From Pseudomonadota bacterium (GTDB taxonomy: Bacteria; Pseudomonadota; Alphaproteobacteria; Micropepsales; Micropepsaceae), in assembly GCA_021851325.1 (NCBI GenBank), contig JAJZDZ010000001.1, positions 1 through 64,000 of the forward strand: 64,000 nucleotides of DNA, in the 5' to 3' direction. Of this stretch, positions 1 to 64,000 are shown piece after piece. The translations under genes were made by a program, and so were the position numbers. The number at the start of each line of letters is the position of its first letter. The first letter of the stretch is position 1. The notes under the pieces were generated by a model. That model was not told where the DNA came from. It ran no database searches and worked only from the letters and a program-made list of their open reading frames with translations.

Positions 1-146
1 GCCATCGCGACACATTGGGCGAATACTGAAAGCACATTCTTGGCCTGAACCAGCCCGGCGTAGAAAAAACCGAGCGCTGGCAACGTCATCAGCAGCACCA
101 GTGCCGACGACATCATCAGCCAGGCATTGTCCGCCCCGTCGATCAT
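1..146 (-). CDS. amtB: Ammonium transporter AmtB, N-terminal fragment (runs off the left edge)
   Basis: Read on the minus strand from the ATG at 146, this gives 48 residues before the window ends. The segment DNAWLMMSSALVLLMTLPAL followed by FFYAGLVQAKNVLSVFAQC matches the start of mature Amt/MEP channels: first transmembrane helix, then the conserved FY-G-L loop leading into helix 2. These proteins conduct ammonium across the inner membrane. A GGAG stands 8 nt before the ATG. The start lacks the longer cleaved signal seen in some AmtB proteins. No PII gene (glnK) lies directly upstream, although glnK-amtB is the usual order; a PII gene (glnB) sits about 38 kb away. Identity is fairly secure from the motif; everything after residue 48 is outside the window. 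Confidence 0.85.
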   Translation of the reverse strand, partial: MIDGADNAWLMMSSALVLLMTLPALGFFYAGLVQAKNVLSVFAQCVAM

Positions 147-613
147 CGTGTCTCCAAGTCGTAAAAACAGCCCCAGTCGCACCTGTGCCGGACCTAACCA
201 GCCTCACAATGCGGCATCATGCTCCCATTTCTAGGCAGGTTGGGCCCCCATTGCCAATAGCCAGCCGCTGGGGGGGCCAGGGTATCTGCCACCACATCCG
301 GCTTGCCATCTCCTGAGTGCAACCACGGCGTGAGCGTCCGCACCGTCAGGGAGCCGTGGTCCATCGGGCTCACAGATTAGGCTTAGGGATGAAAGCCTGC
401 GCAACCGGCCCCGTCGTGCCCCCTGCCCAGTGCAGCCTGCTGACGCTGCCAGCATCCTATCTGGCCCGCATAAAGGTTGCATCCGTCATTGCTCACGACC
501 AGAGAGCGGACAGGCCAGGCCACCACATGGGATCATAACGGCGCTACCTGTGGCGCGCCTTTTGCGCTACTAAAGAAATTATGGCGGATCATGTTTAGGG
601 CAAGGACCTGGCG
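147..613. other. Intergenic region, no convincing gene
   Basis: These 467 bases separate the divergent amtB and amidohydrolase genes. Short open frames exist on both strands, but their translations are rich in Arg, Pro and Cys, lack recognisable motifs and have no good ribosome-binding sites. I find no tRNA, no clear sigma-54 promoter and no terminator with a U-tract. Promoters for both flanking genes must lie here, but I cannot place them. Confidence 0.6.
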
Positions 614-1834
614 ATGACACGAAAGCTGTTTGAAAACGCGCTCATTTTTGATGGCACGAGGTCAGAGCTGCTGGCCGATTGTTTTGTGGCCGTTGAAAAC
701 GACATCATCCAGTCGGTCGGCAAGGAAAGGCCTGAGGGTCGATTTGAACAGGTGGTCGATCTGAAGGGGGCGGTGATGCTGCCCGGATTCATTGACGCGC
801 ATTTTCATGCCTACGCCGTTGAGATCGATCTCGCCAAACTCGAGTACTATCCGGCAACCTATGTCGCTCAACGTAGCAGGCACCTGATGGAACAGGCACT
901 GAGGCGAGGCTTCACCACAGTGCGCGACGTCGGCGGCGCTGATTACGGCTTATGGAGGGCGATCGAGGAAGGATACGTCTTGGGTCCCCGCCTGTTCTAT
1001 TGCGGTCGCGCCTTCAGTCAGGCTGGCGGCCACGGCGACAGCCGGGCGCCCCATATGGAATGGCAACCTTGCGGGTGCTCCGCTCACAGAGGTATCGCTG
1101 AGGTTGTTGACGGCGTCGATGCAATTCGCAAATCCGCGCGTGAGGCTCTGCGCCAAGGGGCGCATCATTTGAAAATTTTTGTCTCCGGCGGCATAGCCTC
1201 TCCAAGTGACCCCATCTGGATGCAGCAGTTCTCCGAAGCGGAGATCGCCACGGTGGTCGACGAGGCTACGCGTCGCCGGGCCTATGTTGCGGCCCACGCC
1301 TACACTGCAGAGACCATCAGTAGGGCTGTGCGCCTGGGGGTACGCTCGATAGAGCACGCCAATCTTATCGACAAGGTTGCCGCCGCCGATGTCAGCCGTC
1401 ATGGCGCATATGTTGTTCCGACCCTGGCAACCTATAACAGTCTTTACACTCACGGGCGTGCCATGGGGGCACCTGAGCACCTTCTTGAAAAGCTTGAAGT
1501 CGTACGCGGCCGCGGCCTCGAAGCCATCGAGCTGTGCCGCGCGGCCGGCGTCAAGCTCGGCTTTGGAACCGATTTGCTGGGTCCCCTTCATGTTCATCAG
1601 CGCGATGAATTCCGCCTCAGGAGCGAGGTCGAGACCCCGATACAGATTCTGCAGTCGGCCACATCGGTAAACGCCGAGCTTATCAACATGACGGGCAAGC
1701 TTGGCTGCATCTCTCCAGGTGCCTATGCCGATTTCGTGATCGTTGATGGTAATCCGCTCGAAGATCTGTCCCTTCTATACCGTCCTGAGCCGGCAATCCG
1801 GCAAATCTGGAAGGCAGGCGTGCTTGTAGCTTGA
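614..1834 (+). CDS. Metal-dependent amidohydrolase (imidazolonepropionase/prolidase-like)
   Basis: This 406-residue protein belongs to the COG1228 type of the amidohydrolase superfamily, cytosolic metal-dependent hydrolases that cut C-N bonds in cyclic amides or Xaa-Pro dipeptides. An N-terminal beta-sandwich segment is followed by the metal-binding DAHFHAY (His63, His65), a candidate carboxylated lysine in HHLKIFVSGG (Lys187), metal ligands at His228 (AAHAY) and His248 (IEHANL), and the catalytic Asp320 in FGTDLLG. The C-terminal stretch with GAYADFVIVDGNPLED is typical of the family. AAGGA lies 7 nt before the ATG. It stands alone, with non-coding DNA on both sides, so the substrate cannot be inferred from context. 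Confidence 0.85.
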   Translation: MTRKLFENALIFDGTRSELLADCFVAVENDIIQSVGKERPEGRFEQVVDLKGAVMLPGFIDAHFHAYAVEIDLAKLEYYPATYVAQRSRHLMEQALRRGFTTVRDVGGADYGLWRAIEEGYVLGPRLFYCGRAFSQAGGHGDSRAPHMEWQPCGCSAHRGIAEVVDGVDAIRKSAREALRQGAHHLKIFVSGGIASPSDPIWMQQFSEAEIATVVDEATRRRAYVAAHAYTAETISRAVRLGVRSIEHANLIDKVAAADVSRHGAYVVPTLATYNSLYTHGRAMGAPEHLLEKLEVVRGRGLEAIELCRAAGVKLGFGTDLLGPLHVHQRDEFRLRSEVETPIQILQSATSVNAELINMTGKLGCISPGAYADFVIVDGNPLEDLSLLYRPEPAIRQIWKAGVLVA

Positions 1835-2139
1835 AACCTGGGCGCACGGCATTGCTCAGACACTTCGAGCCACGGAAAACACCGACGATGTTGCAATGCA
1901 ACCATGACAGCGCGGGGAAGCTGGCAAATGCCTTCTGCATGCGGGTCTGAAGGCCCTGGGCCCCAGAGTATCCAGTGCCTTGCGCAGGCGGAGGTAACTT
2001 TTGGGGGCCTTCAAGCAGCTCCACGAGGTTACAATTGCGCGAGGCCGGAGGCTTTCCGGCGCCAGGTTCTACCAAAGCCCTAGCGCGGCCCCGTGAATTA
2101 CCTTTACACTCACGATCGGGGTGACTGGGCTATGGCTGG
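1835..2139. other. Intergenic region upstream of the metal-efflux cluster
   Basis: About 305 bases with no gene I can support. Open frames on the minus strand continue antisense from the amidohydrolase and have no family resemblance. There is a short palindromic TTGCAATGCAA near 1890. The promoter for the efflux cluster probably lies in the 2080-2140 part, but no MerR-type long-spacer promoter is evident. Confidence 0.5.
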
Positions 2140-2523
2140 ATGAAAGCTGCCGCATACATCCGGCTTAAACGTCGGCGCTGGAGGATGGAGCTTCGGCACA
2201 TTGCGGTGCTCGTGCTCATCGCATTCAACCTTCAGGCCTATATTGCGCAAAGCCATATCGAAGGCTGGCAGTTGCGGGTCAGTGATGGCCTGATCCAGAC
2301 CCATTCCGCTCCCGCCAGGGTTCCTCTCACCGGCCATCGTGCGCACCTGCAATGCCCGTTATGTCTTGCGGTTCTTCATGCCGGTGCCTTTATTGGTCCC
2401 GCACCACTGCTGTGGCTCGGCCCCTCGCTGTGGGTGCAGGTCGTAGTGATTGTGCTGAACGTGCAGCAACGCAGGCCGGCTCTGGCTCATATCTGGCGAA
2501 GCAGGGCTCCTCCTGCCCTCTAG
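2140..2523 (+). CDS. DUF2946-like small membrane-associated protein
   Basis: This 127-residue product resembles the DUF2946 family, small poorly characterised proteins often encoded beside metal-handling genes. It has a hydrophobic N-terminal segment (IAVLVLIAFNLQAYIAQSH), a central CPLCLAVLHAGAFIGP motif with a Cys-Pro-Leu-Cys pair that could bind metal, a second hydrophobic stretch and the RSRAPPAL tail characteristic of the family. A later in-frame ATG at 2185 is an alternative start; neither has a well-spaced ribosome-binding site. It precedes the outer-membrane factor of the RND system by 113 bp on the same strand, suggesting cotranscription. Function unknown; a metal-linked role is inference from the CPxC motif and neighbours. 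Confidence 0.6.
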   Translation: MKAAAYIRLKRRRWRMELRHIAVLVLIAFNLQAYIAQSHIEGWQLRVSDGLIQTHSAPARVPLTGHRAHLQCPLCLAVLHAGAFIGPAPLLWLGPSLWVQVVVIVLNVQQRRPALAHIWRSRAPPAL

Positions 2524-2636
2524 GTCGCGCGCCTCGACGCGTCGCCGCCGCTGCAACGTCACGTGTATCGGGTAACCGGGCGACTGCCTTCTGCCCCAGT
2601 GGCGGCTGCAGACTTACCAATTTCCATGGAACCACG

Positions 2637-4139
2637 ATGAGCGAATACTCTATGCGCGCTGTGCCACGCGCCGCCATTCTGGCCGGACTGCTCCCACTTT
2701 TACTTGCGGGCTGTGCGGTAGGACCCAACTTCAAGCGGCCGCACCCTCCTGCCGTGTCCGGTTACACCGCCACACCGCTCACTTCCGCGACCGCAACGTC
2801 AGGAGTGGTTGCTGGCAGCGCCCAACACTTTGCAGTCGGACGCAAAGTCGCTGGAGCCTGGTGGACACTGTTTCGCTCCCGACCTCTGGACCGACTGATC
2901 CAGGAGGCGATCACCAACAATTCCGACCTGAAAGCAGCACAGGCGGCGCTGCGTGTGGCCCAGGAAACCCAATGGGCCCAGCGCGGATCGTTTTTTCCCT
3001 CAGCAGCACTGGGTCTGTCCGCCTCACGCAATCGGGGATCCGTATTGCTTGCCCCGGTCCCCGCCAACAATGCGCTTCTTTACGACCTTTTCACGCCAGA
3101 AGTTACGGTCTCCTATACCCCCGATGTATTCGGCCTGAACCGTCGCACAGCGGAATCACTTGCGGCCCAGACCCAGTCCGCACGATTTGAGATGGTTGCG
3201 ACCTACAACACCCTTGTGGGCAATGTTGTGGTAACCGCGATCCAACTCGCGGCACTCGATGCCCAGATCAATGCGACGCACAAGCTTGTCGCCATGAACA
3301 GGCGCATGGCACGGATCCTCAAATTTCAGTTTGAAAAAGGCTATGCCAGCGGCGTTGATTATGCAGCCCAGAAATCCCAGCTGGCGGAAGTCGCAGGCAC
3401 ACTTCCTCCGCTGCAAAAACAACGCGCCCAGCTGCATGACCTGCTAGCCGTTCTCATTGGCCGCTTTCCAGCTCAGGAACCAAAATACGGGATCACCCTC
3501 TCCAGCCTTGTTCTGCCCAAAAGCATTCCGCTCAGCCTACCGTCGCAACTCGTGCGCCAGCGACCTGATATCAGACAGGCGGAAGCCAATTTGCACGCAG
3601 CAAGTGCACAGATTGGTGTCGCCATCGCCAATATGCTGCCAAACATCCAGTTAACTGCCAGCGCGGGCAACGCGGCCATCGGCTTCAACAAGCTCTTCAC
3701 GCCCGGTACCGATTTCTGGGATCTTGGCGCAGCATTGACAGCGCCGATCTTTCAGGGCGGAGCCCTGCTCCATCAGGAACTTGCCGCGCGTGCTGCCTAC
3801 CGGGAGGCCGCCGCGCAATATCGCAGCACAGTTCTGACCGCGTTTCAGAATGTTGCCGACACTCTCGCAGCGCTGCAGCAAGACGCGCAGGGGCTCAAGG
3901 CCGCCGCAGCCGCCCAGCGCGCCGCCAGAACTACCTTCCGCCTCGTGAGCAGGCAGGAAAAAGACGGTTACGCCAACACGCTAGCCCTGCTGAACGCCGA
4001 ACAGGCCTACCAGCAGGCGCAGATCAACCTCGTACAGGCCGAGGCCAACCGCTTCGCCGACACCGCAGCGCTGTTTCAGGCGCTGGGTGGGGGCTGGTGG
4101 AACCGCACGGCAATGAGCAAGGACAGCCATGACCACTAA
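2637..4139 (+). CDS. NodT-family outer-membrane efflux lipoprotein
   Basis: Outer-membrane factor of a tripartite RND pump, 500 residues from the ATG at 2637. That start is chosen because it puts a lipoprotein signal at the N-terminus: a basic stretch, a hydrophobic core, then LLLAGC with lipidated Cys26, followed by the family signature AVGPNFKRP. The rest shows the two repeated OEP domains (for example LVRQRPDIRQAEANLHAASAQIGVA and a C-terminal GYANTLALLNAEQAYQQAQ). It would form the trimeric channel across the outer membrane that docks with the adaptor and pump encoded next. The open frame extends upstream to 2352, but that part overlaps the preceding gene in another frame and would bury the signal peptide. 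Confidence 0.9.
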   Translation: MSEYSMRAVPRAAILAGLLPLLLAGCAVGPNFKRPHPPAVSGYTATPLTSATATSGVVAGSAQHFAVGRKVAGAWWTLFRSRPLDRLIQEAITNNSDLKAAQAALRVAQETQWAQRGSFFPSAALGLSASRNRGSVLLAPVPANNALLYDLFTPEVTVSYTPDVFGLNRRTAESLAAQTQSARFEMVATYNTLVGNVVVTAIQLAALDAQINATHKLVAMNRRMARILKFQFEKGYASGVDYAAQKSQLAEVAGTLPPLQKQRAQLHDLLAVLIGRFPAQEPKYGITLSSLVLPKSIPLSLPSQLVRQRPDIRQAEANLHAASAQIGVAIANMLPNIQLTASAGNAAIGFNKLFTPGTDFWDLGAALTAPIFQGGALLHQELAARAAYREAAAQYRSTVLTAFQNVADTLAALQQDAQGLKAAAAAQRAARTTFRLVSRQEKDGYANTLALLNAEQAYQQAQINLVQAEANRFADTAALFQALGGGWWNRTAMSKDSHDH

Positions 4140-5313
4140 ATCATGCGGCGGGAGCGTTCCCGTACAACCAGAAACAGGCAGGCACGGGCGCAAGCATCTT
4201 GCCATTCTCGCACTTTTATTGTTGCCGCTCGTCGCCTGTGGACCACGTTCCGCACACCATGCGCTGTCATCAAAGCCGAGTAATGTCACACTGACCCCGG
4301 CCCAGCGACAGCATATCGCGATCTATAAGGTCGAGCCCGCCAGCTACCGCAAGAGTGTGATCGCAAACGGCGTTGTCGAATTCGACAAGGACCAGTCGAC
4401 AACCATACTTGCTCCGATCTCCGGACCGGTTACCCGTCTTCTCGCCACACTAGGCCAGAAGGTGAAAAAGGGCACGCCTCTGGCAACGGTGGCATCCCCG
4501 GACTACGCCACTGCCGTTGGCGCCTATCAGACAGCGATCGCAACGGCACGTGCCGCCCGCCACGTGGCGGACATGGACAGGGATCTTCTGAAGCATCATG
4601 GCGTATCGCAGCGCGAGGCCGAACAGGCGGAAGCGGACGCGGTCAGTGCGGAAGCCAACGAGCGCGCCGCTCGACAAACCCTCCGGTCGCTAAACGTCTC
4701 AGCCAGGATCATCGCGGCCGCCGCTGCAGGCCGCCCGGTTGGCGCAGTCGAGGGCATGATCCGCTCTCCCATACCCGGGACCGTCGTCGGCAAGACAATT
4801 TCGCCCGGCGAACTGCTTCAGGCTGGTTCAACGCGCTGTTTCACCATCGCTAACCTCTCGCACATGTGGGTCATGGCACAGGTGTTCGGTTCAGACCTCA
4901 GACAGGTTCATGTCGGCGACCCAGTTACGGTGATGACCGGCATCAAGGGTGGACGATTTACAGGCCAGGTTGACAACATTGCGGCGGTTGTCGATCCCCA
5001 TACCCGCTCGGTAGCCGTGCGCGTGCTCGTCGACAATCCCGGTGAATTCCTCAAGCAACTGATGTATGTGCGCGTCAGGATCGAGGACAAGAAGCCCAGC
5101 ACCGGGCTTCTGGTTCCAGTCTCTGCGGTATTGCGCGACAGCAACAATCTGCCATTTGTTTACATCGAGGAACCCGATGGCAGCTTTGCCCGCCGCAGCG
5201 TTCGGTTGGGCTACCGCTTTGGCGATCGTTACGCCATCAGCACCGGAATTCATGCCGGCGACCAGGTCGTCGTCAATGGCTCCCTCTTCCTCCAATTCAT
5301 GCAGAACCAATGA
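4129..5313 (+). CDS. RND efflux periplasmic adaptor (CzcB/HlyD family lipoprotein)
   Basis: Membrane-fusion protein of 394 residues linking the inner-membrane pump to the outer-membrane factor. A hydrophobic segment ends in LPLVAC (lipobox, Cys37), so it is probably anchored as a periplasmic lipoprotein. Visible parts are a barrel-sandwich (lipoyl-like) half (ISGPVTRLLATLGQKVKKGTPLATV), a helical hairpin at about residues 125-195, the second lipoyl half (MIRSPIPGTVVGKTISPGEL), and beta-barrel and membrane-proximal domains up to the end. It overlaps the preceding gene by 11 bp and the next by 4 bp, so all three are almost certainly translated as one operon. No His-rich N-terminal metal-binding stretch is present, so the ion cannot be told. 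Confidence 0.9.
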   Translation: MTTKSCGGSVPVQPETGRHGRKHLAILALLLLPLVACGPRSAHHALSSKPSNVTLTPAQRQHIAIYKVEPASYRKSVIANGVVEFDKDQSTTILAPISGPVTRLLATLGQKVKKGTPLATVASPDYATAVGAYQTAIATARAARHVADMDRDLLKHHGVSQREAEQAEADAVSAEANERAARQTLRSLNVSARIIAAAAAGRPVGAVEGMIRSPIPGTVVGKTISPGELLQAGSTRCFTIANLSHMWVMAQVFGSDLRQVHVGDPVTVMTGIKGGRFTGQVDNIAAVVDPHTRSVAVRVLVDNPGEFLKQLMYVRVRIEDKKPSTGLLVPVSAVLRDSNNLPFVYIEEPDGSFARRSVRLGYRFGDRYAISTGIHAGDQVVVNGSLFLQFMQNQ

Positions 5314-8300
5314 GCGATCCGTTGCCTGCCCCCGAACAGGAGCCGCGTGCGGCTTCCATTATGAACAAGATTGTGGCGACCTCGCTGGCCCAGCCGCTGC
5401 TTGTGCTTCTGATGACCTTCCTGCTGCTTGCGGCAGGAACACGGGCGCTTGATCGGCTGCCTGTCGATGCCTACCCCGACCTCTCTCCGCCCATGGTCGA
5501 GGTGATCACGCAGTGGCCCGGCCACGCGGCCGAAGAAGTAGAGCGTTTGATCACTGTACCGCTCGAGCGCGGCATGAATGGGATCCCGAAACTCAAGACG
5601 ATTCGATCTATCTCGCTCTATGGCTTGTCAGATGTCACGCTTACCTTCCGCAACGGAACCGACAATTATTTCGCGCGCCAGCGCGTCTTCAACCGTCTGG
5701 CTGGGCTCAGCCTCCCCAGCGGGGTTAGCCCCTCAATCTCACCATTATCCTCGCCATCCGGCTTAATCTACCGCTATGTCCTACAAAGTTCGGATCGCAC
5801 CGCGACCGAACTGAAAACCATCGAGGACTGGATCGTCGCGCCGCAATACCGCTCGGTTCCGGGAGTTGCAGATGACTCAGGTTTTGGTGGCGGCACCATG
5901 CAGTACCAGGTGCTGCTCAATCCTCTTAAACTCGCCGGTGACGGGCTCACGGTTGCACAGGTGGAAAGCTCACTCGCCGCCAATAACGCCAATGCCGGCG
6001 GAGGCTTTTATTCTCAGGGCGGTCAATTTTACTACGTCAGGGGCATGGGACGCCTCAAGACACTTAAGGACATCGGCAACGTCGTTGTTGCAGTCCATCA
6101 CGGTACGCCAATCCTCGTAAAAGACGTCGGACGCGTCGTTACCGGTATAGCACCACGCCTTGGTGAGTTCGGCTATGAAAAAGTGAATGACGCGGTCGAA
6201 GGCGTCATCATGATGCGGACTGGCGAGAAGACCCAGGATGTATTGAAGCGGGTGGAAGCCAAAACACGACAGCTGAACGAACACGTCCTGCCCAAGGACG
6301 TCAAGATTCACCCGTTTTACGACCGCAGCGATCTCATCGCCCTGACCACACAGGTGGTTGAAGGCAATCTGCTACGCGGCATGTTTCTGGTTCTGATCGT
6401 TCTCGTATTCTTTCTTTACGACGCCCGGGCAGGCCTGATCGTGGCGGTCACGATACCTCTTGCACTGCTCTTTGCCTTTATCTGCCTTGATCTGCAGAAT
6501 GCCTCCGCCAACCTGCTTTCCATAGGCGCAGTCGACTTCGGCATTTTGGTCGATGGCGCGGTGTTCATGGTAGAAAACATCTTCCGGCAGCTCAGCCAGA
6601 ACCGAAATAGCTCGCTTAGCATCGCGGATGTCATCAAGAGCGCAGCAGCGGAAGTAGATCGACCGCTGTTTTATGCCGTTGCGGTGATCGTCGTCAGCTT
6701 CCTGCCCATTTATGTGCTCTCGGGTCCCTCTGGTAAGCTGTTCAAGCCCATGGCAGACACCATGGTTTTTGCTCTGGTGGGGTCTTTGATCGTGACCCTC
6801 ACGCTGCTGCCCGTGCTCTGCGCCTGGTTCATGCGTCATGGTGTGCGGGAGCGCCGCAATCCTGGCTATGAAATCATCCGTCGGGCTTATATCCGTGGCC
6901 TCGATTTCTGCCTTGCCCGGCCGTGGAAAACGACCTTTGTGTCGGCGGCACTCCTTTGTGGCTCCCTCCTGCTCATCCCGGGGATAGGAGCGGAGTTTAT
7001 GCCGCACATGGATGAAGGCGCCCTATGGGTACGGGCTACCATGCCCTACACCATATCCTTTAATGAAGCTGCCAGAATTACGCCCAAGATCCGCCAGATC
7101 TTGAGCTCGTTTCCACAAGTTACAGTCGTAACATCCGAGCTGGGCCGACCTGACGATGGTACGGACTCGACCGGATTCTTCAATGTCGAGTTCTATGTTG
7201 GCCTGAAGCCCTATTCAGACTGGACCGGCCGTTACACCACAAAGCCAGAACTCATAAGAGCGATGGACAAAAAGCTCCGTACCCTTCCTGGCATTATCTT
7301 CAACTATACGCAGCCTGCCGAAGATGCTGTCGACGAGGCCGAGACAGGATTAAAAAGCGCACTTGCTGTTAAGGTATTTGGCCCCAGCCTTCAGACCCTC
7401 CAGGCCAAGGGCAAACAGATCAAGCAGGTGTTGCAACACGTGCGCGGCATCACCGATGTCAGTCTCGTCCAGGAGCTTGGCCAGCCGAGCCTGACGATCA
7501 AGATCAACCGCGCCAGGATTGCGCGCTATGGCCTCAATGTCGATGATATCAACAGCCTGATCCAGACCGCAATCGGCGGCGACGTCGCCACGCAGGTGGT
7601 GCAAGGTGAGAAACAATTTGATCTCGTGGTACGCTTGGCGCGGCAGTATCGCGACAACGCGCATGAGATCCGCAACATTCCGGTTACAACGCCAGATGGT
7701 CAACAGATTCCACTTAAGGAATTTGCCAGGATCGCCGTCACCGATGGGGCCTCATTCATCTATCGCGAGAATAATTCCCGTTATATTGGCGTGCAGTTCT
7801 CGGTACAGGGACGCGATCTAGCCAGCGCGGTGCAGGACGCAATCAGGCAAGTCAGACGGCAAGTCACAGTGCCGACCGGATACCACCTCGACTGGGGTGG
7901 TGAATATTCCGAGTACACTGCGGCGCGGGCGCAGCTGACGACAATCCTGCCACTCACCGTACTCCTTATCTTCCTCCTCCTCTTTGCCCTTTACAGCAAC
8001 TTCAAGTTTCCGCTCATCACGGTTGGTGGCGTCCTGCTTTCGGCCCCTGCCGGGGGACTTGCCGCACTCTGGATCACAGGTACGCCGTTGTCGGTGTCAT
8101 CAGGGGTCGGGTTTCTCGCCCTTTTTGGCGTTTCGGTGCTGACCGCAGTCGTCTACATATCCTATGTCAACGAACTGCGACGCGGCGGCACACCGCTTGC
8201 AGAGGCCATCCGCGAGGGGGCCATTCTCAAGCTGCGGCCGATCATGATGACCGCGCTGGTAGCCTCGATCGGGCTGCTTCCAGCTGCCCTGGCAACCGGC

Positions 8301-8435
8301 GTCGGCACCGACACCCAGCGACCGTTCGCGATCGTGATCGTGGCAGGACTTATCACCCGCCTTGTCATCAGCGTGTTTTTGATGCCGGTGCTCTACGCCC
8401 TGGTAGCGCGCCCTGGAGACACCCTGAAAGTTTAG
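5310..8435 (+). CDS. HME-RND heavy-metal efflux pump, CzcA/CusA family
   Basis: Inner-membrane proton-driven pump, 1041 residues, the usual length. TM1 lies near residue 30; the porter start PVDAYPDLSPPMVEV and the TM4 motif DFGILVDGAVFMVEN (near residue 409) mark it as heavy-metal-type RND rather than a drug pump. The Asp-Phe-Gly...Val-Asp-Gly form resembles divalent-cation (Zn/Co/Ni/Cd) pumps; copper/silver CusA proteins carry DIGAMVDAA there. The two RND halves are visible, with the second TM bundle at about 890-1035. ATGA overlap with the adaptor gene. The ion exported is inferred from one motif only and should be treated as open. No metal-responsive regulator is encoded nearby. Confidence 0.92.
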   Translation: MSDPLPAPEQEPRAASIMNKIVATSLAQPLLVLLMTFLLLAAGTRALDRLPVDAYPDLSPPMVEVITQWPGHAAEEVERLITVPLERGMNGIPKLKTIRSISLYGLSDVTLTFRNGTDNYFARQRVFNRLAGLSLPSGVSPSISPLSSPSGLIYRYVLQSSDRTATELKTIEDWIVAPQYRSVPGVADDSGFGGGTMQYQVLLNPLKLAGDGLTVAQVESSLAANNANAGGGFYSQGGQFYYVRGMGRLKTLKDIGNVVVAVHHGTPILVKDVGRVVTGIAPRLGEFGYEKVNDAVEGVIMMRTGEKTQDVLKRVEAKTRQLNEHVLPKDVKIHPFYDRSDLIALTTQVVEGNLLRGMFLVLIVLVFFLYDARAGLIVAVTIPLALLFAFICLDLQNASANLLSIGAVDFGILVDGAVFMVENIFRQLSQNRNSSLSIADVIKSAAAEVDRPLFYAVAVIVVSFLPIYVLSGPSGKLFKPMADTMVFALVGSLIVTLTLLPVLCAWFMRHGVRERRNPGYEIIRRAYIRGLDFCLARPWKTTFVSAALLCGSLLLIPGIGAEFMPHMDEGALWVRATMPYTISFNEAARITPKIRQILSSFPQVTVVTSELGRPDDGTDSTGFFNVEFYVGLKPYSDWTGRYTTKPELIRAMDKKLRTLPGIIFNYTQPAEDAVDEAETGLKSALAVKVFGPSLQTLQAKGKQIKQVLQHVRGITDVSLVQELGQPSLTIKINRARIARYGLNVDDINSLIQTAIGGDVATQVVQGEKQFDLVVRLARQYRDNAHEIRNIPVTTPDGQQIPLKEFARIAVTDGASFIYRENNSRYIGVQFSVQGRDLASAVQDAIRQVRRQVTVPTGYHLDWGGEYSEYTAARAQLTTILPLTVLLIFLLLFALYSNFKFPLITVGGVLLSAPAGGLAALWITGTPLSVSSGVGFLALFGVSVLTAVVYISYVNELRRGGTPLAEAIREGAILKLRPIMMTALVASIGLLPAALATGVGTDTQRPFAIVIVAGLITRLVISVFLMPVLYALVARPGDTLKV

Positions 8436-8843
8436 GCCTGAGCCATACCCGCTAAAGCGGCCCATCGGAGCGGCAACCCGGACACAAGCCAGCCTGAATG
8501 TTGCGTGCAGGTACCGCTGCGGGGCGATCACCGCCCTACATTTGGGCCGGCGGCTAGGATCAACGCGCCCACCCGGGAGGCTGGCGCACACCTTGGCGCA
8601 GTCCGAGGCTACCCCTGCGCCCCTCTTGCGCCCCGGCGGGTTTGCCGGTAGGCGGCGCAGGTGCAGTCGCCGCCACCGGTTCTGCGACGATATCTTCCGT
8701 GGGACCTTCGGGGGAGTGCTTGAGGCCTGGTCCGTCACTGAATATATCGGCACCGGATAGGCCACGGGCCAAGCGGGCTAGGCGTGATTTACGGCACGGG
8801 GCCGGGACACGTTAGAGTTTACGGATCAGAAATCGGACACATC
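8436..8843. other. Intergenic region, possible decayed coding sequence
   Basis: About 400 bases between the RND operon and the DedA-rhodanese gene. An open frame on the minus strand (8560-8772, TTG start) gives a 70-residue Pro/Ala/Gly-rich peptide with no recognisable fold; I do not call it a gene. No terminator with a U-tract follows the RND gene. The promoter of the DedA gene is probably near 8780-8840. Confidence 0.4.
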
Positions 8844-9803
8844 ATGCTTGTCATCCAGACACTGATCGAGAACCTCGGCCTTCTCATCGTCTTCAGCAGC
8901 GTGTTCATCGACCAGGCCGGCATACCGCTGCCCTGTTACCCGATCCTTCTGATCGCCGGAGCCATGGCCACCAGCGCCGACGCCATGGCGACCCTGCTTG
9001 GCGTCGCGTTTACCGCGGCAGTGAGCGCGGACCTGCTCTGGTATGGCATCGGAATGCGCTACGGCCGCCGTGTTCTTAATCTCGTATGCAAGATCGCCCT
9101 GTCACCGGAGTCCTGCATCCGCCGTACCGAAGACACCTTTGCCCGATTTGGCTCCTGGACCTTACCGTTCGCAAAATTTGTTCCCGGGCTCGGCTATGTC
9201 GCGGTGGCATTGTCAGGCATCACGCGTCTCAACGTCTGGCGTTTTGTCATCTTCGACGGCCTGGGCGCGATCGCGTTCGTTGCTGCACCAGTGCTCGTCG
9301 GTCGCCTGTTCCACAATGTGGTCGGTGCGCTTTTGCGTACGCTCTATCAGCTTGGTGCCTATGGCGCAGTCCTGGTTGTGGTGCTGCTAGCCCTGTATAT
9401 TGGCACGCGGCTGCTGGAACGACAGGCCTTCACGCGGCAACTGCGCATGGCCCGTATTTCCATACCCGAATTATTAGCCTTGATGCGCGGGCCAGAAGCG
9501 CCAGTCATTCTTGACGTTCGCGAGCAGTCCGCGCGGCGCCGCGACGGCATGATCCCCGGTGCCGTAGGGGCGGATTTATCGGCGCTCGACGAGATCGCCC
9601 GCACCTATGCCCCTGACGACGAAGTCATCGTCTACTGTGCCTGTCCGAGTGAAGCCTCTGCCGCGGTCGCTGCGCTGCATCTGAAGCGGGCGGGTTTTAC
9701 CAATATCCGCCCGCTCTTTGGCGGTTTCGACGCTTGGGTTGCCGCAGGACTTCCGCTTGAACAAGACGCCCTGAGCGCCGATGGCCGGCCAGCCCTGACT
9801 TGA
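8844..9803 (+). CDS. DedA-family membrane protein fused to a C-terminal rhodanese domain
   Basis: About 319 residues from the ATG at 8844, which gives a compact start typical of DedA proteins (MLVIQTLIENLGLLIVFSSV); a GTG at 8784 is possible. Residues 1-200 form the DedA/SNARE-associated domain: GIPLPCYPILLIAGAM, a membrane re-entrant region, and FAKFVPGLGYVAVALSGI, which fits the conserved F-R-x-x-P-G motif with Lys at the Arg position. Residues from about 215 form a rhodanese fold with DVREQSARRRDGMIPGA and an active-site loop CACPSEASA in which the second Cys would carry persulfide. DedA proteins are linked to membrane lipid scrambling and proton-motive-force homeostasis; the rhodanese half suggests sulfur transfer at the inner membrane. 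Confidence 0.85.
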   Translation: MLVIQTLIENLGLLIVFSSVFIDQAGIPLPCYPILLIAGAMATSADAMATLLGVAFTAAVSADLLWYGIGMRYGRRVLNLVCKIALSPESCIRRTEDTFARFGSWTLPFAKFVPGLGYVAVALSGITRLNVWRFVIFDGLGAIAFVAAPVLVGRLFHNVVGALLRTLYQLGAYGAVLVVVLLALYIGTRLLERQAFTRQLRMARISIPELLALMRGPEAPVILDVREQSARRRDGMIPGAVGADLSALDEIARTYAPDDEVIVYCACPSEASAAVAALHLKRAGFTNIRPLFGGFDAWVAAGLPLEQDALSADGRPALT

Positions 9804-10076
9804 ATCATGCTCTGGCCCCTCCCGTCGGGGAAGATAAGGCGGCGTGACACTTGCACCGTGCCGTCCTTGGCCGGCTTGCTCTCGGTACTCGCTTGTATCA
9901 AGAGTTGGCCTAGCGTCAACACAGCTATGGCGGACAAAGCGTAGCAGGCTTTCACAAGAACGATTGCTCCCCGGCGTTGAATCGGCTGCACTGGGTCTGG
10001 CTCCGTCTGCGTAGGCGCTGTGATCACCGGCCGGAGCGACGTATGTCTGACGTGCAGAAACCAGCTGCGAGGTAAA

Positions 10077-10937
10077 ATGAACGACGGCACTGAACCGGTG
10101 CGCCGAAGCCTTTCCGTAGCGGAGGGCTCGATTTCCTACATCGCCTGGCCGCGGTCGGCGCCGGGCCTACATTTCGCGCACGCCAATGGCTTTAACGCCC
10201 AAACCTACACGACGCTGCTGGCCCCGCTTGCGGATCGTTTCAGCATCGTGGCGAGCGATCTGCGCGGCCATGGCCACACCCAGCTGCCAACGCCACCGGG
10301 CTTTGCCCAGGGCTGGCGCATCTTTGCCGATGACCTGATAAGCACATTGCAGGGCCTTTTCACCGGGCCTGTGCTGCTTGCCGGTCATTCCATGGGCGCT
10401 ATCGCCAGTCTAATGGTGGCGGCCTCCCATCCGCAGCTTGTGCGCGCCCTCGTTCTCATCGAGCCGGTATTTGTGCCACCCGCCATCGGCGTGCGCCCAA
10501 TTCCCGACATTGCCGAGCGCGCTGCCAGACGGCGCGCCATATTTCCATCGCGCGACGCGATGCAGGACGCCTACAGCGGCCGGGGCGCCTTCAAGGGCTG
10601 GCCTGATGCCGTTCTGCGCGACTACATTTTAGGCGGCACCCGCCCCACAGAGGATGGTCAGGTCGCCCTCAGCTGCGAACCTAGGGTGGAAGCGGAAGAT
10701 TTTTGCAGCTCGCCAGTGGCCGCCTATGAACTGGCACGCCAGCTTCGCTGCCCAGTAACCCTGATACGGGGCGATGGCCCGGGCTCGACCTGCGGCGCCG
10801 AAGAGGCCGCCGCTTTTGTGGCGCTCAAGCCTGACACCCGCCTGATCACCGTCCCCGGTGCCAGCCATTTTCTGCCCATGGAATTTCCCGATCTCGTCCG
10901 CACCCACATCCTGACGCGGGTGGGTGGCAGCGCCTGA
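10077..10937 (+). CDS. Alpha/beta hydrolase
   Basis: Cytosolic alpha/beta-hydrolase fold protein of 286 residues. The ATG at 10077 is preferred because GAGGT lies 4 nt before it; the frame is open further upstream but without a ribosome-binding site. HANGFNAQTY (oxyanion region), DLRGHGHTQLP and the nucleophile elbow GHSMGA are clear, and the catalytic His is in ASHFLPME near the C-terminus. The substrate is not evident; the HANG motif is shared with C-C bond hydrolases and esterases. It converges on cysE with 45 bp between the stops and has about 270 bp of unremarkable sequence in front. Confidence 0.85.
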   Translation: MNDGTEPVRRSLSVAEGSISYIAWPRSAPGLHFAHANGFNAQTYTTLLAPLADRFSIVASDLRGHGHTQLPTPPGFAQGWRIFADDLISTLQGLFTGPVLLAGHSMGAIASLMVAASHPQLVRALVLIEPVFVPPAIGVRPIPDIAERAARRRAIFPSRDAMQDAYSGRGAFKGWPDAVLRDYILGGTRPTEDGQVALSCEPRVEAEDFCSSPVAAYELARQLRCPVTLIRGDGPGSTCGAEEAAAFVALKPDTRLITVPGASHFLPMEFPDLVRTHILTRVGGSA

Positions 10938-10982
10938 TCAGCCCCTGCCACCGGCGGGAGCGGGCAACACAGAGAGTGGAGT

Positions 10983-11798
10983 TCAGATCCGCGGAGGAGG
11001 ATCGATCACCTGGTCCATCTCCTGGCTGGGTCGATCGATGCCGCGGCAATTGACCAGGGCTGCAGGAACGCCCACTGCGGTACATCCGGGCGGCACCGAT
11101 TTGAGCACGACACTTCCGGCGCCGACGCGGCTGTACTCGCCAACTTCGATATTACCCAGCACCTTGACGCCCATCGACAGCAGCACGCCCCGACGGATCT
11201 TGGGATGACGGTCCCCGCTTTCCTTGCCCGTACCACCCAAGGTGACATCGTGCATGATCGAAACGTCATCATCGACGACCGCGGTTTCACCGATTACGAC
11301 GCCGGTGGCATGATCAATCATGATCCCCCGGCCAATACGCGCCGCTGGATGAATGTCGACGCCGAACTGCTCGGATACCCGGCTCTGGATAAAATAGGCG
11401 AGCGGCGCCCGCTTCTGCTGCCACAGCCAATGCGCCATACGGTGGCATTGCAGTGCATGGAAGCCCTTGAAGTAGAGAAATGCCTGCAGATAGGAGTGGC
11501 AGGCTGGATCGCGTTCAAACGTCGCCGACAGATCCGCGCGGACCGCCGCACCGATTTCCGGATCGCTGCGCAGTGCAGCTTCAAAGATTTCACGCGTCAG
11601 CATCGGGCTCATGTCATCGCCACCGATCTTCTTGGCCAGAATGAAGGACAGCGCGTCCTCAAGCCGGGCATGGTTGATCACGAGGGCATGGACATAGGAG
11701 GCCAGAGCCGGTTCGGTTTGGGCCAGCTCGCGGGCCTGTTCGCGCAGCGCTGACCAGATCGGATCGCAGCTCGCTACCTTTTCGGGCAGGACGGTCAT
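10983..11798 (-). CDS. cysE: Serine O-acetyltransferase
   Basis: Transfers acetyl from acetyl-CoA to L-serine, the first step of cysteine synthesis. The 271-residue form starts at the ATG at 11798, with GGGAG about 7 nt upstream, and begins with an all-helical N-terminal domain ending in YLQAFLYFKGFHALQCHRMAHWLW. The C-terminal left-handed beta-helix of hexapeptide repeats follows: GVDIHPAARIGRGIMIDHATGV, then IMHDVTLGGTG with the catalytic Asp/His, and the Gly-rich end. The frame stays open upstream for 74 codons, but that part is Pro/Arg-rich and not CysE-like. No cysK lies nearby. A weak promoter (TTGGGC, 18 nt, TACACT on the minus strand) could serve it. Confidence 0.93.
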   Translation of the reverse strand: MTVLPEKVASCDPIWSALREQARELAQTEPALASYVHALVINHARLEDALSFILAKKIGGDDMSPMLTREIFEAALRSDPEIGAAVRADLSATFERDPACHSYLQAFLYFKGFHALQCHRMAHWLWQQKRAPLAYFIQSRVSEQFGVDIHPAARIGRGIMIDHATGVVIGETAVVDDDVSIMHDVTLGGTGKESGDRHPKIRRGVLLSMGVKVLGNIEVGEYSRVGAGSVVLKSVPPGCTAVGVPAALVNCRGIDRPSQEMDQVIDPPPRI

Positions 11799-12032
11799 CA
11801 AAAGGCTCCCAAGGGCTCGCCATAGTGTAACCGAGTTCTGGCCATAAGCCCAATCATGGTGTTGGCGGCTCTGGTGGCACAAATCCGCACGGCCCGGCCC
11901 CCGCTTGGCTCCGCCTGCCGGTGCGGACAGCCCGCCCGACACACGCTGAGGAAAACCCCGGCACGGCGGCGGAGATCCCGAATTGCCGAATGCCCGGGAC
12001 ATGACTATCCCTGAGGGCAAAGGAGATCTTCC
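11799..12032. other. Divergent intergenic region, cysE / leader ORF
   Basis: This stretch must carry the promoters of cysE and of the leader ORF-dioxygenase unit. On the minus strand TTGGGC and TACACT are separated by 18 nt and sit 30-60 nt in front of cysE. I see no riboswitch or recognisable operator. Confidence 0.4.
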
Positions 12033-12110
12033 ATGATCCCAAACAGTGCTATCGCAGGAGCCGGCGCCAGCGCCGTTGCAGCTTTCCCGGCCGGCAGGCG
12101 GTGGTCATGA
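12033..12110 (+). CDS. 25-codon leader ORF translationally coupled to the dioxygenase gene
   Basis: An ATG at 12033 follows a strong ribosome-binding site, AAAGGAG with a 7-nt spacer, which is better than that of the next gene. The frame runs 25 codons (begins MIPNSAIAGAGASAVAAF, ends with GRRWS) and stops at TGA 12108-12110, sharing ATGA with the dioxygenase start at 12107. The dioxygenase itself has only a weak upstream GGCGG. The simplest reading is a small translated leader that delivers ribosomes to the dioxygenase by termination-reinitiation. The peptide is Ala/Gly-rich with no motif I recognise. It is too short to be certain. Confidence 0.5.
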   Translation: MIPNSAIAGAGASAVAAFPAGRRWS

Positions 12111-12892
12111 CACAGCCTGCCCTTTTCATCAGTCACGGCTCGCCCATGCTGGCACTGACGCCGAGCCCGGCAAGGAGCTTCCTCACCGGCTTGGCAGCCG
12201 GACTGTCCCGCCCGCGTGCAATCCTCGTCCTCTCCGCGCACTGGGAAACCGCCACTGTCATGGTCAATGCGGTGACGGGCAACGAGACCATTCACGATTT
12301 TTTCGGCTTTCCGCAGGCGCTCTACGACCTGCGCTATCCGGCTCCAGGTGATATTGGTCTTGCCGAGCAGATCGCCGATCTGTTGACTTCAGCGGGTTTT
12401 CCGACCGGGCTCGACCGGACCCGAGGCCTTGATCACGGCGCCTGGGTGCCGCTGCTGCTGTCCTTTCCTGCCGCCGAAATTCCGGTGCTTCAGCTTTCAG
12501 TGCAGACCAGAGAAGGACCGCAGCATGCCCTGGCGCTCGGCCGCGCGCTGACCCCGCTGCGCGCAGAGGGCGTGCTGATCATCGGCTCCGGGTCCTTTAC
12601 CCACGATCTGCGCCGCTTTCGTGGGCAGCCGATCGATGATCCGGAAAGTCCTGATGTCACGCAGTTCAGCGACTGGATGGACGAAGCCATCGCCCGCTCC
12701 GACATCGAGGCGCTGCTGGCCTATCGAGAACGCGCCCCTTTTGCGCGTGCGGAACATCCCACCGAGGAACATATTCTTCCCCTTTTCGCCACGATAGGTG
12801 CCGGCGAGGGGGGCAAGGCGCGCCGTCTTCACCACTCGACTGAATATGGCATCCTCAGGATGGATGCTTACGGCTTCGGGCTTTCGGCCTGA
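12107..12892 (+). CDS. DODA-type extradiol ring-cleavage dioxygenase
   Basis: LigB-superfamily, 4,5-DOPA-dioxygenase-like (YgiD type) protein of about 261 residues, a non-haem metal enzyme that opens catechol rings with O2. Metal-site and active-site motifs are in order: PALFISHGSPM near the start, VLSAHWET around residue 45, GLDHGAWVPL around 107, and GSGSFTHDLRRF around 165. The ATG at 12107 overlaps the stop of the upstream leader ORF; a GTG two codons earlier is possible. In bacteria the physiological substrate of this subfamily is often unknown, and zinc-type members exist. No aromatic-degradation genes are near, which points to a housekeeping or detoxification role rather than a pathway. 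Confidence 0.88.
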   Translation: MTQPALFISHGSPMLALTPSPARSFLTGLAAGLSRPRAILVLSAHWETATVMVNAVTGNETIHDFFGFPQALYDLRYPAPGDIGLAEQIADLLTSAGFPTGLDRTRGLDHGAWVPLLLSFPAAEIPVLQLSVQTREGPQHALALGRALTPLRAEGVLIIGSGSFTHDLRRFRGQPIDDPESPDVTQFSDWMDEAIARSDIEALLAYRERAPFARAEHPTEEHILPLFATIGAGEGGKARRLHHSTEYGILRMDAYGFGLSA

Positions 12893-13152
12893 CAGGTGAG
12901 CGAAAGCGCCTAAGTCCACAACGTCCTGAGCCACGCAACGCTGCGCGCCATTCTGCTGCCCTCAGCCACCTCTCGTGGCAAAGCCCGCGCCTGGCGCTGG
13001 CTGTGCCGGACATCCGCCTCTGCGCACCTGGACAGTGTGCCCGCTGCCCACATGCCCGGCAAATTTACCAATGGTGGTTGAATGCCAGCGCTACCCGGAA
13101 AATCTTTCGCGGATGCATAGACAGGACACACAGCCGCACTATTGTTCCGGCC

Positions 13153-13743
13153 ATGACGGATACCACATCACTGAACCGGCCTTCGCCCTCAACCCTTGAC
13201 CTGCTCCTGAGCCGCCGCTCCGGCTCGGCCAAGGCCATGACGACGCCAGGCCCATCCCCCGCCGAGCTCGCCCTGATCCTCAAGGCCGCAGCCCGTGTAC
13301 CCGATCACGGCAAACTCTTTCCCTGGCGCTTTATCGTCATTGACGGCGATGCGCGCGCCCGCATGGGCGAGGTTCTCATCGCCGCACTTGATGAAACCGA
13401 GCGGGCAAGTCCGGAGCGTGTCGAACAGGAGCGCAACCGTTTTCTGCGCGCTCCCACCGTGGTCGCCGTGGTCAGTCGGGTGCGCGAAATGATCGCAATT
13501 CCGGTGTGGGAGCAGCAGCTGTCTGCAGGTGCGGTCTGCCAGACACTCCTTCTTGCCGCCCACAGTCTTGGCTATGTCGGCAACTGGCTGACGGAATGGT
13601 GTGCGTATCGGCCCGCGGTCAAGAACGCGCTCGGGCTTTCCTCCGGTGAACGCATCGCCGGATTCATTTATCTCGGAACGGCGGCGCAACCTCTCGAAGA
13701 ACGCGTGCGGCCGGACATGAACGCACTCGTCACCAGGTTTTGA
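13153..13743 (+). CDS. Nitroreductase-family FMN oxidoreductase (YdjA-like)
   Basis: A compact 196-residue nitroreductase-fold protein. LLLSRRSGSAKAMTTPGPS corresponds to the FMN-binding N-terminal R-R-S loop; AARVPDHGKLFPWRFIVI is the YdjA-type variant of the second FMN motif; the C-terminal LGLSSGERIAGFIYLGT supplies phosphate contacts. These enzymes reduce nitro groups, quinones or other acceptors using NAD(P)H. The ATG at 13153 is chosen because upstream codons are Cys/Arg-rich and unlike the family; no strong ribosome-binding site is visible. It is monocistronic, with about 260 bp of non-coding sequence before it. Confidence 0.85.
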   Translation: MTDTTSLNRPSPSTLDLLLSRRSGSAKAMTTPGPSPAELALILKAAARVPDHGKLFPWRFIVIDGDARARMGEVLIAALDETERASPERVEQERNRFLRAPTVVAVVSRVREMIAIPVWEQQLSAGAVCQTLLLAAHSLGYVGNWLTEWCAYRPAVKNALGLSSGERIAGFIYLGTAAQPLEERVRPDMNALVTRF

Positions 13744-13851
13744 CATCATCCCTGCCATTATTTACAGCAGGTGCGAGCCTTCTTTAGCGTGCAGTCGGCA
13801 TTGGAACTGGCAAGCTCGAGAGGGATGAGACAAGCGCGAAGGAAAGCCAAG

Positions 13852-15384
13852 ATGGGCCGCAACATCCTGTTCATTACGACAGACCAAATGCGCTATGATG
13901 CAATTGGTGTAAACGGTCAGAAGATCGCCCGCACCCCGACCATCGACGCGCTGGCCCGAACCGGCATCAATTATACCCGCTGTCATAGCCAGCATGTGGT
14001 CTGTATGCCGGCACGGGCGACAATGATCACGGGCCAGTATGTCTCAACCCATGGTGTCTGGACCAACGGTGTGCCCCTGCCACCGGATGCGCCTTCGGTT
14101 GCGCACTGGCTTCATGACCGCAAGGGATACCGCACGGCCTTGATTGGCAAGGCGCACTTTGAGCCATTCCTGGACATGAAGTTCAAGTTTTATGAGAACC
14201 GCATGGCGAGCCTAAACGAATACGGGCCCTATCGCGGCTTCGACCACATGGAGCTTAGTGCCCATGGCGCCGTGGGCCCATTGCATTATGCCCGCTGGCT
14301 CGCCGCCAAGCATCCCGAGATGATCGCCAATTTCTATCCGGTGCTGGGGCCGGCCATGGTGCAGAATTCGTTTGGTGAGGGCGACACCAACGCGGTGCAG
14401 GTCAAGCGCAACGCCACGCCGCGGGCGCTCTACCACACCGACTGGGTGGCTGATCGCACCATCGCCTACCTCGACAGTCTTGGTGATGACGCAGACTGGT
14501 TTGTATGGATGAGCTTTCCAGATCCCCATCACCCCTGGGATCCGCCAGAAGAAGAAATGGGCCGGCATAACTGGAGGGACCTGCCGGTGCCCTCAGGCTA
14601 TCCGGGGAGTCTCGAGAAAATTGACGAGATCCTGTCAGGCAAACCCCGTCATTGGCGCGAGTGGTGGACGGGCGAGCGTATCAGCTGCTTTGAGGCGCCA
14701 CCTGACTTTGTTCCACGCAATCTCACCGTCGATCAACTGCGCGAAATCGATGCGCGCATTCATGTCAAGAACGAGCTGATCGATGAGGCCATTGCGCGCG
14801 TGATGAACGCTTTGAGCAAGCGTGGCTGGGATGCGCGCACCGACGTCATATTCACCACCGATCATGGCGAGTTTCAGGGCGATTTCGGGCTTCTGTTCAA
14901 GGGCCCCCATCATGTCACGAGCCTGATGCAGTTGCCGATGATCTGGCGTCCGGCGCCCTGCGCGGGCGTTGCCCCGGCAAGCGTTTCAGCACCCGTCGGC
15001 CAAGTTGATCTGGCCTCGACTTTCTGCGCCATTGCAGACCTCGCGCCGGCCCCCTGGATGGAGGGGCAGCCCTTACCCCGCAATGCCGCGGAAGGCGCCG
15101 ACCGCACCGGAGTATTTACGGAATGGGACTCGCAGTTTGGTGACCTCTCCATCAGCCTGCGCACCCTCTACCGCGATGGCTGGATTATCACCCGTTATGA
15201 TGCGTCCTCGATCTATGACGGCACGGAGGGCGAACTCTACGATCTCAAGAACGACCCGCTGCAGTGGCGCAATCTATGGAACGAACCTGCTGCCGCTGCG
15301 ATCAAGGCTGATCTGCTCGAGGATCTGCGCCATCGTACCCCGCCCCTGCGCGCTCCAAGGGCTGAGCCCTACGCCAGCGTCTGA
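13852..15384 (+). CDS. Formylglycine-type sulfatase / phosphonate monoester hydrolase
   Basis: Alkaline-phosphatase-superfamily hydrolase of 510 residues from the ATG at 13852 (AAGGA 9 nt upstream). The metal-binding start NILFITTDQMRYD, the activation motif CMPAR (Cys51; fits C-x-P-x-R, in which Cys becomes formylglycine), GKAHFEP and FTTDHGEFQGDFG are all present. The middle with DWFVWMSFPDPHHPWDPPEEE resembles arylsulfatase/phosphonate monoester hydrolases. No signal peptide is seen, so it is probably cytoplasmic, as phosphonate monoester hydrolases are. The formylglycine-generating enzyme needed to activate it is not in the window. Substrate class (sulfate or phosphate ester) cannot be decided from sequence alone. 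Confidence 0.88.
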   Translation: MGRNILFITTDQMRYDAIGVNGQKIARTPTIDALARTGINYTRCHSQHVVCMPARATMITGQYVSTHGVWTNGVPLPPDAPSVAHWLHDRKGYRTALIGKAHFEPFLDMKFKFYENRMASLNEYGPYRGFDHMELSAHGAVGPLHYARWLAAKHPEMIANFYPVLGPAMVQNSFGEGDTNAVQVKRNATPRALYHTDWVADRTIAYLDSLGDDADWFVWMSFPDPHHPWDPPEEEMGRHNWRDLPVPSGYPGSLEKIDEILSGKPRHWREWWTGERISCFEAPPDFVPRNLTVDQLREIDARIHVKNELIDEAIARVMNALSKRGWDARTDVIFTTDHGEFQGDFGLLFKGPHHVTSLMQLPMIWRPAPCAGVAPASVSAPVGQVDLASTFCAIADLAPAPWMEGQPLPRNAAEGADRTGVFTEWDSQFGDLSISLRTLYRDGWIITRYDASSIYDGTEGELYDLKNDPLQWRNLWNEPAAAAIKADLLEDLRHRTPPLRAPRAEPYASV

Positions 15385-15400
15385 GCGGCCCCTTGGGATC

Positions 15401-16030
15401 TCAGGCAATGCCGATCAGCTTGTGCGTCTGCAGGCTGAGACGCCACAGCGGATGGGCCTGACAATAAGCGACCGCCGCAGCGACATTGGCCTGCTGCTGC
15501 GGCCCGTCCATTGGCTGCAGGAAGAAATGGCGAAATCCGAGGGTACAAAAGCGCTCCGGAGGGGCGTCGGCCTGGGGAAACACCAGCTTCAGTTCGTCAC
15601 CTTCGCGCAGCATCAAAGCGGCGTCGGATTTAGGGCTGACACAGATCCAGTCAAGCCCAGCAGGCGCCGCCTGCGTCCCATTGGTCTCCACCCCGACTTC
15701 GAAGCCCTTGGTATGAAGGGCCCTAACCAGATCCTCGTCCAGCTGCAGCAGGGGCTCGCCCCCGGTGCAGACCACATAAGGCCGGCCGCCGCCCGGCCAG
15801 GCTGCAGCCACCGCCTCGGCAAGCAGGGCCGGGCTCGCGAAGCGGCCCCCGCCCACCCCGTCGGTGCCGACAAAATCGGTGTCACAGAAACGGCATATCG
15901 CCTTCGCCCGATCGGCCTCCCGCCCCGACCACAGATTGCAGCCGGAAAAGCGCAGGAATACCGCGGCCCGTCCGCTCTGGGCTCCTTCCCCCTGCAGGGT
16001 GTAATAGAGTTCCTTGACCGAATATGTCAT
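15401..16030 (-). CDS. queE: 7-carboxy-7-deazaguanine synthase (radical SAM)
   Basis: Converts 6-carboxytetrahydropterin to 7-carboxy-7-deazaguanine in queuosine (preQ0) biosynthesis. The 209-residue protein begins MTYSVKELYYTLQGEG, the QueE signature, then has the 4Fe-4S cluster cysteines in the spread QueE form: Cys31, Cys46 and Cys49 (CRFCDTDF), with a 14-residue insert between the first and second. VCTGGEPLLQLD follows as the SAM-binding GGEP, and ETNGT and VSPK come after it. The start at 16030 is the one that fits the family. queC and queD are not adjacent here. It converges on the sulfatase gene with a 16-bp gap. Confidence 0.92.
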   Translation of the reverse strand: MTYSVKELYYTLQGEGAQSGRAAVFLRFSGCNLWSGREADRAKAICRFCDTDFVGTDGVGGGRFASPALLAEAVAAAWPGGGRPYVVCTGGEPLLQLDEDLVRALHTKGFEVGVETNGTQAAPAGLDWICVSPKSDAALMLREGDELKLVFPQADAPPERFCTLGFRHFFLQPMDGPQQQANVAAAVAYCQAHPLWRLSLQTHKLIGIA

Positions 16031-16128
16031 GACGCGGACATACGCCGTTTGCCACCGATCGCCAAGCATGCTTGCCTTCGGCCGGTGGCTGCGACACCTT
16101 CTGGGACCTGCAACAAAGGATACGCATC

Positions 16129-17250
16129 TTGATTGGAATGGCTGTCAGCGGCACGGGCCTCTTCACCCCGCCATACGCGATTTCAAACGACGAGCTGGTT
16201 GAAAGCTTCAACGCCTATGTGCGGCACCATAACGCGGCACATCACAGCGCGATTGCCAGCGGCAGCATGGCCGCGCTGGCCGAGTCCTCGAGCGAATTCA
16301 TCGTCAAGGCCTCCGGAATCAAGAGCCGCTACGTGATGGACAAGAGCGGCGTGCTCGACCCCGCCATCATGTGCCCGCGCCTTGCGGAGCGGCCAGACAG
16401 CGCCCTGTCCGTGCTTGCGGAAATCGCGGTCGCAGCAGCCCGCGATGCACTCAAGGCTGCGGACCGTACGCCCAGCGATATCGACGGGGTACTGGTCGCC
16501 TGTTCCAATCTGCAGCGAGCCTATCCCGCCATCGCGATCGAGGTTCAGGATGCACTTGGCATCGACGGCTTCGGGTTTGACATGAATGTCGCCTGTTCCT
16601 CGGCGACATTCGGCCTTCAGGCCGCTGCCGATATGGTGGCTGCCGGTCATGCCCGTGCCATCCTCGTCTGCAACCCGGAAATATGTTCCGGACATCTCAA
16701 TTTTACCGATCGCGACAGTCACTTTATTTTCGGCGATGTGGCGACCGCTTTTGTCGTGGAAGCCGCTGATCGGGTGCATAGTCACAACGCCTGGCAGATC
16801 GTCTCCACACGCCTCAAGACCAAGTTTTCGAACAATATCCGTAATAATTTTGGCTTTTTGAACCGCGCCGCCCCCGAAGGGATCGGAAATCGTGACAAGC
16901 TTTTCGTTCAGGAAGGGCGAAAGGTTTTCAAGGAAGTCGTTCCCATGGTCAGCGAGCTCATCCTCGCCCACCTGTCCGACAACAGCATCGCCCCCTCAAG
17001 CCTGCGGCGGCTGTGGCTGCACCAGGCCAACATCAACATGAACGAACTCATCGCCCGCAAGGTCCTTGGCCGCGATCCATTGCCCGAGGAGGCGCCATGT
17101 ATCCTCGATGAATACGCCAATACGAGTTCAGCCGGTTCGATCATCGCCTTCCACAAGCACAGCGCCGATTTGCGTGCCGGCGATTATGGCCATTTGTGCT
17201 CGTTCGGCGCGGGCTATTCCGTGGGCAGCGTGATCCTGCGCAAGTTATAG
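16129..17250 (+). CDS. Beta-ketoacyl-ACP synthase III-like protein
   Basis: Thiolase-fold condensing enzyme of 373 residues, similar to standalone KAS III paralogs (PA3286-like) rather than the housekeeping FabH. The catalytic triad is intact: Cys156 in NVACSSATFG, His298 in WLHQANINM, Asn331 in YANTSSAG. The start is probably the TTG at 16129, which has AAAGGA 8 nt upstream, giving MIGMAVSGTGLFTPP; the ATG at 16138 would place the ribosome-binding site too far away. It likely condenses an acyl-CoA or acyl-ACP with malonyl-ACP. It stands apart from other fatty-acid genes and is divergent from queE. Confidence 0.88.
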   Translation: MIGMAVSGTGLFTPPYAISNDELVESFNAYVRHHNAAHHSAIASGSMAALAESSSEFIVKASGIKSRYVMDKSGVLDPAIMCPRLAERPDSALSVLAEIAVAAARDALKAADRTPSDIDGVLVACSNLQRAYPAIAIEVQDALGIDGFGFDMNVACSSATFGLQAAADMVAAGHARAILVCNPEICSGHLNFTDRDSHFIFGDVATAFVVEAADRVHSHNAWQIVSTRLKTKFSNNIRNNFGFLNRAAPEGIGNRDKLFVQEGRKVFKEVVPMVSELILAHLSDNSIAPSSLRRLWLHQANINMNELIARKVLGRDPLPEEAPCILDEYANTSSAGSIIAFHKHSADLRAGDYGHLCSFGAGYSVGSVILRKL

Positions 17251-17318
17251 TCGGATCAAGACTGGCGGTCAGAGACATCGCTGCCGCACGGCGTCAACGG
17301 TCACGCACCTTGCTCGCG

Positions 17319-18182
17319 CTAATGCATCAAAAATAGCGGCAGCGCCGAATGGCTGACGACATGGCGCGTGACCCCGCCAAATATCAACTGCAACAGCCTG
17401 GTGTGGCCATAACCTCCCAGCACCAGAAATCCGGCACGCGAAGCCGCAGCGCTTTCCAGCAGCACTTCGCCGACGGGCCGAGCCCCAGCCTCGATGGTAC
17501 GATGTTCGGCCCGCACCTCGTGGAGCTTCAGATATTCGCAGACCTCGCCAAATTCCTGGGGGGCAGACCCCTGAAAGATAGTGAAGACTTCCACGAATTC
17601 CGCCCGCTTGAGATACGGCAGTGCCGCCGTCAGCGCCCGTGCGCAGGCAAGGCTGCCGTCCCATCCAATGGCAATATGGCGCGCAAAATCCTTGGGTGGC
17701 ACATGGGCGCTCAAAAGCACCGGCCGGCCGGTCTGCATAAGCGTCGCATCAAACGCCTCGGCCAGGCCCGGCTTTTCAGACGGGCCCAAGGGGCCAAACA
17801 CCACCATGTCCGAAAGCCGCGCTGCATTCGTAACCTGGGTCGCAAAATTGCCCTGCATCTCACGCCAGGAGACGGTTACCCTGTCGGCCTTCTGCGGCTT
17901 GTCGATCAAGGATAGACCGGCATCGGCGACAATCTGTTTCAGCGCGGCGCAAGCCTCAGACGCGGCTTTGTCAGCAGCCTCCTTGGCGGCGTCGATGATC
18001 TCCTGCAGAACCACGCCGGACACTCCTTCGCCGAAAAAGGGCATGGCCTCGGTTGCGTCCGGGCGCACGAACAGCGCCTGGACATGAGCCGCAAACGGCC
18101 GAGCTGCTTCAAATGCACAGGCAAGCACATTGGCGTCGCGCGAGCCACCGGTCAGCGGTGCCAGGATTTTGACGTAAGACAT
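17319..18182 (-). CDS. Universal stress protein, tandem UspA domains
   Basis: A 287-residue protein with two Usp folds. The first (about 1-140, beginning MSYVKILAPLTGGSRDANVL) lacks the ATP-binding glycine loop; the second (about 145-287) ends with GGYGHTRLLQLIFGGVTRHV, fitting the G-x2-G-x9-G-S/T nucleotide motif. GGAG lies 7 nt before the ATG. Such proteins act in survival under stress or low oxygen. A 14-bp FNR/CRP-like sequence, TTGGTGCAAGTCAA at 18238-18251, lies 56 bp upstream and could give oxygen control, though it has two mismatches to the consensus. It converges on the KAS III-like gene and is divergent from the HD-hydrolase gene. Confidence 0.87.
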   Translation of the reverse strand: MSYVKILAPLTGGSRDANVLACAFEAARPFAAHVQALFVRPDATEAMPFFGEGVSGVVLQEIIDAAKEAADKAASEACAALKQIVADAGLSLIDKPQKADRVTVSWREMQGNFATQVTNAARLSDMVVFGPLGPSEKPGLAEAFDATLMQTGRPVLLSAHVPPKDFARHIAIGWDGSLACARALTAALPYLKRAEFVEVFTIFQGSAPQEFGEVCEYLKLHEVRAEHRTIEAGARPVGEVLLESAAASRAGFLVLGGYGHTRLLQLIFGGVTRHVVSHSALPLFLMH

Positions 18183-18237
18183 CGAAGTTCTCCGTCTTTG
18201 AGCGTGCCACACTGTCCCGATCAGCAACGCGCGATCT

Positions 18238-18251
18238 TTGGTGCAAGTCAA
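18238..18251. promoter_or_regulatory. Possible FNR/FixK-type site upstream of the universal stress gene
   Basis: TTGGTGCAAGTCAA fits TTGAT-N4-ATCAA except at one inner base of each half. It is centred about 63 bp from the universal stress start and about 167 bp from the divergent HD-hydrolase start. Usp genes of alphaproteobacteria are often under Crp/Fnr-family control. The match is weak and could be chance. Confidence 0.25.
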
Positions 18252-18411
18252 GAACAGCGCTTTTCGCAAACGCAGCAGTGCCGCAACCCCGCGTGCGTTG
18301 CCTCACGCTGTCCCTTGAAGCTTTGCGCCCATCCCTGTTCCAGTGCGGGGCAAAACTCTCGCCCTGAGCCCGGCGATTTAGTAAACCGCACCATTGCCTT
18401 AGTGAGAGATC

Positions 18412-19005
18412 ATGCCCACGACCCCAACCCAACCGCCGCGCGCCTGGCAGCGAATGCTGAGCGGACGTCGCCTTGACCTGCTCAACCCCTCGCCTCTGGA
18501 CGTCGAGGTCGCGGACATCGCCCACGGCCTTGCCCGCGTCGCCCGCTGGAACGGTCAAACCCGGGGCAGCCACGCCTTCTCGGTAGCCCAGCACTGCGTC
18601 CTTGTTGAACACCTGACGGCAGAGCTGAAGCCGCGGCTGGGCCGACAGGGTCGGCTCCTTGCCCTCCTTCATGACGCCCCGGAATACGTGGTTGGCGATC
18701 TCATCAGCCCCTTCAAGGCCGCAGTCGGGATTAATTACAAGGATTTCGAACTGCGCCTGGCCCGCGCCATCCACATCCGCTTTGGCCTGCCGGCCGAACC
18801 GGCAAGCGATCTTCTTGCTCTGATCAAACGCGCCGACCATCTCAGCGCCTATCACGAAGCGACCCAGCTGGCCGGCTTCTCGCGCCGTGAAGCCGCCAAG
18901 TTTTTCGGCTCCCCGCCCAAGGGGCTGGCCACGCCACGGCTCGTACCCCTGCCGGCGGACCAGGCCCAAGCACAGTTTCTCGAGCGCTTCCAACGTCTCG
19001 CTTAA
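18412..19005 (+). CDS. HD-domain hydrolase (YfbR/COG1896-like)
   Basis: A 197-residue metal-dependent phosphohydrolase. RGSHAFSVAQHC (His54, His61), LLALLHDAPEYVVGD (the His-Asp pair at 87-88 and Asp96) and IKRADHLSAY supply the HD metal ligands in order. The closest characterised relatives are 5'-deoxynucleotidases such as YfbR. It is the first gene of a run with the tyrosine-phosphatase-like gene (57 bp gap) and the NAD regulator gene, so a nucleotide-turnover role connected with NAD is a reasonable inference. The ribosome-binding site is weak (GAGAG close to the ATG). Confidence 0.8.
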   Translation: MPTTPTQPPRAWQRMLSGRRLDLLNPSPLDVEVADIAHGLARVARWNGQTRGSHAFSVAQHCVLVEHLTAELKPRLGRQGRLLALLHDAPEYVVGDLISPFKAAVGINYKDFELRLARAIHIRFGLPAEPASDLLALIKRADHLSAYHEATQLAGFSRREAAKFFGSPPKGLATPRLVPLPADQAQAQFLERFQRLA

Positions 19006-19062
19006 TGCATCGACATTCGGCGCCGTCTCGTTTACCTCCAGCGTCCAAGGAGGCCCGCCCGC

Positions 19063-19587
19063 ATGAGCATGATCATCGTGACTCCACTTTCGGCCCTGAA
19101 GGCTGGGATCCGGCGTTACCAGCCCTCACACGTGATCACCTTGCTGTCGCCCGAACATATGATCGACACGCCGGCCGGCGTGGTCCCGGATCATCATCTT
19201 CGCATTGCCGTCAACGATGTCAGCGATCCGGCAACTGCCGAAATGCCTCCGGGTCCTGATCACGTCGCGGCACTGCTGAGCTTTGCCGGCAGCTGGGACG
19301 CTGAAAAGCCGCTCTTGGTCCATTGCTGGGCCGGCATCAGCCGCTCCATGGCGGCCGCCTTCATCCTGCTCAACCAGCGCCTGGGCGCCGGCCATGAGAC
19401 AACCATTGCCAAAGCGATGCGGCGGCGTGCCCCCCATGCCTATCCCAATTTGCTTTTGGTGCGTTATGCCGACCTGCACCTTGGTCGTGACGGAGCCATG
19501 GTTCGGGCCATAGAGGGCATGGGCCGCGGCCTCGTGGTCGCCGAAGGTGAATGCGTCGAGCTGCCTCTTGACCTGGACGTTCTCTGA
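19063..19587 (+). CDS. Protein tyrosine phosphatase-like protein
   Basis: A 174-residue cysteine phosphatase of the COG5350 type. The P-loop LLVHCWAGISRS fits H-C-x5-R-S, with Cys88 and Arg94 as nucleophile and phosphate-binding residue. The upstream NDVSDP segment provides a candidate general-acid Asp. AAGGAGG lies 9 nt before the ATG, the strongest ribosome-binding site in this part of the window. Its stop overlaps the start of the NAD regulator by 1 nt (TGATG), a sign of coupled translation. The substrate is unknown; it could act on a phosphoprotein or on a small phosphorylated metabolite. Confidence 0.82.
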   Translation: MSMIIVTPLSALKAGIRRYQPSHVITLLSPEHMIDTPAGVVPDHHLRIAVNDVSDPATAEMPPGPDHVAALLSFAGSWDAEKPLLVHCWAGISRSMAAAFILLNQRLGAGHETTIAKAMRRRAPHAYPNLLLVRYADLHLGRDGAMVRAIEGMGRGLVVAEGECVELPLDLDVL

Positions 19588-20540
19588 TGGCGCGCACCAC
19601 CGATGTTGTCCGCATCGGGCTTTCGGCGGCAATCGTCTCGGTCGCCGACGAGGTCCCACGTGTGCTCGCGGTCAGCCATCCCGATGCACCCGATGGCCTG
19701 CCGTTTGGTCCGTTCGATCCACTCGATCATCGTACCTTGGAAAGTGGTCTGCGCAGCTGGGTGCGGCAGCAGACCCTGCTTGAACTGCATTATGCGGAAC
19801 AGCTTTACACCTTCGGCGACCGCGGCCGCCACATGGTCAAGTCCGACGAGGGGCCGCGTGTGGTCTCGGTAGGTTATCTCGCGCTGGTGCGCGCAGCTGG
19901 CGCCCGTCGCGCGGCACAGACGCAGTGGCAGAACTGGTATGCCTATTTCCCTTGGGAAGACTGGCGCCAGACCCGCCCCCCCATCCTCGATGACATCATT
20001 CTGCCGGCGCTGAACGGCTTTTGCCGCAGTGGTCGGGACGCTGCAGAAGTCGCCGCACGCAAACAGCGCGTCACCTTGTGCTTCGGTTCCATCAGCGCCG
20101 GCTGGGACGAAGAGCGCGTGCTCGACCGCTATGAACTGCTTTATGAAGCCGGTCTCGTCGAGGAGGCCGCCCGCGACGGCCGTGCCCAGGTTCAGCTGCC
20201 CGAAGTCCCCCTGGGGCGCACGATGATGTTTGACCATCGCCGTATCCTGGCTACCGCTATCGCCAGGCTCCGGGGCAAGATGAAGTATCGTCCACTGGTG
20301 TTCGAACTGATGGCCTCGACCTTCACCTTGCTCGAATTGCAGCGGACGGTTGAGGCGATCTCCGGCGTGCGCCTTCACAAGCAGAATTTCCGCCGCCTGG
20401 TCGAGGGTCAGGGACTGGTCGAGCGCACCGGAAAGCTTTCGGCCAGCAGCCGCGGCCGACCGGCCGAGCTGTTCCGCTTTCGCCGTGAAGTCCTCAGCGA
20501 GCGTCCGGCGCCGGGCCTGCGCCTCGGCATGCGGCGCTGA
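19587..20540 (+). CDS. nadQ: NAD regulator, degenerate Nudix domain plus winged helix (NadQ type)
   Basis: A 317-residue protein of the COG4111 kind, described in alphaproteobacteria as a repressor of NAD synthesis genes. Residues 1-150 look like a Nudix fold in which the catalytic G-x5-E-x7-REUxEE box is not conserved (HRTLESGLRSWVRQQTLL and EQLYTFGDRGRH occupy the region), fitting an effector-sensing rather than hydrolytic role. The C-terminal 80 residues form a winged helix (FTLLELQRTVEAISGVRLHK, FRRLVEGQGLVERTG, SRGRPAELFRFR). Candidate operators lie 1.3 kb downstream in front of nadABC. Translation is coupled to the phosphatase gene upstream. Confidence 0.78.
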   Translation: MARTTDVVRIGLSAAIVSVADEVPRVLAVSHPDAPDGLPFGPFDPLDHRTLESGLRSWVRQQTLLELHYAEQLYTFGDRGRHMVKSDEGPRVVSVGYLALVRAAGARRAAQTQWQNWYAYFPWEDWRQTRPPILDDIILPALNGFCRSGRDAAEVAARKQRVTLCFGSISAGWDEERVLDRYELLYEAGLVEEAARDGRAQVQLPEVPLGRTMMFDHRRILATAIARLRGKMKYRPLVFELMASTFTLLELQRTVEAISGVRLHKQNFRRLVEGQGLVERTGKLSASSRGRPAELFRFRREVLSERPAPGLRLGMRR

Positions 20541-20543
20541 GGC

Positions 20544-21752
20544 TTACTCTGACCAGCCTTCACTCAGAAACCGCTCAGCCATGGCGCAGTGCATGGCAAT
20601 GCCACGAGCCATGGCCTGCTCGTCGAGCAGCACGCGGTTGGAGTGCAAGGAACAGCAGGAACGGAAATCCCCGCCCTCTGGCGTCGCGCCGAGAAAATAC
20701 ATCGCCCCCGGCACTTCATTGAGCACATAGGAAAAATCCTCGGCGCCCATGGTCGGGGACGGCATCGTCATCCAGCCTCCTTCCCCGAAAAGCTCGGTGG
20801 CAACCTTGGAACCAAGACGCGCTGCACGCTCGTCGCAGATGGTAACGGGAAAGCCCGGTTCGATCACAAGCTCGGCTTCGCACAAATGTGCCGCCGCGAT
20901 ATGGCTGACTAGACGCTGGAGGCCTTCATGCGCTTTGGCCCGCGAGACCTTGGAAAAGCTTCTAATCGTACCTTCCAGTTCGGCCACTTCGGGAATGATG
21001 TTGTTGGTCGTGCCGGTGGTGATACGGGCAATGGTCATGATCACCGGATCAAAAGCTTCGATGCGCCGGGTCACCAGGGCCTGAATGGCGGTCACGATCT
21101 CGCAGGCGACCGGGATGGGATCCACGGCGTTGTGCGGCTGGGAGGCATGCCCGCCCTTGCCGGTGATCTTGAGCTTGATCTTGTCCGCGGCGGCCATCAG
21201 CGGACCAGCCTTTCCGGCCAGAATGCCCGAGGGAATGTTGGGCGTGATGTGCAAAGCAAAGGCGGCATCCGGCAAGGGGTTGATGATGCCGTCCTTCAGC
21301 ATCTCGCGGGCACCATGATGGCCTTCCTCACCCGGCTGGAACATAAAATAGACACTGCCTGCAAGGCGATCGCGATGGGCACAGAGCGCTTTGGCGGCGC
21401 CAACCAGCATGGCGACATGGGTATCGTGACCGCAGGCATGCATCGAGCCGGCATGGCGCGAAGAAAACGGTAGCCCGGTCTCTTCGGTCAGCGGCAGGGC
21501 ATCGGTGTCACCACGCAGCAGCACCGTGCGGCCATTGGCGGGACCCTTGAGCACGGCAATGAACCCGGAGGTAGAGGGCCCTTCCCGGTATTCGAGGGGC
21601 AGGCCAGACAAGGCCGCCTTGGCCTTGGCCGCGGTCTTGGGATTGAACAATCCCTGCTCGGGTTCTTCATGGATCGCCCGCCGCAGCTGGATGGCCTCCC
21701 CCAGGAGACTCTCGCCCATGTCCACCCAAAGCCGGCTGTCCTGTCGATCCAT
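20544..21752 (-). CDS. M20-family amidohydrolase (hippurate hydrolase/aminoacylase-like)
   Basis: Zinc-dependent cytosolic peptidase/deacylase of 402 residues. GRTVLLRGDTDALPLTEETG, HACGHDTHVAML and FQPGEEGHHGAREML carry the metal ligands and catalytic Glu; MGAEDFSYVL supplies a late Glu/Asp ligand, as in the IAA-amino-acid hydrolase/hippuricase group. The start is set at the ATG at 21752, with GAGGG 9 nt upstream; two other ATGs at 21758 and 21761 are too close to that site. It faces nadQ with only 3 bp between the stops and shares its promoter region with the nadABC operators, so its own expression may be affected by them. Confidence 0.87.
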   Translation of the reverse strand: MDRQDSRLWVDMGESLLGEAIQLRRAIHEEPEQGLFNPKTAAKAKAALSGLPLEYREGPSTSGFIAVLKGPANGRTVLLRGDTDALPLTEETGLPFSSRHAGSMHACGHDTHVAMLVGAAKALCAHRDRLAGSVYFMFQPGEEGHHGAREMLKDGIINPLPDAAFALHITPNIPSGILAGKAGPLMAAADKIKLKITGKGGHASQPHNAVDPIPVACEIVTAIQALVTRRIEAFDPVIMTIARITTGTTNNIIPEVAELEGTIRSFSKVSRAKAHEGLQRLVSHIAAAHLCEAELVIEPGFPVTICDERAARLGSKVATELFGEGGWMTMPSPTMGAEDFSYVLNEVPGAMYFLGATPEGGDFRSCCSLHSNRVLLDEQAMARGIAMHCAMAERFLSEGWSE

Positions 21753-21867
21753 GATCATCATCCCTCGTTGAAACAGTGCGCCAATTCGCCCTCAACCCCC
21801 GGCGGAAGTCAACGCCGCGCCTTGGCGCCGCAGGCGCCGCCCAGGACACATTTCCGCTTGACGGATT

Positions 21868-21886
21868 TATGCTCAACTATAGCATA
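21868..21886. promoter_or_regulatory. Palindromic operator 1 upstream of nadABC (candidate NadQ site)
   Basis: TATGCT, 7 nt, AGCATA: a perfect inverted repeat with the same half-sites and spacing as the second copy at 21937-21957. TTGACG at 21858-21863, just before it, could be a -35 element, in which case this site would cover the spacer and -10. Its position between the M20 gene and nadA means it could control both. Confidence 0.75.
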
Positions 21887-21900
21887 TATGGGTCACAAGG

Positions 21901-21921
21901 GCCGGCCGCTTGACGGCCGGC
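21901..21921 (+). repeat. GC-rich hairpin between the two nad operators
   Basis: GCCGGCCG, a 5-nt loop (CTTGA), CGGCCGGC: a perfect 8-bp inverted repeat lying exactly between the two operator copies. There is no U-tract after it, so it is not a standard terminator. It may form in the nad leader RNA or serve as a protein site. TTGACG at 21910-21915 within it could also be a -35 element for a promoter whose -10 lies at operator 2. Confidence 0.5.
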
Positions 21922-21936
21922 TATTTCGGACCACAT

Positions 21937-21957
21937 TTATGCTCAATTAGAGCATAA
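21937..21957. promoter_or_regulatory. Palindromic operator 2 upstream of nadABC (candidate NadQ site)
   Basis: TTATGCT, CAATTAG, AGCATAA: a perfect 7-bp inverted repeat ending 13 nt before the nadA ATG and just before the GGAGG ribosome-binding site. Its centre is 70 bp from that of operator 1. Both share the core TATGCTCAA. Binding here would block transcription initiation or elongation into nadA. Confidence 0.78.
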
Positions 21958-21970
21958 TACGGAGGCGGCC

Positions 21971-23029
21971 ATGGACCGTGTCACAGCAGCAGGATCTCAG
22001 CTCCCTGCCTATACCCCGGCGGTAGCGGAGGCGACCCGCGAAGCCTATGACCGCCTTGCCCACGTCATACCCGCGATCGAATGGCCGGTGCACGCGCCCT
22101 ACATTGCCGCCATCAATGCCCTCAAAAAGCAGAAAAATGCGGTGATCCTCGCCCACAATTACATGACGCCGCAGATCTATCACGGGGTTGCCGACTTCGT
22201 TGGCGACTCCCTGCAGCTGGCGCGCGAAGCGGCCAAGACTGATGCCAAGGTGATCGTGCAGGCGGGGGTGCATTTCATGGCCGAAACCGCGAAAATTCTC
22301 TCACCCGACAAGACTGTGCTCATTCCCGATCCTCTCGCGGGCTGTTCGCTCGCTGCCTCGGTCACCGGTGCCGATGTACGTCTTCTCAAGCAAAAATATC
22401 CCGGCTTGCCGGTGGTGACCTACGTTAACACCTCTGCCGAGGTCAAAGCCGAAAGTGACATCTGCTGCACCTCATCGAACGCAGTGGCGGTGGTCGAGGA
22501 TATCGCTCGGGCGTGGGGCGTCGATCAGGTGATCATGATCCCAGATGAATACCTCGCCGCCAACGTCGCGCGCCAAACCGCCATCCGGATCATCGCCTGG
22601 AAAGGACGGTGCGAAGTTCATGAGCGCTTTACCGCCGCCGAGCTGCGCGCCTACCGCGCATCCAATCCTGGCATCGTCATTCTGGCCCATCCCGAGTGCC
22701 CGCCGGAAGTCATTGACGAAGCGGATTTCGCCGGCTCCACCGCCGCCATGATCGGCTATGTCGGCACCCACAGGCCGGCGCGGGTGGTCATGGTGACTGA
22801 ATGCTCCATGAGCGACAACGTCGCTGCCGAATATCCCGATGTTGAATTCGTGCGGCCCTGCAATCTGTGCCCGCACATGAAGCGTATCACGCTGGAAGCC
22901 ATTCTCAGCGCCCTGCAAAACATGGAACACGAGGTGACAGTCGACAGCACCATCGCCAGCCGGGCGCGCGCTTCGGTGGAGCGCATGCTTGCCGTGACAA
23001 CCCGCCCTGCGAGGCAGGCAGCCGCCTGA
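21971..23029 (+). CDS. nadA: Quinolinate synthase
   Basis: Condenses iminoaspartate with dihydroxyacetone phosphate to quinolinate using a 4Fe-4S cluster. The 352-residue protein shows the triplicated NadA fold: [32 protein letters not shown], then [11 protein letters not shown], the cluster-region Cys in [29 protein letters not shown], and the C-terminal ECSMSDNV and [17 protein letters not shown] stands 6 nt before the ATG. First gene of nadABC; 6 bp from nadB. Two palindromes directly upstream indicate repression when NAD is plentiful. Confidence 0.96.
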
Positions 23030-23035
23030 TCGGCC

Positions 23036-24625
23036 ATGGCCCAGGAACTCGACAACATTGTTGATTTGCCCGGCGCCCTGATTCTTGGCGCTGGGATTGC
23101 TGGCCTCTTTACCGCGCTCAGGCTTGCACCTTATCCGGCCTTCGTGCTCGCCAATACACCGGCAGGAGAAGCCGGTTCGAGCGCCTGGGCCCAGGGCGGG
23201 ATTGCAGCAGCGGTCGCCGAAGGCGACAGCTGGCGTGCCCATTGCGCCGATACCCTGGCCGCAGGCAGCGGTATCTGCGATACCTCTGTTGCCGAACTTG
23301 TAACCCGTGACGCTGCCCCGCGCATCGCTGATCTGCTTGCACTCGGTGTGCCGTTCGACCGCGGCACCGATGGCCGCCTCAGCGTCGGTCGCGAAGCTGC
23401 GCACAGCGCTGCACGCATCGTTCATGTCGCAGGCGATCGCGCCGGTGCCGAAGTTACCCGCAATCTCGCCCGTGCCGCGCACGCCTGCGCGTCGGTTCGC
23501 CTCCTCGAGGGTTTTCATGCTCTCGATCTTGCGCTTGAAAATGGCCGTGCCGTGGGCCTCTTTGTCCGTGCCGGAAGCGGCCGCACAAGCCGTCTGATGC
23601 TCTTGCGCGCCCAGGCCGTGGTCCTCGCCAGCGGTGGCCTTGGCTCACTCTTTGCCGTCACCACCAATCCGCCGGAAGCCCGTGGGCAGGGTCTTGGTAT
23701 GGCCGCACGCGCCGGCGCCCGCATCGCCGATGCGGAATTTGTTCAATTCCATCCCACTGCCATTGCCGTCGGACGCGATCCGGCGCCACTTGCCACCGAA
23801 GCCTTGCGCGGAGCCGGAGCCCACCTCGTCGACGAGAGCGGCCGGCGTATCATGAGTGGCGTCCACGATGATCTCGAATTGGCGCCGCGGGACGTTGTCG
23901 CCCGGGCCATACACCGTGAAATCGCCCAGGGCCACAGCGTCTATCTGGATTGCCGCAAGGCCGTCGGCACGGCGTTCGCAGAGCGTTATCCAACCGTCTA
24001 TGGCGCCTGCGCCGCGGCGGGTATCGACCCGGCCACCATGCCCATTCCGGTCGCCCCGGCGGCCCACTACCACATGGGAGGTATCGCCGTTGATGCCTGG
24101 GGGCGCAGCTCCCTTGCCGGCCTCTGGGCAGTTGGAGAATGTGCCTCCACCGGCCTTCATGGAGCCAACCGCCTCGCTTCCAACTCGCTGCTCGAAGCCC
24201 TGGTGTTTGGCGCCCGCGCGGCACAGGACATCGCAGGCCAGCTGCCGGTGCGAACGCAAGGCGCCCACCCGCCGGAACCCGCCTCGGCCGCTGCCGCCAT
24301 GGTGGTTCCTGAACGCCTGCGCCAGATCATGAGCCGACATGTCGGACTAGAACGCGACGCCGCAGGGCTGCGCGCGGCACTCTGTGGCATCCTTGCCCTG
24401 GAACGCGCCGCAGCCCAGGAGCCGTCCCTCCTCAACATGACAGCCGCGGCCAAGCTTGTCGCCGCGGCCGCATTGCGCCGCCAGGAAAGCCGCGGCGCGC
24501 ATTTCCGCAGTGACTATCCGCAAACCCTGCCCCAAGGTACCCGCTCCTTCCTCTGCCTCGAGGAGGCCCATCTCCTCGCTCTCGAGCAGGACTGCAGCGC
24601 CGCTGCGAAGGTGTCTGCGGCATGA
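23036..24625 (+). CDS. nadB: L-aspartate oxidase
   Basis: FAD enzyme that oxidises aspartate to iminoaspartate, the substrate of NadA. The 529-residue protein has the dinucleotide loop [30 protein letters not shown] (substrate/FAD contact typical of the fumarate reductase/aspartate oxidase family), [17 protein letters not shown] and [20 protein letters not shown]. It follows nadA by 6 bp, and its last codons overlap the nadC start (ATGA), so the two are coupled. Confidence 0.96.
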
Positions 24626-25479
24626 CCGATCCAGCCTTTACGCGCCCTCCCCATGCGCTTGTCATCGAGCCTGTGGTACGGGCCGCTCTCAATGAAGATC
24701 TTGGCCGCGCCGGGGATCTCACCTCGGATCTCACGATCCCGGCATCCACCACAGCCAGGGCACAGCTGGTGGCACGCCGAAGAGGCACCATCGCCGGACT
24801 GATCGCCGCAGAGGCCGCCTTCCGCCTTATTGATCCCGGCGTGGTCTTTCACTGCGAACAGCCGGACGGTTCAACCGTAGAGGCCAACACGGTCCTGGCC
24901 ACAATTGAAGGCCCGGCGCGCGCGCTGCTGTCGGCTGAGCGCGTGGCACTCAATTTCGCCGGCCATCTGAGCGGGGTTGCAACTGCCACCCGTACCCTCG
25001 TCGATGCCATCGCAGGCACCAGAGCGCGTATCGTCTGTACCCGCAAGACACTTCCGGGATTACGCACCTTGCAGAAATACGCGGTTCGCTGCGGTGGCGG
25101 CTTTAACCATCGCTTCGGTCTCGATGACGCCGTGCTTGTCAAGGATAATCACCTGGTAGCAGCAGGCGGGATCACCGCGGCGGTCGCCCGGCTGCGTACC
25201 GGACTTGGGCATATGGTCCGCATTGAACTCGAGGTTGATACATTGACGCAGCTGGAGGAAGCCCTGAGCCTTGGTGTTGACGTCATCCTCCTCGACAATA
25301 TGTCGATCGCCGACCTCAAAAAGGCAGTCGATCTCAGCAAGGGCCGCGCCATCCTTGAGGCCTCCGGCAATGTGACCATTGCCACGGTGCGGGCGATCGC
25401 CGAAACCGGCGTGGACTACATCTCCTCTGGCGCCATCACCCATTCTGCTGCCAATCTCGACCTCGGCCTCGATTTCTAG
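24622..25479 (+). CDS. nadC: Nicotinate-nucleotide pyrophosphorylase (carboxylating)
   Basis: Quinolinate phosphoribosyltransferase, third enzyme of de novo NAD synthesis, yielding nicotinate mononucleotide. The 285-residue product has the usual length and motifs: [98 protein letters not shown] and LEASGNVT. The start overlaps the nadB stop by 4 nt. No clear terminator follows; the next gene begins 140 bp later. Confidence 0.96.
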
Positions 25480-25619
25480 GCAGGCAAACAAGGAGTACTC
25501 TTGGCCTTGCTGGCACTGCCCAGCTAGAGTGGCAGGGTACACGGGGAGGATGGGGGTCTTGGTTCCGGGTCGTAACATCATTTTGGCCATGAGGCGGCAC
25601 GCCATGCGCTGCAACGCAC

Positions 25620-26477
25620 ATGTCTGATACACCTAACGCGGGCAAGGCCCGCGGCCGCAAAACCATTTTCATCACCGGCGCAGCCAGCGGTATGGGCCGG
25701 CAGACGGCCCGGCTGTTTCGGCAGAAGGACTGGTTTGTCGGACTCACGGACGTCAACCGCGAAGGTCTTAGCCAGCTTGAAGAGGAAATCGGCAGCGATA
25801 ATTGCTACGTTGGCTGTGTCGATGTTGCCGACAAGCAGGCTCTGGATGAGGCACTGCAAGATTTTGCCAGGGAAAGCGGGGGCAAGCTCGACCTGCTCTT
25901 TGCCAATGCCGGCATCGGCGAAAGCGGCTGGTTCGAGGATGTGCCGTTTGATGCGGCCGTGCGCCTTGTTCAGGTCAATCTCATCGGCGTCATCGCCAGC
26001 ATCTATGCTGCCCTGCCCCTGCTGAAGGCAACACCTGGCTCACTCGTTTTCATCACCTCATCATCGTCCGCAACCCACGGCATGCCGCGTATTGCGGTCT
26101 ATTCGGCAACCAAATTTGCCGTCAAAGGCCTTGCCGAAGCGCTTTCGATCGAGTTCAGCCGTTTTGGCGTGCGGGTTGCCGATGTCCTGCCGGGCCTCAT
26201 CGACACAGCCATTCTGCGCAATACCCCAAACCGGTCGGGTGATCGCAGCAAGCCGAGTGAGGATGTATTCTACGCCACGGCGCCCAAGCGTGGCATGTTC
26301 CGCCTGCTGCCACCGGAGACGGTGGCACAGACCGTCTGGGCAGCTTACCAGGAACCTCACCGCGTGCACTGGTACGTTCCACGCGAGCTGGCGTGGATCG
26401 ACCGGCTGAAGGCTATTTTTCCCGGGCTCATCCGCGAGCGCATCGCCCGCCAGATGACCCGCTTTAACAGCGAATAG
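25620..26477 (+). CDS. Short-chain dehydrogenase/reductase
   Basis: Classical SDR of 285 residues. TIFITGAASGMGRQTARLF is the NAD(P) glycine motif T-G-x3-G-x-G; LFANAGIG, SSSSATHG (catalytic Ser) and YSATKFAVKGLAEAL (Tyr-x3-Lys) complete the active site. An Asp after the second strand (GLTDVNREGL) favours NAD over NADP. The substrate is unknown. The ribosome-binding site is poor. It is followed after 3 bp by a RidA gene, and the two likely form an operon. Confidence 0.87.
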   Translation: MSDTPNAGKARGRKTIFITGAASGMGRQTARLFRQKDWFVGLTDVNREGLSQLEEEIGSDNCYVGCVDVADKQALDEALQDFARESGGKLDLLFANAGIGESGWFEDVPFDAAVRLVQVNLIGVIASIYAALPLLKATPGSLVFITSSSSATHGMPRIAVYSATKFAVKGLAEALSIEFSRFGVRVADVLPGLIDTAILRNTPNRSGDRSKPSEDVFYATAPKRGMFRLLPPETVAQTVWAAYQEPHRVHWYVPRELAWIDRLKAIFPGLIRERIARQMTRFNSE

Positions 26478-26480
26478 AGG

Positions 26481-26879
26481 ATGCCGGAGCAGCCCATGCG
26501 CGATCATCTTGGCGCGCCGCAGGGGCTGCCGTTCAGCCTCGCTGTGCGCGCAGGCAATACGCTTTATGTGTCGGGCCAGATCGGTACCCTGCCCAACAGC
26601 ATGGCCCTGGCGGCAGGCGGCATCGAAGGCCAAACCCGCGCGATGATGGAAAATATCCGTGCCATCCTTGCAGCCTATGGCCTTGGGTTTGGCGCGATCA
26701 TCAAATGCACCGTCATGCTCGCCGACATGAACGATTGGTCCGTCTTCAACCGCATCTATACCGGCTATTTCGACGCCGCATGTCTGCCGGCCCGCTCCGC
26801 CTTCGGCTGTAACGGCCTTGCCCTTGGGGCTGCGGTCGAAATGGAGTGCGTCGCCATATTTGCCGACGGCGAAGACTGA
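26481..26879 (+). CDS. RidA-family (YjgF/UK114) protein
   Basis: A 132-residue RidA-like protein; the archetype hydrolyses reactive enamine/imine intermediates released by PLP enzymes. NTLYVSGQIGTLPNSM, GIEGQTRAMMENIRAILAAYGL, IIKCTVMLADMNDW and LPARSAFGCNGLALGAAVEMEC fit the fold, including an Arg near position 104 (PARSAF) where RidA keeps its catalytic Arg. Two starts are possible: ATG 26481, right after GAGG, or ATG 26496, which has GGAG 6 nt upstream; the second gives 127 residues. It follows the SDR gene by 3 bp and converges on the GNAT gene. Confidence 0.87.
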   Translation: MPEQPMRDHLGAPQGLPFSLAVRAGNTLYVSGQIGTLPNSMALAAGGIEGQTRAMMENIRAILAAYGLGFGAIIKCTVMLADMNDWSVFNRIYTGYFDAACLPARSAFGCNGLALGAAVEMECVAIFADGED

Positions 26880-26886
26880 GCCAAAT

Positions 26887-27417
26887 TCAGCGCCGCAGCC
26901 ACTCCTCGGCGCTCTGGCCATAGATCTGTGCCTGGTAATCGACGAGCGGCGGCGGCAGAAGCACTTGGGCCTGCCAGCGCGATCCCAGACGCTGCGCCAG
27001 CGCAATCGAAGGGGCATTCTGCGCAGCGATGCAGTGGATCACCCGCGGCCAGCCCAAGCTGCGAAAGACATAGTCGAGGCAGGCGACCGCCGCCTCATAG
27101 GCATACCCTTGCCCCTGGGCGGCCGGGATCAGGCCCCAGCCCACCTCCTGTCCCGGCCAGTCCTCTGGTTGCCACGGCCCGACACGCCCGAGCCACGCCC
27201 CGGTTTTCCTGTCCAGCACCGAAAACATGCCGAACCCGCGGAGTTGCCAGTGACCGACAATCATGGCGAAGGATCGCCATGCCGCCGATCGCGCCATCTG
27301 GCCACCGATGAACCGTGCCGTGTTGGCATCGGCCATCATTGCCGCATAGGCGTCAAAATCGCTGTCGACCGGTCTGCGCAGTACCAGCCGCTCCGTGGTA
27401 AGAACCGGGGGCGTCAC
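26887..27417 (-). CDS. GNAT acetyltransferase (RimJ/RimL-like)
   Basis: About 176 residues from a GTG at 27417 that overlaps the stop of the carboxylase gene by 4 nt (GTGA); an ATG at 27444 inside that gene would add 9 codons. [22 protein letters not shown] is the classic opening of this subgroup. [26 protein letters not shown] carries the acetyl-CoA loop in the form Q-G-Q-G-x-A, and [19 protein letters not shown] the C-terminal motif. The substrate is unknown. Because translation appears coupled to the carboxylase gene, the two are likely cotranscribed. Confidence 0.82.
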
Positions 27418-28946
27418 AGCGGAATGTTGTCGTGCTTTTTCCACAGCGCGGGAACCTGCTTGTTCTTCAGCATGCGCAGGGCCCGGGCAATGCGAAAGCG
27501 CGTACCACGCGGCTGGATGACTTCGTCGATATAGCCGCGGCTGGCGGCGATGAAGGGGGTAAGAAAACGGTCTTCGTATTCCTTGGTGCGGGCCGCCAGC
27601 TTGTCAGCGTCCTTGGCCTCTTCGCGGAAGATGATTTCGACCGCGCCCTTAGCCCCCATCACCGCGATCTGTGCCGTCGGCCAGGCATAGTTGACATCCG
27701 CCCGAATATGCTTGGAGGCCATCACATCATAGGCACCACCAAAGGCCTTGCGGGTGATCACCGTGACCTTGGGAACCGTCGCTTCGGTAAAGGCAAAGAG
27801 CAGCTTCGCACCGTGCTTGATCAGCCCGCCATATTCCTGGGCGGTGCCCGGAAGAAATCCTGGCACGTCGACAAAAGTGACAAGAGGAATGTTGAAGGCG
27901 TCACAGAAACGCACAAACCGGGCGGCCTTGCGCGACGCATCGCTGTCGAGCACACCGGCAAGAACCATCGGCTGATTGGCGACAAAGCCGACCGTGGAGC
28001 CCTCGATGCGCCCAAAACCGGTCAGCATATTGCGGGCAAAGGCACTGCCGATTTCGAAGAAATCACCCTCATCGGCAACCTTGGTGATCAGCTCCCTCAT
28101 GTCGTATGGCTTGTTGGGATTTTCTGGCACCAAAGTATCGAGACTGGGCTCCTCGCGCGTTGCCGTGTCAGCCGAGGGCCAAACCGGCGGCTTCTCGCGA
28201 TTGCTGAGCGGCAGAAAATCATAGAGCCGCCGCATTTCCTCGAGCGCAATGATATCGTTGTCATAGGCACCGTCGGCCACCGACGACTTGCTCGTATGGA
28301 CCTTGGCCCCGCCAAGCTCTTCGGCCGTCACCACCTCATTGGTTACCGTCTTGACCACATCCGGACCGGTCACAAACATGTAGGAGGTATCGCGCACCAT
28401 GAAGATGAAGTCGGTCATTGCCGGCGAGTAGACGTCACCACCAGCACATGGACCCATGATCACGCTGATCTGGGGCACGACGCCGGAGGCAAGGACATTG
28501 CGCTTGAACACCTCGCCATAGCCGCCAAGGCTGCCAACACCTTCCTGGATGCGCGCACCGCCGGCATCGAGCAGACCGATCACTGGAGCCCCGTTCTGCA
28601 TCGCCATGTCTTGGATCTTGCAGATTTTCTGGGCGTGGGTCTCGGAGAGCGAGCCGCCAAACACGGTGAAGTCCTTGGCATAGACATAGACCATGCGGCC
28701 GTTGATGGTGCCCCATCCGGTGACGACCCCGTCCCCAGGGATGACATTCTTGTCCGCCCCGAAGTCACTGTTGCGATGCTCGACAAACATGTCGAACTCT
28801 TCAAACGAGTTCGGGTCCAAGAGCACTTCAAGACGCTCACGCGCTGTCAGCTTGCCACGGGCATGCTGGGCCTCAATGCGCCGTTCGCCGCCGCCCAAGC
28901 GCGCGCGTTCGCGGCGGGCATCGAGTTCGGACAGGATATGCTTCAT
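27414..28946 (-). CDS. pccB: Acyl-CoA carboxylase carboxyltransferase (beta) subunit, propionyl-CoA type
   Basis: Carboxyltransferase subunit of a biotin-dependent acyl-CoA carboxylase, 510 residues. The opening [24 protein letters not shown], the N-half oxyanion region [20 protein letters not shown] with [17 protein letters not shown], and the C-half [25 protein letters not shown] and [14 protein letters not shown] are characteristic of PccB. GGAGG lies 7 nt before the ATG. The partner alpha subunit with biotin carboxylase is not in the window, so the acyl substrate (propionyl-CoA most likely) rests on family resemblance. Confidence 0.9.
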
Positions 28947-29012
28947 GACGGGCCTCCAAGACGGCGGGGGCGCAGAGTGGTGACTTACGTCGCACCGGTC
29001 AAGCGCCAGCTT

Positions 29013-29402
29013 CTAGCGAAGAGCCGGCTTGCCGTAGCGGATAACCTCGACCTTCTCGAGTGTCACCAGGCCTGATCCCATGATGGCGTCGAGGACAGGC
29101 AGAAATGCCGTGACCTTGTCCCTGCTGTCGACGATCTCGATGACCAGGGGCAGGTCCTGCGACAGGCGCAGAATTTTGGTGGTGTGCAGATGGCTCGAAG
29201 CCCCAAAGCCCATGGGGCCACGCAGCACCGTGGCGCCGGCAAGCCCTGCCTCTCTGGCCTTGAGGACGATCGCTTCATAGAGTGGGCTGCCATCGCTGCG
29301 GTCATCCTCACCTACAAAAATGCGCAGTAGCGTGGCCTCGCTTGGCAAACTCCTGAGGCCTGCTGGCCCAGTCTTGTCGTCGGCGCCCGTCTTTGTGCTC
29401 AT
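29013..29402 (-). CDS. DUF190-family protein, partner of CrcB
   Basis: A 129-residue small cytosolic protein of the DUF190 (COG1993) family, which often sits next to crcB and has a PII-like ferredoxin fold. LLRIFVGEDDRSDGSPLYEAIVLKAREAGLAGATVLRGPMGFG and the C-terminal LPLVIEIVDSRDKVTAFLPVLD are the conserved parts. The start lies 1 nt after the crcB stop, so it is under the same riboswitch. A regulatory or accessory role in fluoride resistance is inferred from this linkage; no biochemical function is known to me. Confidence 0.83.
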   Translation of the reverse strand: MSTKTGADDKTGPAGLRSLPSEATLLRIFVGEDDRSDGSPLYEAIVLKAREAGLAGATVLRGPMGFGASSHLHTTKILRLSQDLPLVIEIVDSRDKVTAFLPVLDAIMGSGLVTLEKVEVIRYGKPALR

Positions 29403-29403
29403 A

Positions 29404-29808
29404 TCAGGCTCCCTTCAATTGGTTGAGCGCATTGGCGCAGATGACACCGAGCCAGACCGAAACCAGGCAGGCAGTCACCGAGCCCGCGACATTTACGCCG
29501 GCATAGCCCCATTCGCCGTCCTGCATCAGCGCAAGGGTCTGCAGGGAAAAGGAAGAAAAAGTCGTAAAGCCGCCACAAATTCCCGCCATCACGAACTGCC
29601 GGCCCATGGAGCCGACGAATACCCGTCCGTCCGGCGCCGTCAGCGCCGCAAAAAAGCCGATGACAAATGAGCCGATAATGTTCACCGCAAGGGTGCCGAA
29701 GGGAAAGGTTTCACCGATGGAGCTGGCCACCAGTCCCGAAAGGCCAAACCGCGCCATGCTGCCCAGCGCGCCGCCGAGCCCGACCAGCAGATAAAGCTTG
29801 TATCCCAT
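29404..29808 (-). CDS. crcB: Fluoride ion channel CrcB (Fluc)
   Basis: Small dual-topology fluoride channel, 134 residues and four hydrophobic helices. GLGGALGSMARFGLSG, FPFGTLAVNIIGSFVIGFFAAL (Asn in TM2) and AGICGGFTTFSSFS (the Phe-box/TM3 break with the central Na+ site) are the family signatures. The ATG at 29808 is set by GGCAGGAGT 2 nt upstream and by the fluoride riboswitch that ends 62 nt before it; an apparent longer open frame to 30006 runs through the riboswitch and is not coding. It exports fluoride when intracellular levels rise. Confidence 0.95.
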   Translation of the reverse strand: MGYKLYLLVGLGGALGSMARFGLSGLVASSIGETFPFGTLAVNIIGSFVIGFFAALTAPDGRVFVGSMGRQFVMAGICGGFTTFSSFSLQTLALMQDGEWGYAGVNVAGSVTACLVSVWLGVICANALNQLKGA

Positions 29809-29870
29809 ATACTCCTGCCATAGCTCCAACGGGCAGGTTGCGTCCGCACGCAACCCGCACCATGTTCTCG
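29809..29870 (-). promoter_or_regulatory. Expression platform of the crcB riboswitch (anti-SD hairpin region)
   Basis: On the transcript, the ribosome-binding site GGCAGGAGT (29811-29819) is exactly complementary to ACTCCTGCC at the 3' end of the aptamer (29871-29879). Between them a perfect 8-bp stem, GGTTGCGT-GCGG-ACGCAACC (29836-29855), would bring the two together. Without ligand the start region can be hidden in this long-range helix; ligand binding would release it. Translational control is inferred from the pairing alone. Confidence 0.7.
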
Positions 29871-29935
29871 GGCAGGAGTCATCAGCTTTGACATCCCTTA
29901 GGATGTGTCCGGCGGTTTCGGGGGACCCCATCCCC
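29871..29935 (-). ncRNA. Fluoride (crcB-motif) riboswitch aptamer
   Basis: Read on the minus strand, the sequence has the conserved blocks in order: GGGGATGGGGTCCCCC, then GAAACCGCC, a variable stem ACATCC-TAAG-GGATGT, and CTGATGACTCCTGCC. These match the crcB motif (GGNGATGG-NN-TTCNCC, AACCGCC, TGATGACTCCT), with TCC in place of TTC in the first block. It precedes crcB and DUF190, genes known to be under this riboswitch. The aptamer senses fluoride with Mg2+. Confidence 0.92.
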
Positions 29936-29977
29936 ATCACCGGCAAAGTGACCAATTTTGAAAGCAGCGTCAATCGC

Positions 29978-30982
29978 ATGGACGGCAAAGGCGTCACCAC
30001 GGCCACGATCGCAGAGGACGAAGCAGGGGTCAGGCTCGATCGCTGGTTCCGTCGCCACTATCCGGCGCTGTCTCACATTCAGCTGGAAAAGCTGCTGCGC
30101 AAGGGCGAAGTCCGGCTTGACGGCAAACGCGCCAAAGCCTCGGACCGGCTCTGCGCCGGCCAGAGCATCCGCCTGCCACCACAGGTCCGTCATCTGCCCC
30201 CCACGCCCGCTGCCACCAGCCCCAAGGCGCAGGACGCCAGCCTGATTCGTACGCTTGTCCTGCATGCCGACGATCAGGTGTTTGTCCTCAACAAGCCAAG
30301 CGGGCTTGCCACCCAGGGCGGTTCAGGTCTGACCCGCCATGTCGACGGCATGCTCGATGCCCTGACCGAGGGCCGCCGTCAGCGACCACGCCTCGTACAC
30401 CGCCTCGACCGCGATACCTCGGGCGTACTGGTTGTCGCCCGCACCGTCCCCGCTGCTGCGAGCCTGGCTGAGGCCCTGCGCCGCCGCGATGCCAACAAGA
30501 TCTACTGGGCACTGGTCACGGGAATCCCCAAACCGCAGAGTGGCACCATCAAGCTTGCCCTTGCCAAGCGAAGCTTTTCCGGTGGCGACGAACGCATGGT
30601 GCCGGCCGAACGCGATGCCGACGACGCCAAAGCGGCGGTCACCGACTACCGCGTGCTCGGCGTCGCCGGACGCAGCTATGCCTGGCTTGCCGTCAAGCCT
30701 GTCACCGGACGCACGCATCAGATCCGGGCCCATCTGGCAGCCATTGGACACCCTATCGTCGGCGATCACAAATATGGCGGCGCCGCCGCAGCCGGTAGCG
30801 GTGAGATCACCGACCGGCTGCATCTGCACGCCCGCAGCATAGACATCGCCCATCCTTTAGGCGGCCGGCTCAAGGTCGCGGCGCCGCTGCCGCCCCACAT
30901 GATGAAGACCTGGCAGCTTCTGGGCTTTGATCCTGATACACAGAGCAATCCCTTTGCAGCGCGCAAGCCAGCCTCACCATGA
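29978..30982 (+). CDS. RluA-family 23S rRNA pseudouridine synthase (RluC-like)
   Basis: Converts specific uridines to pseudouridine in 23S rRNA. The 334-residue product has an N-terminal S4 RNA-binding domain (RLDRWFRRHYPALSHIQLEKLL...GEVRLDGKRA, residues 19-51) and the RluA catalytic domain with LVHRLDRDTSGVLVVAR (Asp144), IYWALVTG, and VKPVTGRTHQIRAHLAAIGHPIVGD. The ATG at 29978 is chosen because upstream codons cross the divergent riboswitch promoter region. ATP12 follows after 46 bp. In many alphaproteobacteria a HAD phosphatase gene sits between them; it is absent here. Confidence 0.9.
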   Translation: MDGKGVTTATIAEDEAGVRLDRWFRRHYPALSHIQLEKLLRKGEVRLDGKRAKASDRLCAGQSIRLPPQVRHLPPTPAATSPKAQDASLIRTLVLHADDQVFVLNKPSGLATQGGSGLTRHVDGMLDALTEGRRQRPRLVHRLDRDTSGVLVVARTVPAAASLAEALRRRDANKIYWALVTGIPKPQSGTIKLALAKRSFSGGDERMVPAERDADDAKAAVTDYRVLGVAGRSYAWLAVKPVTGRTHQIRAHLAAIGHPIVGDHKYGGAAAAGSGEITDRLHLHARSIDIAHPLGGRLKVAAPLPPHMMKTWQLLGFDPDTQSNPFAARKPASP

Positions 30983-31028
30983 CCGACTGCAAACCGCCCT
31001 GCCCCGCTCCCATCCTCCGCAACCCGCA

Positions 31029-31748
31029 ATGACGACAGCTCGCCCCAAGCGCTTTTACACCACTGTGACCATCGAGCCCCGCCCGGAGGGCTTTGCCATT
31101 TTGCTCGATGGCAAGCCCGTTCGCACCCCCGGTGGCAGCGCTCTGCTGCTGCCCGGCCGCAATCTCGCCGAGGCTATCGCCAGGGAATGGCAGGCGCAAC
31201 GCGAGCACATCGACGCCCAGACCATGCCGATCCTGCGCCTTGCCAACACCGCGCTTGAACGCATCCCGCACACCCGCGCCGGCGTGATCGCGCAGCTGCT
31301 CGAATATGGCCAGCATGACCTTCTGTGCTACCGTGCCGAAGCTCCTGCCAGTCTCGTCACGCGTCAGGCCGAACAGTGGCAACCTCTCCTTGACTGGATC
31401 AGCGCCACTTACAGGATCACGCTGACGCCAACCGCGGGCATTACCGCCATCGCGCAGCGTGGCGAAAGCATCGCCGCGCTCAAGACGCAGCTGGGCGCAC
31501 TCGATGATTTTGCCCTTGCCGGAGTGTCTGCAGCGACCGCCCTGACCGGCTCGGTGGTTCTGGCTCTAGCGCTGTTCGCCGGACGTCTTGAGGCCTCAGC
31601 GACCTTTCGCCTGGCCAGCCTGGAGGAAACCTTCCAGGCCGAGCATTGGGGCGTTGATGCGGAAGCCGAAGCGCGTCTGCAGCGTATCGCCCAGGAACTT
31701 GCCGATATCGCCGCATTCCTGGGCCTCGTGCGCGACCGTCTCAGCTAA
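31029..31748 (+). CDS. ATP12-family F1-ATPase assembly chaperone
   Basis: A 239-residue ATP12 homolog, the chaperone that binds the alpha subunit of the F1 sector before hexamer assembly; in bacteria it is largely confined to alphaproteobacteria. KRFYTTVTIEPRPEGFAILLDGKPVRTPGG, ALLLPGRNLAEAIAREWQAQ, and IDAQTMPILRLANTALE match the N-terminal domain. ALTGSVVLALALFAGRL and EETFQAEHWGVDAEAEARL match the conserved helical C-terminal part, including the Glu needed for function. Its stop overlaps that of the convergent GNAT gene by 8 bp. Confidence 0.92.
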   Translation: MTTARPKRFYTTVTIEPRPEGFAILLDGKPVRTPGGSALLLPGRNLAEAIAREWQAQREHIDAQTMPILRLANTALERIPHTRAGVIAQLLEYGQHDLLCYRAEAPASLVTRQAEQWQPLLDWISATYRITLTPTAGITAIAQRGESIAALKTQLGALDDFALAGVSAATALTGSVVLALALFAGRLEASATFRLASLEETFQAEHWGVDAEAEARLQRIAQELADIAAFLGLVRDRLS

Positions 31749-32496
31749 GTCCGCAGCGCACACGGTAATGATAGCGATAGAGTTCGCGGTCAAAGCCCAG
31801 CCTGCGGTAAAGTGCCAGTGCTGGGGTGTTATTCGCCAACACCTGCAGACAGGCGCCACGCGCGCCCTGGGCTACACCCCAGGCAAACAGGCCAAGCAGT
31901 GTGGCGCGGGAATATCCCTGCTGGCGACGTGCGGGATCGGTCGCCACTGACTGCACACTCATGATGCGCTCATGCACGACGCCATAGGCCAGAGAGACGA
32001 TTTTGCCTCTGTCTTTTACCGCGGCAAAGGCACAAGGCAGCGCGATCAGTTCGAACTGACGCAGGCGTAACTGCGTCTGCGCTTGGCTGCTCCCGGAGAA
32101 GCGCTGATGGGCAGAAAGCCATTGCCGCGACGGCTTGGCCTCAATGTAAAAGCCTTTCAGGCCGTCGCCTGTCGCGGGTGAACCCAGATCCAGGAACAAC
32201 GTCAAGGTTTGGTCATGGGCGACGAAACCTTCCTGCTCCAGATGATGTTCGAGCGCCGGAGCATCAAGCGAACGCACGCGGAAGGTGAGCGGCAGATGAT
32301 GGGCCTCATAGAGGCGCCTGCAATAGGCCAGCTTGCGTTCCAGAGGCTCACGCGACGGCCCAATGACCGAGACCGAGTTGGTACGCCGACTTTCTCCGCC
32401 CGCCAAACGGATGAGCCAGCCATCGTGAAACACTTCCTTGTGCGCGGGCCAGGCATTGAACCCGGCATCCTCGGCGCATTGACAAAGCCAATCCAT
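31741..32496 (-). CDS. GNAT-family acetyltransferase, two-part
   Basis: A 251-residue protein with a C-terminal GNAT domain; SVQSVATDPARRQQGYSRATLLGLFAWG carries the acetyl-CoA loop R-x-Q-G-x-S, and QVLANNTPALALYRRLGFDRELYRYHYR the final motif. The N-terminal half (AWPAHKEVFHDGWLIRLAGGESRRTNSV) resembles tandem GNAT proteins whose first domain is degenerate. The start is the ATG at 32496, with GGAG 7 nt and GAGG 3 nt upstream. The substrate is unknown. A terminator stands just upstream and separates it from the amidase unit. Confidence 0.8.
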   Translation of the reverse strand: MDWLCQCAEDAGFNAWPAHKEVFHDGWLIRLAGGESRRTNSVSVIGPSREPLERKLAYCRRLYEAHHLPLTFRVRSLDAPALEHHLEQEGFVAHDQTLTLFLDLGSPATGDGLKGFYIEAKPSRQWLSAHQRFSGSSQAQTQLRLRQFELIALPCAFAAVKDRGKIVSLAYGVVHERIMSVQSVATDPARRQQGYSRATLLGLFAWGVAQGARGACLQVLANNTPALALYRRLGFDRELYRYHYRVRCGLS

Positions 32497-32527
32497 CTTC
32501 CTCTCCGTGATGGCCGGCTCCGCAGAC

Positions 32528-32558
32528 ACAAAAAACCCCGCGCAACCGGCGGGGTTAA
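32528..32558 (-). terminator. Rho-independent terminator after the amidase unit
   Basis: On the minus strand AACCCCGC, a 7-nt loop, GCGGGGTT, then TTTTG: a perfect 8-bp GC-rich stem with a U-tract. It lies 160 nt downstream of the amidase stop and about 30 nt before the GNAT start. A smaller hairpin (GCGTC-GAG-GACGC, 32561-32573) precedes it. Confidence 0.82.
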
Positions 32559-32720
32559 GGCGTCCTCGACGCTACGCAACCATCTACCCGCCCCTCTGCA
32601 TGAGCTGGCAACGTCGGTTGGTGGATGTGCGCGCGGTCATAGCGTATCTATAGCACAGGTGGTCCGCACCGTACCAGCAAGAGCGCTCAAAGGCGCAACA
32701 CAGTGGCCATGGTGGCTGCG

Positions 32721-34121
32721 TCAATAACCCTGCGGAGCCTTTGCGGCATCCGGATCCGCACGCTCATAGGCAAGACTGGCGGCCAATACCCCACCGTCAT
32801 CGAACATCTTCCCCACGATCTGAAGCCCCACCGGCAACCCTTGCGTGGTAAAACCGCAATTGACGGACGCGGCCGGCTGTTGTGTGAGATTGAAAGGAAA
32901 GCTGTACGGTGTCCAGGCCATCCAGGCATTACCATCGTCATCCAGCGGGGTCAGCCGCTCGGTTTCAAAGGCAGGTGTCGCGACTGACGGAGTGAGCAGG
33001 AAATCATAAGTCTCCATGAACTGGCGCAGCCCCGCACCGTAGGCGCCGCGCTGAAGGTTGGCCGCCATATAATCCTTGAGCGCAAAGCTGGCGCCTTCGT
33101 CGGCCATCTTGCGCAGAGGCACCTCGAGCAGCGCTTTTTTTTCCGCTGGCAGATCAGCCAGCAAATATCCGGCACCCGCCCACCACAGCGTACGGAAAAT
33201 ATCCCCCGGATTGCCGCCGGGCGGATCCACCCGTTCCACACGCGCACCCAGCCGCTCAAAGCGCCGCACGGCCTGTTCAACCAGACTCTCCACCTCCGGC
33301 ACAATTCGGGTGACATAGCCAAGGCGTGGGGAATAGGCGATGCGCTTGCCCTTGAGACTGGCTTCGGCGCGCAGGAGATAATCCTCTGAGGCCATCGGAA
33401 GGCCATGCCAGTCACGCGCATCTGGCCGGGATATGATGTTCAGGAGCATGGCACTGTCCTGCACCGAACGGCTCATCGGCCCGACATGGGCTACCGTGCC
33501 GAAGGGCGATAACGGCCAGGCTGGAACTCGCCCAAAACTCGGTTTGAGCCCATACGTGCCGGTAAAGCTCGCCGGAATGCGGATCGAACCGCCGCCATCC
33601 GTACCAAGAGCCAGAGGACACAACCTGGCGGCCAGCGCCGCGGCCGATCCTCCTGAGGATCCGCCCGGTGTGCGCGTCAGATCCCACGGGTTGCGCGTGA
33701 CCCCCGTCAGCGGCGAATCGGTACAGCCCTTCCAGCCAAATTCCGGCGTCGTGGTCTTGCCGATCAGCACCGCGCCGGCCTCGCGCAGCCGCGCCACTGA
33801 AGGCGCATCCTCGAGCCAGGGTCCTTTTGCGTCTACTGTCAGCGATCCGCGCCGTGTCGGCCAACCTTTGGTCAGGAGCAGATCCTTGATTGCCACGGGA
33901 ACACCATCGAGCGCCGACAGCGGCGTCCCAGCCATCCAGCGCTCCTGCGATGCCTCAGCCTGGGCGAGTGATGCGGTTTCATCGAGATGGCAAAAGGCGT
34001 TGATCCGGGCATCAAAGGCGGCGATGCGGGTCAGACACGCCTGCGTGACCTCCACAGGCGAAATCGCGTGGCGCGCATAGGCTGCCGACAGCTCGCAGGC
34101 GCTCATCTCATGGATTTCCAT
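32721..34121 (-). CDS. Amidase (amidase-signature family)
   Basis: Hydrolyses a carboxamide through a Ser-cisSer-Lys triad. The 466-residue protein has PVAIKDLLLTKGWPTRRGS (Lys79), TPGGSSGGSAAALAARLCPL (cis-Ser155) and TDGGGSIRIPASFTGTYGLK (Ser179), all in the expected order, with FGTVAHVGPMSRSVQD after. The ATG at 34121 has AGGAG 8 nt upstream; GTG and ATG codons just before it are too close to that site. The substrate is not predictable. It follows the phosphohistidine phosphatase gene by 11 bp and ends at the terminator at 32528. Confidence 0.9.
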   Translation of the reverse strand: MEIHEMSACELSAAYARHAISPVEVTQACLTRIAAFDARINAFCHLDETASLAQAEASQERWMAGTPLSALDGVPVAIKDLLLTKGWPTRRGSLTVDAKGPWLEDAPSVARLREAGAVLIGKTTTPEFGWKGCTDSPLTGVTRNPWDLTRTPGGSSGGSAAALAARLCPLALGTDGGGSIRIPASFTGTYGLKPSFGRVPAWPLSPFGTVAHVGPMSRSVQDSAMLLNIISRPDARDWHGLPMASEDYLLRAEASLKGKRIAYSPRLGYVTRIVPEVESLVEQAVRRFERLGARVERVDPPGGNPGDIFRTLWWAGAGYLLADLPAEKKALLEVPLRKMADEGASFALKDYMAANLQRGAYGAGLRQFMETYDFLLTPSVATPAFETERLTPLDDDGNAWMAWTPYSFPFNLTQQPAASVNCGFTTQGLPVGLQIVGKMFDDGGVLAASLAYERADPDAAKAPQGY

Positions 34122-34132
34122 GCTCATCACTC

Positions 34133-34684
34133 CTAATTGACGCGTGTCAGGGGGGCTTCTTGTCCCTTTTCAATCAGGCGCAGCGTTTGGCCGTCATGTT
34201 CAAAGATCGTGATCGATGCGTTGGCGGGCGAAAATACCAAGGTACGGTCATCCTGGAGGGCGGCGCCCGCCGCGACGTTGATGGCGACATAGTGGCTGAA
34301 GATGATGCAATCCTCTTCAAGACCAAGAAGGGCCCGGATCAGCGTGCTGCGCCAGGCCCTGACCGCGGGCTCTACATCAGTCCATCGGCCTTGCATGAAA
34401 TCGCGCAACCAGACCACCCGCGCTGCCAGATCGGGCGTCGGCGAGGGAATTTCCGACACGGCCGGATCAATATGAGCCCTCTGCTTCCAGAGCGCCTCAA
34501 GGGGTGCCGCGGTTTCGCGCGCCCGTCTGAGCGGGCTGGAGCGCAAGGCCATCCGCGGCAAAAGGTTCAGCCGCTCAGCCGCGGCGGCGGCCTGGCTCTG
34601 ACCAAGTGGATCAAGACCAGGGTCGGCGTCCTCGCCGAAGCCGGCCGCAGCCCGACCGTGGCGCACGAGATAAAGTTTAGGCAT
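34133..34684 (-). CDS. Histidine phosphatase family protein (SixA-like)
   Basis: A 183-residue phosphoglycerate-mutase-fold protein. KLYLVRHGRAAAGFGEDADPGLDPLGQSQAAAAAERL is the typical start with the phospho-accepting His9 in RHG; SSPLRRARETAAPL holds the second Arg; the later FSHYVAINVAAG has the second catalytic His. SixA dephosphorylates a phosphohistidine on sensor kinases; other members act on metabolites. The ATG at 34684 is chosen because upstream codons are Arg/Ala-rich and unlike the family; a strong ribosome-binding site is lacking. It is cotranscribed with the amidase gene. Confidence 0.83.
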   Translation of the reverse strand: MPKLYLVRHGRAAAGFGEDADPGLDPLGQSQAAAAAERLNLLPRMALRSSPLRRARETAAPLEALWKQRAHIDPAVSEIPSPTPDLAARVVWLRDFMQGRWTDVEPAVRAWRSTLIRALLGLEEDCIIFSHYVAINVAAGAALQDDRTLVFSPANASITIFEHDGQTLRLIEKGQEAPLTRVN

Positions 34685-34845
34685 TGCGATCCATTTCGAT
34701 TGATGCTCCAAAGCTAAGACGGTCTCTTTGCGGCTCGCAAGAGCGGCTTTGGAGCGCGCCGCGCGCACAGGGTATTTCTGAGGCCGAGCCCCCGCTTTTC
34801 CCGCTCTTCCTCGGCTAGCGACCTCGTCCCTCTCGATCCCGGCCA

Positions 34846-34882
34846 CACCTGGCGGTGCACACAGGTGCACCTGTGCCAGGTG
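34846..34882. repeat. Nested inverted repeats with CAGGTG/CACCTG half-sites
   Basis: CACAGGTGCACCTGTG (34860-34875) is a perfect 16-bp palindrome and is flanked by CACCTGG (34846-34852) and CCAGGTG (34876-34882), themselves inverted. It lies 12 nt past the stop of the thiolase-like gene and about 160 nt before the SixA-like gene. It may end transcription of the former as a stem without U-tract, or be an operator for the latter. Confidence 0.5.
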
Positions 34883-34893
34883 CCGTTCTGCGG

Positions 34894-36456
34894 CTATGGG
34901 CCGAAGGTGAAGAGATTGGTACCGTTACCTGGGCCCACCTGCCCGGTCCGCCCCAGCATGTCCACCTGCATCATGTGATCGAGCGTAGCGTTATCATCCG
35001 GAGTGTGGGCGAGAAATCTCCGGCCATCCTCGAGCCGGCCGATCACCACGCCAAAGCGTGTGCGTTTGCGGTCGGTGACCACGGTATAGGTTTCGATTTT
35101 AGCCGGACCGTGCGGGTGTTCCTCGACCTGGGGATGAGCCATGGAATCGAGTTCCTTCTGGTAACTATAGGGGTCCTCGCGCTGCCAGGGGCCCTCGAAC
35201 GGGGCGGTTGAGTAAATCCCGATGGAATGTTTGGTGACATACCAGCCATTGCCGGTGACGACGCCGAAACGGCCGGGCGCCGCCCGACACTTTGCCATCA
35301 TCGTGACGATGGAATGCATCACGTAATCGTTTCCAGGGCCACCAAAATAGGGCAGACCACCGGTGACCGTCAGACCACGCGGGTCATCCTCGGCGATACC
35401 AAGCTCGGCACATCCGATTTGCACGGCGCTGGGAAAGCAGGAGTATAGATCGATAAAAGCCATATCGGACATGGTCTTTTGCGCCATGGCCAGGGCCTTG
35501 CGTCCCATCATCCGGATTGCCGGCGAGGAGTGATAATTGACCCGCTCGCTCACATTCCAGATGTCATTGGCATCACCACAGCCATGCAGAAAGACCCATT
35601 TCTCGCGGGGGATGCCGAGTTCCTGCGCCTTGCCCACCGAGGTCATGACCACGGCCGCGCTCATATCGACCTCGATCACGGCATTGAGATATTTGGTGTA
35701 GGGAAAGCCGACAAAGCGGTTGCGTTCAGAGGGGGTTGCAATCTCTTCCGGCGAGCGAAAGGTCGCAAACCAAGCATAGGGGTTTTCGGACGCAACTCGG
35801 GAAAAGGGCGAGAAGAACTTCCCCAGCCAGCGCAGATGTTCCTGCGGCGTGTGACCTTTCTGGCCACGCAGCGCGTTCTCAAACAGCGCATAGGTGTTGA
35901 CCGGAAAGCGCAGGCCGTAGGCGCTCTCATAGGCATTGGATCCGGCGCGCATATCGCCAATTTCTTCTGGATCGCAGCCAGGATCTGCATCTGCGAGTTT
36001 TTGCCAGCCAAGATCCATGCCCGCCTTCATCGCGCCGAGGAAACTGGCGAGGTATTCCGCGCCGGCCAGAAGTGCTGCGTCGCACTGGCCGCGCGCAATT
36101 TCTTCGGCGATGCGGTTGACCAGCCATTGGGGGGTATTGCCTCCGGTCGCCGTGTAGAGCATGCGCCGCGCCGACAGTCCAAGGCGGCGGGCCAGTGCCA
36201 GCGGCGGATTGCGAAACAGCCGTCGCGTCAGGCGTCCCTGATCACCAGGAGAGTCCGCGGTAAAGCGCACGACGGCTACCGTGTCGATGGCATCGGCAAG
36301 ACCTGGCGCGAGGGCATCATCGAGCGCGGCCCGCGCCGGACGCGCCAGCATGCCGATGGGATCAAGACCCTCGGTAAGCCGGCCCTCGCGGGCGGTGCGT
36401 TGCGTGAACTGCCCGCCACCGACCAGAATCGGCGTGCGCGGATCAATCGCATTCAT
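34894..36456 (-). CDS. Thiolase-like protein (atypical acetyl-CoA acetyltransferase family)
   Basis: A 520-residue thiolase-superfamily protein. The opening RTPILVGGGQFTQRTA and the segments LYTATGGNTPQWLVNRIAEEI, FIDLYSCFPSAVQIGCAELG and LTVTGGLPYFGGPGNDYVMHS fit the long atypical group. At the place of the usual nucleophilic Cys this protein reads ATGGNTPQ, so ordinary thiolase chemistry is doubtful; members of this group are annotated as acetyl-CoA acetyltransferases without proof. AAAGG lies about 7 nt before the ATG. It starts 3 bp after the aminotransferase stop and is surely cotranscribed with it. Confidence 0.82.
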   Translation of the reverse strand: MNAIDPRTPILVGGGQFTQRTAREGRLTEGLDPIGMLARPARAALDDALAPGLADAIDTVAVVRFTADSPGDQGRLTRRLFRNPPLALARRLGLSARRMLYTATGGNTPQWLVNRIAEEIARGQCDAALLAGAEYLASFLGAMKAGMDLGWQKLADADPGCDPEEIGDMRAGSNAYESAYGLRFPVNTYALFENALRGQKGHTPQEHLRWLGKFFSPFSRVASENPYAWFATFRSPEEIATPSERNRFVGFPYTKYLNAVIEVDMSAAVVMTSVGKAQELGIPREKWVFLHGCGDANDIWNVSERVNYHSSPAIRMMGRKALAMAQKTMSDMAFIDLYSCFPSAVQIGCAELGIAEDDPRGLTVTGGLPYFGGPGNDYVMHSIVTMMAKCRAAPGRFGVVTGNGWYVTKHSIGIYSTAPFEGPWQREDPYSYQKELDSMAHPQVEEHPHGPAKIETYTVVTDRKRTRFGVVIGRLEDGRRFLAHTPDDNATLDHMMQVDMLGRTGQVGPGNGTNLFTFGP

Positions 36457-36459
36457 GTT

Positions 36460-37635
36460 TCAGACCTTTCTTTTTCCGAGATAGTTTCGAAGCCGCGTGA
36501 TCGCCTCGGCGAGCACCTCCTGGCGCTTGCAAAAGGCAAAGCGAACGAGGTGATCAGGCGTTGCGGCTTCAAAAAAGGGACTGAGCGGCACCAGCGCAAC
36601 CTTGGCCTCCTTGACGAGGCGCAGGCAGAAATCGCGATCACTCTGCGCGCTTAGGGCGCGGATCGATGCCGTCAGAAAGTAGGTACCTTCACAGGGCAGA
36701 ATCTCAAAGCCAAGTTCTGTCAGCGCCGCAGCAAGAAAATCGCGCTTGGCCTGCAAAGCCGCGCGCAGAGCCAGCGTAAATCCCATTTCATGTTCAAGCC
36801 CATAGGCGATACCCAACTGCAGTGCCGGCGAGGTCGTGAAGGTCAGGAACTGGTGCGCCTTGGCCGCCACCTCGAGCAGCGCGGCCGGACCCGTGACCCA
36901 GCCAACTTTCCAGCCGGTCAGCGAGAACATCTTGCCGGCAGAGCCAACGCGCAGCACGCGATCCTCGAGCCCCGCTATCGCCAGCGGCGAGAGGTGTGGT
37001 TTCCCGTCAAAGGTCAGATGTTCATAGACTTCATCAGCAATCACGGCCGCCCCGGTGGGCCTCACCACATCGGCCAGAATTTCGAGCTCAGCGCGACTGA
37101 ACACTCGCCCGGCCGGATTGAGCGGAGTATTGACGAGGACAGCGGCGGTAGCAGGACTGATCGCGGCGGCCAGGTGTTCTCGACGCAGCGTAAAAGCAGG
37201 TGGCTCAAGCACCACCCGCCGTACCTTGGCTCCGGCGCTCTGGGCAATCGGCCGATAGGAATCATAGGCCGGTTCGATGACAACAACCTCACGCCCGGCA
37301 CTGGCCAGACCATAGATACAGGACGCCAGCGCTTCGGTAGCTCCCGACGTCACCAGCACCTCGGTGTCAGGATCAAACTCAAAACCGTGAAACCGTTTGG
37401 CGTGGGCGGCAATGGCGGAACGCAGTGCCGGCAGGCCCCGCGTGGGCGGGTACTGGTTGGGCCCGCTCCGCAGCGCCTCTGCAGCGGCTTCGCGAATGGT
37501 CTCCGGGCCATCTTCATCGGGAAAGCCCTGGCCGAGGTTGATGGCCCCGTTTTCAAGCGCAAGCGCGCTCATGACGGAAAATATGGTGGTGCCCAAACCG
37601 GCAAATATGGGGTTGAAGCTTGGTCCGGCGCTCAT
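36460..37635 (-). CDS. Class I/II pyridoxal-phosphate aminotransferase
   Basis: Fold-type I aminotransferase of 391 residues, close to the methionine/kynurenine aminotransferase group. INLGQGFPDEDGP is the characteristic N-terminal motif; NQYPPTRGLPALRSAIA, VTSGATEAL, NTPLNPAGRVF, IADEVYEHLTFDG and GSAGKMFSLTGWKVGW (the Schiff-base Lys) follow in order, and VRFAFCKRQEVLAEA carries the substrate-carboxylate Arg. Likely transaminates methionine or an aromatic or branched amino acid. First gene of a pair with the thiolase-like gene. Confidence 0.89.
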   Translation of the reverse strand: MSAGPSFNPIFAGLGTTIFSVMSALALENGAINLGQGFPDEDGPETIREAAAEALRSGPNQYPPTRGLPALRSAIAAHAKRFHGFEFDPDTEVLVTSGATEALASCIYGLASAGREVVVIEPAYDSYRPIAQSAGAKVRRVVLEPPAFTLRREHLAAAISPATAAVLVNTPLNPAGRVFSRAELEILADVVRPTGAAVIADEVYEHLTFDGKPHLSPLAIAGLEDRVLRVGSAGKMFSLTGWKVGWVTGPAALLEVAAKAHQFLTFTTSPALQLGIAYGLEHEMGFTLALRAALQAKRDFLAAALTELGFEILPCEGTYFLTASIRALSAQSDRDFCLRLVKEAKVALVPLSPFFEAATPDHLVRFAFCKRQEVLAEAITRLRNYLGKRKV

Positions 37636-38246
<611 letters not shown>

Positions 38247-38284
38247 TCCAATTTGTCAAAAACAAGCGAGTGCGAGAGACGGCC

Positions 38285-39694
38285 ATGTCCAATCCATCTG
38301 AAATTCTCAAGACCATCAAAGAAAAGGAAGTCAAATTCGTTGACCTGCGCTTCACCGATCCGCGCGGCAAGTGGCAGCACGTGACCTTCGATCCGGCCCT
38401 GGTGGACGAGGAATTGCTGACCTCCGGCACCATGTTCGACGGCTCCTCGATTGCCGGCTGGAAAGCCATCAATGAAAGCGACATGACCCTGCTCCCGGAT
38501 CTGACCACCGGCTTCATCGATCCGTTCTTTGCTCATACCACGCTGTCACTGACCTGCGACATCGTTGAGCCCTCAACCGGCGAACGTTACGATCGCTGCC
38601 CGCGCTCGATTGCCAAGGCTGCAGAGCAATATATCGTTGCCTCAGGTGCCGGCGACACCGCCTATTTTGGTCCGGAAGCAGAATTCTTCATCTTCGATGA
38701 CGTGCGGTACGACACCCAGATGAACAAGGGCTTCTACTTCCTTGATTCTTTGGAAGGGCCTTATAACTCGGGTACCGAATACGAAGCTGGCAATCTGGGT
38801 CATCGTCCGGCCGTCAAGGGCGGCTATTTCCCCGTTCCGCCGATCGACTCCGCTCAGGATATTCGCAGTGAAATGCTCGCCATCATGGGTGAACTCGGCA
38901 TGGAGCCGGAAAAGCACCACCATGAGGTGGCAGGCAGCCAGCATGAACTTGGTTTCAAATTCTCGACCCTGACCAAGTGCGCGGACCGCATGCAGATGTA
39001 CAAGTACATCGTCCACCAGGTCGCCGCGGCCTATGGCAAGTCCGCCACCTTCATGCCCAAACCAATCTATGGCGACAATGGTTCGGGAATGCATGTCCAC
39101 CAGTCAATCTGGAAGGGGGGGAAGCCCCTCTTTGCTGGTTCGGGGTATGCCGACCTGTCCGATACCTGCCTGTATTATATTGGCGGCATCATCAAGCATG
39201 CCCGTGCGATCAATGCCTTCACCAATCCATTGACCAATTCCTACAAGCGCCTCATCCCCGGCTTCGAGGCCCCGGTGCTGCTGGCCTATTCATCACGTAA
39301 CCGTTCCGCCTCCTGCCGCATCCCGTTCTCGGGAAGCCCCAACGGCAAGCGCGTCGAAGTGCGCTTCCCCGATCCGGGTGCCAACCCCTATCTCGCGTAT
39401 TCGGCGCTCCTGATGGCCGGTCTGGACGGCATTGAGAACAAGATCCACCCTGGCGATCCGATGGACAAAGACCTTTACGCGCTGCCGCCCGAAGAGCTGC
39501 GCGACGTGCCGCAGGTCTGCGGCTCTCTGCGCCAGGCACTGGAAACGCTTGATGCGGATCGCGCCTTCCTCAAGAAGGGCGGGGTCTTCAATGATGACTT
39601 CATCGACAGCTACATCGAACTCAAGATGGGCGAGGTCTATGCCTTCGAGCACACCCCGCATCCGATCGAGTTCAAGATGTATTATTCGGTCTGA
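38285..39694 (+). CDS. glnA: Glutamine synthetase, type I
   Basis: Makes glutamine from glutamate, ammonia and ATP; the dodecamer is the main entry of ammonium into metabolism. The 469-residue protein has [57 protein letters not shown] (ATP/ammonia site) and [10 protein letters not shown]. The adenylylation loop [12 protein letters not shown] puts the target at Tyr398, so it is subject to GlnE control. The start at 38285 (MSNPSEIL) fits the family. A GC-rich inverted repeat follows 22 bp after the stop. Confidence 0.97.
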
Positions 39695-39716
39695 TAGGAC
39701 TGTCGCATTTTACCGT

Positions 39717-39742
39717 CAGGCCCGGGCGATCGCTCGGGCCTG
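39717..39742. terminator. Inverted repeat between glnA and histidine kinase, likely bidirectional terminator
   Basis: CAGGCCCG and CGGGCCTG form a perfect 8-bp outer stem around GCGATCGC, itself palindromic. It lies between convergent stops. No strong U-tract follows on either strand, though ATTTTAC precedes it, so U-rich RNA is available on the minus strand. The position argues for a terminator more than the sequence does. Confidence 0.5.
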
Positions 39743-39749
39743 ATGCATT

Positions 39750-41159
39750 TCAGGCCGCCGCGCTGACGGCGTCCTTGGCCGGCTCGGGTGCAGGCGGCAG
39801 CACGATATAGGCTCTACAGCCTTTACCCGGTTCGCTTTCCAGCCAAGCCCGACCGCCATGCAGTTCGCATAAACCGCGCACCAGGGCGAGCCCAAGGCCG
39901 GTACCGCCGCCCTGACGATCATAGCGGTTATCCACCTGGCTGAAGGGCTTGAAGATGCGGTCAAGTTTCTCGCGCGGTATTCCAGGACCATTGTCCTCAA
40001 CCATGACCTGAAAGCCACCGTCGCGCGCACGGCTGCCAAGTACCGTGATCCGCCCGCCTTCGGGCGTAAATTTAACGGCATTGGAGACCAGATTGATCAG
40101 CATCTGCTTCAGTGCCCGTTCATCCGCGTAGAGCATTGGCGCATCCGAACTCGTCTCGATGACAAGTTCCTGACGATGTTCGCGCGCCTTGGCTCCGACC
40201 AGCTTGAGGGCACTTTCCATGGTTCTTTGGGCATCAAGTGCTTCGGGCTGAATTTCCATCCGCCCGGCCTCAATCTTGGCAACATCGAGCAGATCATTGA
40301 TGAGACTGAGCAGATGCGCGCCCGAGGAATGAATGTCACCAGCATATTCGACGTAGCGCGGCGAGCCCGCCGAGCCAAAGCATTCCTTGGCGATGATTTC
40401 CGAAAAGCCCAGAATCGCATTGAGCGGTGTCCGCAATTCGTGACTCATGTTGGCAAGGAACGCCGTCTTCGAGGCATTGGCGGTCTCAGCCTCAAAGCGC
40501 TTGCGCAAAGCTTCGTCACGGGCCTCCTCCAGTTCACGCGCAAGATCTTCCACCTCGAAGCGCAACCGTGAATCCTCGTCCAGACGATAGGTCAGACGGC
40601 GGCCATCGAAGAACATCTGGGCCGTATAGATGGTGATGGCGACTGCGATCAGCATATCAATCAGGCTGTTACCCGTCAGAAACCGTACGTCGCTCATCGT
40701 CACCATGGGAACCACCGCGGCCATGAAGATATCGACGTGACCGACCCGGCTGACAATCAGCCAGGACAGAATGGCCACCGAGGCGAAAGCGAGAAATACG
40801 TGGTTGATTGGATTATTGGGCTGCCACAGGATCCAGGTCATCAGGCCCCAGGCAAAGGAAACCGCAAGCTGCGCCGCGATGAAGCGAGAGAACCAGGGGC
40901 GAAGTCGTTCATAGCTGACGACGGTTCTGGTAGCGGCGCGATAGGTCCCGACGAGGCGGGCGCAGATCCCCGTGGCCAAGAGCACAGCTCCCGGCAATAT
41001 CATGGCCGTTGCGATTGAAACCTTGCCAAAGCCGCCACGCGACGCAAACAGAGCCACGCAAACCGCCCACAACGGCGCCGTATAGCGTGCAGCATGCAGA
41101 ATGTCGGCGGTCAGGTTGAGCTGCGCCTTCAGCACGCGCCCATCGGCGTTGCGTTGCAT
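39750..41159 (-). CDS. Membrane-bound sensor histidine kinase (paralog A)
   Basis: A 469-residue hybrid-free kinase: about five or six N-terminal transmembrane helices (residues 20-185), a coiled-coil linker (about 200-232), a HisKA domain with MSHELRTPLNAILGFSEII (His240) and an HATPase with NLVSNAVKFTPEGG, DNGPGIPREKLDRIFKPFSQ and GGTGLGLALVRGL. It lacks PAS and receiver domains. The ATG at 41159 is preferred over the TTG at 41183 because it aligns with the start of the adjacent paralog and puts the phospho-His at the same residue number. It is the downstream copy of a tandem pair; no response regulator gene is nearby. Confidence 0.9.
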   Translation of the reverse strand: MQRNADGRVLKAQLNLTADILHAARYTAPLWAVCVALFASRGGFGKVSIATAMILPGAVLLATGICARLVGTYRAATRTVVSYERLRPWFSRFIAAQLAVSFAWGLMTWILWQPNNPINHVFLAFASVAILSWLIVSRVGHVDIFMAAVVPMVTMSDVRFLTGNSLIDMLIAVAITIYTAQMFFDGRRLTYRLDEDSRLRFEVEDLARELEEARDEALRKRFEAETANASKTAFLANMSHELRTPLNAILGFSEIIAKECFGSAGSPRYVEYAGDIHSSGAHLLSLINDLLDVAKIEAGRMEIQPEALDAQRTMESALKLVGAKAREHRQELVIETSSDAPMLYADERALKQMLINLVSNAVKFTPEGGRITVLGSRARDGGFQVMVEDNGPGIPREKLDRIFKPFSQVDNRYDRQGGGTGLGLALVRGLCELHGGRAWLESEPGKGCRAYIVLPPAPEPAKDAVSAAA

Positions 41160-41265
41160 ACGCAAGCGTTGACCGTAGCCCAAGGACTTATCCCCCGTTA
41201 CTCCGCCTGGCGCAGAGTTCTGGAGACTACCCCATCGGTTCTAAGAAATTCTTAGCTGTCCGGAT

Positions 41266-42681
41266 TTAAGCGATACGGCGGCTGCGCTGCTCACGCAGCA
41301 CGGCTTCGCTGGAAGCCGGAAAGCGCACGCTCACCTTGCAGCCGTTGCCCGGAGCCGTCTCGATCCACACCCGCCCCCCATGGAGCGCGGTAAGTCCGCG
41401 AACCAGAGAAAGGCCCAGTCCGGTCCCGCCCTGCTGGCGCGAATAGCGCTTGTCGAGTTGGTTGAAGGCCTCAAATACCCGCTCGAGAAGGGCCGGATCA
41501 AACCCGGGCCCGTTGTCGGCAACACAGAGCTCAAAGCCACCATCCTCCAACCCGCGCCCGGTAACGGTGATCTCGCCGCCGATCTGGGTGAATTTGGTCG
41601 CATTGCTGATGAGATTGTAGACGATCTGCCGGAAGGCGCGTTCGTCGGCATAAAGCTGGTCGCGCTCGCCTTCGAATTTTATGGTGAGAATCTGCTTTTT
41701 GGCCTGCAGCTTGGGACGCAGTACGCGCAGGCCATGTTCTATGACCCCTGGGGCATCGAGAAATTCGGGGGCCACGCTCATCTGCCCGGCTTCGATCTTG
41801 GCGACATCAAGGATGTCATCGATGATGCCAAGCAGATGTCGTCCCGCGGACTGGATGTCACCGGCGTAGTCACGGTATCGGCTCTGTCCAACCGGCCCAA
41901 ACGCCTCCTGTTCGATGAGATCGGAAAAGCCGATGATGGCGTTAAGCGGCGTGCGCAGCTCGTGGCTCATATTGGCGAGGAAGGATGATTTGGCGGCATT
42001 GGCTGCTTCCGCTTCCGCCTGCTTCTTCAGGGCCGCGTCGTGCGCCCGGCGCAGCTCGTCGGTAAGATCCTCATTGGCAAAGCGAGAGCTAAGCAGCACC
42101 CGGCTCTGATGCATGGCGTTCAGAACGACCACCAGCGTATAAATAAAGGCGGTCGTCAGCAGAACCGCGAGCCCCACATTCGCCGGCACACCGCCGCTCA
42201 GCATGCGCGGCAGCGACAACCCCATCAGTGGCAACACCCCGGCCACATAAAGGCTCCAGCTGTTGGCCGATGAGGCATTGGAAATCAGCACCGCAACCAG
42301 CGGTACGAGGATGAGGGCATGATTAACCGCATTGTCGGGTACCCAGAGCAACCAGGTCATGGCGCCCCAGCTCAGTCCGATCAGAAATTGCTCGGAGACA
42401 AAAACCGTCTCCCACAGGCGTACCCGATGCGGCGACTTGCGATAGCGCTGCAAAGTAAGCGCTGCCAGCAGACTGTTGCCCAGATGCAGGCTGAGCGCCA
42501 CCACCAGCCGCCAGACGGGAACCTCGCCGAAATAGGGGAAAAGCCCGATGAACGGCGTAATACCGACCGCGGCCCAGGTCGGATTAAGCCATATTTTGAA
42601 TGGCAGGTAGCGCGCCAGGCTTTCGGTTCGCGCATGCGCGTACCGTTCGGCCTGTTCTGCCACGCTACAATCTGCATTCAT
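41266..42681 (-). CDS. Membrane-bound sensor histidine kinase (paralog B)
   Basis: A 471-residue kinase with the same build as its downstream neighbour: N-terminal polytopic membrane part (residues about 28-190), coiled coil, HisKA with MSHELRTPLNAIIGFSDLI (His240) and an HATPase with NLISNATKFTQIGG and GGTGLGLSLVRGLTAL. NADCSVAEQAERYAHA opens it, as NADGRV opens the paralog. The stretch with AMTWLLWVPDNAVNHA closely parallels LMTWILWQPNNPINHV of the other copy. The signal sensed is unknown. It is divergent from parE, with an inverted repeat in between. Confidence 0.9.
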   Translation of the reverse strand: MNADCSVAEQAERYAHARTESLARYLPFKIWLNPTWAAVGITPFIGLFPYFGEVPVWRLVVALSLHLGNSLLAALTLQRYRKSPHRVRLWETVFVSEQFLIGLSWGAMTWLLWVPDNAVNHALILVPLVAVLISNASSANSWSLYVAGVLPLMGLSLPRMLSGGVPANVGLAVLLTTAFIYTLVVVLNAMHQSRVLLSSRFANEDLTDELRRAHDAALKKQAEAEAANAAKSSFLANMSHELRTPLNAIIGFSDLIEQEAFGPVGQSRYRDYAGDIQSAGRHLLGIIDDILDVAKIEAGQMSVAPEFLDAPGVIEHGLRVLRPKLQAKKQILTIKFEGERDQLYADERAFRQIVYNLISNATKFTQIGGEITVTGRGLEDGGFELCVADNGPGFDPALLERVFEAFNQLDKRYSRQQGGTGLGLSLVRGLTALHGGRVWIETAPGNGCKVSVRFPASSEAVLREQRSRRIA

Positions 42682-42729
42682 CAATCCGGTCCCTCGGCCC
42701 CTGCGCCGTACCTTTCATGATCCCCCGAA

Positions 42730-42746
42730 TGTGTTAATAAAACACA
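42730..42746. promoter_or_regulatory. Inverted repeat between the kinase pair and parE
   Basis: TGTGTT, AATAA, AACACA: a perfect 6-bp inverted repeat with a 5-nt AT-rich centre, placed about 50 bp before the kinase start and 80 bp before parE. It may be an operator for either gene; the half-site is not one I can assign to a known regulator. Confidence 0.4.
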
Positions 42747-42823
42747 CCGAATCGGCCGGAGAGACATCGGCTTACGCACTTTCTGCCCGTCGTTTTTCAC
42801 CATTTGGCTCGGAGCCCAGTAGG

Positions 42824-44797
42824 ATGGCCAAGGCCCCAGATCTGTTCGAAAATCACGGCGCGGAGAAAACCGCCGGCTATACCGCAAAGGACATTGAAGT
42901 CCTCGAAGGGCTGGAGCCAGTACGACGGCGGCCGGGCATGTATATCGGCGGCACGGACGAACGGGCCCTACATCATCTAGCGGCTGAAATCCTTGATAAC
43001 GCAATGGATGAGGCCGTGGCCGGGTTTGCCACCCGGATAGAGTTTGAGCTCTCCTTGGACGACATTGTTACAGTGCGGGATAATGGGCGCGGTATCCCCA
43101 TCGACCCTCACCCCAAGTTCAAAAACAAATCGGCGCTCGAAGTCATCATGACGACGCTGCACGCGGGGGGTAAGTTCGGGGGCAAGGTCTATGACACCTC
43201 CGGCGGCCTGCACGGAGTCGGTTCCTCAGTGGTTAACGCCTTGAGCGAATGGCTGGAGGTCGAAGTTGCCCGCGAGCGCCAGAACCATGTGATGCGCTTT
43301 GAGCGAGGCAAGCCTGCGGGCAAGCTGAAGAATACCGGGAGCGTCAATCGACGCGGTACCATCGTGCGCTTCAAGCCGGACGCCCAGATCTTTGGCAGTG
43401 AGGCTCATTTTTCACCGGCCATGCTGTATCGCATGGCGAAGTCCAAGGCTTACCTGTTCCGCGGCGTGGAGATCCACTGGCGGTGCGATCCCAGCCTGAT
43501 CCGGAATGGCAAAACACCGGCCGACGAAATCCTGAAGTTTCCTGGCGGCCTTGCAGATTTCCTGCGCAGCGAGATTGAAGGCGAGACCACCGTCAGCCCG
43601 CGCCTGTTTTTGGGGCGTACCGAGAACAAGGATGGCAAGGGTGCGGTCGAGTGGGCAGTTGCCTGGGCGCCCGAGCGTGACGGCTTCATGCAGAGCTTCT
43701 GCAACACCATCCCCACCCCTTTGGGCGGCACCCATGAACAGGGGCTGCGCAACGCCCTGACCAAGGCTCTGCGGGCCTATGGCGAGCGGGCGGGCAACAA
43801 AAAGACCGCACAGATAACACCCGACGATGTTATGAGCGCCGCCTGCGCCGTTCTCAGCGTCTTCATCCGCGAACCGGAATTTCAGGGGCAGACCAAGGAA
43901 AAGCTGTCCACCCAGGATGCCCAGCGACTGGTTGAGACGGTAGTGCGGGATCATTTTGACCACTGGCTGGCGGAAAGTCCGGCAGAGGCGGACCGGCTGC
44001 TCAGCTTTGTCATCGACCAGGCTGACGATCGGCTAAAGCGCAGGCAGGAGCGCGAAACCCAACGCAAATCTGCCACCCGCAAACTGCGCCTGCCAGGCAA
44101 ACTCACCGATTGCACGCGCGACGCCCCGGGCGGCACCGAGCTCTTTCTGGTCGAAGGAGACTCTGCCGGCGGCAGCGCCAAACAGGCCCGTGATCGTACC
44201 ACGCAGGCTGTGCTTCCATTGCGTGGCAAGATCCTGAATGTTGCGAGCGCAGCCGCTGGCAAGCTGGCTCAGAACCAGGAGCTATCTGACCTGCTGCTGG
44301 CGCTGGGCTGCGGTGCCGGCAGCAAGTATCGCGAAGAGGAACTGCGCTATGAGCGTGTCATCATCATGACCGACGCTGACGTCGACGGCGCTCATATCGC
44401 CTCTCTGCTGCTCACCTTCTTCTATCGCGAGATGCCAAAGCTGATCGAAAATGGCCACCTGTTCCTGGCCATGCCACCACTTTACCGGCTTTCGCACGCA
44501 GGCAAGACACTTTATGCCCGTGACGACGCGCACCGCGAGCAGCTGCTGAAAACAGAATTCAAGGCCAATGCCAAAGTGGAGATTTCCCGTTTCAAGGGTC
44601 TGGGAGAAATGATGCCCGGACAATTGAAGGAAACCACCATGCGCCCGGGCCAACGGACCTTGATCCAGGTTATTGCACCTTCTGATGCACGCGCATCAAC
44701 CGATCGGATTGTCGACGATCTGATGGGCAAGAAACCGGAACTGCGCTTCAAATTCATCCAGGAAAATGCCCAATTCGCCGTAGATGTCGATCTCTAG
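42824..44797 (+). CDS. parE: DNA topoisomerase IV subunit B
   Basis: ATPase subunit of topoisomerase IV, which separates daughter chromosomes; 657 residues. The GHKL ATPase is seen in EGLEPVRRRPGMYIGGTDERALHH, EILDNAMDEAVAGF, RDNGRGIPIDPHP and GGLHGVGSSVVNALSEWLEV. The Toprim part has ELFLVEGDSAGGSAKQARDR, LPLRGKILNV (ParE rather than GyrB) and MTDADVDGAHI; the tail has RFKGLGEMMPGQLKETTM. The ATG at 42824 has GGAG 9 nt upstream; the open frame extends to 42731 but is not conserved-looking. The parC partner is not in the window. Confidence 0.95.
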   Translation: MAKAPDLFENHGAEKTAGYTAKDIEVLEGLEPVRRRPGMYIGGTDERALHHLAAEILDNAMDEAVAGFATRIEFELSLDDIVTVRDNGRGIPIDPHPKFKNKSALEVIMTTLHAGGKFGGKVYDTSGGLHGVGSSVVNALSEWLEVEVARERQNHVMRFERGKPAGKLKNTGSVNRRGTIVRFKPDAQIFGSEAHFSPAMLYRMAKSKAYLFRGVEIHWRCDPSLIRNGKTPADEILKFPGGLADFLRSEIEGETTVSPRLFLGRTENKDGKGAVEWAVAWAPERDGFMQSFCNTIPTPLGGTHEQGLRNALTKALRAYGERAGNKKTAQITPDDVMSAACAVLSVFIREPEFQGQTKEKLSTQDAQRLVETVVRDHFDHWLAESPAEADRLLSFVIDQADDRLKRRQERETQRKSATRKLRLPGKLTDCTRDAPGGTELFLVEGDSAGGSAKQARDRTTQAVLPLRGKILNVASAAAGKLAQNQELSDLLLALGCGAGSKYREEELRYERVIIMTDADVDGAHIASLLLTFFYREMPKLIENGHLFLAMPPLYRLSHAGKTLYARDDAHREQLLKTEFKANAKVEISRFKGLGEMMPGQLKETTMRPGQRTLIQVIAPSDARASTDRIVDDLMGKKPELRFKFIQENAQFAVDVDL

Positions 44798-44990
44798 ATC
44801 ACACGCTTGAGCCATGGTCGTCACGGTGATTGCGGGCGGCGCCTTGTCGCCTGAAGTGAAAAATTTGTGACGGGCTCCCGGTTCCGGAAAAAACGACTCC
44901 ACATTACGGGCAAAGTCGGGTTCAGTGGTGTCCCTAGAGGGTCAACACCGCGATCCGCTACCGTAAAGCTTTGACCGCAGGGCCAACAAA

Positions 44991-45398
44991 ATGGCCGTTT
45001 TGCCACTCAAGAACTTCGCCCGATCCGGACGGCTGCCCGGAGATGATGGTCAAAGCCGGCTGTTGCCTGGCCTCACCATCGATGGTCACCTTGAAGTCGA
45101 CGGCGAAATCTACATCGATGGCCTGGTCAATGGCCGGATAGATGGCGTGACCGTGATCATCGGCCCACAAGGCACGGTGGTTGGTGATATTGTGGCCCGC
45201 GAGGTGCGCATCGAAGGCACGCTCGAGGGCCGTACCTTCGCCCATCATGTCAGCATTACCCAGACCGCGCGGGTGACGGGCCGCGTCTTTCATCATACGA
45301 TTTCCGTCGATAAGGGGGCACGCATCGATGCGCGCATGCCCTGGCGTCCGCTCAACTACTTTGAAACGCTCGATCAACTCCCGGAGACCCGATCATGA
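44991..45398 (+). CDS. Bactofilin family protein
   Basis: A 135-residue bactofilin, a cytoskeletal polymer of stacked beta-helix turns that scaffolds cell-wall enzymes. The regular repeats of about 17 residues (LTIDGHLEVDGEIYIDGLVNGRIDG, VIIGPQGTVVGDIVAREVRIEGTLEGRTFA) cover residues 25-115 and are flanked by short, unstructured ends. The last codons overlap the next bactofilin gene by 4 nt. The ribosome-binding site is weak. In other alphaproteobacteria a peptidoglycan M23 peptidase gene often lies beside bactofilins; none is seen here. Confidence 0.88.
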   Translation: MAVLPLKNFARSGRLPGDDGQSRLLPGLTIDGHLEVDGEIYIDGLVNGRIDGVTVIIGPQGTVVGDIVAREVRIEGTLEGRTFAHHVSITQTARVTGRVFHHTISVDKGARIDARMPWRPLNYFETLDQLPETRS

Positions 45399-45880
45399 CC
45401 ATGTTCACCCGCAGCGACAAAAGCGCGGACGAGAAGCCGCAAAATACGCCTGAAGCCGCCCGTGCCCCGGCCACACCGCAGCTGCGTCCGGCGGCGACAC
45501 CGCCGGTAACCACGCCAGCCGCTGCCGCACGCGCCCACGGCACCTCGGTCATCGGCAAAGCCGTGAAGATCACCGGCCAAATCGAAAGCACTGAGGATGT
45601 TCAGATCGAAGGCCAGGTCGATGGTGATGTCCGCGGCCAGACTGTCACTATTGGTGCCAATGCCCGGGTCAAAGGCACTGTATATGGCGAAACCGTCGAG
45701 GTGGCCGGTACAGTTGAGGGCAAGATCGAGGCCCGCAAGGTTATCCTCACGTCTACCGGACACATGACTGGCGACGTGATTCACGCCGATATCCGCATCG
45801 AATCCGGAGCGTTCATCGACGGTCACCTGCGGCCCGAACATGGCAAGGACGCCAAACCCTCGACCAAATCGAGCACCTAA
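45395..45880 (+). CDS. Bactofilin family protein, Pro/Ala-rich N-terminus
   Basis: A 161-residue bactofilin. Residues 1-50 are a disordered Ala/Pro/Thr-rich stretch, as in other bactofilins where it contacts the membrane or partners. Residues 52-145 form the beta-helix: VIGKAVKITGQIESTEDVQIEGQVDGDVRG, VTIGANARVKGTVYGETVEVAG. The short basic tail ends in Lys/Ser-rich residues. Its start overlaps the preceding bactofilin (ATGA), so both are made together and may co-polymerise. It ends head-to-head with the M28 peptidase gene, their stop codons overlapping by 4 bp. Confidence 0.9.
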   Translation: MTMFTRSDKSADEKPQNTPEAARAPATPQLRPAATPPVTTPAAAARAHGTSVIGKAVKITGQIESTEDVQIEGQVDGDVRGQTVTIGANARVKGTVYGETVEVAGTVEGKIEARKVILTSTGHMTGDVIHADIRIESGAFIDGHLRPEHGKDAKPSTKSST

Positions 45881-48144
45881 AGCGCGGCTGGAACGGCGAT
45901 CGGCACGATCTGGAGCGTGCCGTCGCCATAGGTGCTGGGCACAGCAGTTTCGCCTCGGGCCTGGATCAGGGCCCTGCCCTCTGCCGGCAACTTCAGCGTA
46001 CGGGCCACCAGGGTCAGCGTGAACGCCCCCTTGTCAGCCATCACCAGGCTCAACTCTTTTGAATCGCAGTCTGGCGTCAGACAGCCAATGGCTACTTCGC
46101 TGTGGTGCTTCCAGCCCACCGGGATGGCAACCCTGGTCTGCCCGACCATGATCTTCTTGAGACCAACCCAGCCAGGCAGCCGAAGGGTCAGCATATCTGC
46201 CGATCCCTTGAGCGCCAGGCGGACAATGCGTTCTCCACCGCGCAGGCGATTGGCAAGGATTGTCACGCCGTCGGGCGACAGGGCCAGATAAGGCGCCTGC
46301 GCCACGAACATGTGCCGTGGATAGCTTGCGGTAATCACCACAGGCCGACGGGAAAACGCGGCAGCACGGGCAAGTTTCGGCGGCAGCGGAGCATCCGTCT
46401 GTGCCGCCCAGAGCGCGCGCTGCGGTTCCTGAATATAGAACAGGTTAAGGCGTTGCGGCGCGATCCTACTATAGCTCGGCAGCAGCCCCGCAATCACCGC
46501 TGCGATACCGGCAAGCCCTGCAACGCCCATAAACAACCATGAAAACCGCCCCCGTGGCCATTGCGCACTCGCAAGCCATGGCAGCAGCGTCGCCATGCCG
46601 ATCGCGGCAGGAACCGTAAAAAGCGGATGCAGCCGTAGTCCCATGAGCCCTTCGCCATCGGCGCAGAGCTGCAGCCAGATCACAAGGCAGAGCAGCGCGG
46701 AAAGAAAGAGCGCCCACTGCCCCCCACTGCGCTCAATGCCGGCCATGCGCACGAACGGCAGGGTGACCGCGGCCGCGGCCAGAGGCAGCAGAAAATAAGG
46801 ACTGAAGCCTGGCAACAATGCTGCGACGGCGATGGCGAGAACACCAAACCACAACCAGACGCCGACCAGGGCGGACCGCGCCGAGGAAACCCGCGCCGCG
46901 AGCAGCGCCACCGCCCCGATCTCAAAGGCAAGGGCAAGACGCAAGGCGGCGGGATGGGCGTAAGACGGGTCAGGCATGCCCGAAACGGATTGCGCGATGA
47001 CCACCATCAGCCAGCCACCTAGACCGGCACCCGCCACCATGCCTGGAAAGACAAAAATCGCGGCAAACCATTGGCGGGCGGTGAGCCGGCCTGCGCCGGC
47101 AAGCACGGCCAGCAGCACGACAAGACTGAGTATGATGGCAAGCGGCAAGCTGAAACGTTGTGGCCAGCGGGCCAGCCAGCGGCCAAGGATCGAGAGATAA
47201 TCTTCACTGTGACCATCAAGCGACGCGAAATGGGTAGCTTCCAGGGCACGGACCAGGCCAAGCAGATTGTCGCCCTGATCCTGCAGGCTGCGCCGGCTCA
47301 GATGTGCCAGGGTGTCAAGCGGTGTGTGATAATGGGCGACTCGACGCGTGATGGCAAAGTTGAAGCCTCTGATGTGATGGGAGAGGAACACCGTCAGATC
47401 GGTGTCGTTTGGCATAAAACGATAGATCTCTGCGTAGAGCGAGCTGGTGGCGTAGCTTGGCGCCGTGTGCGCATAAAGACCGATCAGCCGCGAGGCCCTG
47501 GGGCTCGTCTGAAACAGGAGGCTGGGACCCTGATTGCCACGGGCCTCGATATTGATCGCTATACCCACACCGCGACGGAGCATGGGGTTTTGCAAATAGG
47601 CGGCTGCACCCAGCATCCCGAATTCTTCGCCATTGGTGAAGAGCGCAATCACGGGGTGAAGCGTCTTACCCGGCTCCGCGCGGAGGGCCCGTGCAGTTTC
47701 CAGAAGCGAGGCAACGCCTGCCCCATCGTCCGCGGCACCGGGACCTGCCGGCACGGAATCATAGTGGGCAACCATGAGGATGGCTTTGCCTTGCCCTTCT
47801 AGAACCGGAGCCACGATGTCGACCGCAGTGCCGCAACCGATCAGCGGCGCATGCTTGTCGGAGAAACAGCCCATGCCACGATAGGTGTGAGCGACGATAC
47901 CCATCTGCGCCAGCGTGGCGATGATGCGGGTACGCACCGCGCGATTGGCCGCTGCGCCGTCGGGGTGGGGTATCTGGGGCCCCAGAACCCGCCCCAGCAT
48001 TGACGCCGCCCGAAGTGCGGAAAAATCCCCGGCTGGCGCGCTGGCAGAGACGACGCCAGGTTCAGCGGTACCATAACGGGCCAGGCCCCAAAATCCGACC
48101 GCGAGCATGGCCGCTATGACCAGCCGAACCCACCATGACCGCAT
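45877..48144 (-). CDS. Polytopic M28-family metallopeptidase
   Basis: A 755-residue protein. After an N-terminal signal-anchor (MRSWWVRLVIAAMLAVGFWG) comes an M28 zinc-aminopeptidase domain with VAHYDSVPAGPGAADDGAGV (His127, Asp139 or 140) and FTNGEEFGMLGAAAY (Glu173/174). The second part, about residues 330-560, has roughly eight hydrophobic helices, and the last 180 residues form a soluble beta-rich domain. The architecture resembles ER/membrane aminopeptidase-like (Fxna-type) proteins. The active site would face the periplasm. GGGGGG lies 6 nt before the ATG at 48144; the ATG at 48150 directly abuts it. Confidence 0.84.
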   Translation of the reverse strand: MRSWWVRLVIAAMLAVGFWGLARYGTAEPGVVSASAPAGDFSALRAASMLGRVLGPQIPHPDGAAANRAVRTRIIATLAQMGIVAHTYRGMGCFSDKHAPLIGCGTAVDIVAPVLEGQGKAILMVAHYDSVPAGPGAADDGAGVASLLETARALRAEPGKTLHPVIALFTNGEEFGMLGAAAYLQNPMLRRGVGIAINIEARGNQGPSLLFQTSPRASRLIGLYAHTAPSYATSSLYAEIYRFMPNDTDLTVFLSHHIRGFNFAITRRVAHYHTPLDTLAHLSRRSLQDQGDNLLGLVRALEATHFASLDGHSEDYLSILGRWLARWPQRFSLPLAIILSLVVLLAVLAGAGRLTARQWFAAIFVFPGMVAGAGLGGWLMVVIAQSVSGMPDPSYAHPAALRLALAFEIGAVALLAARVSSARSALVGVWLWFGVLAIAVAALLPGFSPYFLLPLAAAAVTLPFVRMAGIERSGGQWALFLSALLCLVIWLQLCADGEGLMGLRLHPLFTVPAAIGMATLLPWLASAQWPRGRFSWLFMGVAGLAGIAAVIAGLLPSYSRIAPQRLNLFYIQEPQRALWAAQTDAPLPPKLARAAAFSRRPVVITASYPRHMFVAQAPYLALSPDGVTILANRLRGGERIVRLALKGSADMLTLRLPGWVGLKKIMVGQTRVAIPVGWKHHSEVAIGCLTPDCDSKELSLVMADKGAFTLTLVARTLKLPAEGRALIQARGETAVPSTYGDGTLQIVPIAVPAAL

Positions 48145-48418
48145 CGTCATCCCCCCGCAACGCGGTGCAAGGTTACCGTCATCGCCGAGGTTGTCGAGCG
48201 CCATCAGGAGCAAAACCGATTCACTTATCCGCCCTCGGCGCCCTGCATGCGCGGCTCTCAGCCTTGCCAGCGACCTCCAATCAATGTTTTCGTGGGATAC
48301 ATTTTTACGGCTGGTCCTTGACTTTACGCCCGCCGTCCCTATGTTCGCGGCGTCAGTATACGGCTGCCATCCGGGCAGACCGTCAGGGCGCGATGGACAT
48401 GCGCCCGACAAGGAGCGT

Positions 48419-50407
48419 ATGACCGAAATCGTCACGAATGCCGGCGCGGAAGCCGGCTCGGATGGGCTTATGTTAGTCCATCCCCAATCCGCCGACTCAC
48501 ACCAAGCCGATAGTGATAGAGCGCCGTCGCCAGATAGCGGCGATGTCGATCTGCCCGGGGCTACAGCACCCGGTGCCGAAGCTGAGACATCAGGTCCAGG
48601 CTTTGATCAGCTTGGGCTGTCTGAAGAGGTGCTGCGTGCTGTGGCTGAGTCTGGCTACCGCCAGCCGACGCCGATCCAGGCTGAAGGCATCCCGCAGGTG
48701 CTGAAAGGCCGGGACATCATCGGTATCGCCCAAACTGGTACCGGCAAGACGGCCTCCTTCACCCTTCCGATGATTGAGATCTTGGCCCGTGGCCGTGCCA
48801 AGGCGCGCATGCCGCGCTCCTTGATCCTTGAACCTACACGCGAACTGGCAGCACAGGTTGCCGAGAGCTTTGAGCGCTACGGCAAATACAACAAGCTGTC
48901 GATGGCACTGCTGATTGGCGGCGTCTCGTTCGAAGATCAGGATAGGAAGCTTGACCGCGGCGTCGATGTGCTCATCGCCACTCCGGGCCGGCTGCTCGAC
49001 CACTTCGAACGCGGCAAGCTGATGCTTACCGGGGTTCAGGTGCTTGTGGTCGACGAGGCTGACCGCATGCTCGATATGGGCTTCATTCCCGACGTCGAAC
49101 GGATCTGCAAACTTCTGCCGTTTACACGCCAGACACTGTTTTATTCGGCGACCATGCCGCCAGAAATCACCCGGCTGACCTCACAGTTTCTACACAACCC
49201 GGCGCGCGTTGAAGTCTCCCGTCCGGCGACAGCTGCGGTTACCATTACCCAGGAAATCATCGACGTTGCGGCCAATGACTGGGCCAAACGCGAAACCCTG
49301 CGCCGGCTCATCCGCGACAATCCGGTGCAGAACGGGATTATCTTCTGCAACCGCAAGCGCGATGTCGATGTCGTCGCCAAATCCCTCAAGAAGCACGGCT
49401 TCTCGGCCGCACCGCTGCACGGCGACCTGGACCAGTCGGTGCGCACGAAGACGCTCGACGAGTTTCGCGGCGGTGACATCCAGCTTCTCGTCGCCTCTGA
49501 CGTCGCCGCGCGCGGTCTTGATATTCCGGCAGTCAGCCATGTGTTCAATTATGACACCCCATTCCATGCCGATGATTATGTTCACCGCATTGGACGCACC
49601 GGACGGGCCGGGCGCACCGGTCATGCCTTCATGCTGGTCACGACGCGTGATGAGAAGTCGGTCGATGCAATCCAGAAATTGATCGGCCAGTCCTTGCCCC
49701 GCCGCCAGATTGAAGGCGTCGAGCCGCGCGAGGAGCGTTCCGGTGGACGCGATCGTGATCGCCGTAACTCCGGCCGCCGCGACCATCGGCGAGAGCGGCG
49801 CGAGCGGCCAGTCCCGGATCATGGCCAGCGGGCCGCGCTCGAGCCCGCGCGTACGACCCTGCCGCCTCCCACCCCGCAAGATGCTGCACCGCTGGCTTCG
49901 GAACCGCTAGCCACCAACGCGCTGCCGGAGTGGATGAGCATGGCGACTCCCGATGCCTGCCAGCTTCCGGTCGCACTGCTGCGTCCCGTCAAGCTACCCC
50001 CGCCACGCGAGGAAGCCGAAGAGAGCGAGGATCTCGACGGACTGGAAGACGAAGAGCTGCTGATCGACTCGCGGGTTGAGGAGCCCAGTGCCGACGCAGC
50101 ATCGATGCCTTCCAGCGCCCTTTACGAGGTTCATGCCACCACTGCGGAACCGGTTACCGCGGCCGATCAACTCCCGGCGGTGACTGCCGAAGTCCCACTT
50201 GCGACCGACGCGTCGCCAGCGGTGAGCCCCGACGACGGACTGATTGAGGCTGAGCCCAAACCGCGCCGCCGGGTTCGCGCCAGCCGCAAATCTGGCGAGC
50301 CTGCCAAACCGCGCGCCCGCCGCAAAAAGGCACCCGCAAGCGAGGCTCCAGCATCGGACCCATCCGCGGCTGCCACGGACGCCCCCGCGGCAGAGCTGGA
50401 CGGCTAA
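48419..50407 (+). CDS. DEAD-box RNA helicase (RhlE-like) with long C-terminal tail
   Basis: ATP-dependent RNA helicase of 662 residues. After a 60-residue acidic N-terminal segment come the Q motif (FDQLGLSEEVLRAVAESGYRQPTPIQ), motif I AQTGTGKT (104-111), PTRELA, TPGR, VDEADRML, SAT and HRIGRTGRAGR. The last 200 residues are low-complexity, with an Arg-rich part after the core, acidic stretches, and an Ala/Pro and Lys/Arg-rich end with RASRKSGEPAKPRARRKK. The ATG at 48419 has AAGGAG 3 nt upstream. Such tails promote RNA binding and ribonucleoprotein assembly, often in cold adaptation or RNA decay. Confidence 0.93.
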   Translation: MTEIVTNAGAEAGSDGLMLVHPQSADSHQADSDRAPSPDSGDVDLPGATAPGAEAETSGPGFDQLGLSEEVLRAVAESGYRQPTPIQAEGIPQVLKGRDIIGIAQTGTGKTASFTLPMIEILARGRAKARMPRSLILEPTRELAAQVAESFERYGKYNKLSMALLIGGVSFEDQDRKLDRGVDVLIATPGRLLDHFERGKLMLTGVQVLVVDEADRMLDMGFIPDVERICKLLPFTRQTLFYSATMPPEITRLTSQFLHNPARVEVSRPATAAVTITQEIIDVAANDWAKRETLRRLIRDNPVQNGIIFCNRKRDVDVVAKSLKKHGFSAAPLHGDLDQSVRTKTLDEFRGGDIQLLVASDVAARGLDIPAVSHVFNYDTPFHADDYVHRIGRTGRAGRTGHAFMLVTTRDEKSVDAIQKLIGQSLPRRQIEGVEPREERSGGRDRDRRNSGRRDHRRERRERPVPDHGQRAALEPARTTLPPPTPQDAAPLASEPLATNALPEWMSMATPDACQLPVALLRPVKLPPPREEAEESEDLDGLEDEELLIDSRVEEPSADAASMPSSALYEVHATTAEPVTAADQLPAVTAEVPLATDASPAVSPDDGLIEAEPKPRRRVRASRKSGEPAKPRARRKKAPASEAPASDPSAAATDAPAAELDG

Positions 50408-50422
50408 GCAGCCCGTCCCGCC

Positions 50423-51862
50423 CTAGCGTTTGATCTGGCCGGCCACGAGGCTCTGGATTTTGGCGCCATAGGGCGGACGGAGCATCGCCGTGAGATCCCG
50501 CTTGGACTGGGTAAACACGGCCTTCGTATGGCTGAAGGTACGAAAGCCATCTACCCCGTGATACGAGCCCATGCCGGACGGGCCGATGCCGCCAAAGGGC
50601 AGGTCCTCCATCATCACGTGTGAGATCACATCGTTTACCGAAACCCCGCCCGAAGTCGTGCGGTTGAGCACCTTGTCCTGCTCCAGACCATCATTGCCAA
50701 AGTAATAGAGCCCGAGCGGACGGGGGTGGTCGTTAATGTATTCGATCGCCTCATCGATGGCACCATAGGTCTTGACCGGCAACAGTGGACCGAAAATCTC
50801 GTCCTGCATGATTTTCATGTCGTCCGTTGCGTCAAACACCAGCGTCGGCGGAATCTTGTGATGCGGCTGCTGACGAAAATCTTCCTTGGCAGGATTGATT
50901 TCATAAAGCCTTGCACCCTTTTCCTCGGCATCCTTGAGATAGCCCATGAGACGGTCGTAATGACGCTGGTTGATGACCGAGGTGTAATCGGGATTGTCTT
51001 TCAAGGTTGGGAACATCGCGCTGACGGCAGCCGTCGCAGCCGTCGCAAACTGCTCCTGTTTGCCCTCTGGCACCATGACGTAGTCCGGAGCCAGACAGAT
51101 CTGGCCGGCGTTCAGGGTCTTGCCAAACATGACCCGTTTGGCGGTCAAGGCCATGTCAGCACTGGTGCTGACGACGACCGGTGACTTGCCACCGAGCTCC
51201 AGGGTGGTGGGGACCAGATGCTCGGCTGCGGCGCGCATCACGTGATAGGCGATCGAGGTTGCGCCGGTGAAGAGCAGGTGATCAAAAGGCAGTCCCGCAA
51301 ATGCCTGCCCCACCTCCGGACCACCGGTGAACACCGCGCATTCCGCCTCCGAATAGGCTGAGCGGATCATCCGCGCCAGGAGTTCACTGGTGCGGGGGGT
51401 GAATTCGCTCGGCTTGATCATGGCGCGATTGCCAGCTGCAAAGACGCCGGCGAGCGGTGCGAAGGTCAAATTGACCGGGAAGTTCCACGGACTGATGATT
51501 CCTACCACGCCTTTGGGCTGATATTCGATGCGGGCCCTGGCTCCGAACAGGCCGAGGAGCGCCGGCTGCACCGCCCGCTTTTCGCCGCGCATCCAGTTTT
51601 TCAGATGGGTCTTGGCGTGCTTCAACGGGCCAATCGAGCCAGCGACGTCGGTCAGCTGCGAAGCATGAACCGAGCGGTGACCAAAATCCTCGCGCAGGCA
51701 GTCGGCTATCTGCTGGCTGTTGTCGACCAGAAGACCGATTGCCCGATCGAGCCATTCAACCCGCTTTTGGGCGCTTGGAGCCCCTTCCTTGATATGGGCC
51801 TGCCGCTGAACCTCAAGCACCCGCATCATCTCGGCAGCAGCACTTTGTTTACCGTCGCTCAT
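50423..51862 (-). CDS. Aldehyde dehydrogenase (coniferyl aldehyde dehydrogenase-like)
   Basis: NAD(P)-dependent aldehyde oxidation; 479 residues, the shorter class-3-like size. VVGIISPWNFPVNLTFAPLAG, IKPSEFTPRTSELL, TTLELGGKSPVVV (Glu222), NAGQICLAPDYVMVP (catalytic Cys256) and MQDEIFGPLLPV define the family; it resembles coniferyl aldehyde dehydrogenases more than betaine or succinate-semialdehyde enzymes. GGAGGAG lies just before the ATG at 51862. The substrate is not proved by context. It converges on the helicase gene and is divergent from the diguanylate cyclase gene. Confidence 0.9.
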   Translation of the reverse strand: MSDGKQSAAAEMMRVLEVQRQAHIKEGAPSAQKRVEWLDRAIGLLVDNSQQIADCLREDFGHRSVHASQLTDVAGSIGPLKHAKTHLKNWMRGEKRAVQPALLGLFGARARIEYQPKGVVGIISPWNFPVNLTFAPLAGVFAAGNRAMIKPSEFTPRTSELLARMIRSAYSEAECAVFTGGPEVGQAFAGLPFDHLLFTGATSIAYHVMRAAAEHLVPTTLELGGKSPVVVSTSADMALTAKRVMFGKTLNAGQICLAPDYVMVPEGKQEQFATAATAAVSAMFPTLKDNPDYTSVINQRHYDRLMGYLKDAEEKGARLYEINPAKEDFRQQPHHKIPPTLVFDATDDMKIMQDEIFGPLLPVKTYGAIDEAIEYINDHPRPLGLYYFGNDGLEQDKVLNRTTSGGVSVNDVISHVMMEDLPFGGIGPSGMGSYHGVDGFRTFSHTKAVFTQSKRDLTAMLRPPYGAKIQSLVAGQIKR

Positions 51863-52036
51863 GGGCTCCTCCGCCACTATCCCTTGGCGCTACTAGAGCA
51901 GCCTCGCGCATTGGCTTCAATCCCGCGCCTGCCATCCGGGCTCCCTTGAGTGGGGATCCGGGGTGTTTAAGCGACCGATTTAACGGTTTTTTTCCAGGAT
52001 CCAGATCACAGTCAGCCAACCTCGGAGCTGCCATGC

Positions 52037-53107
52037 ATGGGGCCCGAGGGGTTGGGGACGATCGTGAACCGCTACGAACACACGCAGGCCTTGGCAAAGA
52101 CTGCAGTCGGCTTGATGGCCGAACGCTCGGTGGCACCGACGCCAGAAAACTACGAACTGTTCTTTAGTTATGTGTCGGGTCAAAACCCTGCGCTGTCAAA
52201 GGTCATGGGCGACCTCATAGCCAACCGCAAACCTTTTACGTCCCCGGTGCTCGAGGACCTGCGCAACCGCTTCTTCCCCCGCCCCAAGCTGGACGACGAA
52301 ATGGTATCCTTGGGTAATAATGTGTCTGAGACCCTCAATTCCATGCTCACCAAGCTGGAAAGGGCCGGCCGGGATACCGAGGATTATGGACGCAAATTGT
52401 CAGCGGTCAGCGGTGAGCTGGGCAGCGAGCCTTCTGCCGGCGGCTTGCGCAAGATTGTCGAGGGCCTGCGCACGGCCACCAGCGCCATGGAGGCCCGCAC
52501 CCATGCCCTCGAGAGCGAACTGCAAAAGTCCTCGCACGAAGTGGGCGAGCTGCGTCGCAAACTTGAAGATGTACGCAAGGAAAGTCTGACTGATCCTTTG
52601 ACTGGAATTGCCAACCGCAAGGCTTTCGACCTGGATCTGCGCAAGGCCATAGTGCAGGCCCGAGAGCACAATGAAGCCTTATCCCTGCTGATTTGCGACA
52701 TCGACCGCTTCAAACAGTTCAACGATACCTTCGGTCACCAGACCGGCGATCAGGTTCTGCGTCTCGTGGCCAATTGCCTGAGCGAAAGCGTGAAGGGCCG
52801 AGATACCGCAGCGCGCTATGGCGGCGAAGAGTTCGCCGTCATCGTCCGAGGCGCCCCATTGCGGGCGGCCAGCCTTCTGGCTGACCAGATCCGGCAGGTG
52901 GTCCAGGCCAAGAAACTGGTGAAAAAGTCCACCGGCGACGTTCTGGGCACGATCACGATTTCGATCGGTGCCGCGCAGCTGCTGGCCGGCGAGGACGAGA
53001 CGAGCCTCATCCATCGCGCCGATGCCGGGCTCTATGCCGCCAAGGCCGCCGGACGTAACTGTGTGCGCAGCGTCAGCTCCTCACACACTCCGGATGTTGC
53101 GGCCTAA
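52037..53107 (+). CDS. Diguanylate cyclase (GGDEF domain)
   Basis: A 356-residue cytosolic protein. Residues 10-70 form a helical domain seen at the front of alphaproteobacterial GGDEF proteins (EHTQALAKTAVGLMAERSVAPTPENYELFFSYV); 95-180 is a coiled coil; the GGDEF domain runs from SLTDPLTGIANRKAFD to the end, with DIDRFKQFNDTFGHQTGD and RYGGEEFAVI (GGEEF 262-266), so it should be active in making cyclic di-GMP. The inhibitory I-site position reads KGRD (253-256) instead of R-x-x-D, so product feedback may be lost or weak. GGAG lies 9 nt before the ATG; a GTG at 52064 is an alternative start. Confidence 0.9.
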   Translation: MGPEGLGTIVNRYEHTQALAKTAVGLMAERSVAPTPENYELFFSYVSGQNPALSKVMGDLIANRKPFTSPVLEDLRNRFFPRPKLDDEMVSLGNNVSETLNSMLTKLERAGRDTEDYGRKLSAVSGELGSEPSAGGLRKIVEGLRTATSAMEARTHALESELQKSSHEVGELRRKLEDVRKESLTDPLTGIANRKAFDLDLRKAIVQAREHNEALSLLICDIDRFKQFNDTFGHQTGDQVLRLVANCLSESVKGRDTAARYGGEEFAVIVRGAPLRAASLLADQIRQVVQAKKLVKKSTGDVLGTITISIGAAQLLAGEDETSLIHRADAGLYAAKAAGRNCVRSVSSSHTPDVAA

Positions 53108-53182
53108 AGCTGACCTCACGGCACGCTTTCAAGCCACGGTCCACCCGCCTATGCTGGCACCGATCAACATCGGGAGGCGCAT

Positions 53183-53971
53183 ATGCGGACCAATTTCGAG
53201 CGCGTTTATGTCACGGCACACGATGACGTCGCGGTGCTTACCTTGAACCATCCAGAGGTGATGAACGCGGCCTCACTCGAACTCGTCGACGGCATGGGCA
53301 AGGCACTCAGCCATATTGAAGAAAACGCCGCCTTTCGGGCGATCGTCATTACCGGGGAAGGTCGCGGCTTTTGCTCCGGGGCCAATCTCTCCGGCCCCGG
53401 CATGGGTTCGGGATCGCGCGATGCCGGCTCGGTTCTCGAAACCCACTTCCATCCCCTGCTGCGCCGCCTGCGCGATCTCAATATTCCGCTTGTGACAGCC
53501 GTCAATGGCGCTGCCGCGGGCGTCGGCATGAGCCTCGCACTCATGGGGGACATCATCCTTGCCGCCCGCTCCGCCTACTTCCTCCAGGCCTTCGCCCGCA
53601 TTGGACTGGTGCCGGATGGGGGATCGACGTGGCTGCTTCCGCGCCTGATCGGGCTCGCCCGGGCTCGGGAACTGTCGATGCTGGCCGAAAAGCTGCCCGC
53701 TGAACAGGCTCTGCAGTGGGGCCTCATCAACCGCGTCTGCGATGATACCAATCTGATGGATGATGCCTTGGCCATGGCCCACCGTCTCGCCCAGGGTCCC
53801 GCGAGCCTAGCCCTCATCCGCCGTCTCTACTGGCAAAGCCCGGAAAATTCCTATGAGGCACAGATCAACGAAGAGCGCCAGGCACAGCGGAAGGCCGGGC
53901 GGTCGCGTGACTTCTTCGAGGGCGTGCAGGCCTTCCTGCAGAAGCGTCCGGCAAAATTCACCGGCCAATAA
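53183..53971 (+). CDS. Enoyl-CoA hydratase/isomerase (PaaG-like)
   Basis: Crotonase-fold protein of 262 residues. VAVLTLNHPEVMNAASLELVDGM, ITGEGRGFCSGANLSGPG and VTAVNGAAAGVGMSLALMGDIILAAR form the CoA pocket and oxyanion hole; the segment FARIGLVPDGGSTWLLPRLIG carries Asp in the position of the hydratase Glu, as in PaaG-type isomerases. GGGAGG stands 5 nt before the ATG. It likely works in fatty-acid or aromatic-acid beta-oxidation. It is the last gene before an 8-bp hairpin, with no thiolase or dehydrogenase gene beside it. Confidence 0.88.
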   Translation: MRTNFERVYVTAHDDVAVLTLNHPEVMNAASLELVDGMGKALSHIEENAAFRAIVITGEGRGFCSGANLSGPGMGSGSRDAGSVLETHFHPLLRRLRDLNIPLVTAVNGAAAGVGMSLALMGDIILAARSAYFLQAFARIGLVPDGGSTWLLPRLIGLARARELSMLAEKLPAEQALQWGLINRVCDDTNLMDDALAMAHRLAQGPASLALIRRLYWQSPENSYEAQINEERQAQRKAGRSRDFFEGVQAFLQKRPAKFTGQ

Positions 53972-54052
53972 TGATCCCGGGCGTGAGCTTGCTGCCAGCA
54001 GTCATTCGCGCCTGGGCCACAGACCACGCCTAGTTCGTAGAACGCCAGCTCT

Positions 54053-54078
54053 CGGGTCCCTGGCAAGTCGGGGACCCG
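54053..54078 (+). terminator. Hairpin after the enoyl-CoA hydratase gene
   Basis: CGGGTCCC, a 10-nt loop, GGGACCCG: a perfect 8-bp GC-rich inverted repeat 82 bp after the stop. There is no U-tract behind it, so it may be a Rho-associated or processing hairpin rather than a classical intrinsic terminator. The remaining sequence up to 54261 holds nothing else I recognise. Confidence 0.4.
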
Positions 54079-54261
54079 GACATCCTCCTCCCGGCCGCCG
54101 CTCGCCGTAATGCCACGTCAGACGACAAGGAAGCCCCGCCGGCGCAGGCGTGTTTCTGCGCAAGCGCGATTTCGTCGGCGACCGATTGCAACGGCCACAC
54201 CAGCGGTCTATGTGGGCGACGATTTGCGACCTTCAACGTCTAAGCCAGCAGATATACGCAG

Positions 54262-55449
54262 ATGTCGTCCGACACCGAGGTTCGACGCGTGCCGACCATT
54301 GAGATGGCCGCAGCATGCGGCATCGCAGTGGCCAACATCTATTACAACCAGCCATTGCTTGGCCTCATCGCCGCACACTTTGCGCACTCCCCAATCGCAG
54401 CGTCGATACCTACCGCGACCCAGCTTGGCTATGCGCTGGGGCTATTTCTGCTGGTACCGCTCGGTGATCTTCTGGAACGCCGGCGACTGATCGTCACTCA
54501 GTTCCTGGTGCTGGCGTTGACGCTGATCGCGGCCGCCGCCGCACCATCCGCGCTGGCCCTCGCTCTCGCCTCTCTTTTTGTTGGTCTGGCGTCCGCTGTG
54601 GCGCAGCAGATTGTTCCCTTCGCCGCCACTCTCGCCCCACAGGCCCGCCGCGGCGCGGTGATCGGTACAGTGATGAGCGGTCTTCTGGCTGGCATCTTGC
54701 TCAGCCGAACCCTGTCCGGTTTCGTCGGTGCCGTTGCGGGCTGGCGGGCAGCATTCTGGATCGGCGTTCCACTTGCGATTTCTGCCGCCGCACTCATGCG
54801 CTGGCGGCTGCCACCAAGCCCGCCGACCGTTCAACTGCCTTATCGCTATGCCTTGGTATCACTGCTTAAACTGTGGCGAACCCAGCCGGTGCTGCGCGAG
54901 GCAACCTATATCCAGGCCGGGCTCTTCGGTTCGTTTTCGGTGTTCTGGACGGTGCTGGCGCTGCGCCTGCAGGACCCTGTCTTCGGGCTTGGCCCCGCCG
55001 CGGCAGGCCTCTTTGGCCTGGTCGGTGTCGCAGGCATCATGGCGGCTCCGCTTGCTGGCCGGATCGCTGACCGCAGGGGCGCACGCGCCGTCGCCACCAT
55101 GGGATGCACGCTTGCGCTCATCAGCTGGATGTTCTTTGGACTGGTCGCATCCTTGCTGGCCATGATCGTGGGCATTTTTCTCTTCGACGCAGGCGTCCAG
55201 GCCACAATCGTTGCCAATCAGCACCGCATCTATGCTCTGGACCCGCAGGCCCGCAATCGCCTGAACACCGTATTTATGACCGGAATGTTCCTTGGCGGTG
55301 CCATCGGCTCTGCCGGTGCCGCGACCATTTACCTGCACTTTGGCTGGACTATTCTATGCGTGTTTGGCGGCGCGCTCGCAATGCTCGCCGGGCTGCCCCT
55401 TTACCAGCACCGCCGGCAGTCTAGGCCTGGCTCTGGTTCACCGGCGTAA
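54262..55449 (+). CDS. MFS transporter (YnfM/AraJ-like)
   Basis: Twelve-helix secondary transporter of 395 residues. ANIYYNQPLLGLIAAHF is the typical opening of this subgroup; the loop between TM2 and TM3 has GDLLERRRLI (MFS motif A, D-x2-x-R-R) and the second half repeats it at GRIADRRGARAV. ANQHRIYALDPQARNRLNTVFMTGMFLGG is the conserved late loop. A proton-coupled drug or metabolite exporter is most likely; the substrate is unknown. The final 29 bp overlap the 3' end of sufA on the other strand. Confidence 0.88.
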   Translation: MSSDTEVRRVPTIEMAAACGIAVANIYYNQPLLGLIAAHFAHSPIAASIPTATQLGYALGLFLLVPLGDLLERRRLIVTQFLVLALTLIAAAAAPSALALALASLFVGLASAVAQQIVPFAATLAPQARRGAVIGTVMSGLLAGILLSRTLSGFVGAVAGWRAAFWIGVPLAISAAALMRWRLPPSPPTVQLPYRYALVSLLKLWRTQPVLREATYIQAGLFGSFSVFWTVLALRLQDPVFGLGPAAAGLFGLVGVAGIMAAPLAGRIADRRGARAVATMGCTLALISWMFFGLVASLLAMIVGIFLFDAGVQATIVANQHRIYALDPQARNRLNTVFMTGMFLGGAIGSAGAATIYLHFGWTILCVFGGALAMLAGLPLYQHRRQSRPGSGSPA

Positions 55450-55816
55450 TGGCAACACTTTCGCCGCAACCACAGGCGCTGGTCTGATTGGGATTATTGA
55501 AGACAAACCTTGCGCCAAATTTTTCCTGAACAAAATCCATTTCGGTACCCAGCAGGAACAGCACCGCTTTGGCATCGATGAAAATCTTCACGCCATTATC
55601 CTCCACCACTTCATCATAGGCGGCGGGGGCCTCGGCATAGTCCATGGTATAGCTCATGCCGGCACAGCCACCGTTGGTGACACCGACCCTAACGCCCTGA
55701 AAGCGGCCGTCCGCCTCTGCAATGATTTCCCGAATGCGCGCTGCGGCAGCTTCAGTCAGGCGTACGGCCTTGGGGCGAGCACGCCGAGAACGGGTGGGGG
55801 CACTTACGTCGCTCAT
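55421..55816 (-). CDS. sufA: A-type iron-sulfur carrier SufA
   Basis: A 131-residue HesB/IscA-family carrier that passes clusters from SufBCD to target proteins. The three conserved cysteines are present: Cys51 in TNGGCAGMSYT and Cys115/Cys117 in SACGCGES. An N-terminal 18-residue basic extension precedes the core. GAGGG lies 8 nt before the ATG at 55816; the gene follows sufT by 10 bp. Last gene of the suf operon; it converges on the MFS gene with overlapping ends. Confidence 0.95.
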   Translation of the reverse strand: MSDVSAPTRSRRARPKAVRLTEAAAARIREIIAEADGRFQGVRVGVTNGGCAGMSYTMDYAEAPAAYDEVVEDNGVKIFIDAKAVLFLLGTEMDFVQEKFGARFVFNNPNQTSACGCGESVAITPVNQSQA

Positions 55817-55826
55817 CGTTCTACCC

Positions 55827-56192
55827 TCAGAACATGTTGAGTTCGAGCCTTGCGGCCTCACTCATACGATCCGGCGTCCACGGTGGATCAAACACCATGT
55901 TGACTTTTATCTTGCCGATGCCCTCGACGGTTTCGAGCGCATTTTCAACCATCACCGGCATTTCTCCCGCCACCGGACAGCCCGGTGCCGTTAGGGTCAT
56001 ATCGACTTCAACATCCCGCTCGTCCGAAACATCAACCTTGTAGATGAGGCCAAGTTCATAAATGTCGACGGGAATTTCCGGATCGTACACCGTCTTCAGT
56101 GCCGCTATGAGCTTGGCGGTGAAATCCTCCAGATCCGTACTGGAAATCCGGGGAGTTTCATTCTGCTCGACCTGTTCACCGGGACTGCTCAT
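55827..56192 (-). CDS. sufT: SufT-type MIP18/DUF59 iron-sulfur assembly protein
   Basis: A 121-residue DUF59 protein. LIAALKTVYDPEIPVDIYELGLIYKVDV and MTLTAPGCPVAGEMPVMVENAL, with the invariant Cys in PGCP, are the hallmarks of SUF-linked members (Saci/YitW group). It is thought to help cluster maturation or transfer to targets. Its start overlaps the sufU-like stop by 4 nt (ATGA), and sufA follows after 10 bp. Confidence 0.9.
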   Translation of the reverse strand: MSSPGEQVEQNETPRISSTDLEDFTAKLIAALKTVYDPEIPVDIYELGLIYKVDVSDERDVEVDMTLTAPGCPVAGEMPVMVENALETVEGIGKIKVNMVFDPPWTPDRMSEAARLELNMF

Positions 56193-56647
56193 TCGGATTT
56201 TACGGCCGCGCCGCCCTCCAGAGCTGAATTCATGGTATGCCACGCCAAAGTCGCGCACTTGACCCGCATCGGAAACGCCGACACCCCTGCCATCACATCA
56301 AGCTGCTCGCGGTCTTCAGGCTGGAGTGTCTGCCCGACCTCCTCGCCCTTGACCAGGTGCAAAAATCCACCCATCAGCTGCTTGGCCTCTTCCAGACTGC
56401 GGCCGAGCACAATATCGGTCATCAGCGACGCTGATGCCTGACTGATGGCACACCCCTTGCCTTCAAAGCGGATATCTTCAATCGCGCCTGTGGGCGCAAG
56501 CTTGAGGTAGATCTTGACCCGATCACCACAGAGCGGATTATGCCCCTCGGCGACATGGGTTGCGTCCGCGATCGACCCGAAATGACGCGGATGACGCGAG
56601 TGATCGAGGATCACCTCCTGATAGAGTTCGCGCAGCGTGTCTTCCAT
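56189..56647 (-). CDS. sufU: SufU/NifU-like iron-sulfur scaffold protein
   Basis: A 152-residue NifU N-terminal-like protein. The metal/cluster cysteines are Cys40 (NPLCGD, with Asp42), Cys66 (GKGCAIS) and Cys131 (RVKCATLAW); the 20-residue insertion between the second and third cysteines matches SufU rather than IscU. SufU accepts sulfur from SufS through zinc. The start lies 4 bp after the sufS stop, and its end overlaps the sufT start, so translation is coupled. Confidence 0.92.
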   Translation of the reverse strand: MEDTLRELYQEVILDHSRHPRHFGSIADATHVAEGHNPLCGDRVKIYLKLAPTGAIEDIRFEGKGCAISQASASLMTDIVLGRSLEEAKQLMGGFLHLVKGEEVGQTLQPEDREQLDVMAGVSAFPMRVKCATLAWHTMNSALEGGAAVKSE

Positions 56648-56651
56648 CGCC

Positions 56652-57887
56652 CTACCCTAATACCTCTCGTGCCTTCGCCAGGGCTCCCACCAGAGCGTCG
56701 ACCTCGGCCATTGTGTTGTAAAACGCAAACGATGCCCGGGTTGTGGACACCGTACCAAAGCGATCCATCAGCACCTGGGCACAATGATGCCCTGCACGCA
56801 CTGCCACACCCTGACGGTCCAGAATGGTGGCGATGTCATGTGCATGCATTCCATCGCACTCAAAGCTCAGGATCGCTCCTTTCTGCGGAGCATCGCCAAT
56901 AACCCTCAGCCAGTTGAATTCCCGAACCGCTTCACGGGCCTGCTGATAGAGCGCCTGCTCGTGGGCATGCGCTGCCGCGCGGTCAAGGGCAGTCAGATAC
57001 TCAAGCGCCCGGGCAAGTCCCACCGCCTCAATGATCGGGGGAGTTCCGGCCTCAAAGCGTGCCGGAGGATCGGCATAAGTCACGCTGTCACGGGTGACTT
57101 CCCTGATCATCTCACCCCCACCTTGATAGGGACGCATGCGTTCAAGATGGGCGGATTTGGCGTACAGCGCACCGATGCCGGTGGGACCGTAGAGTTTGTG
57201 GCCCGTGATCACGTAAAAGTCGATATCCAGAGCCTGAACATCCACCGCCTCATGTACCGCTCCCTGACAGCCATCAGCCAACACCGACACGCCCTTGGCG
57301 TGGGCAAGAGCGACGATTTTTTCCAGCGGCGTAATCGTGCCAAGCACATTGGACATGTGGGTTATGGCGAGGAACCGAGTACGAGGCCCAATCGCAGCCT
57401 CCAGGGCGTTCAGATCAAGGCTGCCATCGTCGCCCACATCAACCCACTTCAGCACCGCCCCATGGCGCTCGCGCAACAGGTGCCAAGGCACGATGTTGGA
57501 ATGGTGTTCCATCACCGTCAGGACGATTTCGTCACCGGGCTTAAGAATTGGCGCCACAAAACTTGCAGCGACGAGGTTGATGGCCTCAGTCCCACCTTTG
57601 GTAAAGACAATTTCCGAGGTGTCCCTAGCATTGAGAAAAGCCTGAACCCGCGCCCGCGCCCCTTCATAGGCGTCGGTTGCCCGGGCCGAGAGAAAGTGGA
57701 CGCCGCGATGAACATTGGCAAATTCCTGACTCGCAAACGAGGTCATGCGTTCAAGCACAACCAATGGCTTCTGGGCAGATGCCGCATTATCCAGATAGAC
57801 CAGAGGCTTGCCGTAGACCTCGCGCCCGAGAATCGGAAAATCCGCGCGGACTCTGTCGACATCGAATTGGGTGTGACGTGCGTTCAT
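56652..57887 (-). CDS. sufS: Cysteine desulfurase SufS (type II)
   Basis: PLP enzyme of 411 residues that takes sulfur from cysteine. Lys231 (TGHKLYGPTG) binds PLP and Cys369 in RAGHHCAQ is the persulfide carrier in the rigid loop of group II enzymes. YLDNAASAQKP, FTKGGTEAINLVA and MEHHSNIVPW match SufS. Its start overlaps the sufD stop (ATGA), and the sufU-like gene follows closely, as expected for a SufS-SufU sulfur relay. Confidence 0.96.
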   Translation of the reverse strand: MNARHTQFDVDRVRADFPILGREVYGKPLVYLDNAASAQKPLVVLERMTSFASQEFANVHRGVHFLSARATDAYEGARARVQAFLNARDTSEIVFTKGGTEAINLVAASFVAPILKPGDEIVLTVMEHHSNIVPWHLLRERHGAVLKWVDVGDDGSLDLNALEAAIGPRTRFLAITHMSNVLGTITPLEKIVALAHAKGVSVLADGCQGAVHEAVDVQALDIDFYVITGHKLYGPTGIGALYAKSAHLERMRPYQGGGEMIREVTRDSVTYADPPARFEAGTPPIIEAVGLARALEYLTALDRAAAHAHEQALYQQAREAVREFNWLRVIGDAPQKGAILSFECDGMHAHDIATILDRQGVAVRAGHHCAQVLMDRFGTVSTTRASFAFYNTMAEVDALVGALAKAREVLG

Positions 57888-59113
57888 CCCGCAACTCCGA
57901 TATCTGCCAGGACGTCGTCAACCGCGCTTAACAGGCAGGATTTGACCGCTTCGCTGCCTATCGTCGCGATCACATCTTCAAGGAATGCCCGTAACAGCAG
58001 CGAACGGGCTTGCCGTTCGTCCAGACCGCGCGACCGCAAATAAAAGAGTGCATCAGCATCCAGATCGCCAATGGCCGCACCATGGGCGCATTGGACATCA
58101 TCGGCAAAGATGAGCAATTCCGGCTTCAGATCGGCCTCAGCACTTGGGTCCAGCAAAACCGCTTTTGCCGACTGGCGGCTGTCTGTGCCATCTGCACCTT
58201 TGGTCACCGTGATCCGGCCCTGATAGGCCGCACGCGCCTTGGCGCCAAGGACCTGCTTGAACACCTGCGCGCTCGCCGTGCGTTCGGCCCGATGGCTTAA
58301 TCTTGTGGTGACATCGGAATGCCGCCCACGTGCGAGAACCTGCAATCCGCGCATCTCCGTCTGGGTTGCCACGCCATCGAGGCTGAGATGCATTTCCAGT
58401 CGCGACAACCTGGCGCCCAAATCGGCAAAATGTGCCTGATAGCGCGAGCCCTCCGCCTGGCTGAGACCAAGGGTCTGTACCAGAGCGGCATCATCAGCAC
58501 CCTGGGCGAGCCGCACATGGCGCAGGGTGGCTCCCTTTTCCAGAAAAATTTCGAAACCGATGTTGGCAAGCCGACTGTGATGGGCGTGGTGCTCCAGAAG
58601 CGTCAGCTCGGCTCCTTCCTCCACCACGAGCAACACCCGGGCATGGTGGCTGTTATACGAACGGAAAAAGAGCCCGATCGGCTCTTCGGCGACGATGCCT
58701 GACGGCACCCTCAAAGCCACGCCTCCTGCCATCAGGGCAAGGGCGGCCCCGGAAAGCCCGTCATGCAACAGGGTTCCGAGCAAACGTTCAACCCAGCGCG
58801 GCGGCGGCGTACTGCTGCTCAGATCCACAAGTTCGATACCCGCCGGCAGCTGGACAGTGGAGGCTGCAAGTCCGCCATCGATCAACTCAAGGCTTGGGCA
58901 CCCCAGGACGACAAAGGGATTGCCAATCTGCGGACCCGCTGCAGCGCCCCTGGCCGCGCTCAACGCCTCGCGCAGGTCACTGTATTTCCAGTCCTCGAAG
59001 CGCCGATGCGGAAAACCTTGATGACGCAGCTGTTCAAGCGCTCCTGCGCCGCGCATGGCGATCCAGGAAGCTGGTGGCCTGCCAGTGTGAAGCAGATCCT
59101 CCGCCGTGCTCAT
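57884..59113 (-). CDS. sufD: Fe-S assembly scaffold subunit SufD
   Basis: A 409-residue protein with a right-handed beta-helix core; ALRVPSGIVAEEPIGLFFRSYNSHH, VEEGAELTLLEHH, LSLDGVATQTEMRGLQVL, HSDVTTRLSHRAERTASAQVFKQVLGAKARAAYQGRI and FADDVQCAHGAAIGDLD are SufD/SufB family motifs. SufD pairs with SufB on the SufC ATPase. Its overlaps with sufC and sufS (4 nt each) indicate tight coupling. The N-terminal part differs from SufB, as usual. Confidence 0.95.
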   Translation of the reverse strand: MSTAEDLLHTGRPPASWIAMRGAGALEQLRHQGFPHRRFEDWKYSDLREALSAARGAAAGPQIGNPFVVLGCPSLELIDGGLAASTVQLPAGIELVDLSSSTPPPRWVERLLGTLLHDGLSGAALALMAGGVALRVPSGIVAEEPIGLFFRSYNSHHARVLLVVEEGAELTLLEHHAHHSRLANIGFEIFLEKGATLRHVRLAQGADDAALVQTLGLSQAEGSRYQAHFADLGARLSRLEMHLSLDGVATQTEMRGLQVLARGRHSDVTTRLSHRAERTASAQVFKQVLGAKARAAYQGRITVTKGADGTDSRQSAKAVLLDPSAEADLKPELLIFADDVQCAHGAAIGDLDADALFYLRSRGLDERQARSLLLRAFLEDVIATIGSEAVKSCLLSAVDDVLADIGVAG

Positions 59114-59859
59114 GCCGCATCCTTCACGATATGGCCATAGCCCTTGGCTTCCAGTTCCAACGCCAGCTCTTTACCGCCCTCAGCTACAATCCGTCCGCGC
59201 GCAAGCACATGAACGCGATCCGGAACGATATAGGTCAAAAGACGCTGATAATGAGTAATTACCAGCATCGAGCGGCTGGGAGCCCGCAGATGATTGACGC
59301 CCTCCGCCACCAGCTTCAGCGCATCGATGTCAAGCCCGGAATCGGTTTCGTCCAGAATGGCCAGACTTGGCTCAAACAGCGCCATTTGCAGCACTTCGAG
59401 GCGCTTCTTCTCACCTCCGGAAAAGCCCACATTGAGCGCACGCCGCAGCATATCCTCGGAAATGTTGAGGCTGCGAGCCTTATCGCGCACCAGGCGCAGG
59501 ACGGCCATAGCGTCGAGTTCGCTTTCAGAGCGGGCACGGCGCTGCGCATTCAATGCTGCTTTGAGAAAGTTGACCGTCGTCACGCCGGGAATTTCGACCG
59601 GGTATTGCAGGGCAAGGAAAACACCACGAGCAGCTCTGGCTTCGGGTGGCATCGCCGTCAGATCTTCGCCTTTGTAGATGATTGATCCGGACGTAATGTC
59701 ATAGCCGTCGCGGCCGGCGAGAACATAGGACAGCGTTGACTTTCCGGACCCATTGGGACCCATGATGGCGTGCACTTCACCTTCGCCAACGTGAAGCGAC
59801 AGCCCCTTGAGGATTTCTTTGCCCTCGACGGCGACATGTAGATCTTTGATATCCAACAT
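59110..59859 (-). CDS. sufC: Fe-S assembly ATPase SufC
   Basis: ABC-type ATPase of 249 residues that powers the SufBCD scaffold. Walker A IMGPNGSGKSTLSYVLAG, the Q-loop FLALQYPVEIPGVT, the signature FSGGEKKRLEVLQMAL and Walker B AILDETDSGLDIDALK are present; unlike transporter ATPases it has the SufC-specific extra acidic contact region. The start codon shares one base with the sufB stop (TAATG), and its end overlaps sufD. Confidence 0.96.
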   Translation of the reverse strand: MLDIKDLHVAVEGKEILKGLSLHVGEGEVHAIMGPNGSGKSTLSYVLAGRDGYDITSGSIIYKGEDLTAMPPEARAARGVFLALQYPVEIPGVTTVNFLKAALNAQRRARSESELDAMAVLRLVRDKARSLNISEDMLRRALNVGFSGGEKKRLEVLQMALFEPSLAILDETDSGLDIDALKLVAEGVNHLRAPSRSMLVITHYQRLLTYIVPDRVHVLARGRIVAEGGKELALELEAKGYGHIVKDAA

Positions 59860-61313
59860 TATCCTACACTACCTTCCAGACTGATGCCGACCAGCTTCTG
59901 CGCCTCGACGGCAAATTCCATCGGCAACTGCTGCAGAACTTCCCGGCAGAAGCCATTGACAATCAGGGCAACAGCTTCCTCCGGAGGAATGCCGCGACTG
60001 GTACAATAAAAGAGCTGTTCTTCCGCAATCTTTGACGTAGTCGCCTCGTGCTCGATGCGTGCCGTACGGTTGCGGCTTTCAATATAGGGCACAGTATGTG
60101 CCCCACATTCCTTGCCGATCAGCAACGAGTCGCATTGGGTAAAATTGCGGGCCCGATCAGCTCTTGGATGCACCGCAACCAGGCCGCGATAGGTATTCTG
60201 CGCCTTGCCCGCTGAAATGCCCTTTGAGATGATCCGTGAACGGGTATTGCGCCCCAGATGGATCATCTTGGTTCCGGTATCTGCCTGCTGGAAGTGGTTG
60301 GCGATCGCAATCGAATAGAACTCGCCTACGGAATTGTCCCCCCGCAAGATGCAGGAGGGATATTTCCAGGTGATCGCCGACCCGGTTTCAACCTGTGTCC
60401 AGGAAATCTTTGAGTCATTGCCCCGACAGTCCCCACGCTTGGTAACAAAATTATAGATTCCCCCAAGGCCGTTTTCGTCTCCCGGATACCAGTTCTGAAC
60501 CGTCGAGTACTTGATCTCTGCGCCTTCCAGCGCCACCAGTTCGACAACTGCAGCATGCAACTGGTTTTCATCACGCTTCGGTGCGGTACAACCTTCGAGA
60601 TAGCTCACATAGGAGCCCTCATCGGCAATGATCAAAGTGCGTTCAAACTGTCCGGTTTCGCTCGCGTTGATGCGAAAGTAGGTAGAGAGCTCCATCGGGC
60701 AGCGGACACCCTTGGGTACATAGACAAAGCTACCGTCGGAAAAAACCGCCGAGTTCAGCGTGGCAAAGAAATTGTCCGTCACCGGCACCACGCTTCCCAG
60801 ATATTTGCGCACCAGATCCGGATGCTCGCGAATGGCTTCCGAAATCGGGCAGAAAATCACTCCAGCCTTGTTCAGCGTTTCCTTGAATGTAGTTGCCACG
60901 GATACAGAATCAAAGACCGCGTCGACCGCAACACCGGCCAGAAGCTTCTGTTCTGAGAGCGGAATGCCGAGCTTGTTGTAGGTCTCAAGCAATTTGGGGT
61001 CGACATCCTCCAGACTCTGCGGCTTGTCGTTAGATGATTTAGGCGCTGCATAGTAATAGGCGTTTTCGTAATCGATCTTGGGATATTTCACCCTAGCCCA
61101 CTCCGGTTCCTGCATCTGTCGCCACCGGCGATAGGCTGAAAGCCGCCACTCGAGCATCCATTCGGGCTCGCCCTTCTTGCCCGAAATAAACGCCACGGTT
61201 TCCTCGCTCAGACCGCGAGGTGCCCGTTCCATTTCAATGTCGGTGACAAAGCCATATTTGTACTTCTCACCGAGAGCCTCAACTTGTGTGCGGGTCTGTT
61301 CAATCGCGGACAT
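59859..61313 (-). CDS. sufB: Fe-S cluster assembly scaffold SufB
   Basis: A 484-residue scaffold on which SUF clusters are made. [25 protein letters not shown]-type stretch [81 protein letters not shown] and CDSLLIG form the conserved core, including Cys in SCIL and CDSL used for clusters. GAGGT lies 5 nt before the ATG at 61313; the frame is open 25 codons further but without a ribosome-binding site. The desulfurase gene lies 7 bp upstream. Confidence 0.96.
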
Positions 61314-61320
61314 GATTACC

Positions 61321-62460
61321 TCAGGCTGCCACGCGCCCACCGGCGCGCTGGCGCAATCTGTAAAGTGACTGGATGGCTGCAGCCCCATCGGTCAGGTGAT
61401 TGGACCAGCCAAAACTGACCCGCAGGGCCCCATCCACCAGATGCGGTGCAACGTTCATGGCCCTTAAAACGTGAGACTGACCAACTTTTCCCGAGGAACA
61501 TGCGGCTCCGGAACTGATCGCGATGCCATCGAGATCGAGCGCCATCAAAGCGGTTTGCGCAGAAATGCCAGGCAGGGCAAAATTCGATGTGCCGCCGAGG
61601 CGAGGTGCGCGCTCGGAAAATATCACGACATCGGCGAAGACTTCTTTCAGATCGCGTTCAAACTGATCGCGCAGATCCTTAAGCCTCCTGCCTTCTGAGG
61701 CTGCGTCCACGGCCATCGCTGCCCCAAAGCCCGCGATCGCGGCCACGTTCTCGCTTCCCGCTCGCCGCCCCTTCTCCTGACCGCCACCCACCAACTGGGC
61801 AGCAAACGGCGCGCCCGGGCGCACGAGGAGAGCACCAATCCCCTGCGGCCCACCCAATTTGTGGGCACTGAGGGCGATATAGTCAGCTGCAACCTCAATT
61901 CGCCCTGCCCCCTGAACCGCATCGCAGACGAACAGGGCTCCTGCCGCACGGGTCAGTTCCTCAATCGGCGCAACCGGCTGAATAGCCCCGGTTTCATTAT
62001 TGGCTGCCATCACACAGACCAGGCTCTGCCCGCTGCCACGTGCTAGCCATTGCGCCAAAAAATCGAGATCAATCACGCCTTCGGTGCTGACCGGAAGGTG
62101 ATCGATCTGCAGGCCCGTTTCCCGCTCTCCCAATGCCCGTACCGCCGCAGCCATGCAGTCGTGCTCGATCGCCGAAACCAGCACCCGGGAAATTGGTCTG
62201 CCCTCTGCCTGGGCACCATAAAATGCCCCCCACAAAGCCAGACTGCAGCTTTCCGTTCCACCGCTGGTGAACACCACGGTGCCAGGATCGACGCCCATGC
62301 GCCGCGCCACCAGCGCACGGGCCTGTTCGATGATGGCGCGCGCGGTGCGGCCGGAGCGGTGCACGCTGGAGGCATTGCCGCCAGACCTGAGAGCCCGCAA
62401 CATCGCCGCGCGCGCTTCGCGGCGCGGTGGCGTGGTGGCATTGTGATCCAGGTAAATCAT
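61321..62460 (-). CDS. Cysteine desulfurase, NifS/IscS-like (type I)
   Basis: A second desulfurase of 379 residues. [40 protein letters not shown], the PLP-Lys in [12 protein letters not shown] (Lys201) and the loop Cys321 in [11 protein letters not shown] place it in the IscS/NifS group with the long flexible catalytic loop, distinct from SufS in this operon. The ATG at 62460 is selected by its start [11 protein letters not shown]. It may supply sulfur for other uses such as tRNA thiolation or for cluster assembly when SufS is limiting. It sits between iscR and sufB. Confidence 0.93.
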
Positions 62461-62467
62461 CCGCGTC

Positions 62468-62932
62468 TCATTCGGCGGCCACAGCCTGCAGGGCAGCCAG
62501 GGCGTGAGCCCGCCCCAGAACCCGGCGCTCCACCACATCGGCGAGCGAAACCGTGGCCAGAAATACATGGATATGCCGGCCGAGTTCCTCCCACAGGTCA
62601 TGGGTAACGCACCGTCCTGCCGAGCCGGTGCAGCCCTTGGCACTGCCTTCACGGCAGCGCGTCGCGGTTATAGGCTCGTCGACGGCAAGAATGATGTCAG
62701 CGATACGGATGTCCTCAGCGGACCGGCTGAGGCGGTAGCCGCCTCCAGGGCCGCGCACGCTCTTGACCAGCCCCCCCCGCCGCAGCTTGGCAAACAGCTG
62801 CTCCAGATAGGACAGTGAAATTTCCTGCCGTTTGGCGATCTCTGCCAGCGAGACCGGCCGGTTTGCCGCCTGCTGTGCCGCCAGATCGGCCATCGCCATA
62901 ACCGCATAGCGTCCCTTGGTGCTCAACCGCAT
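62468..62932 (-). CDS. iscR: Rrf2-family iron-sulfur regulator IscR-type
   Basis: A 154-residue regulator. A winged helix (STKGRYAVMAMADLAAQQ, SLAEIAKRQEISLSYLEQLFAKLRRGGLVKSVRGPGGGYRLSR) is followed by three cysteines, Cys93, Cys101 and Cys108 (TRCREGSAKGCTGSAGRCVTH), in the C-x7-C-x6-C spacing of the alphaproteobacterial form; these bind a 2Fe-2S cluster. It likely represses the suf operon when clusters are abundant. First gene of the operon, with 7 bp to the desulfurase. Confidence 0.95.
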   Translation of the reverse strand: MRLSTKGRYAVMAMADLAAQQAANRPVSLAEIAKRQEISLSYLEQLFAKLRRGGLVKSVRGPGGGYRLSRSAEDIRIADIILAVDEPITATRCREGSAKGCTGSAGRCVTHDLWEELGRHIHVFLATVSLADVVERRVLGRAHALAALQAVAAE

Positions 62933-63240
62933 ATCGACCCTCGTCTTTATCCTCTGCCGGCGAACTGCCCGTGTTTATGCTTGCTTTTTCAGGGCCGCTT
63001 CGGTGTAGAAACGGCTCCCCACCCGCTGTTGCGGCGCAGCGCCGCTCCGACGGAGGAAGGGGATATAGATATTCCGACTGTCATGGTCAAGAATTGAACG
63101 CGCCATATAGACCCTCATTCCCGGGACATGCTGCCTCACCCGGGGCTTTTTGCAACGGACCTGGGTCGCAAGGGGAAGGAAAGTCAGAGTGAAAACATCA
63201 GTTATTTGCCCCGCAGCCCTGACAAGCCGGAGAGCTCTTC
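62933..63240. other. Divergent intergenic region, suf operon and hydrolase
   Basis: About 308 bases holding the suf promoter (see next entry) and the promoter of the alpha/beta hydrolase gene on the plus strand. No coding frame I can support is present. The first part (62940-63060) is GC-rich leader sequence for iscR. Confidence 0.5.
63062..63090 (-). promoter_or_regulatory. Candidate suf operon promoter overlapping a possible IscR site
   Basis: On the minus strand TTGACC and TATATC are separated by exactly 17 nt. The -35 region is part of TTGACCATGACAGTCGGA, a partial inverted repeat around TTGAC and GTC that loosely resembles IscR-type boxes. It lies about 130 bp before iscR. The promoter spacing is good; the operator reading is tentative. 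Confidence 0.45.
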
Positions 63241-63894
63241 ATGCCTGACATCATTCTGCCCGGCCCCGCTGGGCGCATCGAAGCCCGCTATCAGCGTCAG
63301 AAGAGCCCCGGGGCTCCGATGGCCCTGGTGCTGCATCCCCATCCGCAGTTCGGCGGGACCATGAACAACCCCTTGGTCTATGATCTCTTTCACATGTTCC
63401 ACCGGCTGGGATGCACCGCCGTAAGGTTCAATTTCCGGGGTGTGGGGCGCAGCCAGGGCGCCTTTGATTCAGGCGCCGGAGAGCTATCTGACGCGGCCGC
63501 GGTATTGGATTGGATGAACACCCTTTACCCCAATCCGTCCTTTGTCTGGGTATGCGGCATTTCTTTCGGCGCCTGGATCGGCATGCAATTGCTGATGCGC
63601 CGACCCGAGATCACCGGCTTCGTCTCGATCGCGCCGCCTGCAAGCATGTATGACTTTGCCTTTCTTGCCCCCTGCCCGGCCTCCGGGCTGATTGTTCATG
63701 GCACCCGCGATCAGGTGGTGCCGGAAGCTGATGTGCAGAAGCTGGTCGACCGGCTGACGGCGCAAAAAGGTATCAAGATCACCTACGACAAGATCGAAGG
63801 CGCCAACCACTTTTTCGACAAGCATGAAGGCGAAGTGCTTGAGGCCGTCGAAGCCTATGTCTCAAGAACGATGGAGCACCCGAACGAGCGCTAG
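63241..63894 (+). CDS. Alpha/beta hydrolase (COG2945-like)
   Basis: A 217-residue alpha/beta hydrolase. LVLHPHPQFGGTMNNPLVYDLFH is the characteristic motif of the group, RFNFRGVGRSQG and CGISFGAWIGMQL (nucleophile Ser in G-x-S-x-G) follow, GLIVHGTRDQVVPEADVQ holds the catalytic Asp and EGANHFFDKHEGEVLEAV the His. A dienelactone-hydrolase-like fold without a lid. GGAG lies about 8 nt before the ATG. In alphaproteobacteria this gene is often divergent from the suf/isc regulator, as here, but the substrate is unknown. Confidence 0.88.
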   Translation: MPDIILPGPAGRIEARYQRQKSPGAPMALVLHPHPQFGGTMNNPLVYDLFHMFHRLGCTAVRFNFRGVGRSQGAFDSGAGELSDAAAVLDWMNTLYPNPSFVWVCGISFGAWIGMQLLMRRPEITGFVSIAPPASMYDFAFLAPCPASGLIVHGTRDQVVPEADVQKLVDRLTAQKGIKITYDKIEGANHFFDKHEGEVLEAVEAYVSRTMEHPNER

Positions 63895-63901
63895 GGTGTT
63901 T

Positions 63902-63923
63902 CCGAGGTCAGCCGCAACCTCGG
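63902..63923 (+). terminator. Hairpin after the alpha/beta hydrolase gene
   Basis: CCGAGGT, an 8-nt loop, ACCTCGG: a perfect 7-bp inverted repeat 8 nt past the stop. It has GTCT rather than a full U-tract after it. The remaining bases to the edge show no further gene. Confidence 0.4.
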
Positions 63924-64000
63924 GTCTACCGGGGCGCACGACACAACCGGCCGCCGCGCATCGGCTCCGGCACACCTGTGGTGCTGGGCACGGAGAGGGC

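Follow-up and report, generated by a model that had tools for sequence, protein, structure and literature searches.

The question raised by this locus was whether the short strand that closes a putative fluoride riboswitch upstream of crcB could serve either in the ligand-binding fold or as a block on the crcB ribosome-binding site (SD). The locus lies on the minus strand of a stretch of 64,000 nucleotides (64 kb) that was analyzed as a whole and is called the window here; the original prediction, from which the question comes, had named no strand. Fluoride was reportedly identified as the ligand of this riboswitch class by Baker in 2012. Our analysis of the sequence makes it very likely that crcB is under the control of a fluoride riboswitch whose platform switches translation ON, and this control probably extends to the DUF190 gene that follows. 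The computed base of this reading consists of the aptamer match, the exact complementarity between an aptamer strand and the SD stretch, the bases that this strand has in common with the pseudoknot, the missing U-run and the covariation across loci. From comparison and folding predictions we infer fluoride binding, the order of folding and the effect on translation.

A search of the window with cmscan against Rfam 15 at the gathering thresholds returned one match only, RF01734 (Fluoride), with a score of 42.8 bits against a curated cut-off of 34 and an E-value of 1.6e-08, and this is also the single RF01734 match in the 3.53 Mb genome (G000). The alignment spans the full model (1-64), is not truncated and lies 5' of the fluoride-resistance gene crcB. 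The aptamer blocks GGGGAUGGGGUCCCC, AAACCGC and GCUGAUGACUCCU align with the RF01734 consensus, so that the predicted match to the crcB motif was borne out by the covariance model. Compared with the crcB motif of Weinberg 2010 (PMC2864571), the window shares the full-length match, the GAUGG, AACCGC and GCUGAUGACUCCU blocks and the downstream crcB gene; the sole difference is a longer variable stem, in which the alignment leaves 25 positions unshown where the consensus has 9. The feature had been placed at 29809-29935, and it is real, but its upper end was set too short because the Rfam aptamer extends to 29944. Within the aptamer, GGGGUC and GACUCC can form six pairs including one G-U, and this complementarity is taken to represent the aptamer pseudoknot because known members of the class have one of 6 bp (PMC11077080). 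These sequence features point to a genuine fluoride riboswitch, one that would be expected to bind fluoride. The coordinates of its parts and of the genes downstream are collected in Table 1.

Table 1. Positions of the riboswitch elements and of the genes downstream in the window
Feature	Position	Strand	Evidence
Fluoride riboswitch aptamer (RF01734, crcB motif)	29866..29944	-	cmscan
P1 5' strand GGGG, partner 29923-29920	29932..29935	-	Rfam structure line
P1 3' strand CCCC	29920..29923	-	Rfam structure line
Loop strand GGGGUC, putative 5' pseudoknot partner	29924..29929	-	complementary to GACUCC 29880-29875, one G-U
Putative 3' pseudoknot strand GACUCC, common to anti-SD	29875..29880	-	conserved GAUGACUCCU block, Rfam alignment
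Anti-SD ACUCCUGCC	29871..29879	-	complement of 29819-29811; duplex -16.3 kcal/mol; homologue covariation
Hairpin between anti-SD and SD, loop GCGG, 11 pairs including one G-U	29833..29858	-	MFE fold
crcB SD region GGCAGGAGU, core AGGAG 29816-29812	29811..29819	-	sequence
crcB (Fluc-type fluoride channel), 134 aa, ATG at 29808	29404..29808	-	PF02537, E 1.6e-27
DUF190 gene directly 3' of crcB	29013..29402	-	PF02641, E 1.9e-39

The aptamer match ends 57 nt before the crcB AUG, a start that agrees with the starts of the homologues; an in-frame TTG at 29829 and an out-of-frame AUG at 29821 that overlaps the SD were set aside as crcB starts for that reason. A second GGAG (29827-29824) lies just 5' of this out-of-frame AUG, the two covering 29827-29819 of the minus strand; both are present in L019 and only the AUG in L028. 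The crcB stop codon is separated by one base from the ATG of the DUF190 gene, and the two genes probably belong to the same operon; a carboxyl transferase gene follows. On the other side, a divergent pseudouridine synthase gene has a candidate ATG at 29978, with only 33 bases (29945-29977) between it and the aptamer 5' end, and with so small a gap the promoter of crcB probably lies partly within that gene or within the promoter of that gene. A promoter scan of 29000-30300 found no sigma-70-like promoter.

The nine-nucleotide pairing at the center of the original prediction is present exactly as described: the anti-SD stretch, ACTCCTGCC as DNA, is the perfect complement of the SD stretch, GGCAGGAGT, with 51 nt between them. 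The hairpin that had been seen between the two arms is present as well, its 8 contiguous Watson-Crick pairs extending to 11 with one G-U (29858-29833); the base of its stem is conserved in L019 and L028, while the letters at the tip vary. Only 3 nt separate the GGAG from the crcB AUG, a short spacing that counts against the reading. The anti-SD and the 3' pseudoknot strand have five nucleotides in common, ACUCC, and because of this overlap the aptamer and the SD block would be mutually exclusive. The minimum free energy fold of 29944-29780 includes both the SD block and the hairpin at -74.5 kcal/mol, compared with a mean of -58.34 kcal/mol for shuffled sequences (z -3.97; none of 200 shuffles as good). 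The arrangement fits an SD-sequestering platform: the SD is complementary to a strand that would be taken away on ligand binding, and neither the sequence nor a consensus scan showed an intrinsic terminator between the aptamer and the start.

We propose that the aptamer would fold before the rest, while the RNA is still being transcribed. Once fluoride and Mg2+ are bound, the GGGGUC:GACUCC pseudoknot would be locked and ACUCC occupied, leaving the SD open to the ribosome. When fluoride is lacking, the SD, made about 60 nt later, would capture ACUCC(UGCC) in a helix of 9 bp that closes over the 11-pair hairpin, and formation of this helix would undo the pseudoknot and block initiation. By crude energies the SD duplex (-16.3 kcal/mol) is far stronger than the pseudoknot duplex (-7.4 kcal/mol), and the full sequestering arm reaches -42.6 kcal/mol against -25.0 kcal/mol for its inner part alone. 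The SD block would thus be favored at equilibrium, and fluoride would therefore have to act kinetically or by strong stabilization; judging from these energies, it most likely holds the aptamer during and just after transcription.

The accessibility of the SD was also predicted by folding, as the unpaired SD fraction when neither the aptamer nor the seven leading letters of the anti-SD were allowed to pair. Predicted exposure rose from 0.00-0.02 to 0.16 in the window (L001), to 0.30 in L019, 0.63 in L028, 0.58 in L002, 0.45 in L003, 0.29 in L087 and 0.40 in L118; the rise in the window was the smallest of seven loci with direct SD pairing and hardly beyond the range of loci without a direct block, because its SD can also pair into the coding sequence. 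The direct locus L086 gave no rise (0.36 to 0.37), and L139, L164 and L165 were left out of the folding. Relatives with partial pairing changed from 0.17 to 0.52 (L004), 0.17 to 0.33 (L012), 0.34 to 0.50 (L014), 0.17 to 0.24 (L020) and 0.14 to 0.28 (L058). In ten loci where the complement of the pseudoknot strand follows the aptamer immediately (L005, L008, L010, L011, L016, L021, L024, L046, L048 and L050) the change ranged from -0.26 to +0.15, and L010, which has no direct SD block, went from 0.19 to 0.34.

Transcriptional attenuation is the alternative that survives best, although we regard it as unlikely. It would turn the stem of ACUCCUGCC and GGCAGGAGU into an unusual terminator, or into a component of one that depends on Rho or on pausing, and it draws on several loci of the same genus or class in which an early complement of the pseudoknot strand is followed by a G+C hairpin and a U-run (for example L016, L024, L046-L048, L050), as well as on the fluoride switches of B. 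cereus and other known cases, which work by termination (PMC11077080). For the window the terminator reading was rejected, because sequence inspection found no U-run between the aptamer and the crcB AUG and a consensus scan found no terminator-like site on the minus strand in 29000-30300. Furthermore, in the window, L019 and L028 the pseudoknot strand has its complement in the SD itself, with 3 to 4 nt between that complement and the start codon.

Chance is another possible source of the pairing. Aptamers of this class conserve CUCCU, and (A)GGAG is common to SDs in general, which makes five of the nine pairs nearly free and leaves only about four that are informative. The match could then be a coincidence between a normal aptamer and a normal SD, with regulation achieved otherwise or absent. 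Inside the window, GGCAGGAGT occurs twice, as this SD and as the complement of the aptamer strand, and nowhere else, where 0.47 occurrences were expected and 4 of 100 shuffles gave at least 2. As the match is largely free, a comparison across loci was made.

The RF01734 searches covered genome sets that overlap. In the family, 23 of 96 genomes had a match at E 0.001 and 21 had one over the cut-off; the corresponding figures were 27 and 19 of 385 for the class, 67 and 57 of 398 for the phylum, and 30 and 25 of 199 and 91 and 87 of 198 for two other families of the class. The 199-genome family added 22 loci over the cut-off (L131-L152), and the 198-genome family contributed 30 new loci (L158-L187) from among the places listed for it. 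The comparisons excluded eleven loci that scored below the Rfam cut-off (L022, L023, L026, L062-L069) and L153-L157, likewise below it, while L129 and L130 were retained at 33.7 and 32.5 bits, also below it; 17 loci (L029-L045) stand outside the counts, two of which, L029 and L030, are probably the same places as L019 and L028, given contigs of identical length. The 154 loci used contained 92 with a CrcB match; in 82 of these a start lay within 160 nt, and removing near-duplicates left 79.

For each locus, 12 nt from the pseudoknot strand on and the 24 nt before the start were taken, and duplexes with the own partner were compared with those formed by swapped partners. In the near set, whose loci have their start at most 80 nt away and lack a U5 run (TTTTT), limits that were set after the sequences had been inspected, the 36 deduplicated CrcB loci paired better with their own SD: the mean duplex energy was -10.13 kcal/mol for own and -9.11 kcal/mol for swapped partners, with 66 of 20000 shuffles as good, and the mean helix length was 5.92 against 5.34, with 18 of 20000 as good, the shuffles ignoring relatedness among loci. 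The other 43 CrcB loci showed no effect of swapping (13519 of 20000 by energy, 19177 of 20000 by helix length). Over all 79 deduplicated loci the effect was weak (967 of 20000 by energy and 1884 of 20000 by helix length). Earlier runs had given 265 and 110 of 20000 (energy and helix length, respectively) for all 50 loci then available, 13 and 4 of 20000 for a near set of 27, and 48 and 15 of 20000 for that near set without the two closest relatives of the window (n=25). The genus of the window alone, with 9 SD-proximal loci, gave no significant result (3139 of 20000 by energy, 5268 of 20000 by helix length) because most members have identical letters. The comparative test is the proper test of the pairing; the near loci without a U-run pass it and all loci together do so weakly, but the genus taken alone does not. 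On the whole the comparison supports the pairing.

Covariation speaks to the same point. When CUCC was kept paired to fix the register, 24 of the 38 near loci could be aligned to it, 11 of them with a helix of at least 7 pairs. Among these 11, position 7 is G-C in six, A-U in four and G-U in one, position 8 is C-G in eight and U-A in three, and position 9 is C-G in eight, U-G in one, U-A in one and broken in one; the counts describe the variation and do not prove it, because helix length was what the 11 loci were picked by, and because L001, L019 and L028 are closely related. Two positions outside both conserved cores vary on both sides. The clearest covarying loci are L003 from the genus of the window (ACUCCUGU with ACAGGAGU), L087 with 12 contiguous pairs, L118, L139, L164 and L165. 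On the other side, L004 and L012, relatives with the same crcB, retain only 5 contiguous SD pairs; L020 has six, and L014 has none in that register. The nearly free pairs, the genus-only result and the weak result over 79 loci favor coincidence, while the significant swap effect in the 36 near loci, the lack of one in the other 43, the two varying positions and the count in the window argue against it, and we consider it very unlikely.

That the SD block works mainly through mRNA stability or Rho access after loss of translation, as general knowledge of translational riboswitches might suggest, is extremely improbable in our judgment, although the sequence cannot tell it apart from an initiation block.

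Translational control through the shared strand thus remains the best-supported reading, and the original proposal that the same bases would be either in the aptamer or blocking the ribosome fits the five-nucleotide overlap, the lack of a terminator-like site and the covariation. Mutually exclusive pairing of pseudoknot and platform is an already known mechanism of fluoride riboswitches (PMC11077080). The P. syringae and B. pseudomallei fluoride riboswitches are described as translational controls (PMC13273304), another report words such control as acting 'presumably through translation regulation' (PMC8814607), and a covariation motif of aptamer plus hairpin is taken by its authors to cover both kinds of platform (PMC13273304). 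Because translational fluoride riboswitches have already been published, the switch in the window is an ordinary case of a known class; by itself it confirms rather than extends existing knowledge, and it offers a compact natural example of one short strand that would choose between the ligand pocket and ribosome access. With the P. syringae and B. pseudomallei switches (PMC13273304) it would have in common fluoride control without intrinsic termination. In transcriptional members the platform captures the pseudoknot strand (PMC11077080, PMC13273304); this capture when fluoride is lacking is shared by the B. cereus and T. petrophila switches and, as proposed, by the window, but in the former the invader is a terminator hairpin (PMC11077080), whereas in the window it would be the ribosome-binding site. 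The phylum-level loci L080-L082 differ in that the complement of their pseudoknot strand, judged by eye, stands apart from the SD, while in the window it is the SD itself. Also by eye, the SD stretch GGACAGG of L080-L082 can pair with an upstream CCTGTCC, which suggests an indirect relay platform.

The relatives raise the more interesting point, still a modest one, that the platform may have changed repeatedly. Loci of the window's genus that carry a different CrcB (49-54 percent identical to that of the window) have the pseudoknot-strand complement right after the aptamer, as in L008 and L024, where ACUCCUACCGC pairs with GCGGCAGGAGU with one A-C mismatch, and in some, for example L016 and L024, a hairpin with a U-run follows. 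A CrcB tree of 81 of the 82 loci (L152, with 77 aa, was dropped), which has few columns and many unresolved forks, requires 7 changes of the direct-SD label, at least 5 of them forced by well-supported branches, compared with 10.5 changes for shuffled labels (2 of 500 as low as 7); the label had been assigned manually to those 11 loci whose helix has at least 7 pairs, and L004, L012 and L020, with partial SD pairing, were counted as other. The direct-SD form is therefore clustered, yet it would have been gained or lost several times. We lean slightly toward a class-wide, repeated change of output between a terminator-like hairpin and the SD, with at least 5 gains or losses and both forms within one genus, and with the window in a covarying direct-SD subclass. 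Among the papers listed by searches of an open-access collection, no description of such a subclass of the fluoride platform was found. The relatives would form a ready set for testing how riboswitches of one class shift between control of transcription and control of translation.

Several other loci in the sample have features of their own. L024 and L006, in the genus of the window (G038:C357, 4806-4883 minus and 4949-5010 plus), are two divergent fluoride riboswitches with a gap of 65 bases. By eye, the translated frame after the riboswitch resembles enolase in L009 and a multi-pass membrane transporter in L007, L017, L018 and L047. In L052, also by eye, an AGGAG that could bind the pseudoknot strand stands ahead of a 14-codon frame; this frame stops just short of a CrcB-like start and may encode a leader peptide to which translation is coupled. 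Finally, 20 fluoride riboswitch matches were counted in G1044, from another family of the class (on C139, C134, C21, C186 and others), several of them head-to-head about 110-225 bases apart, and G957 has 10; such numbers suggest a large fluoride regulon, perhaps a fluoride or organofluorine island.
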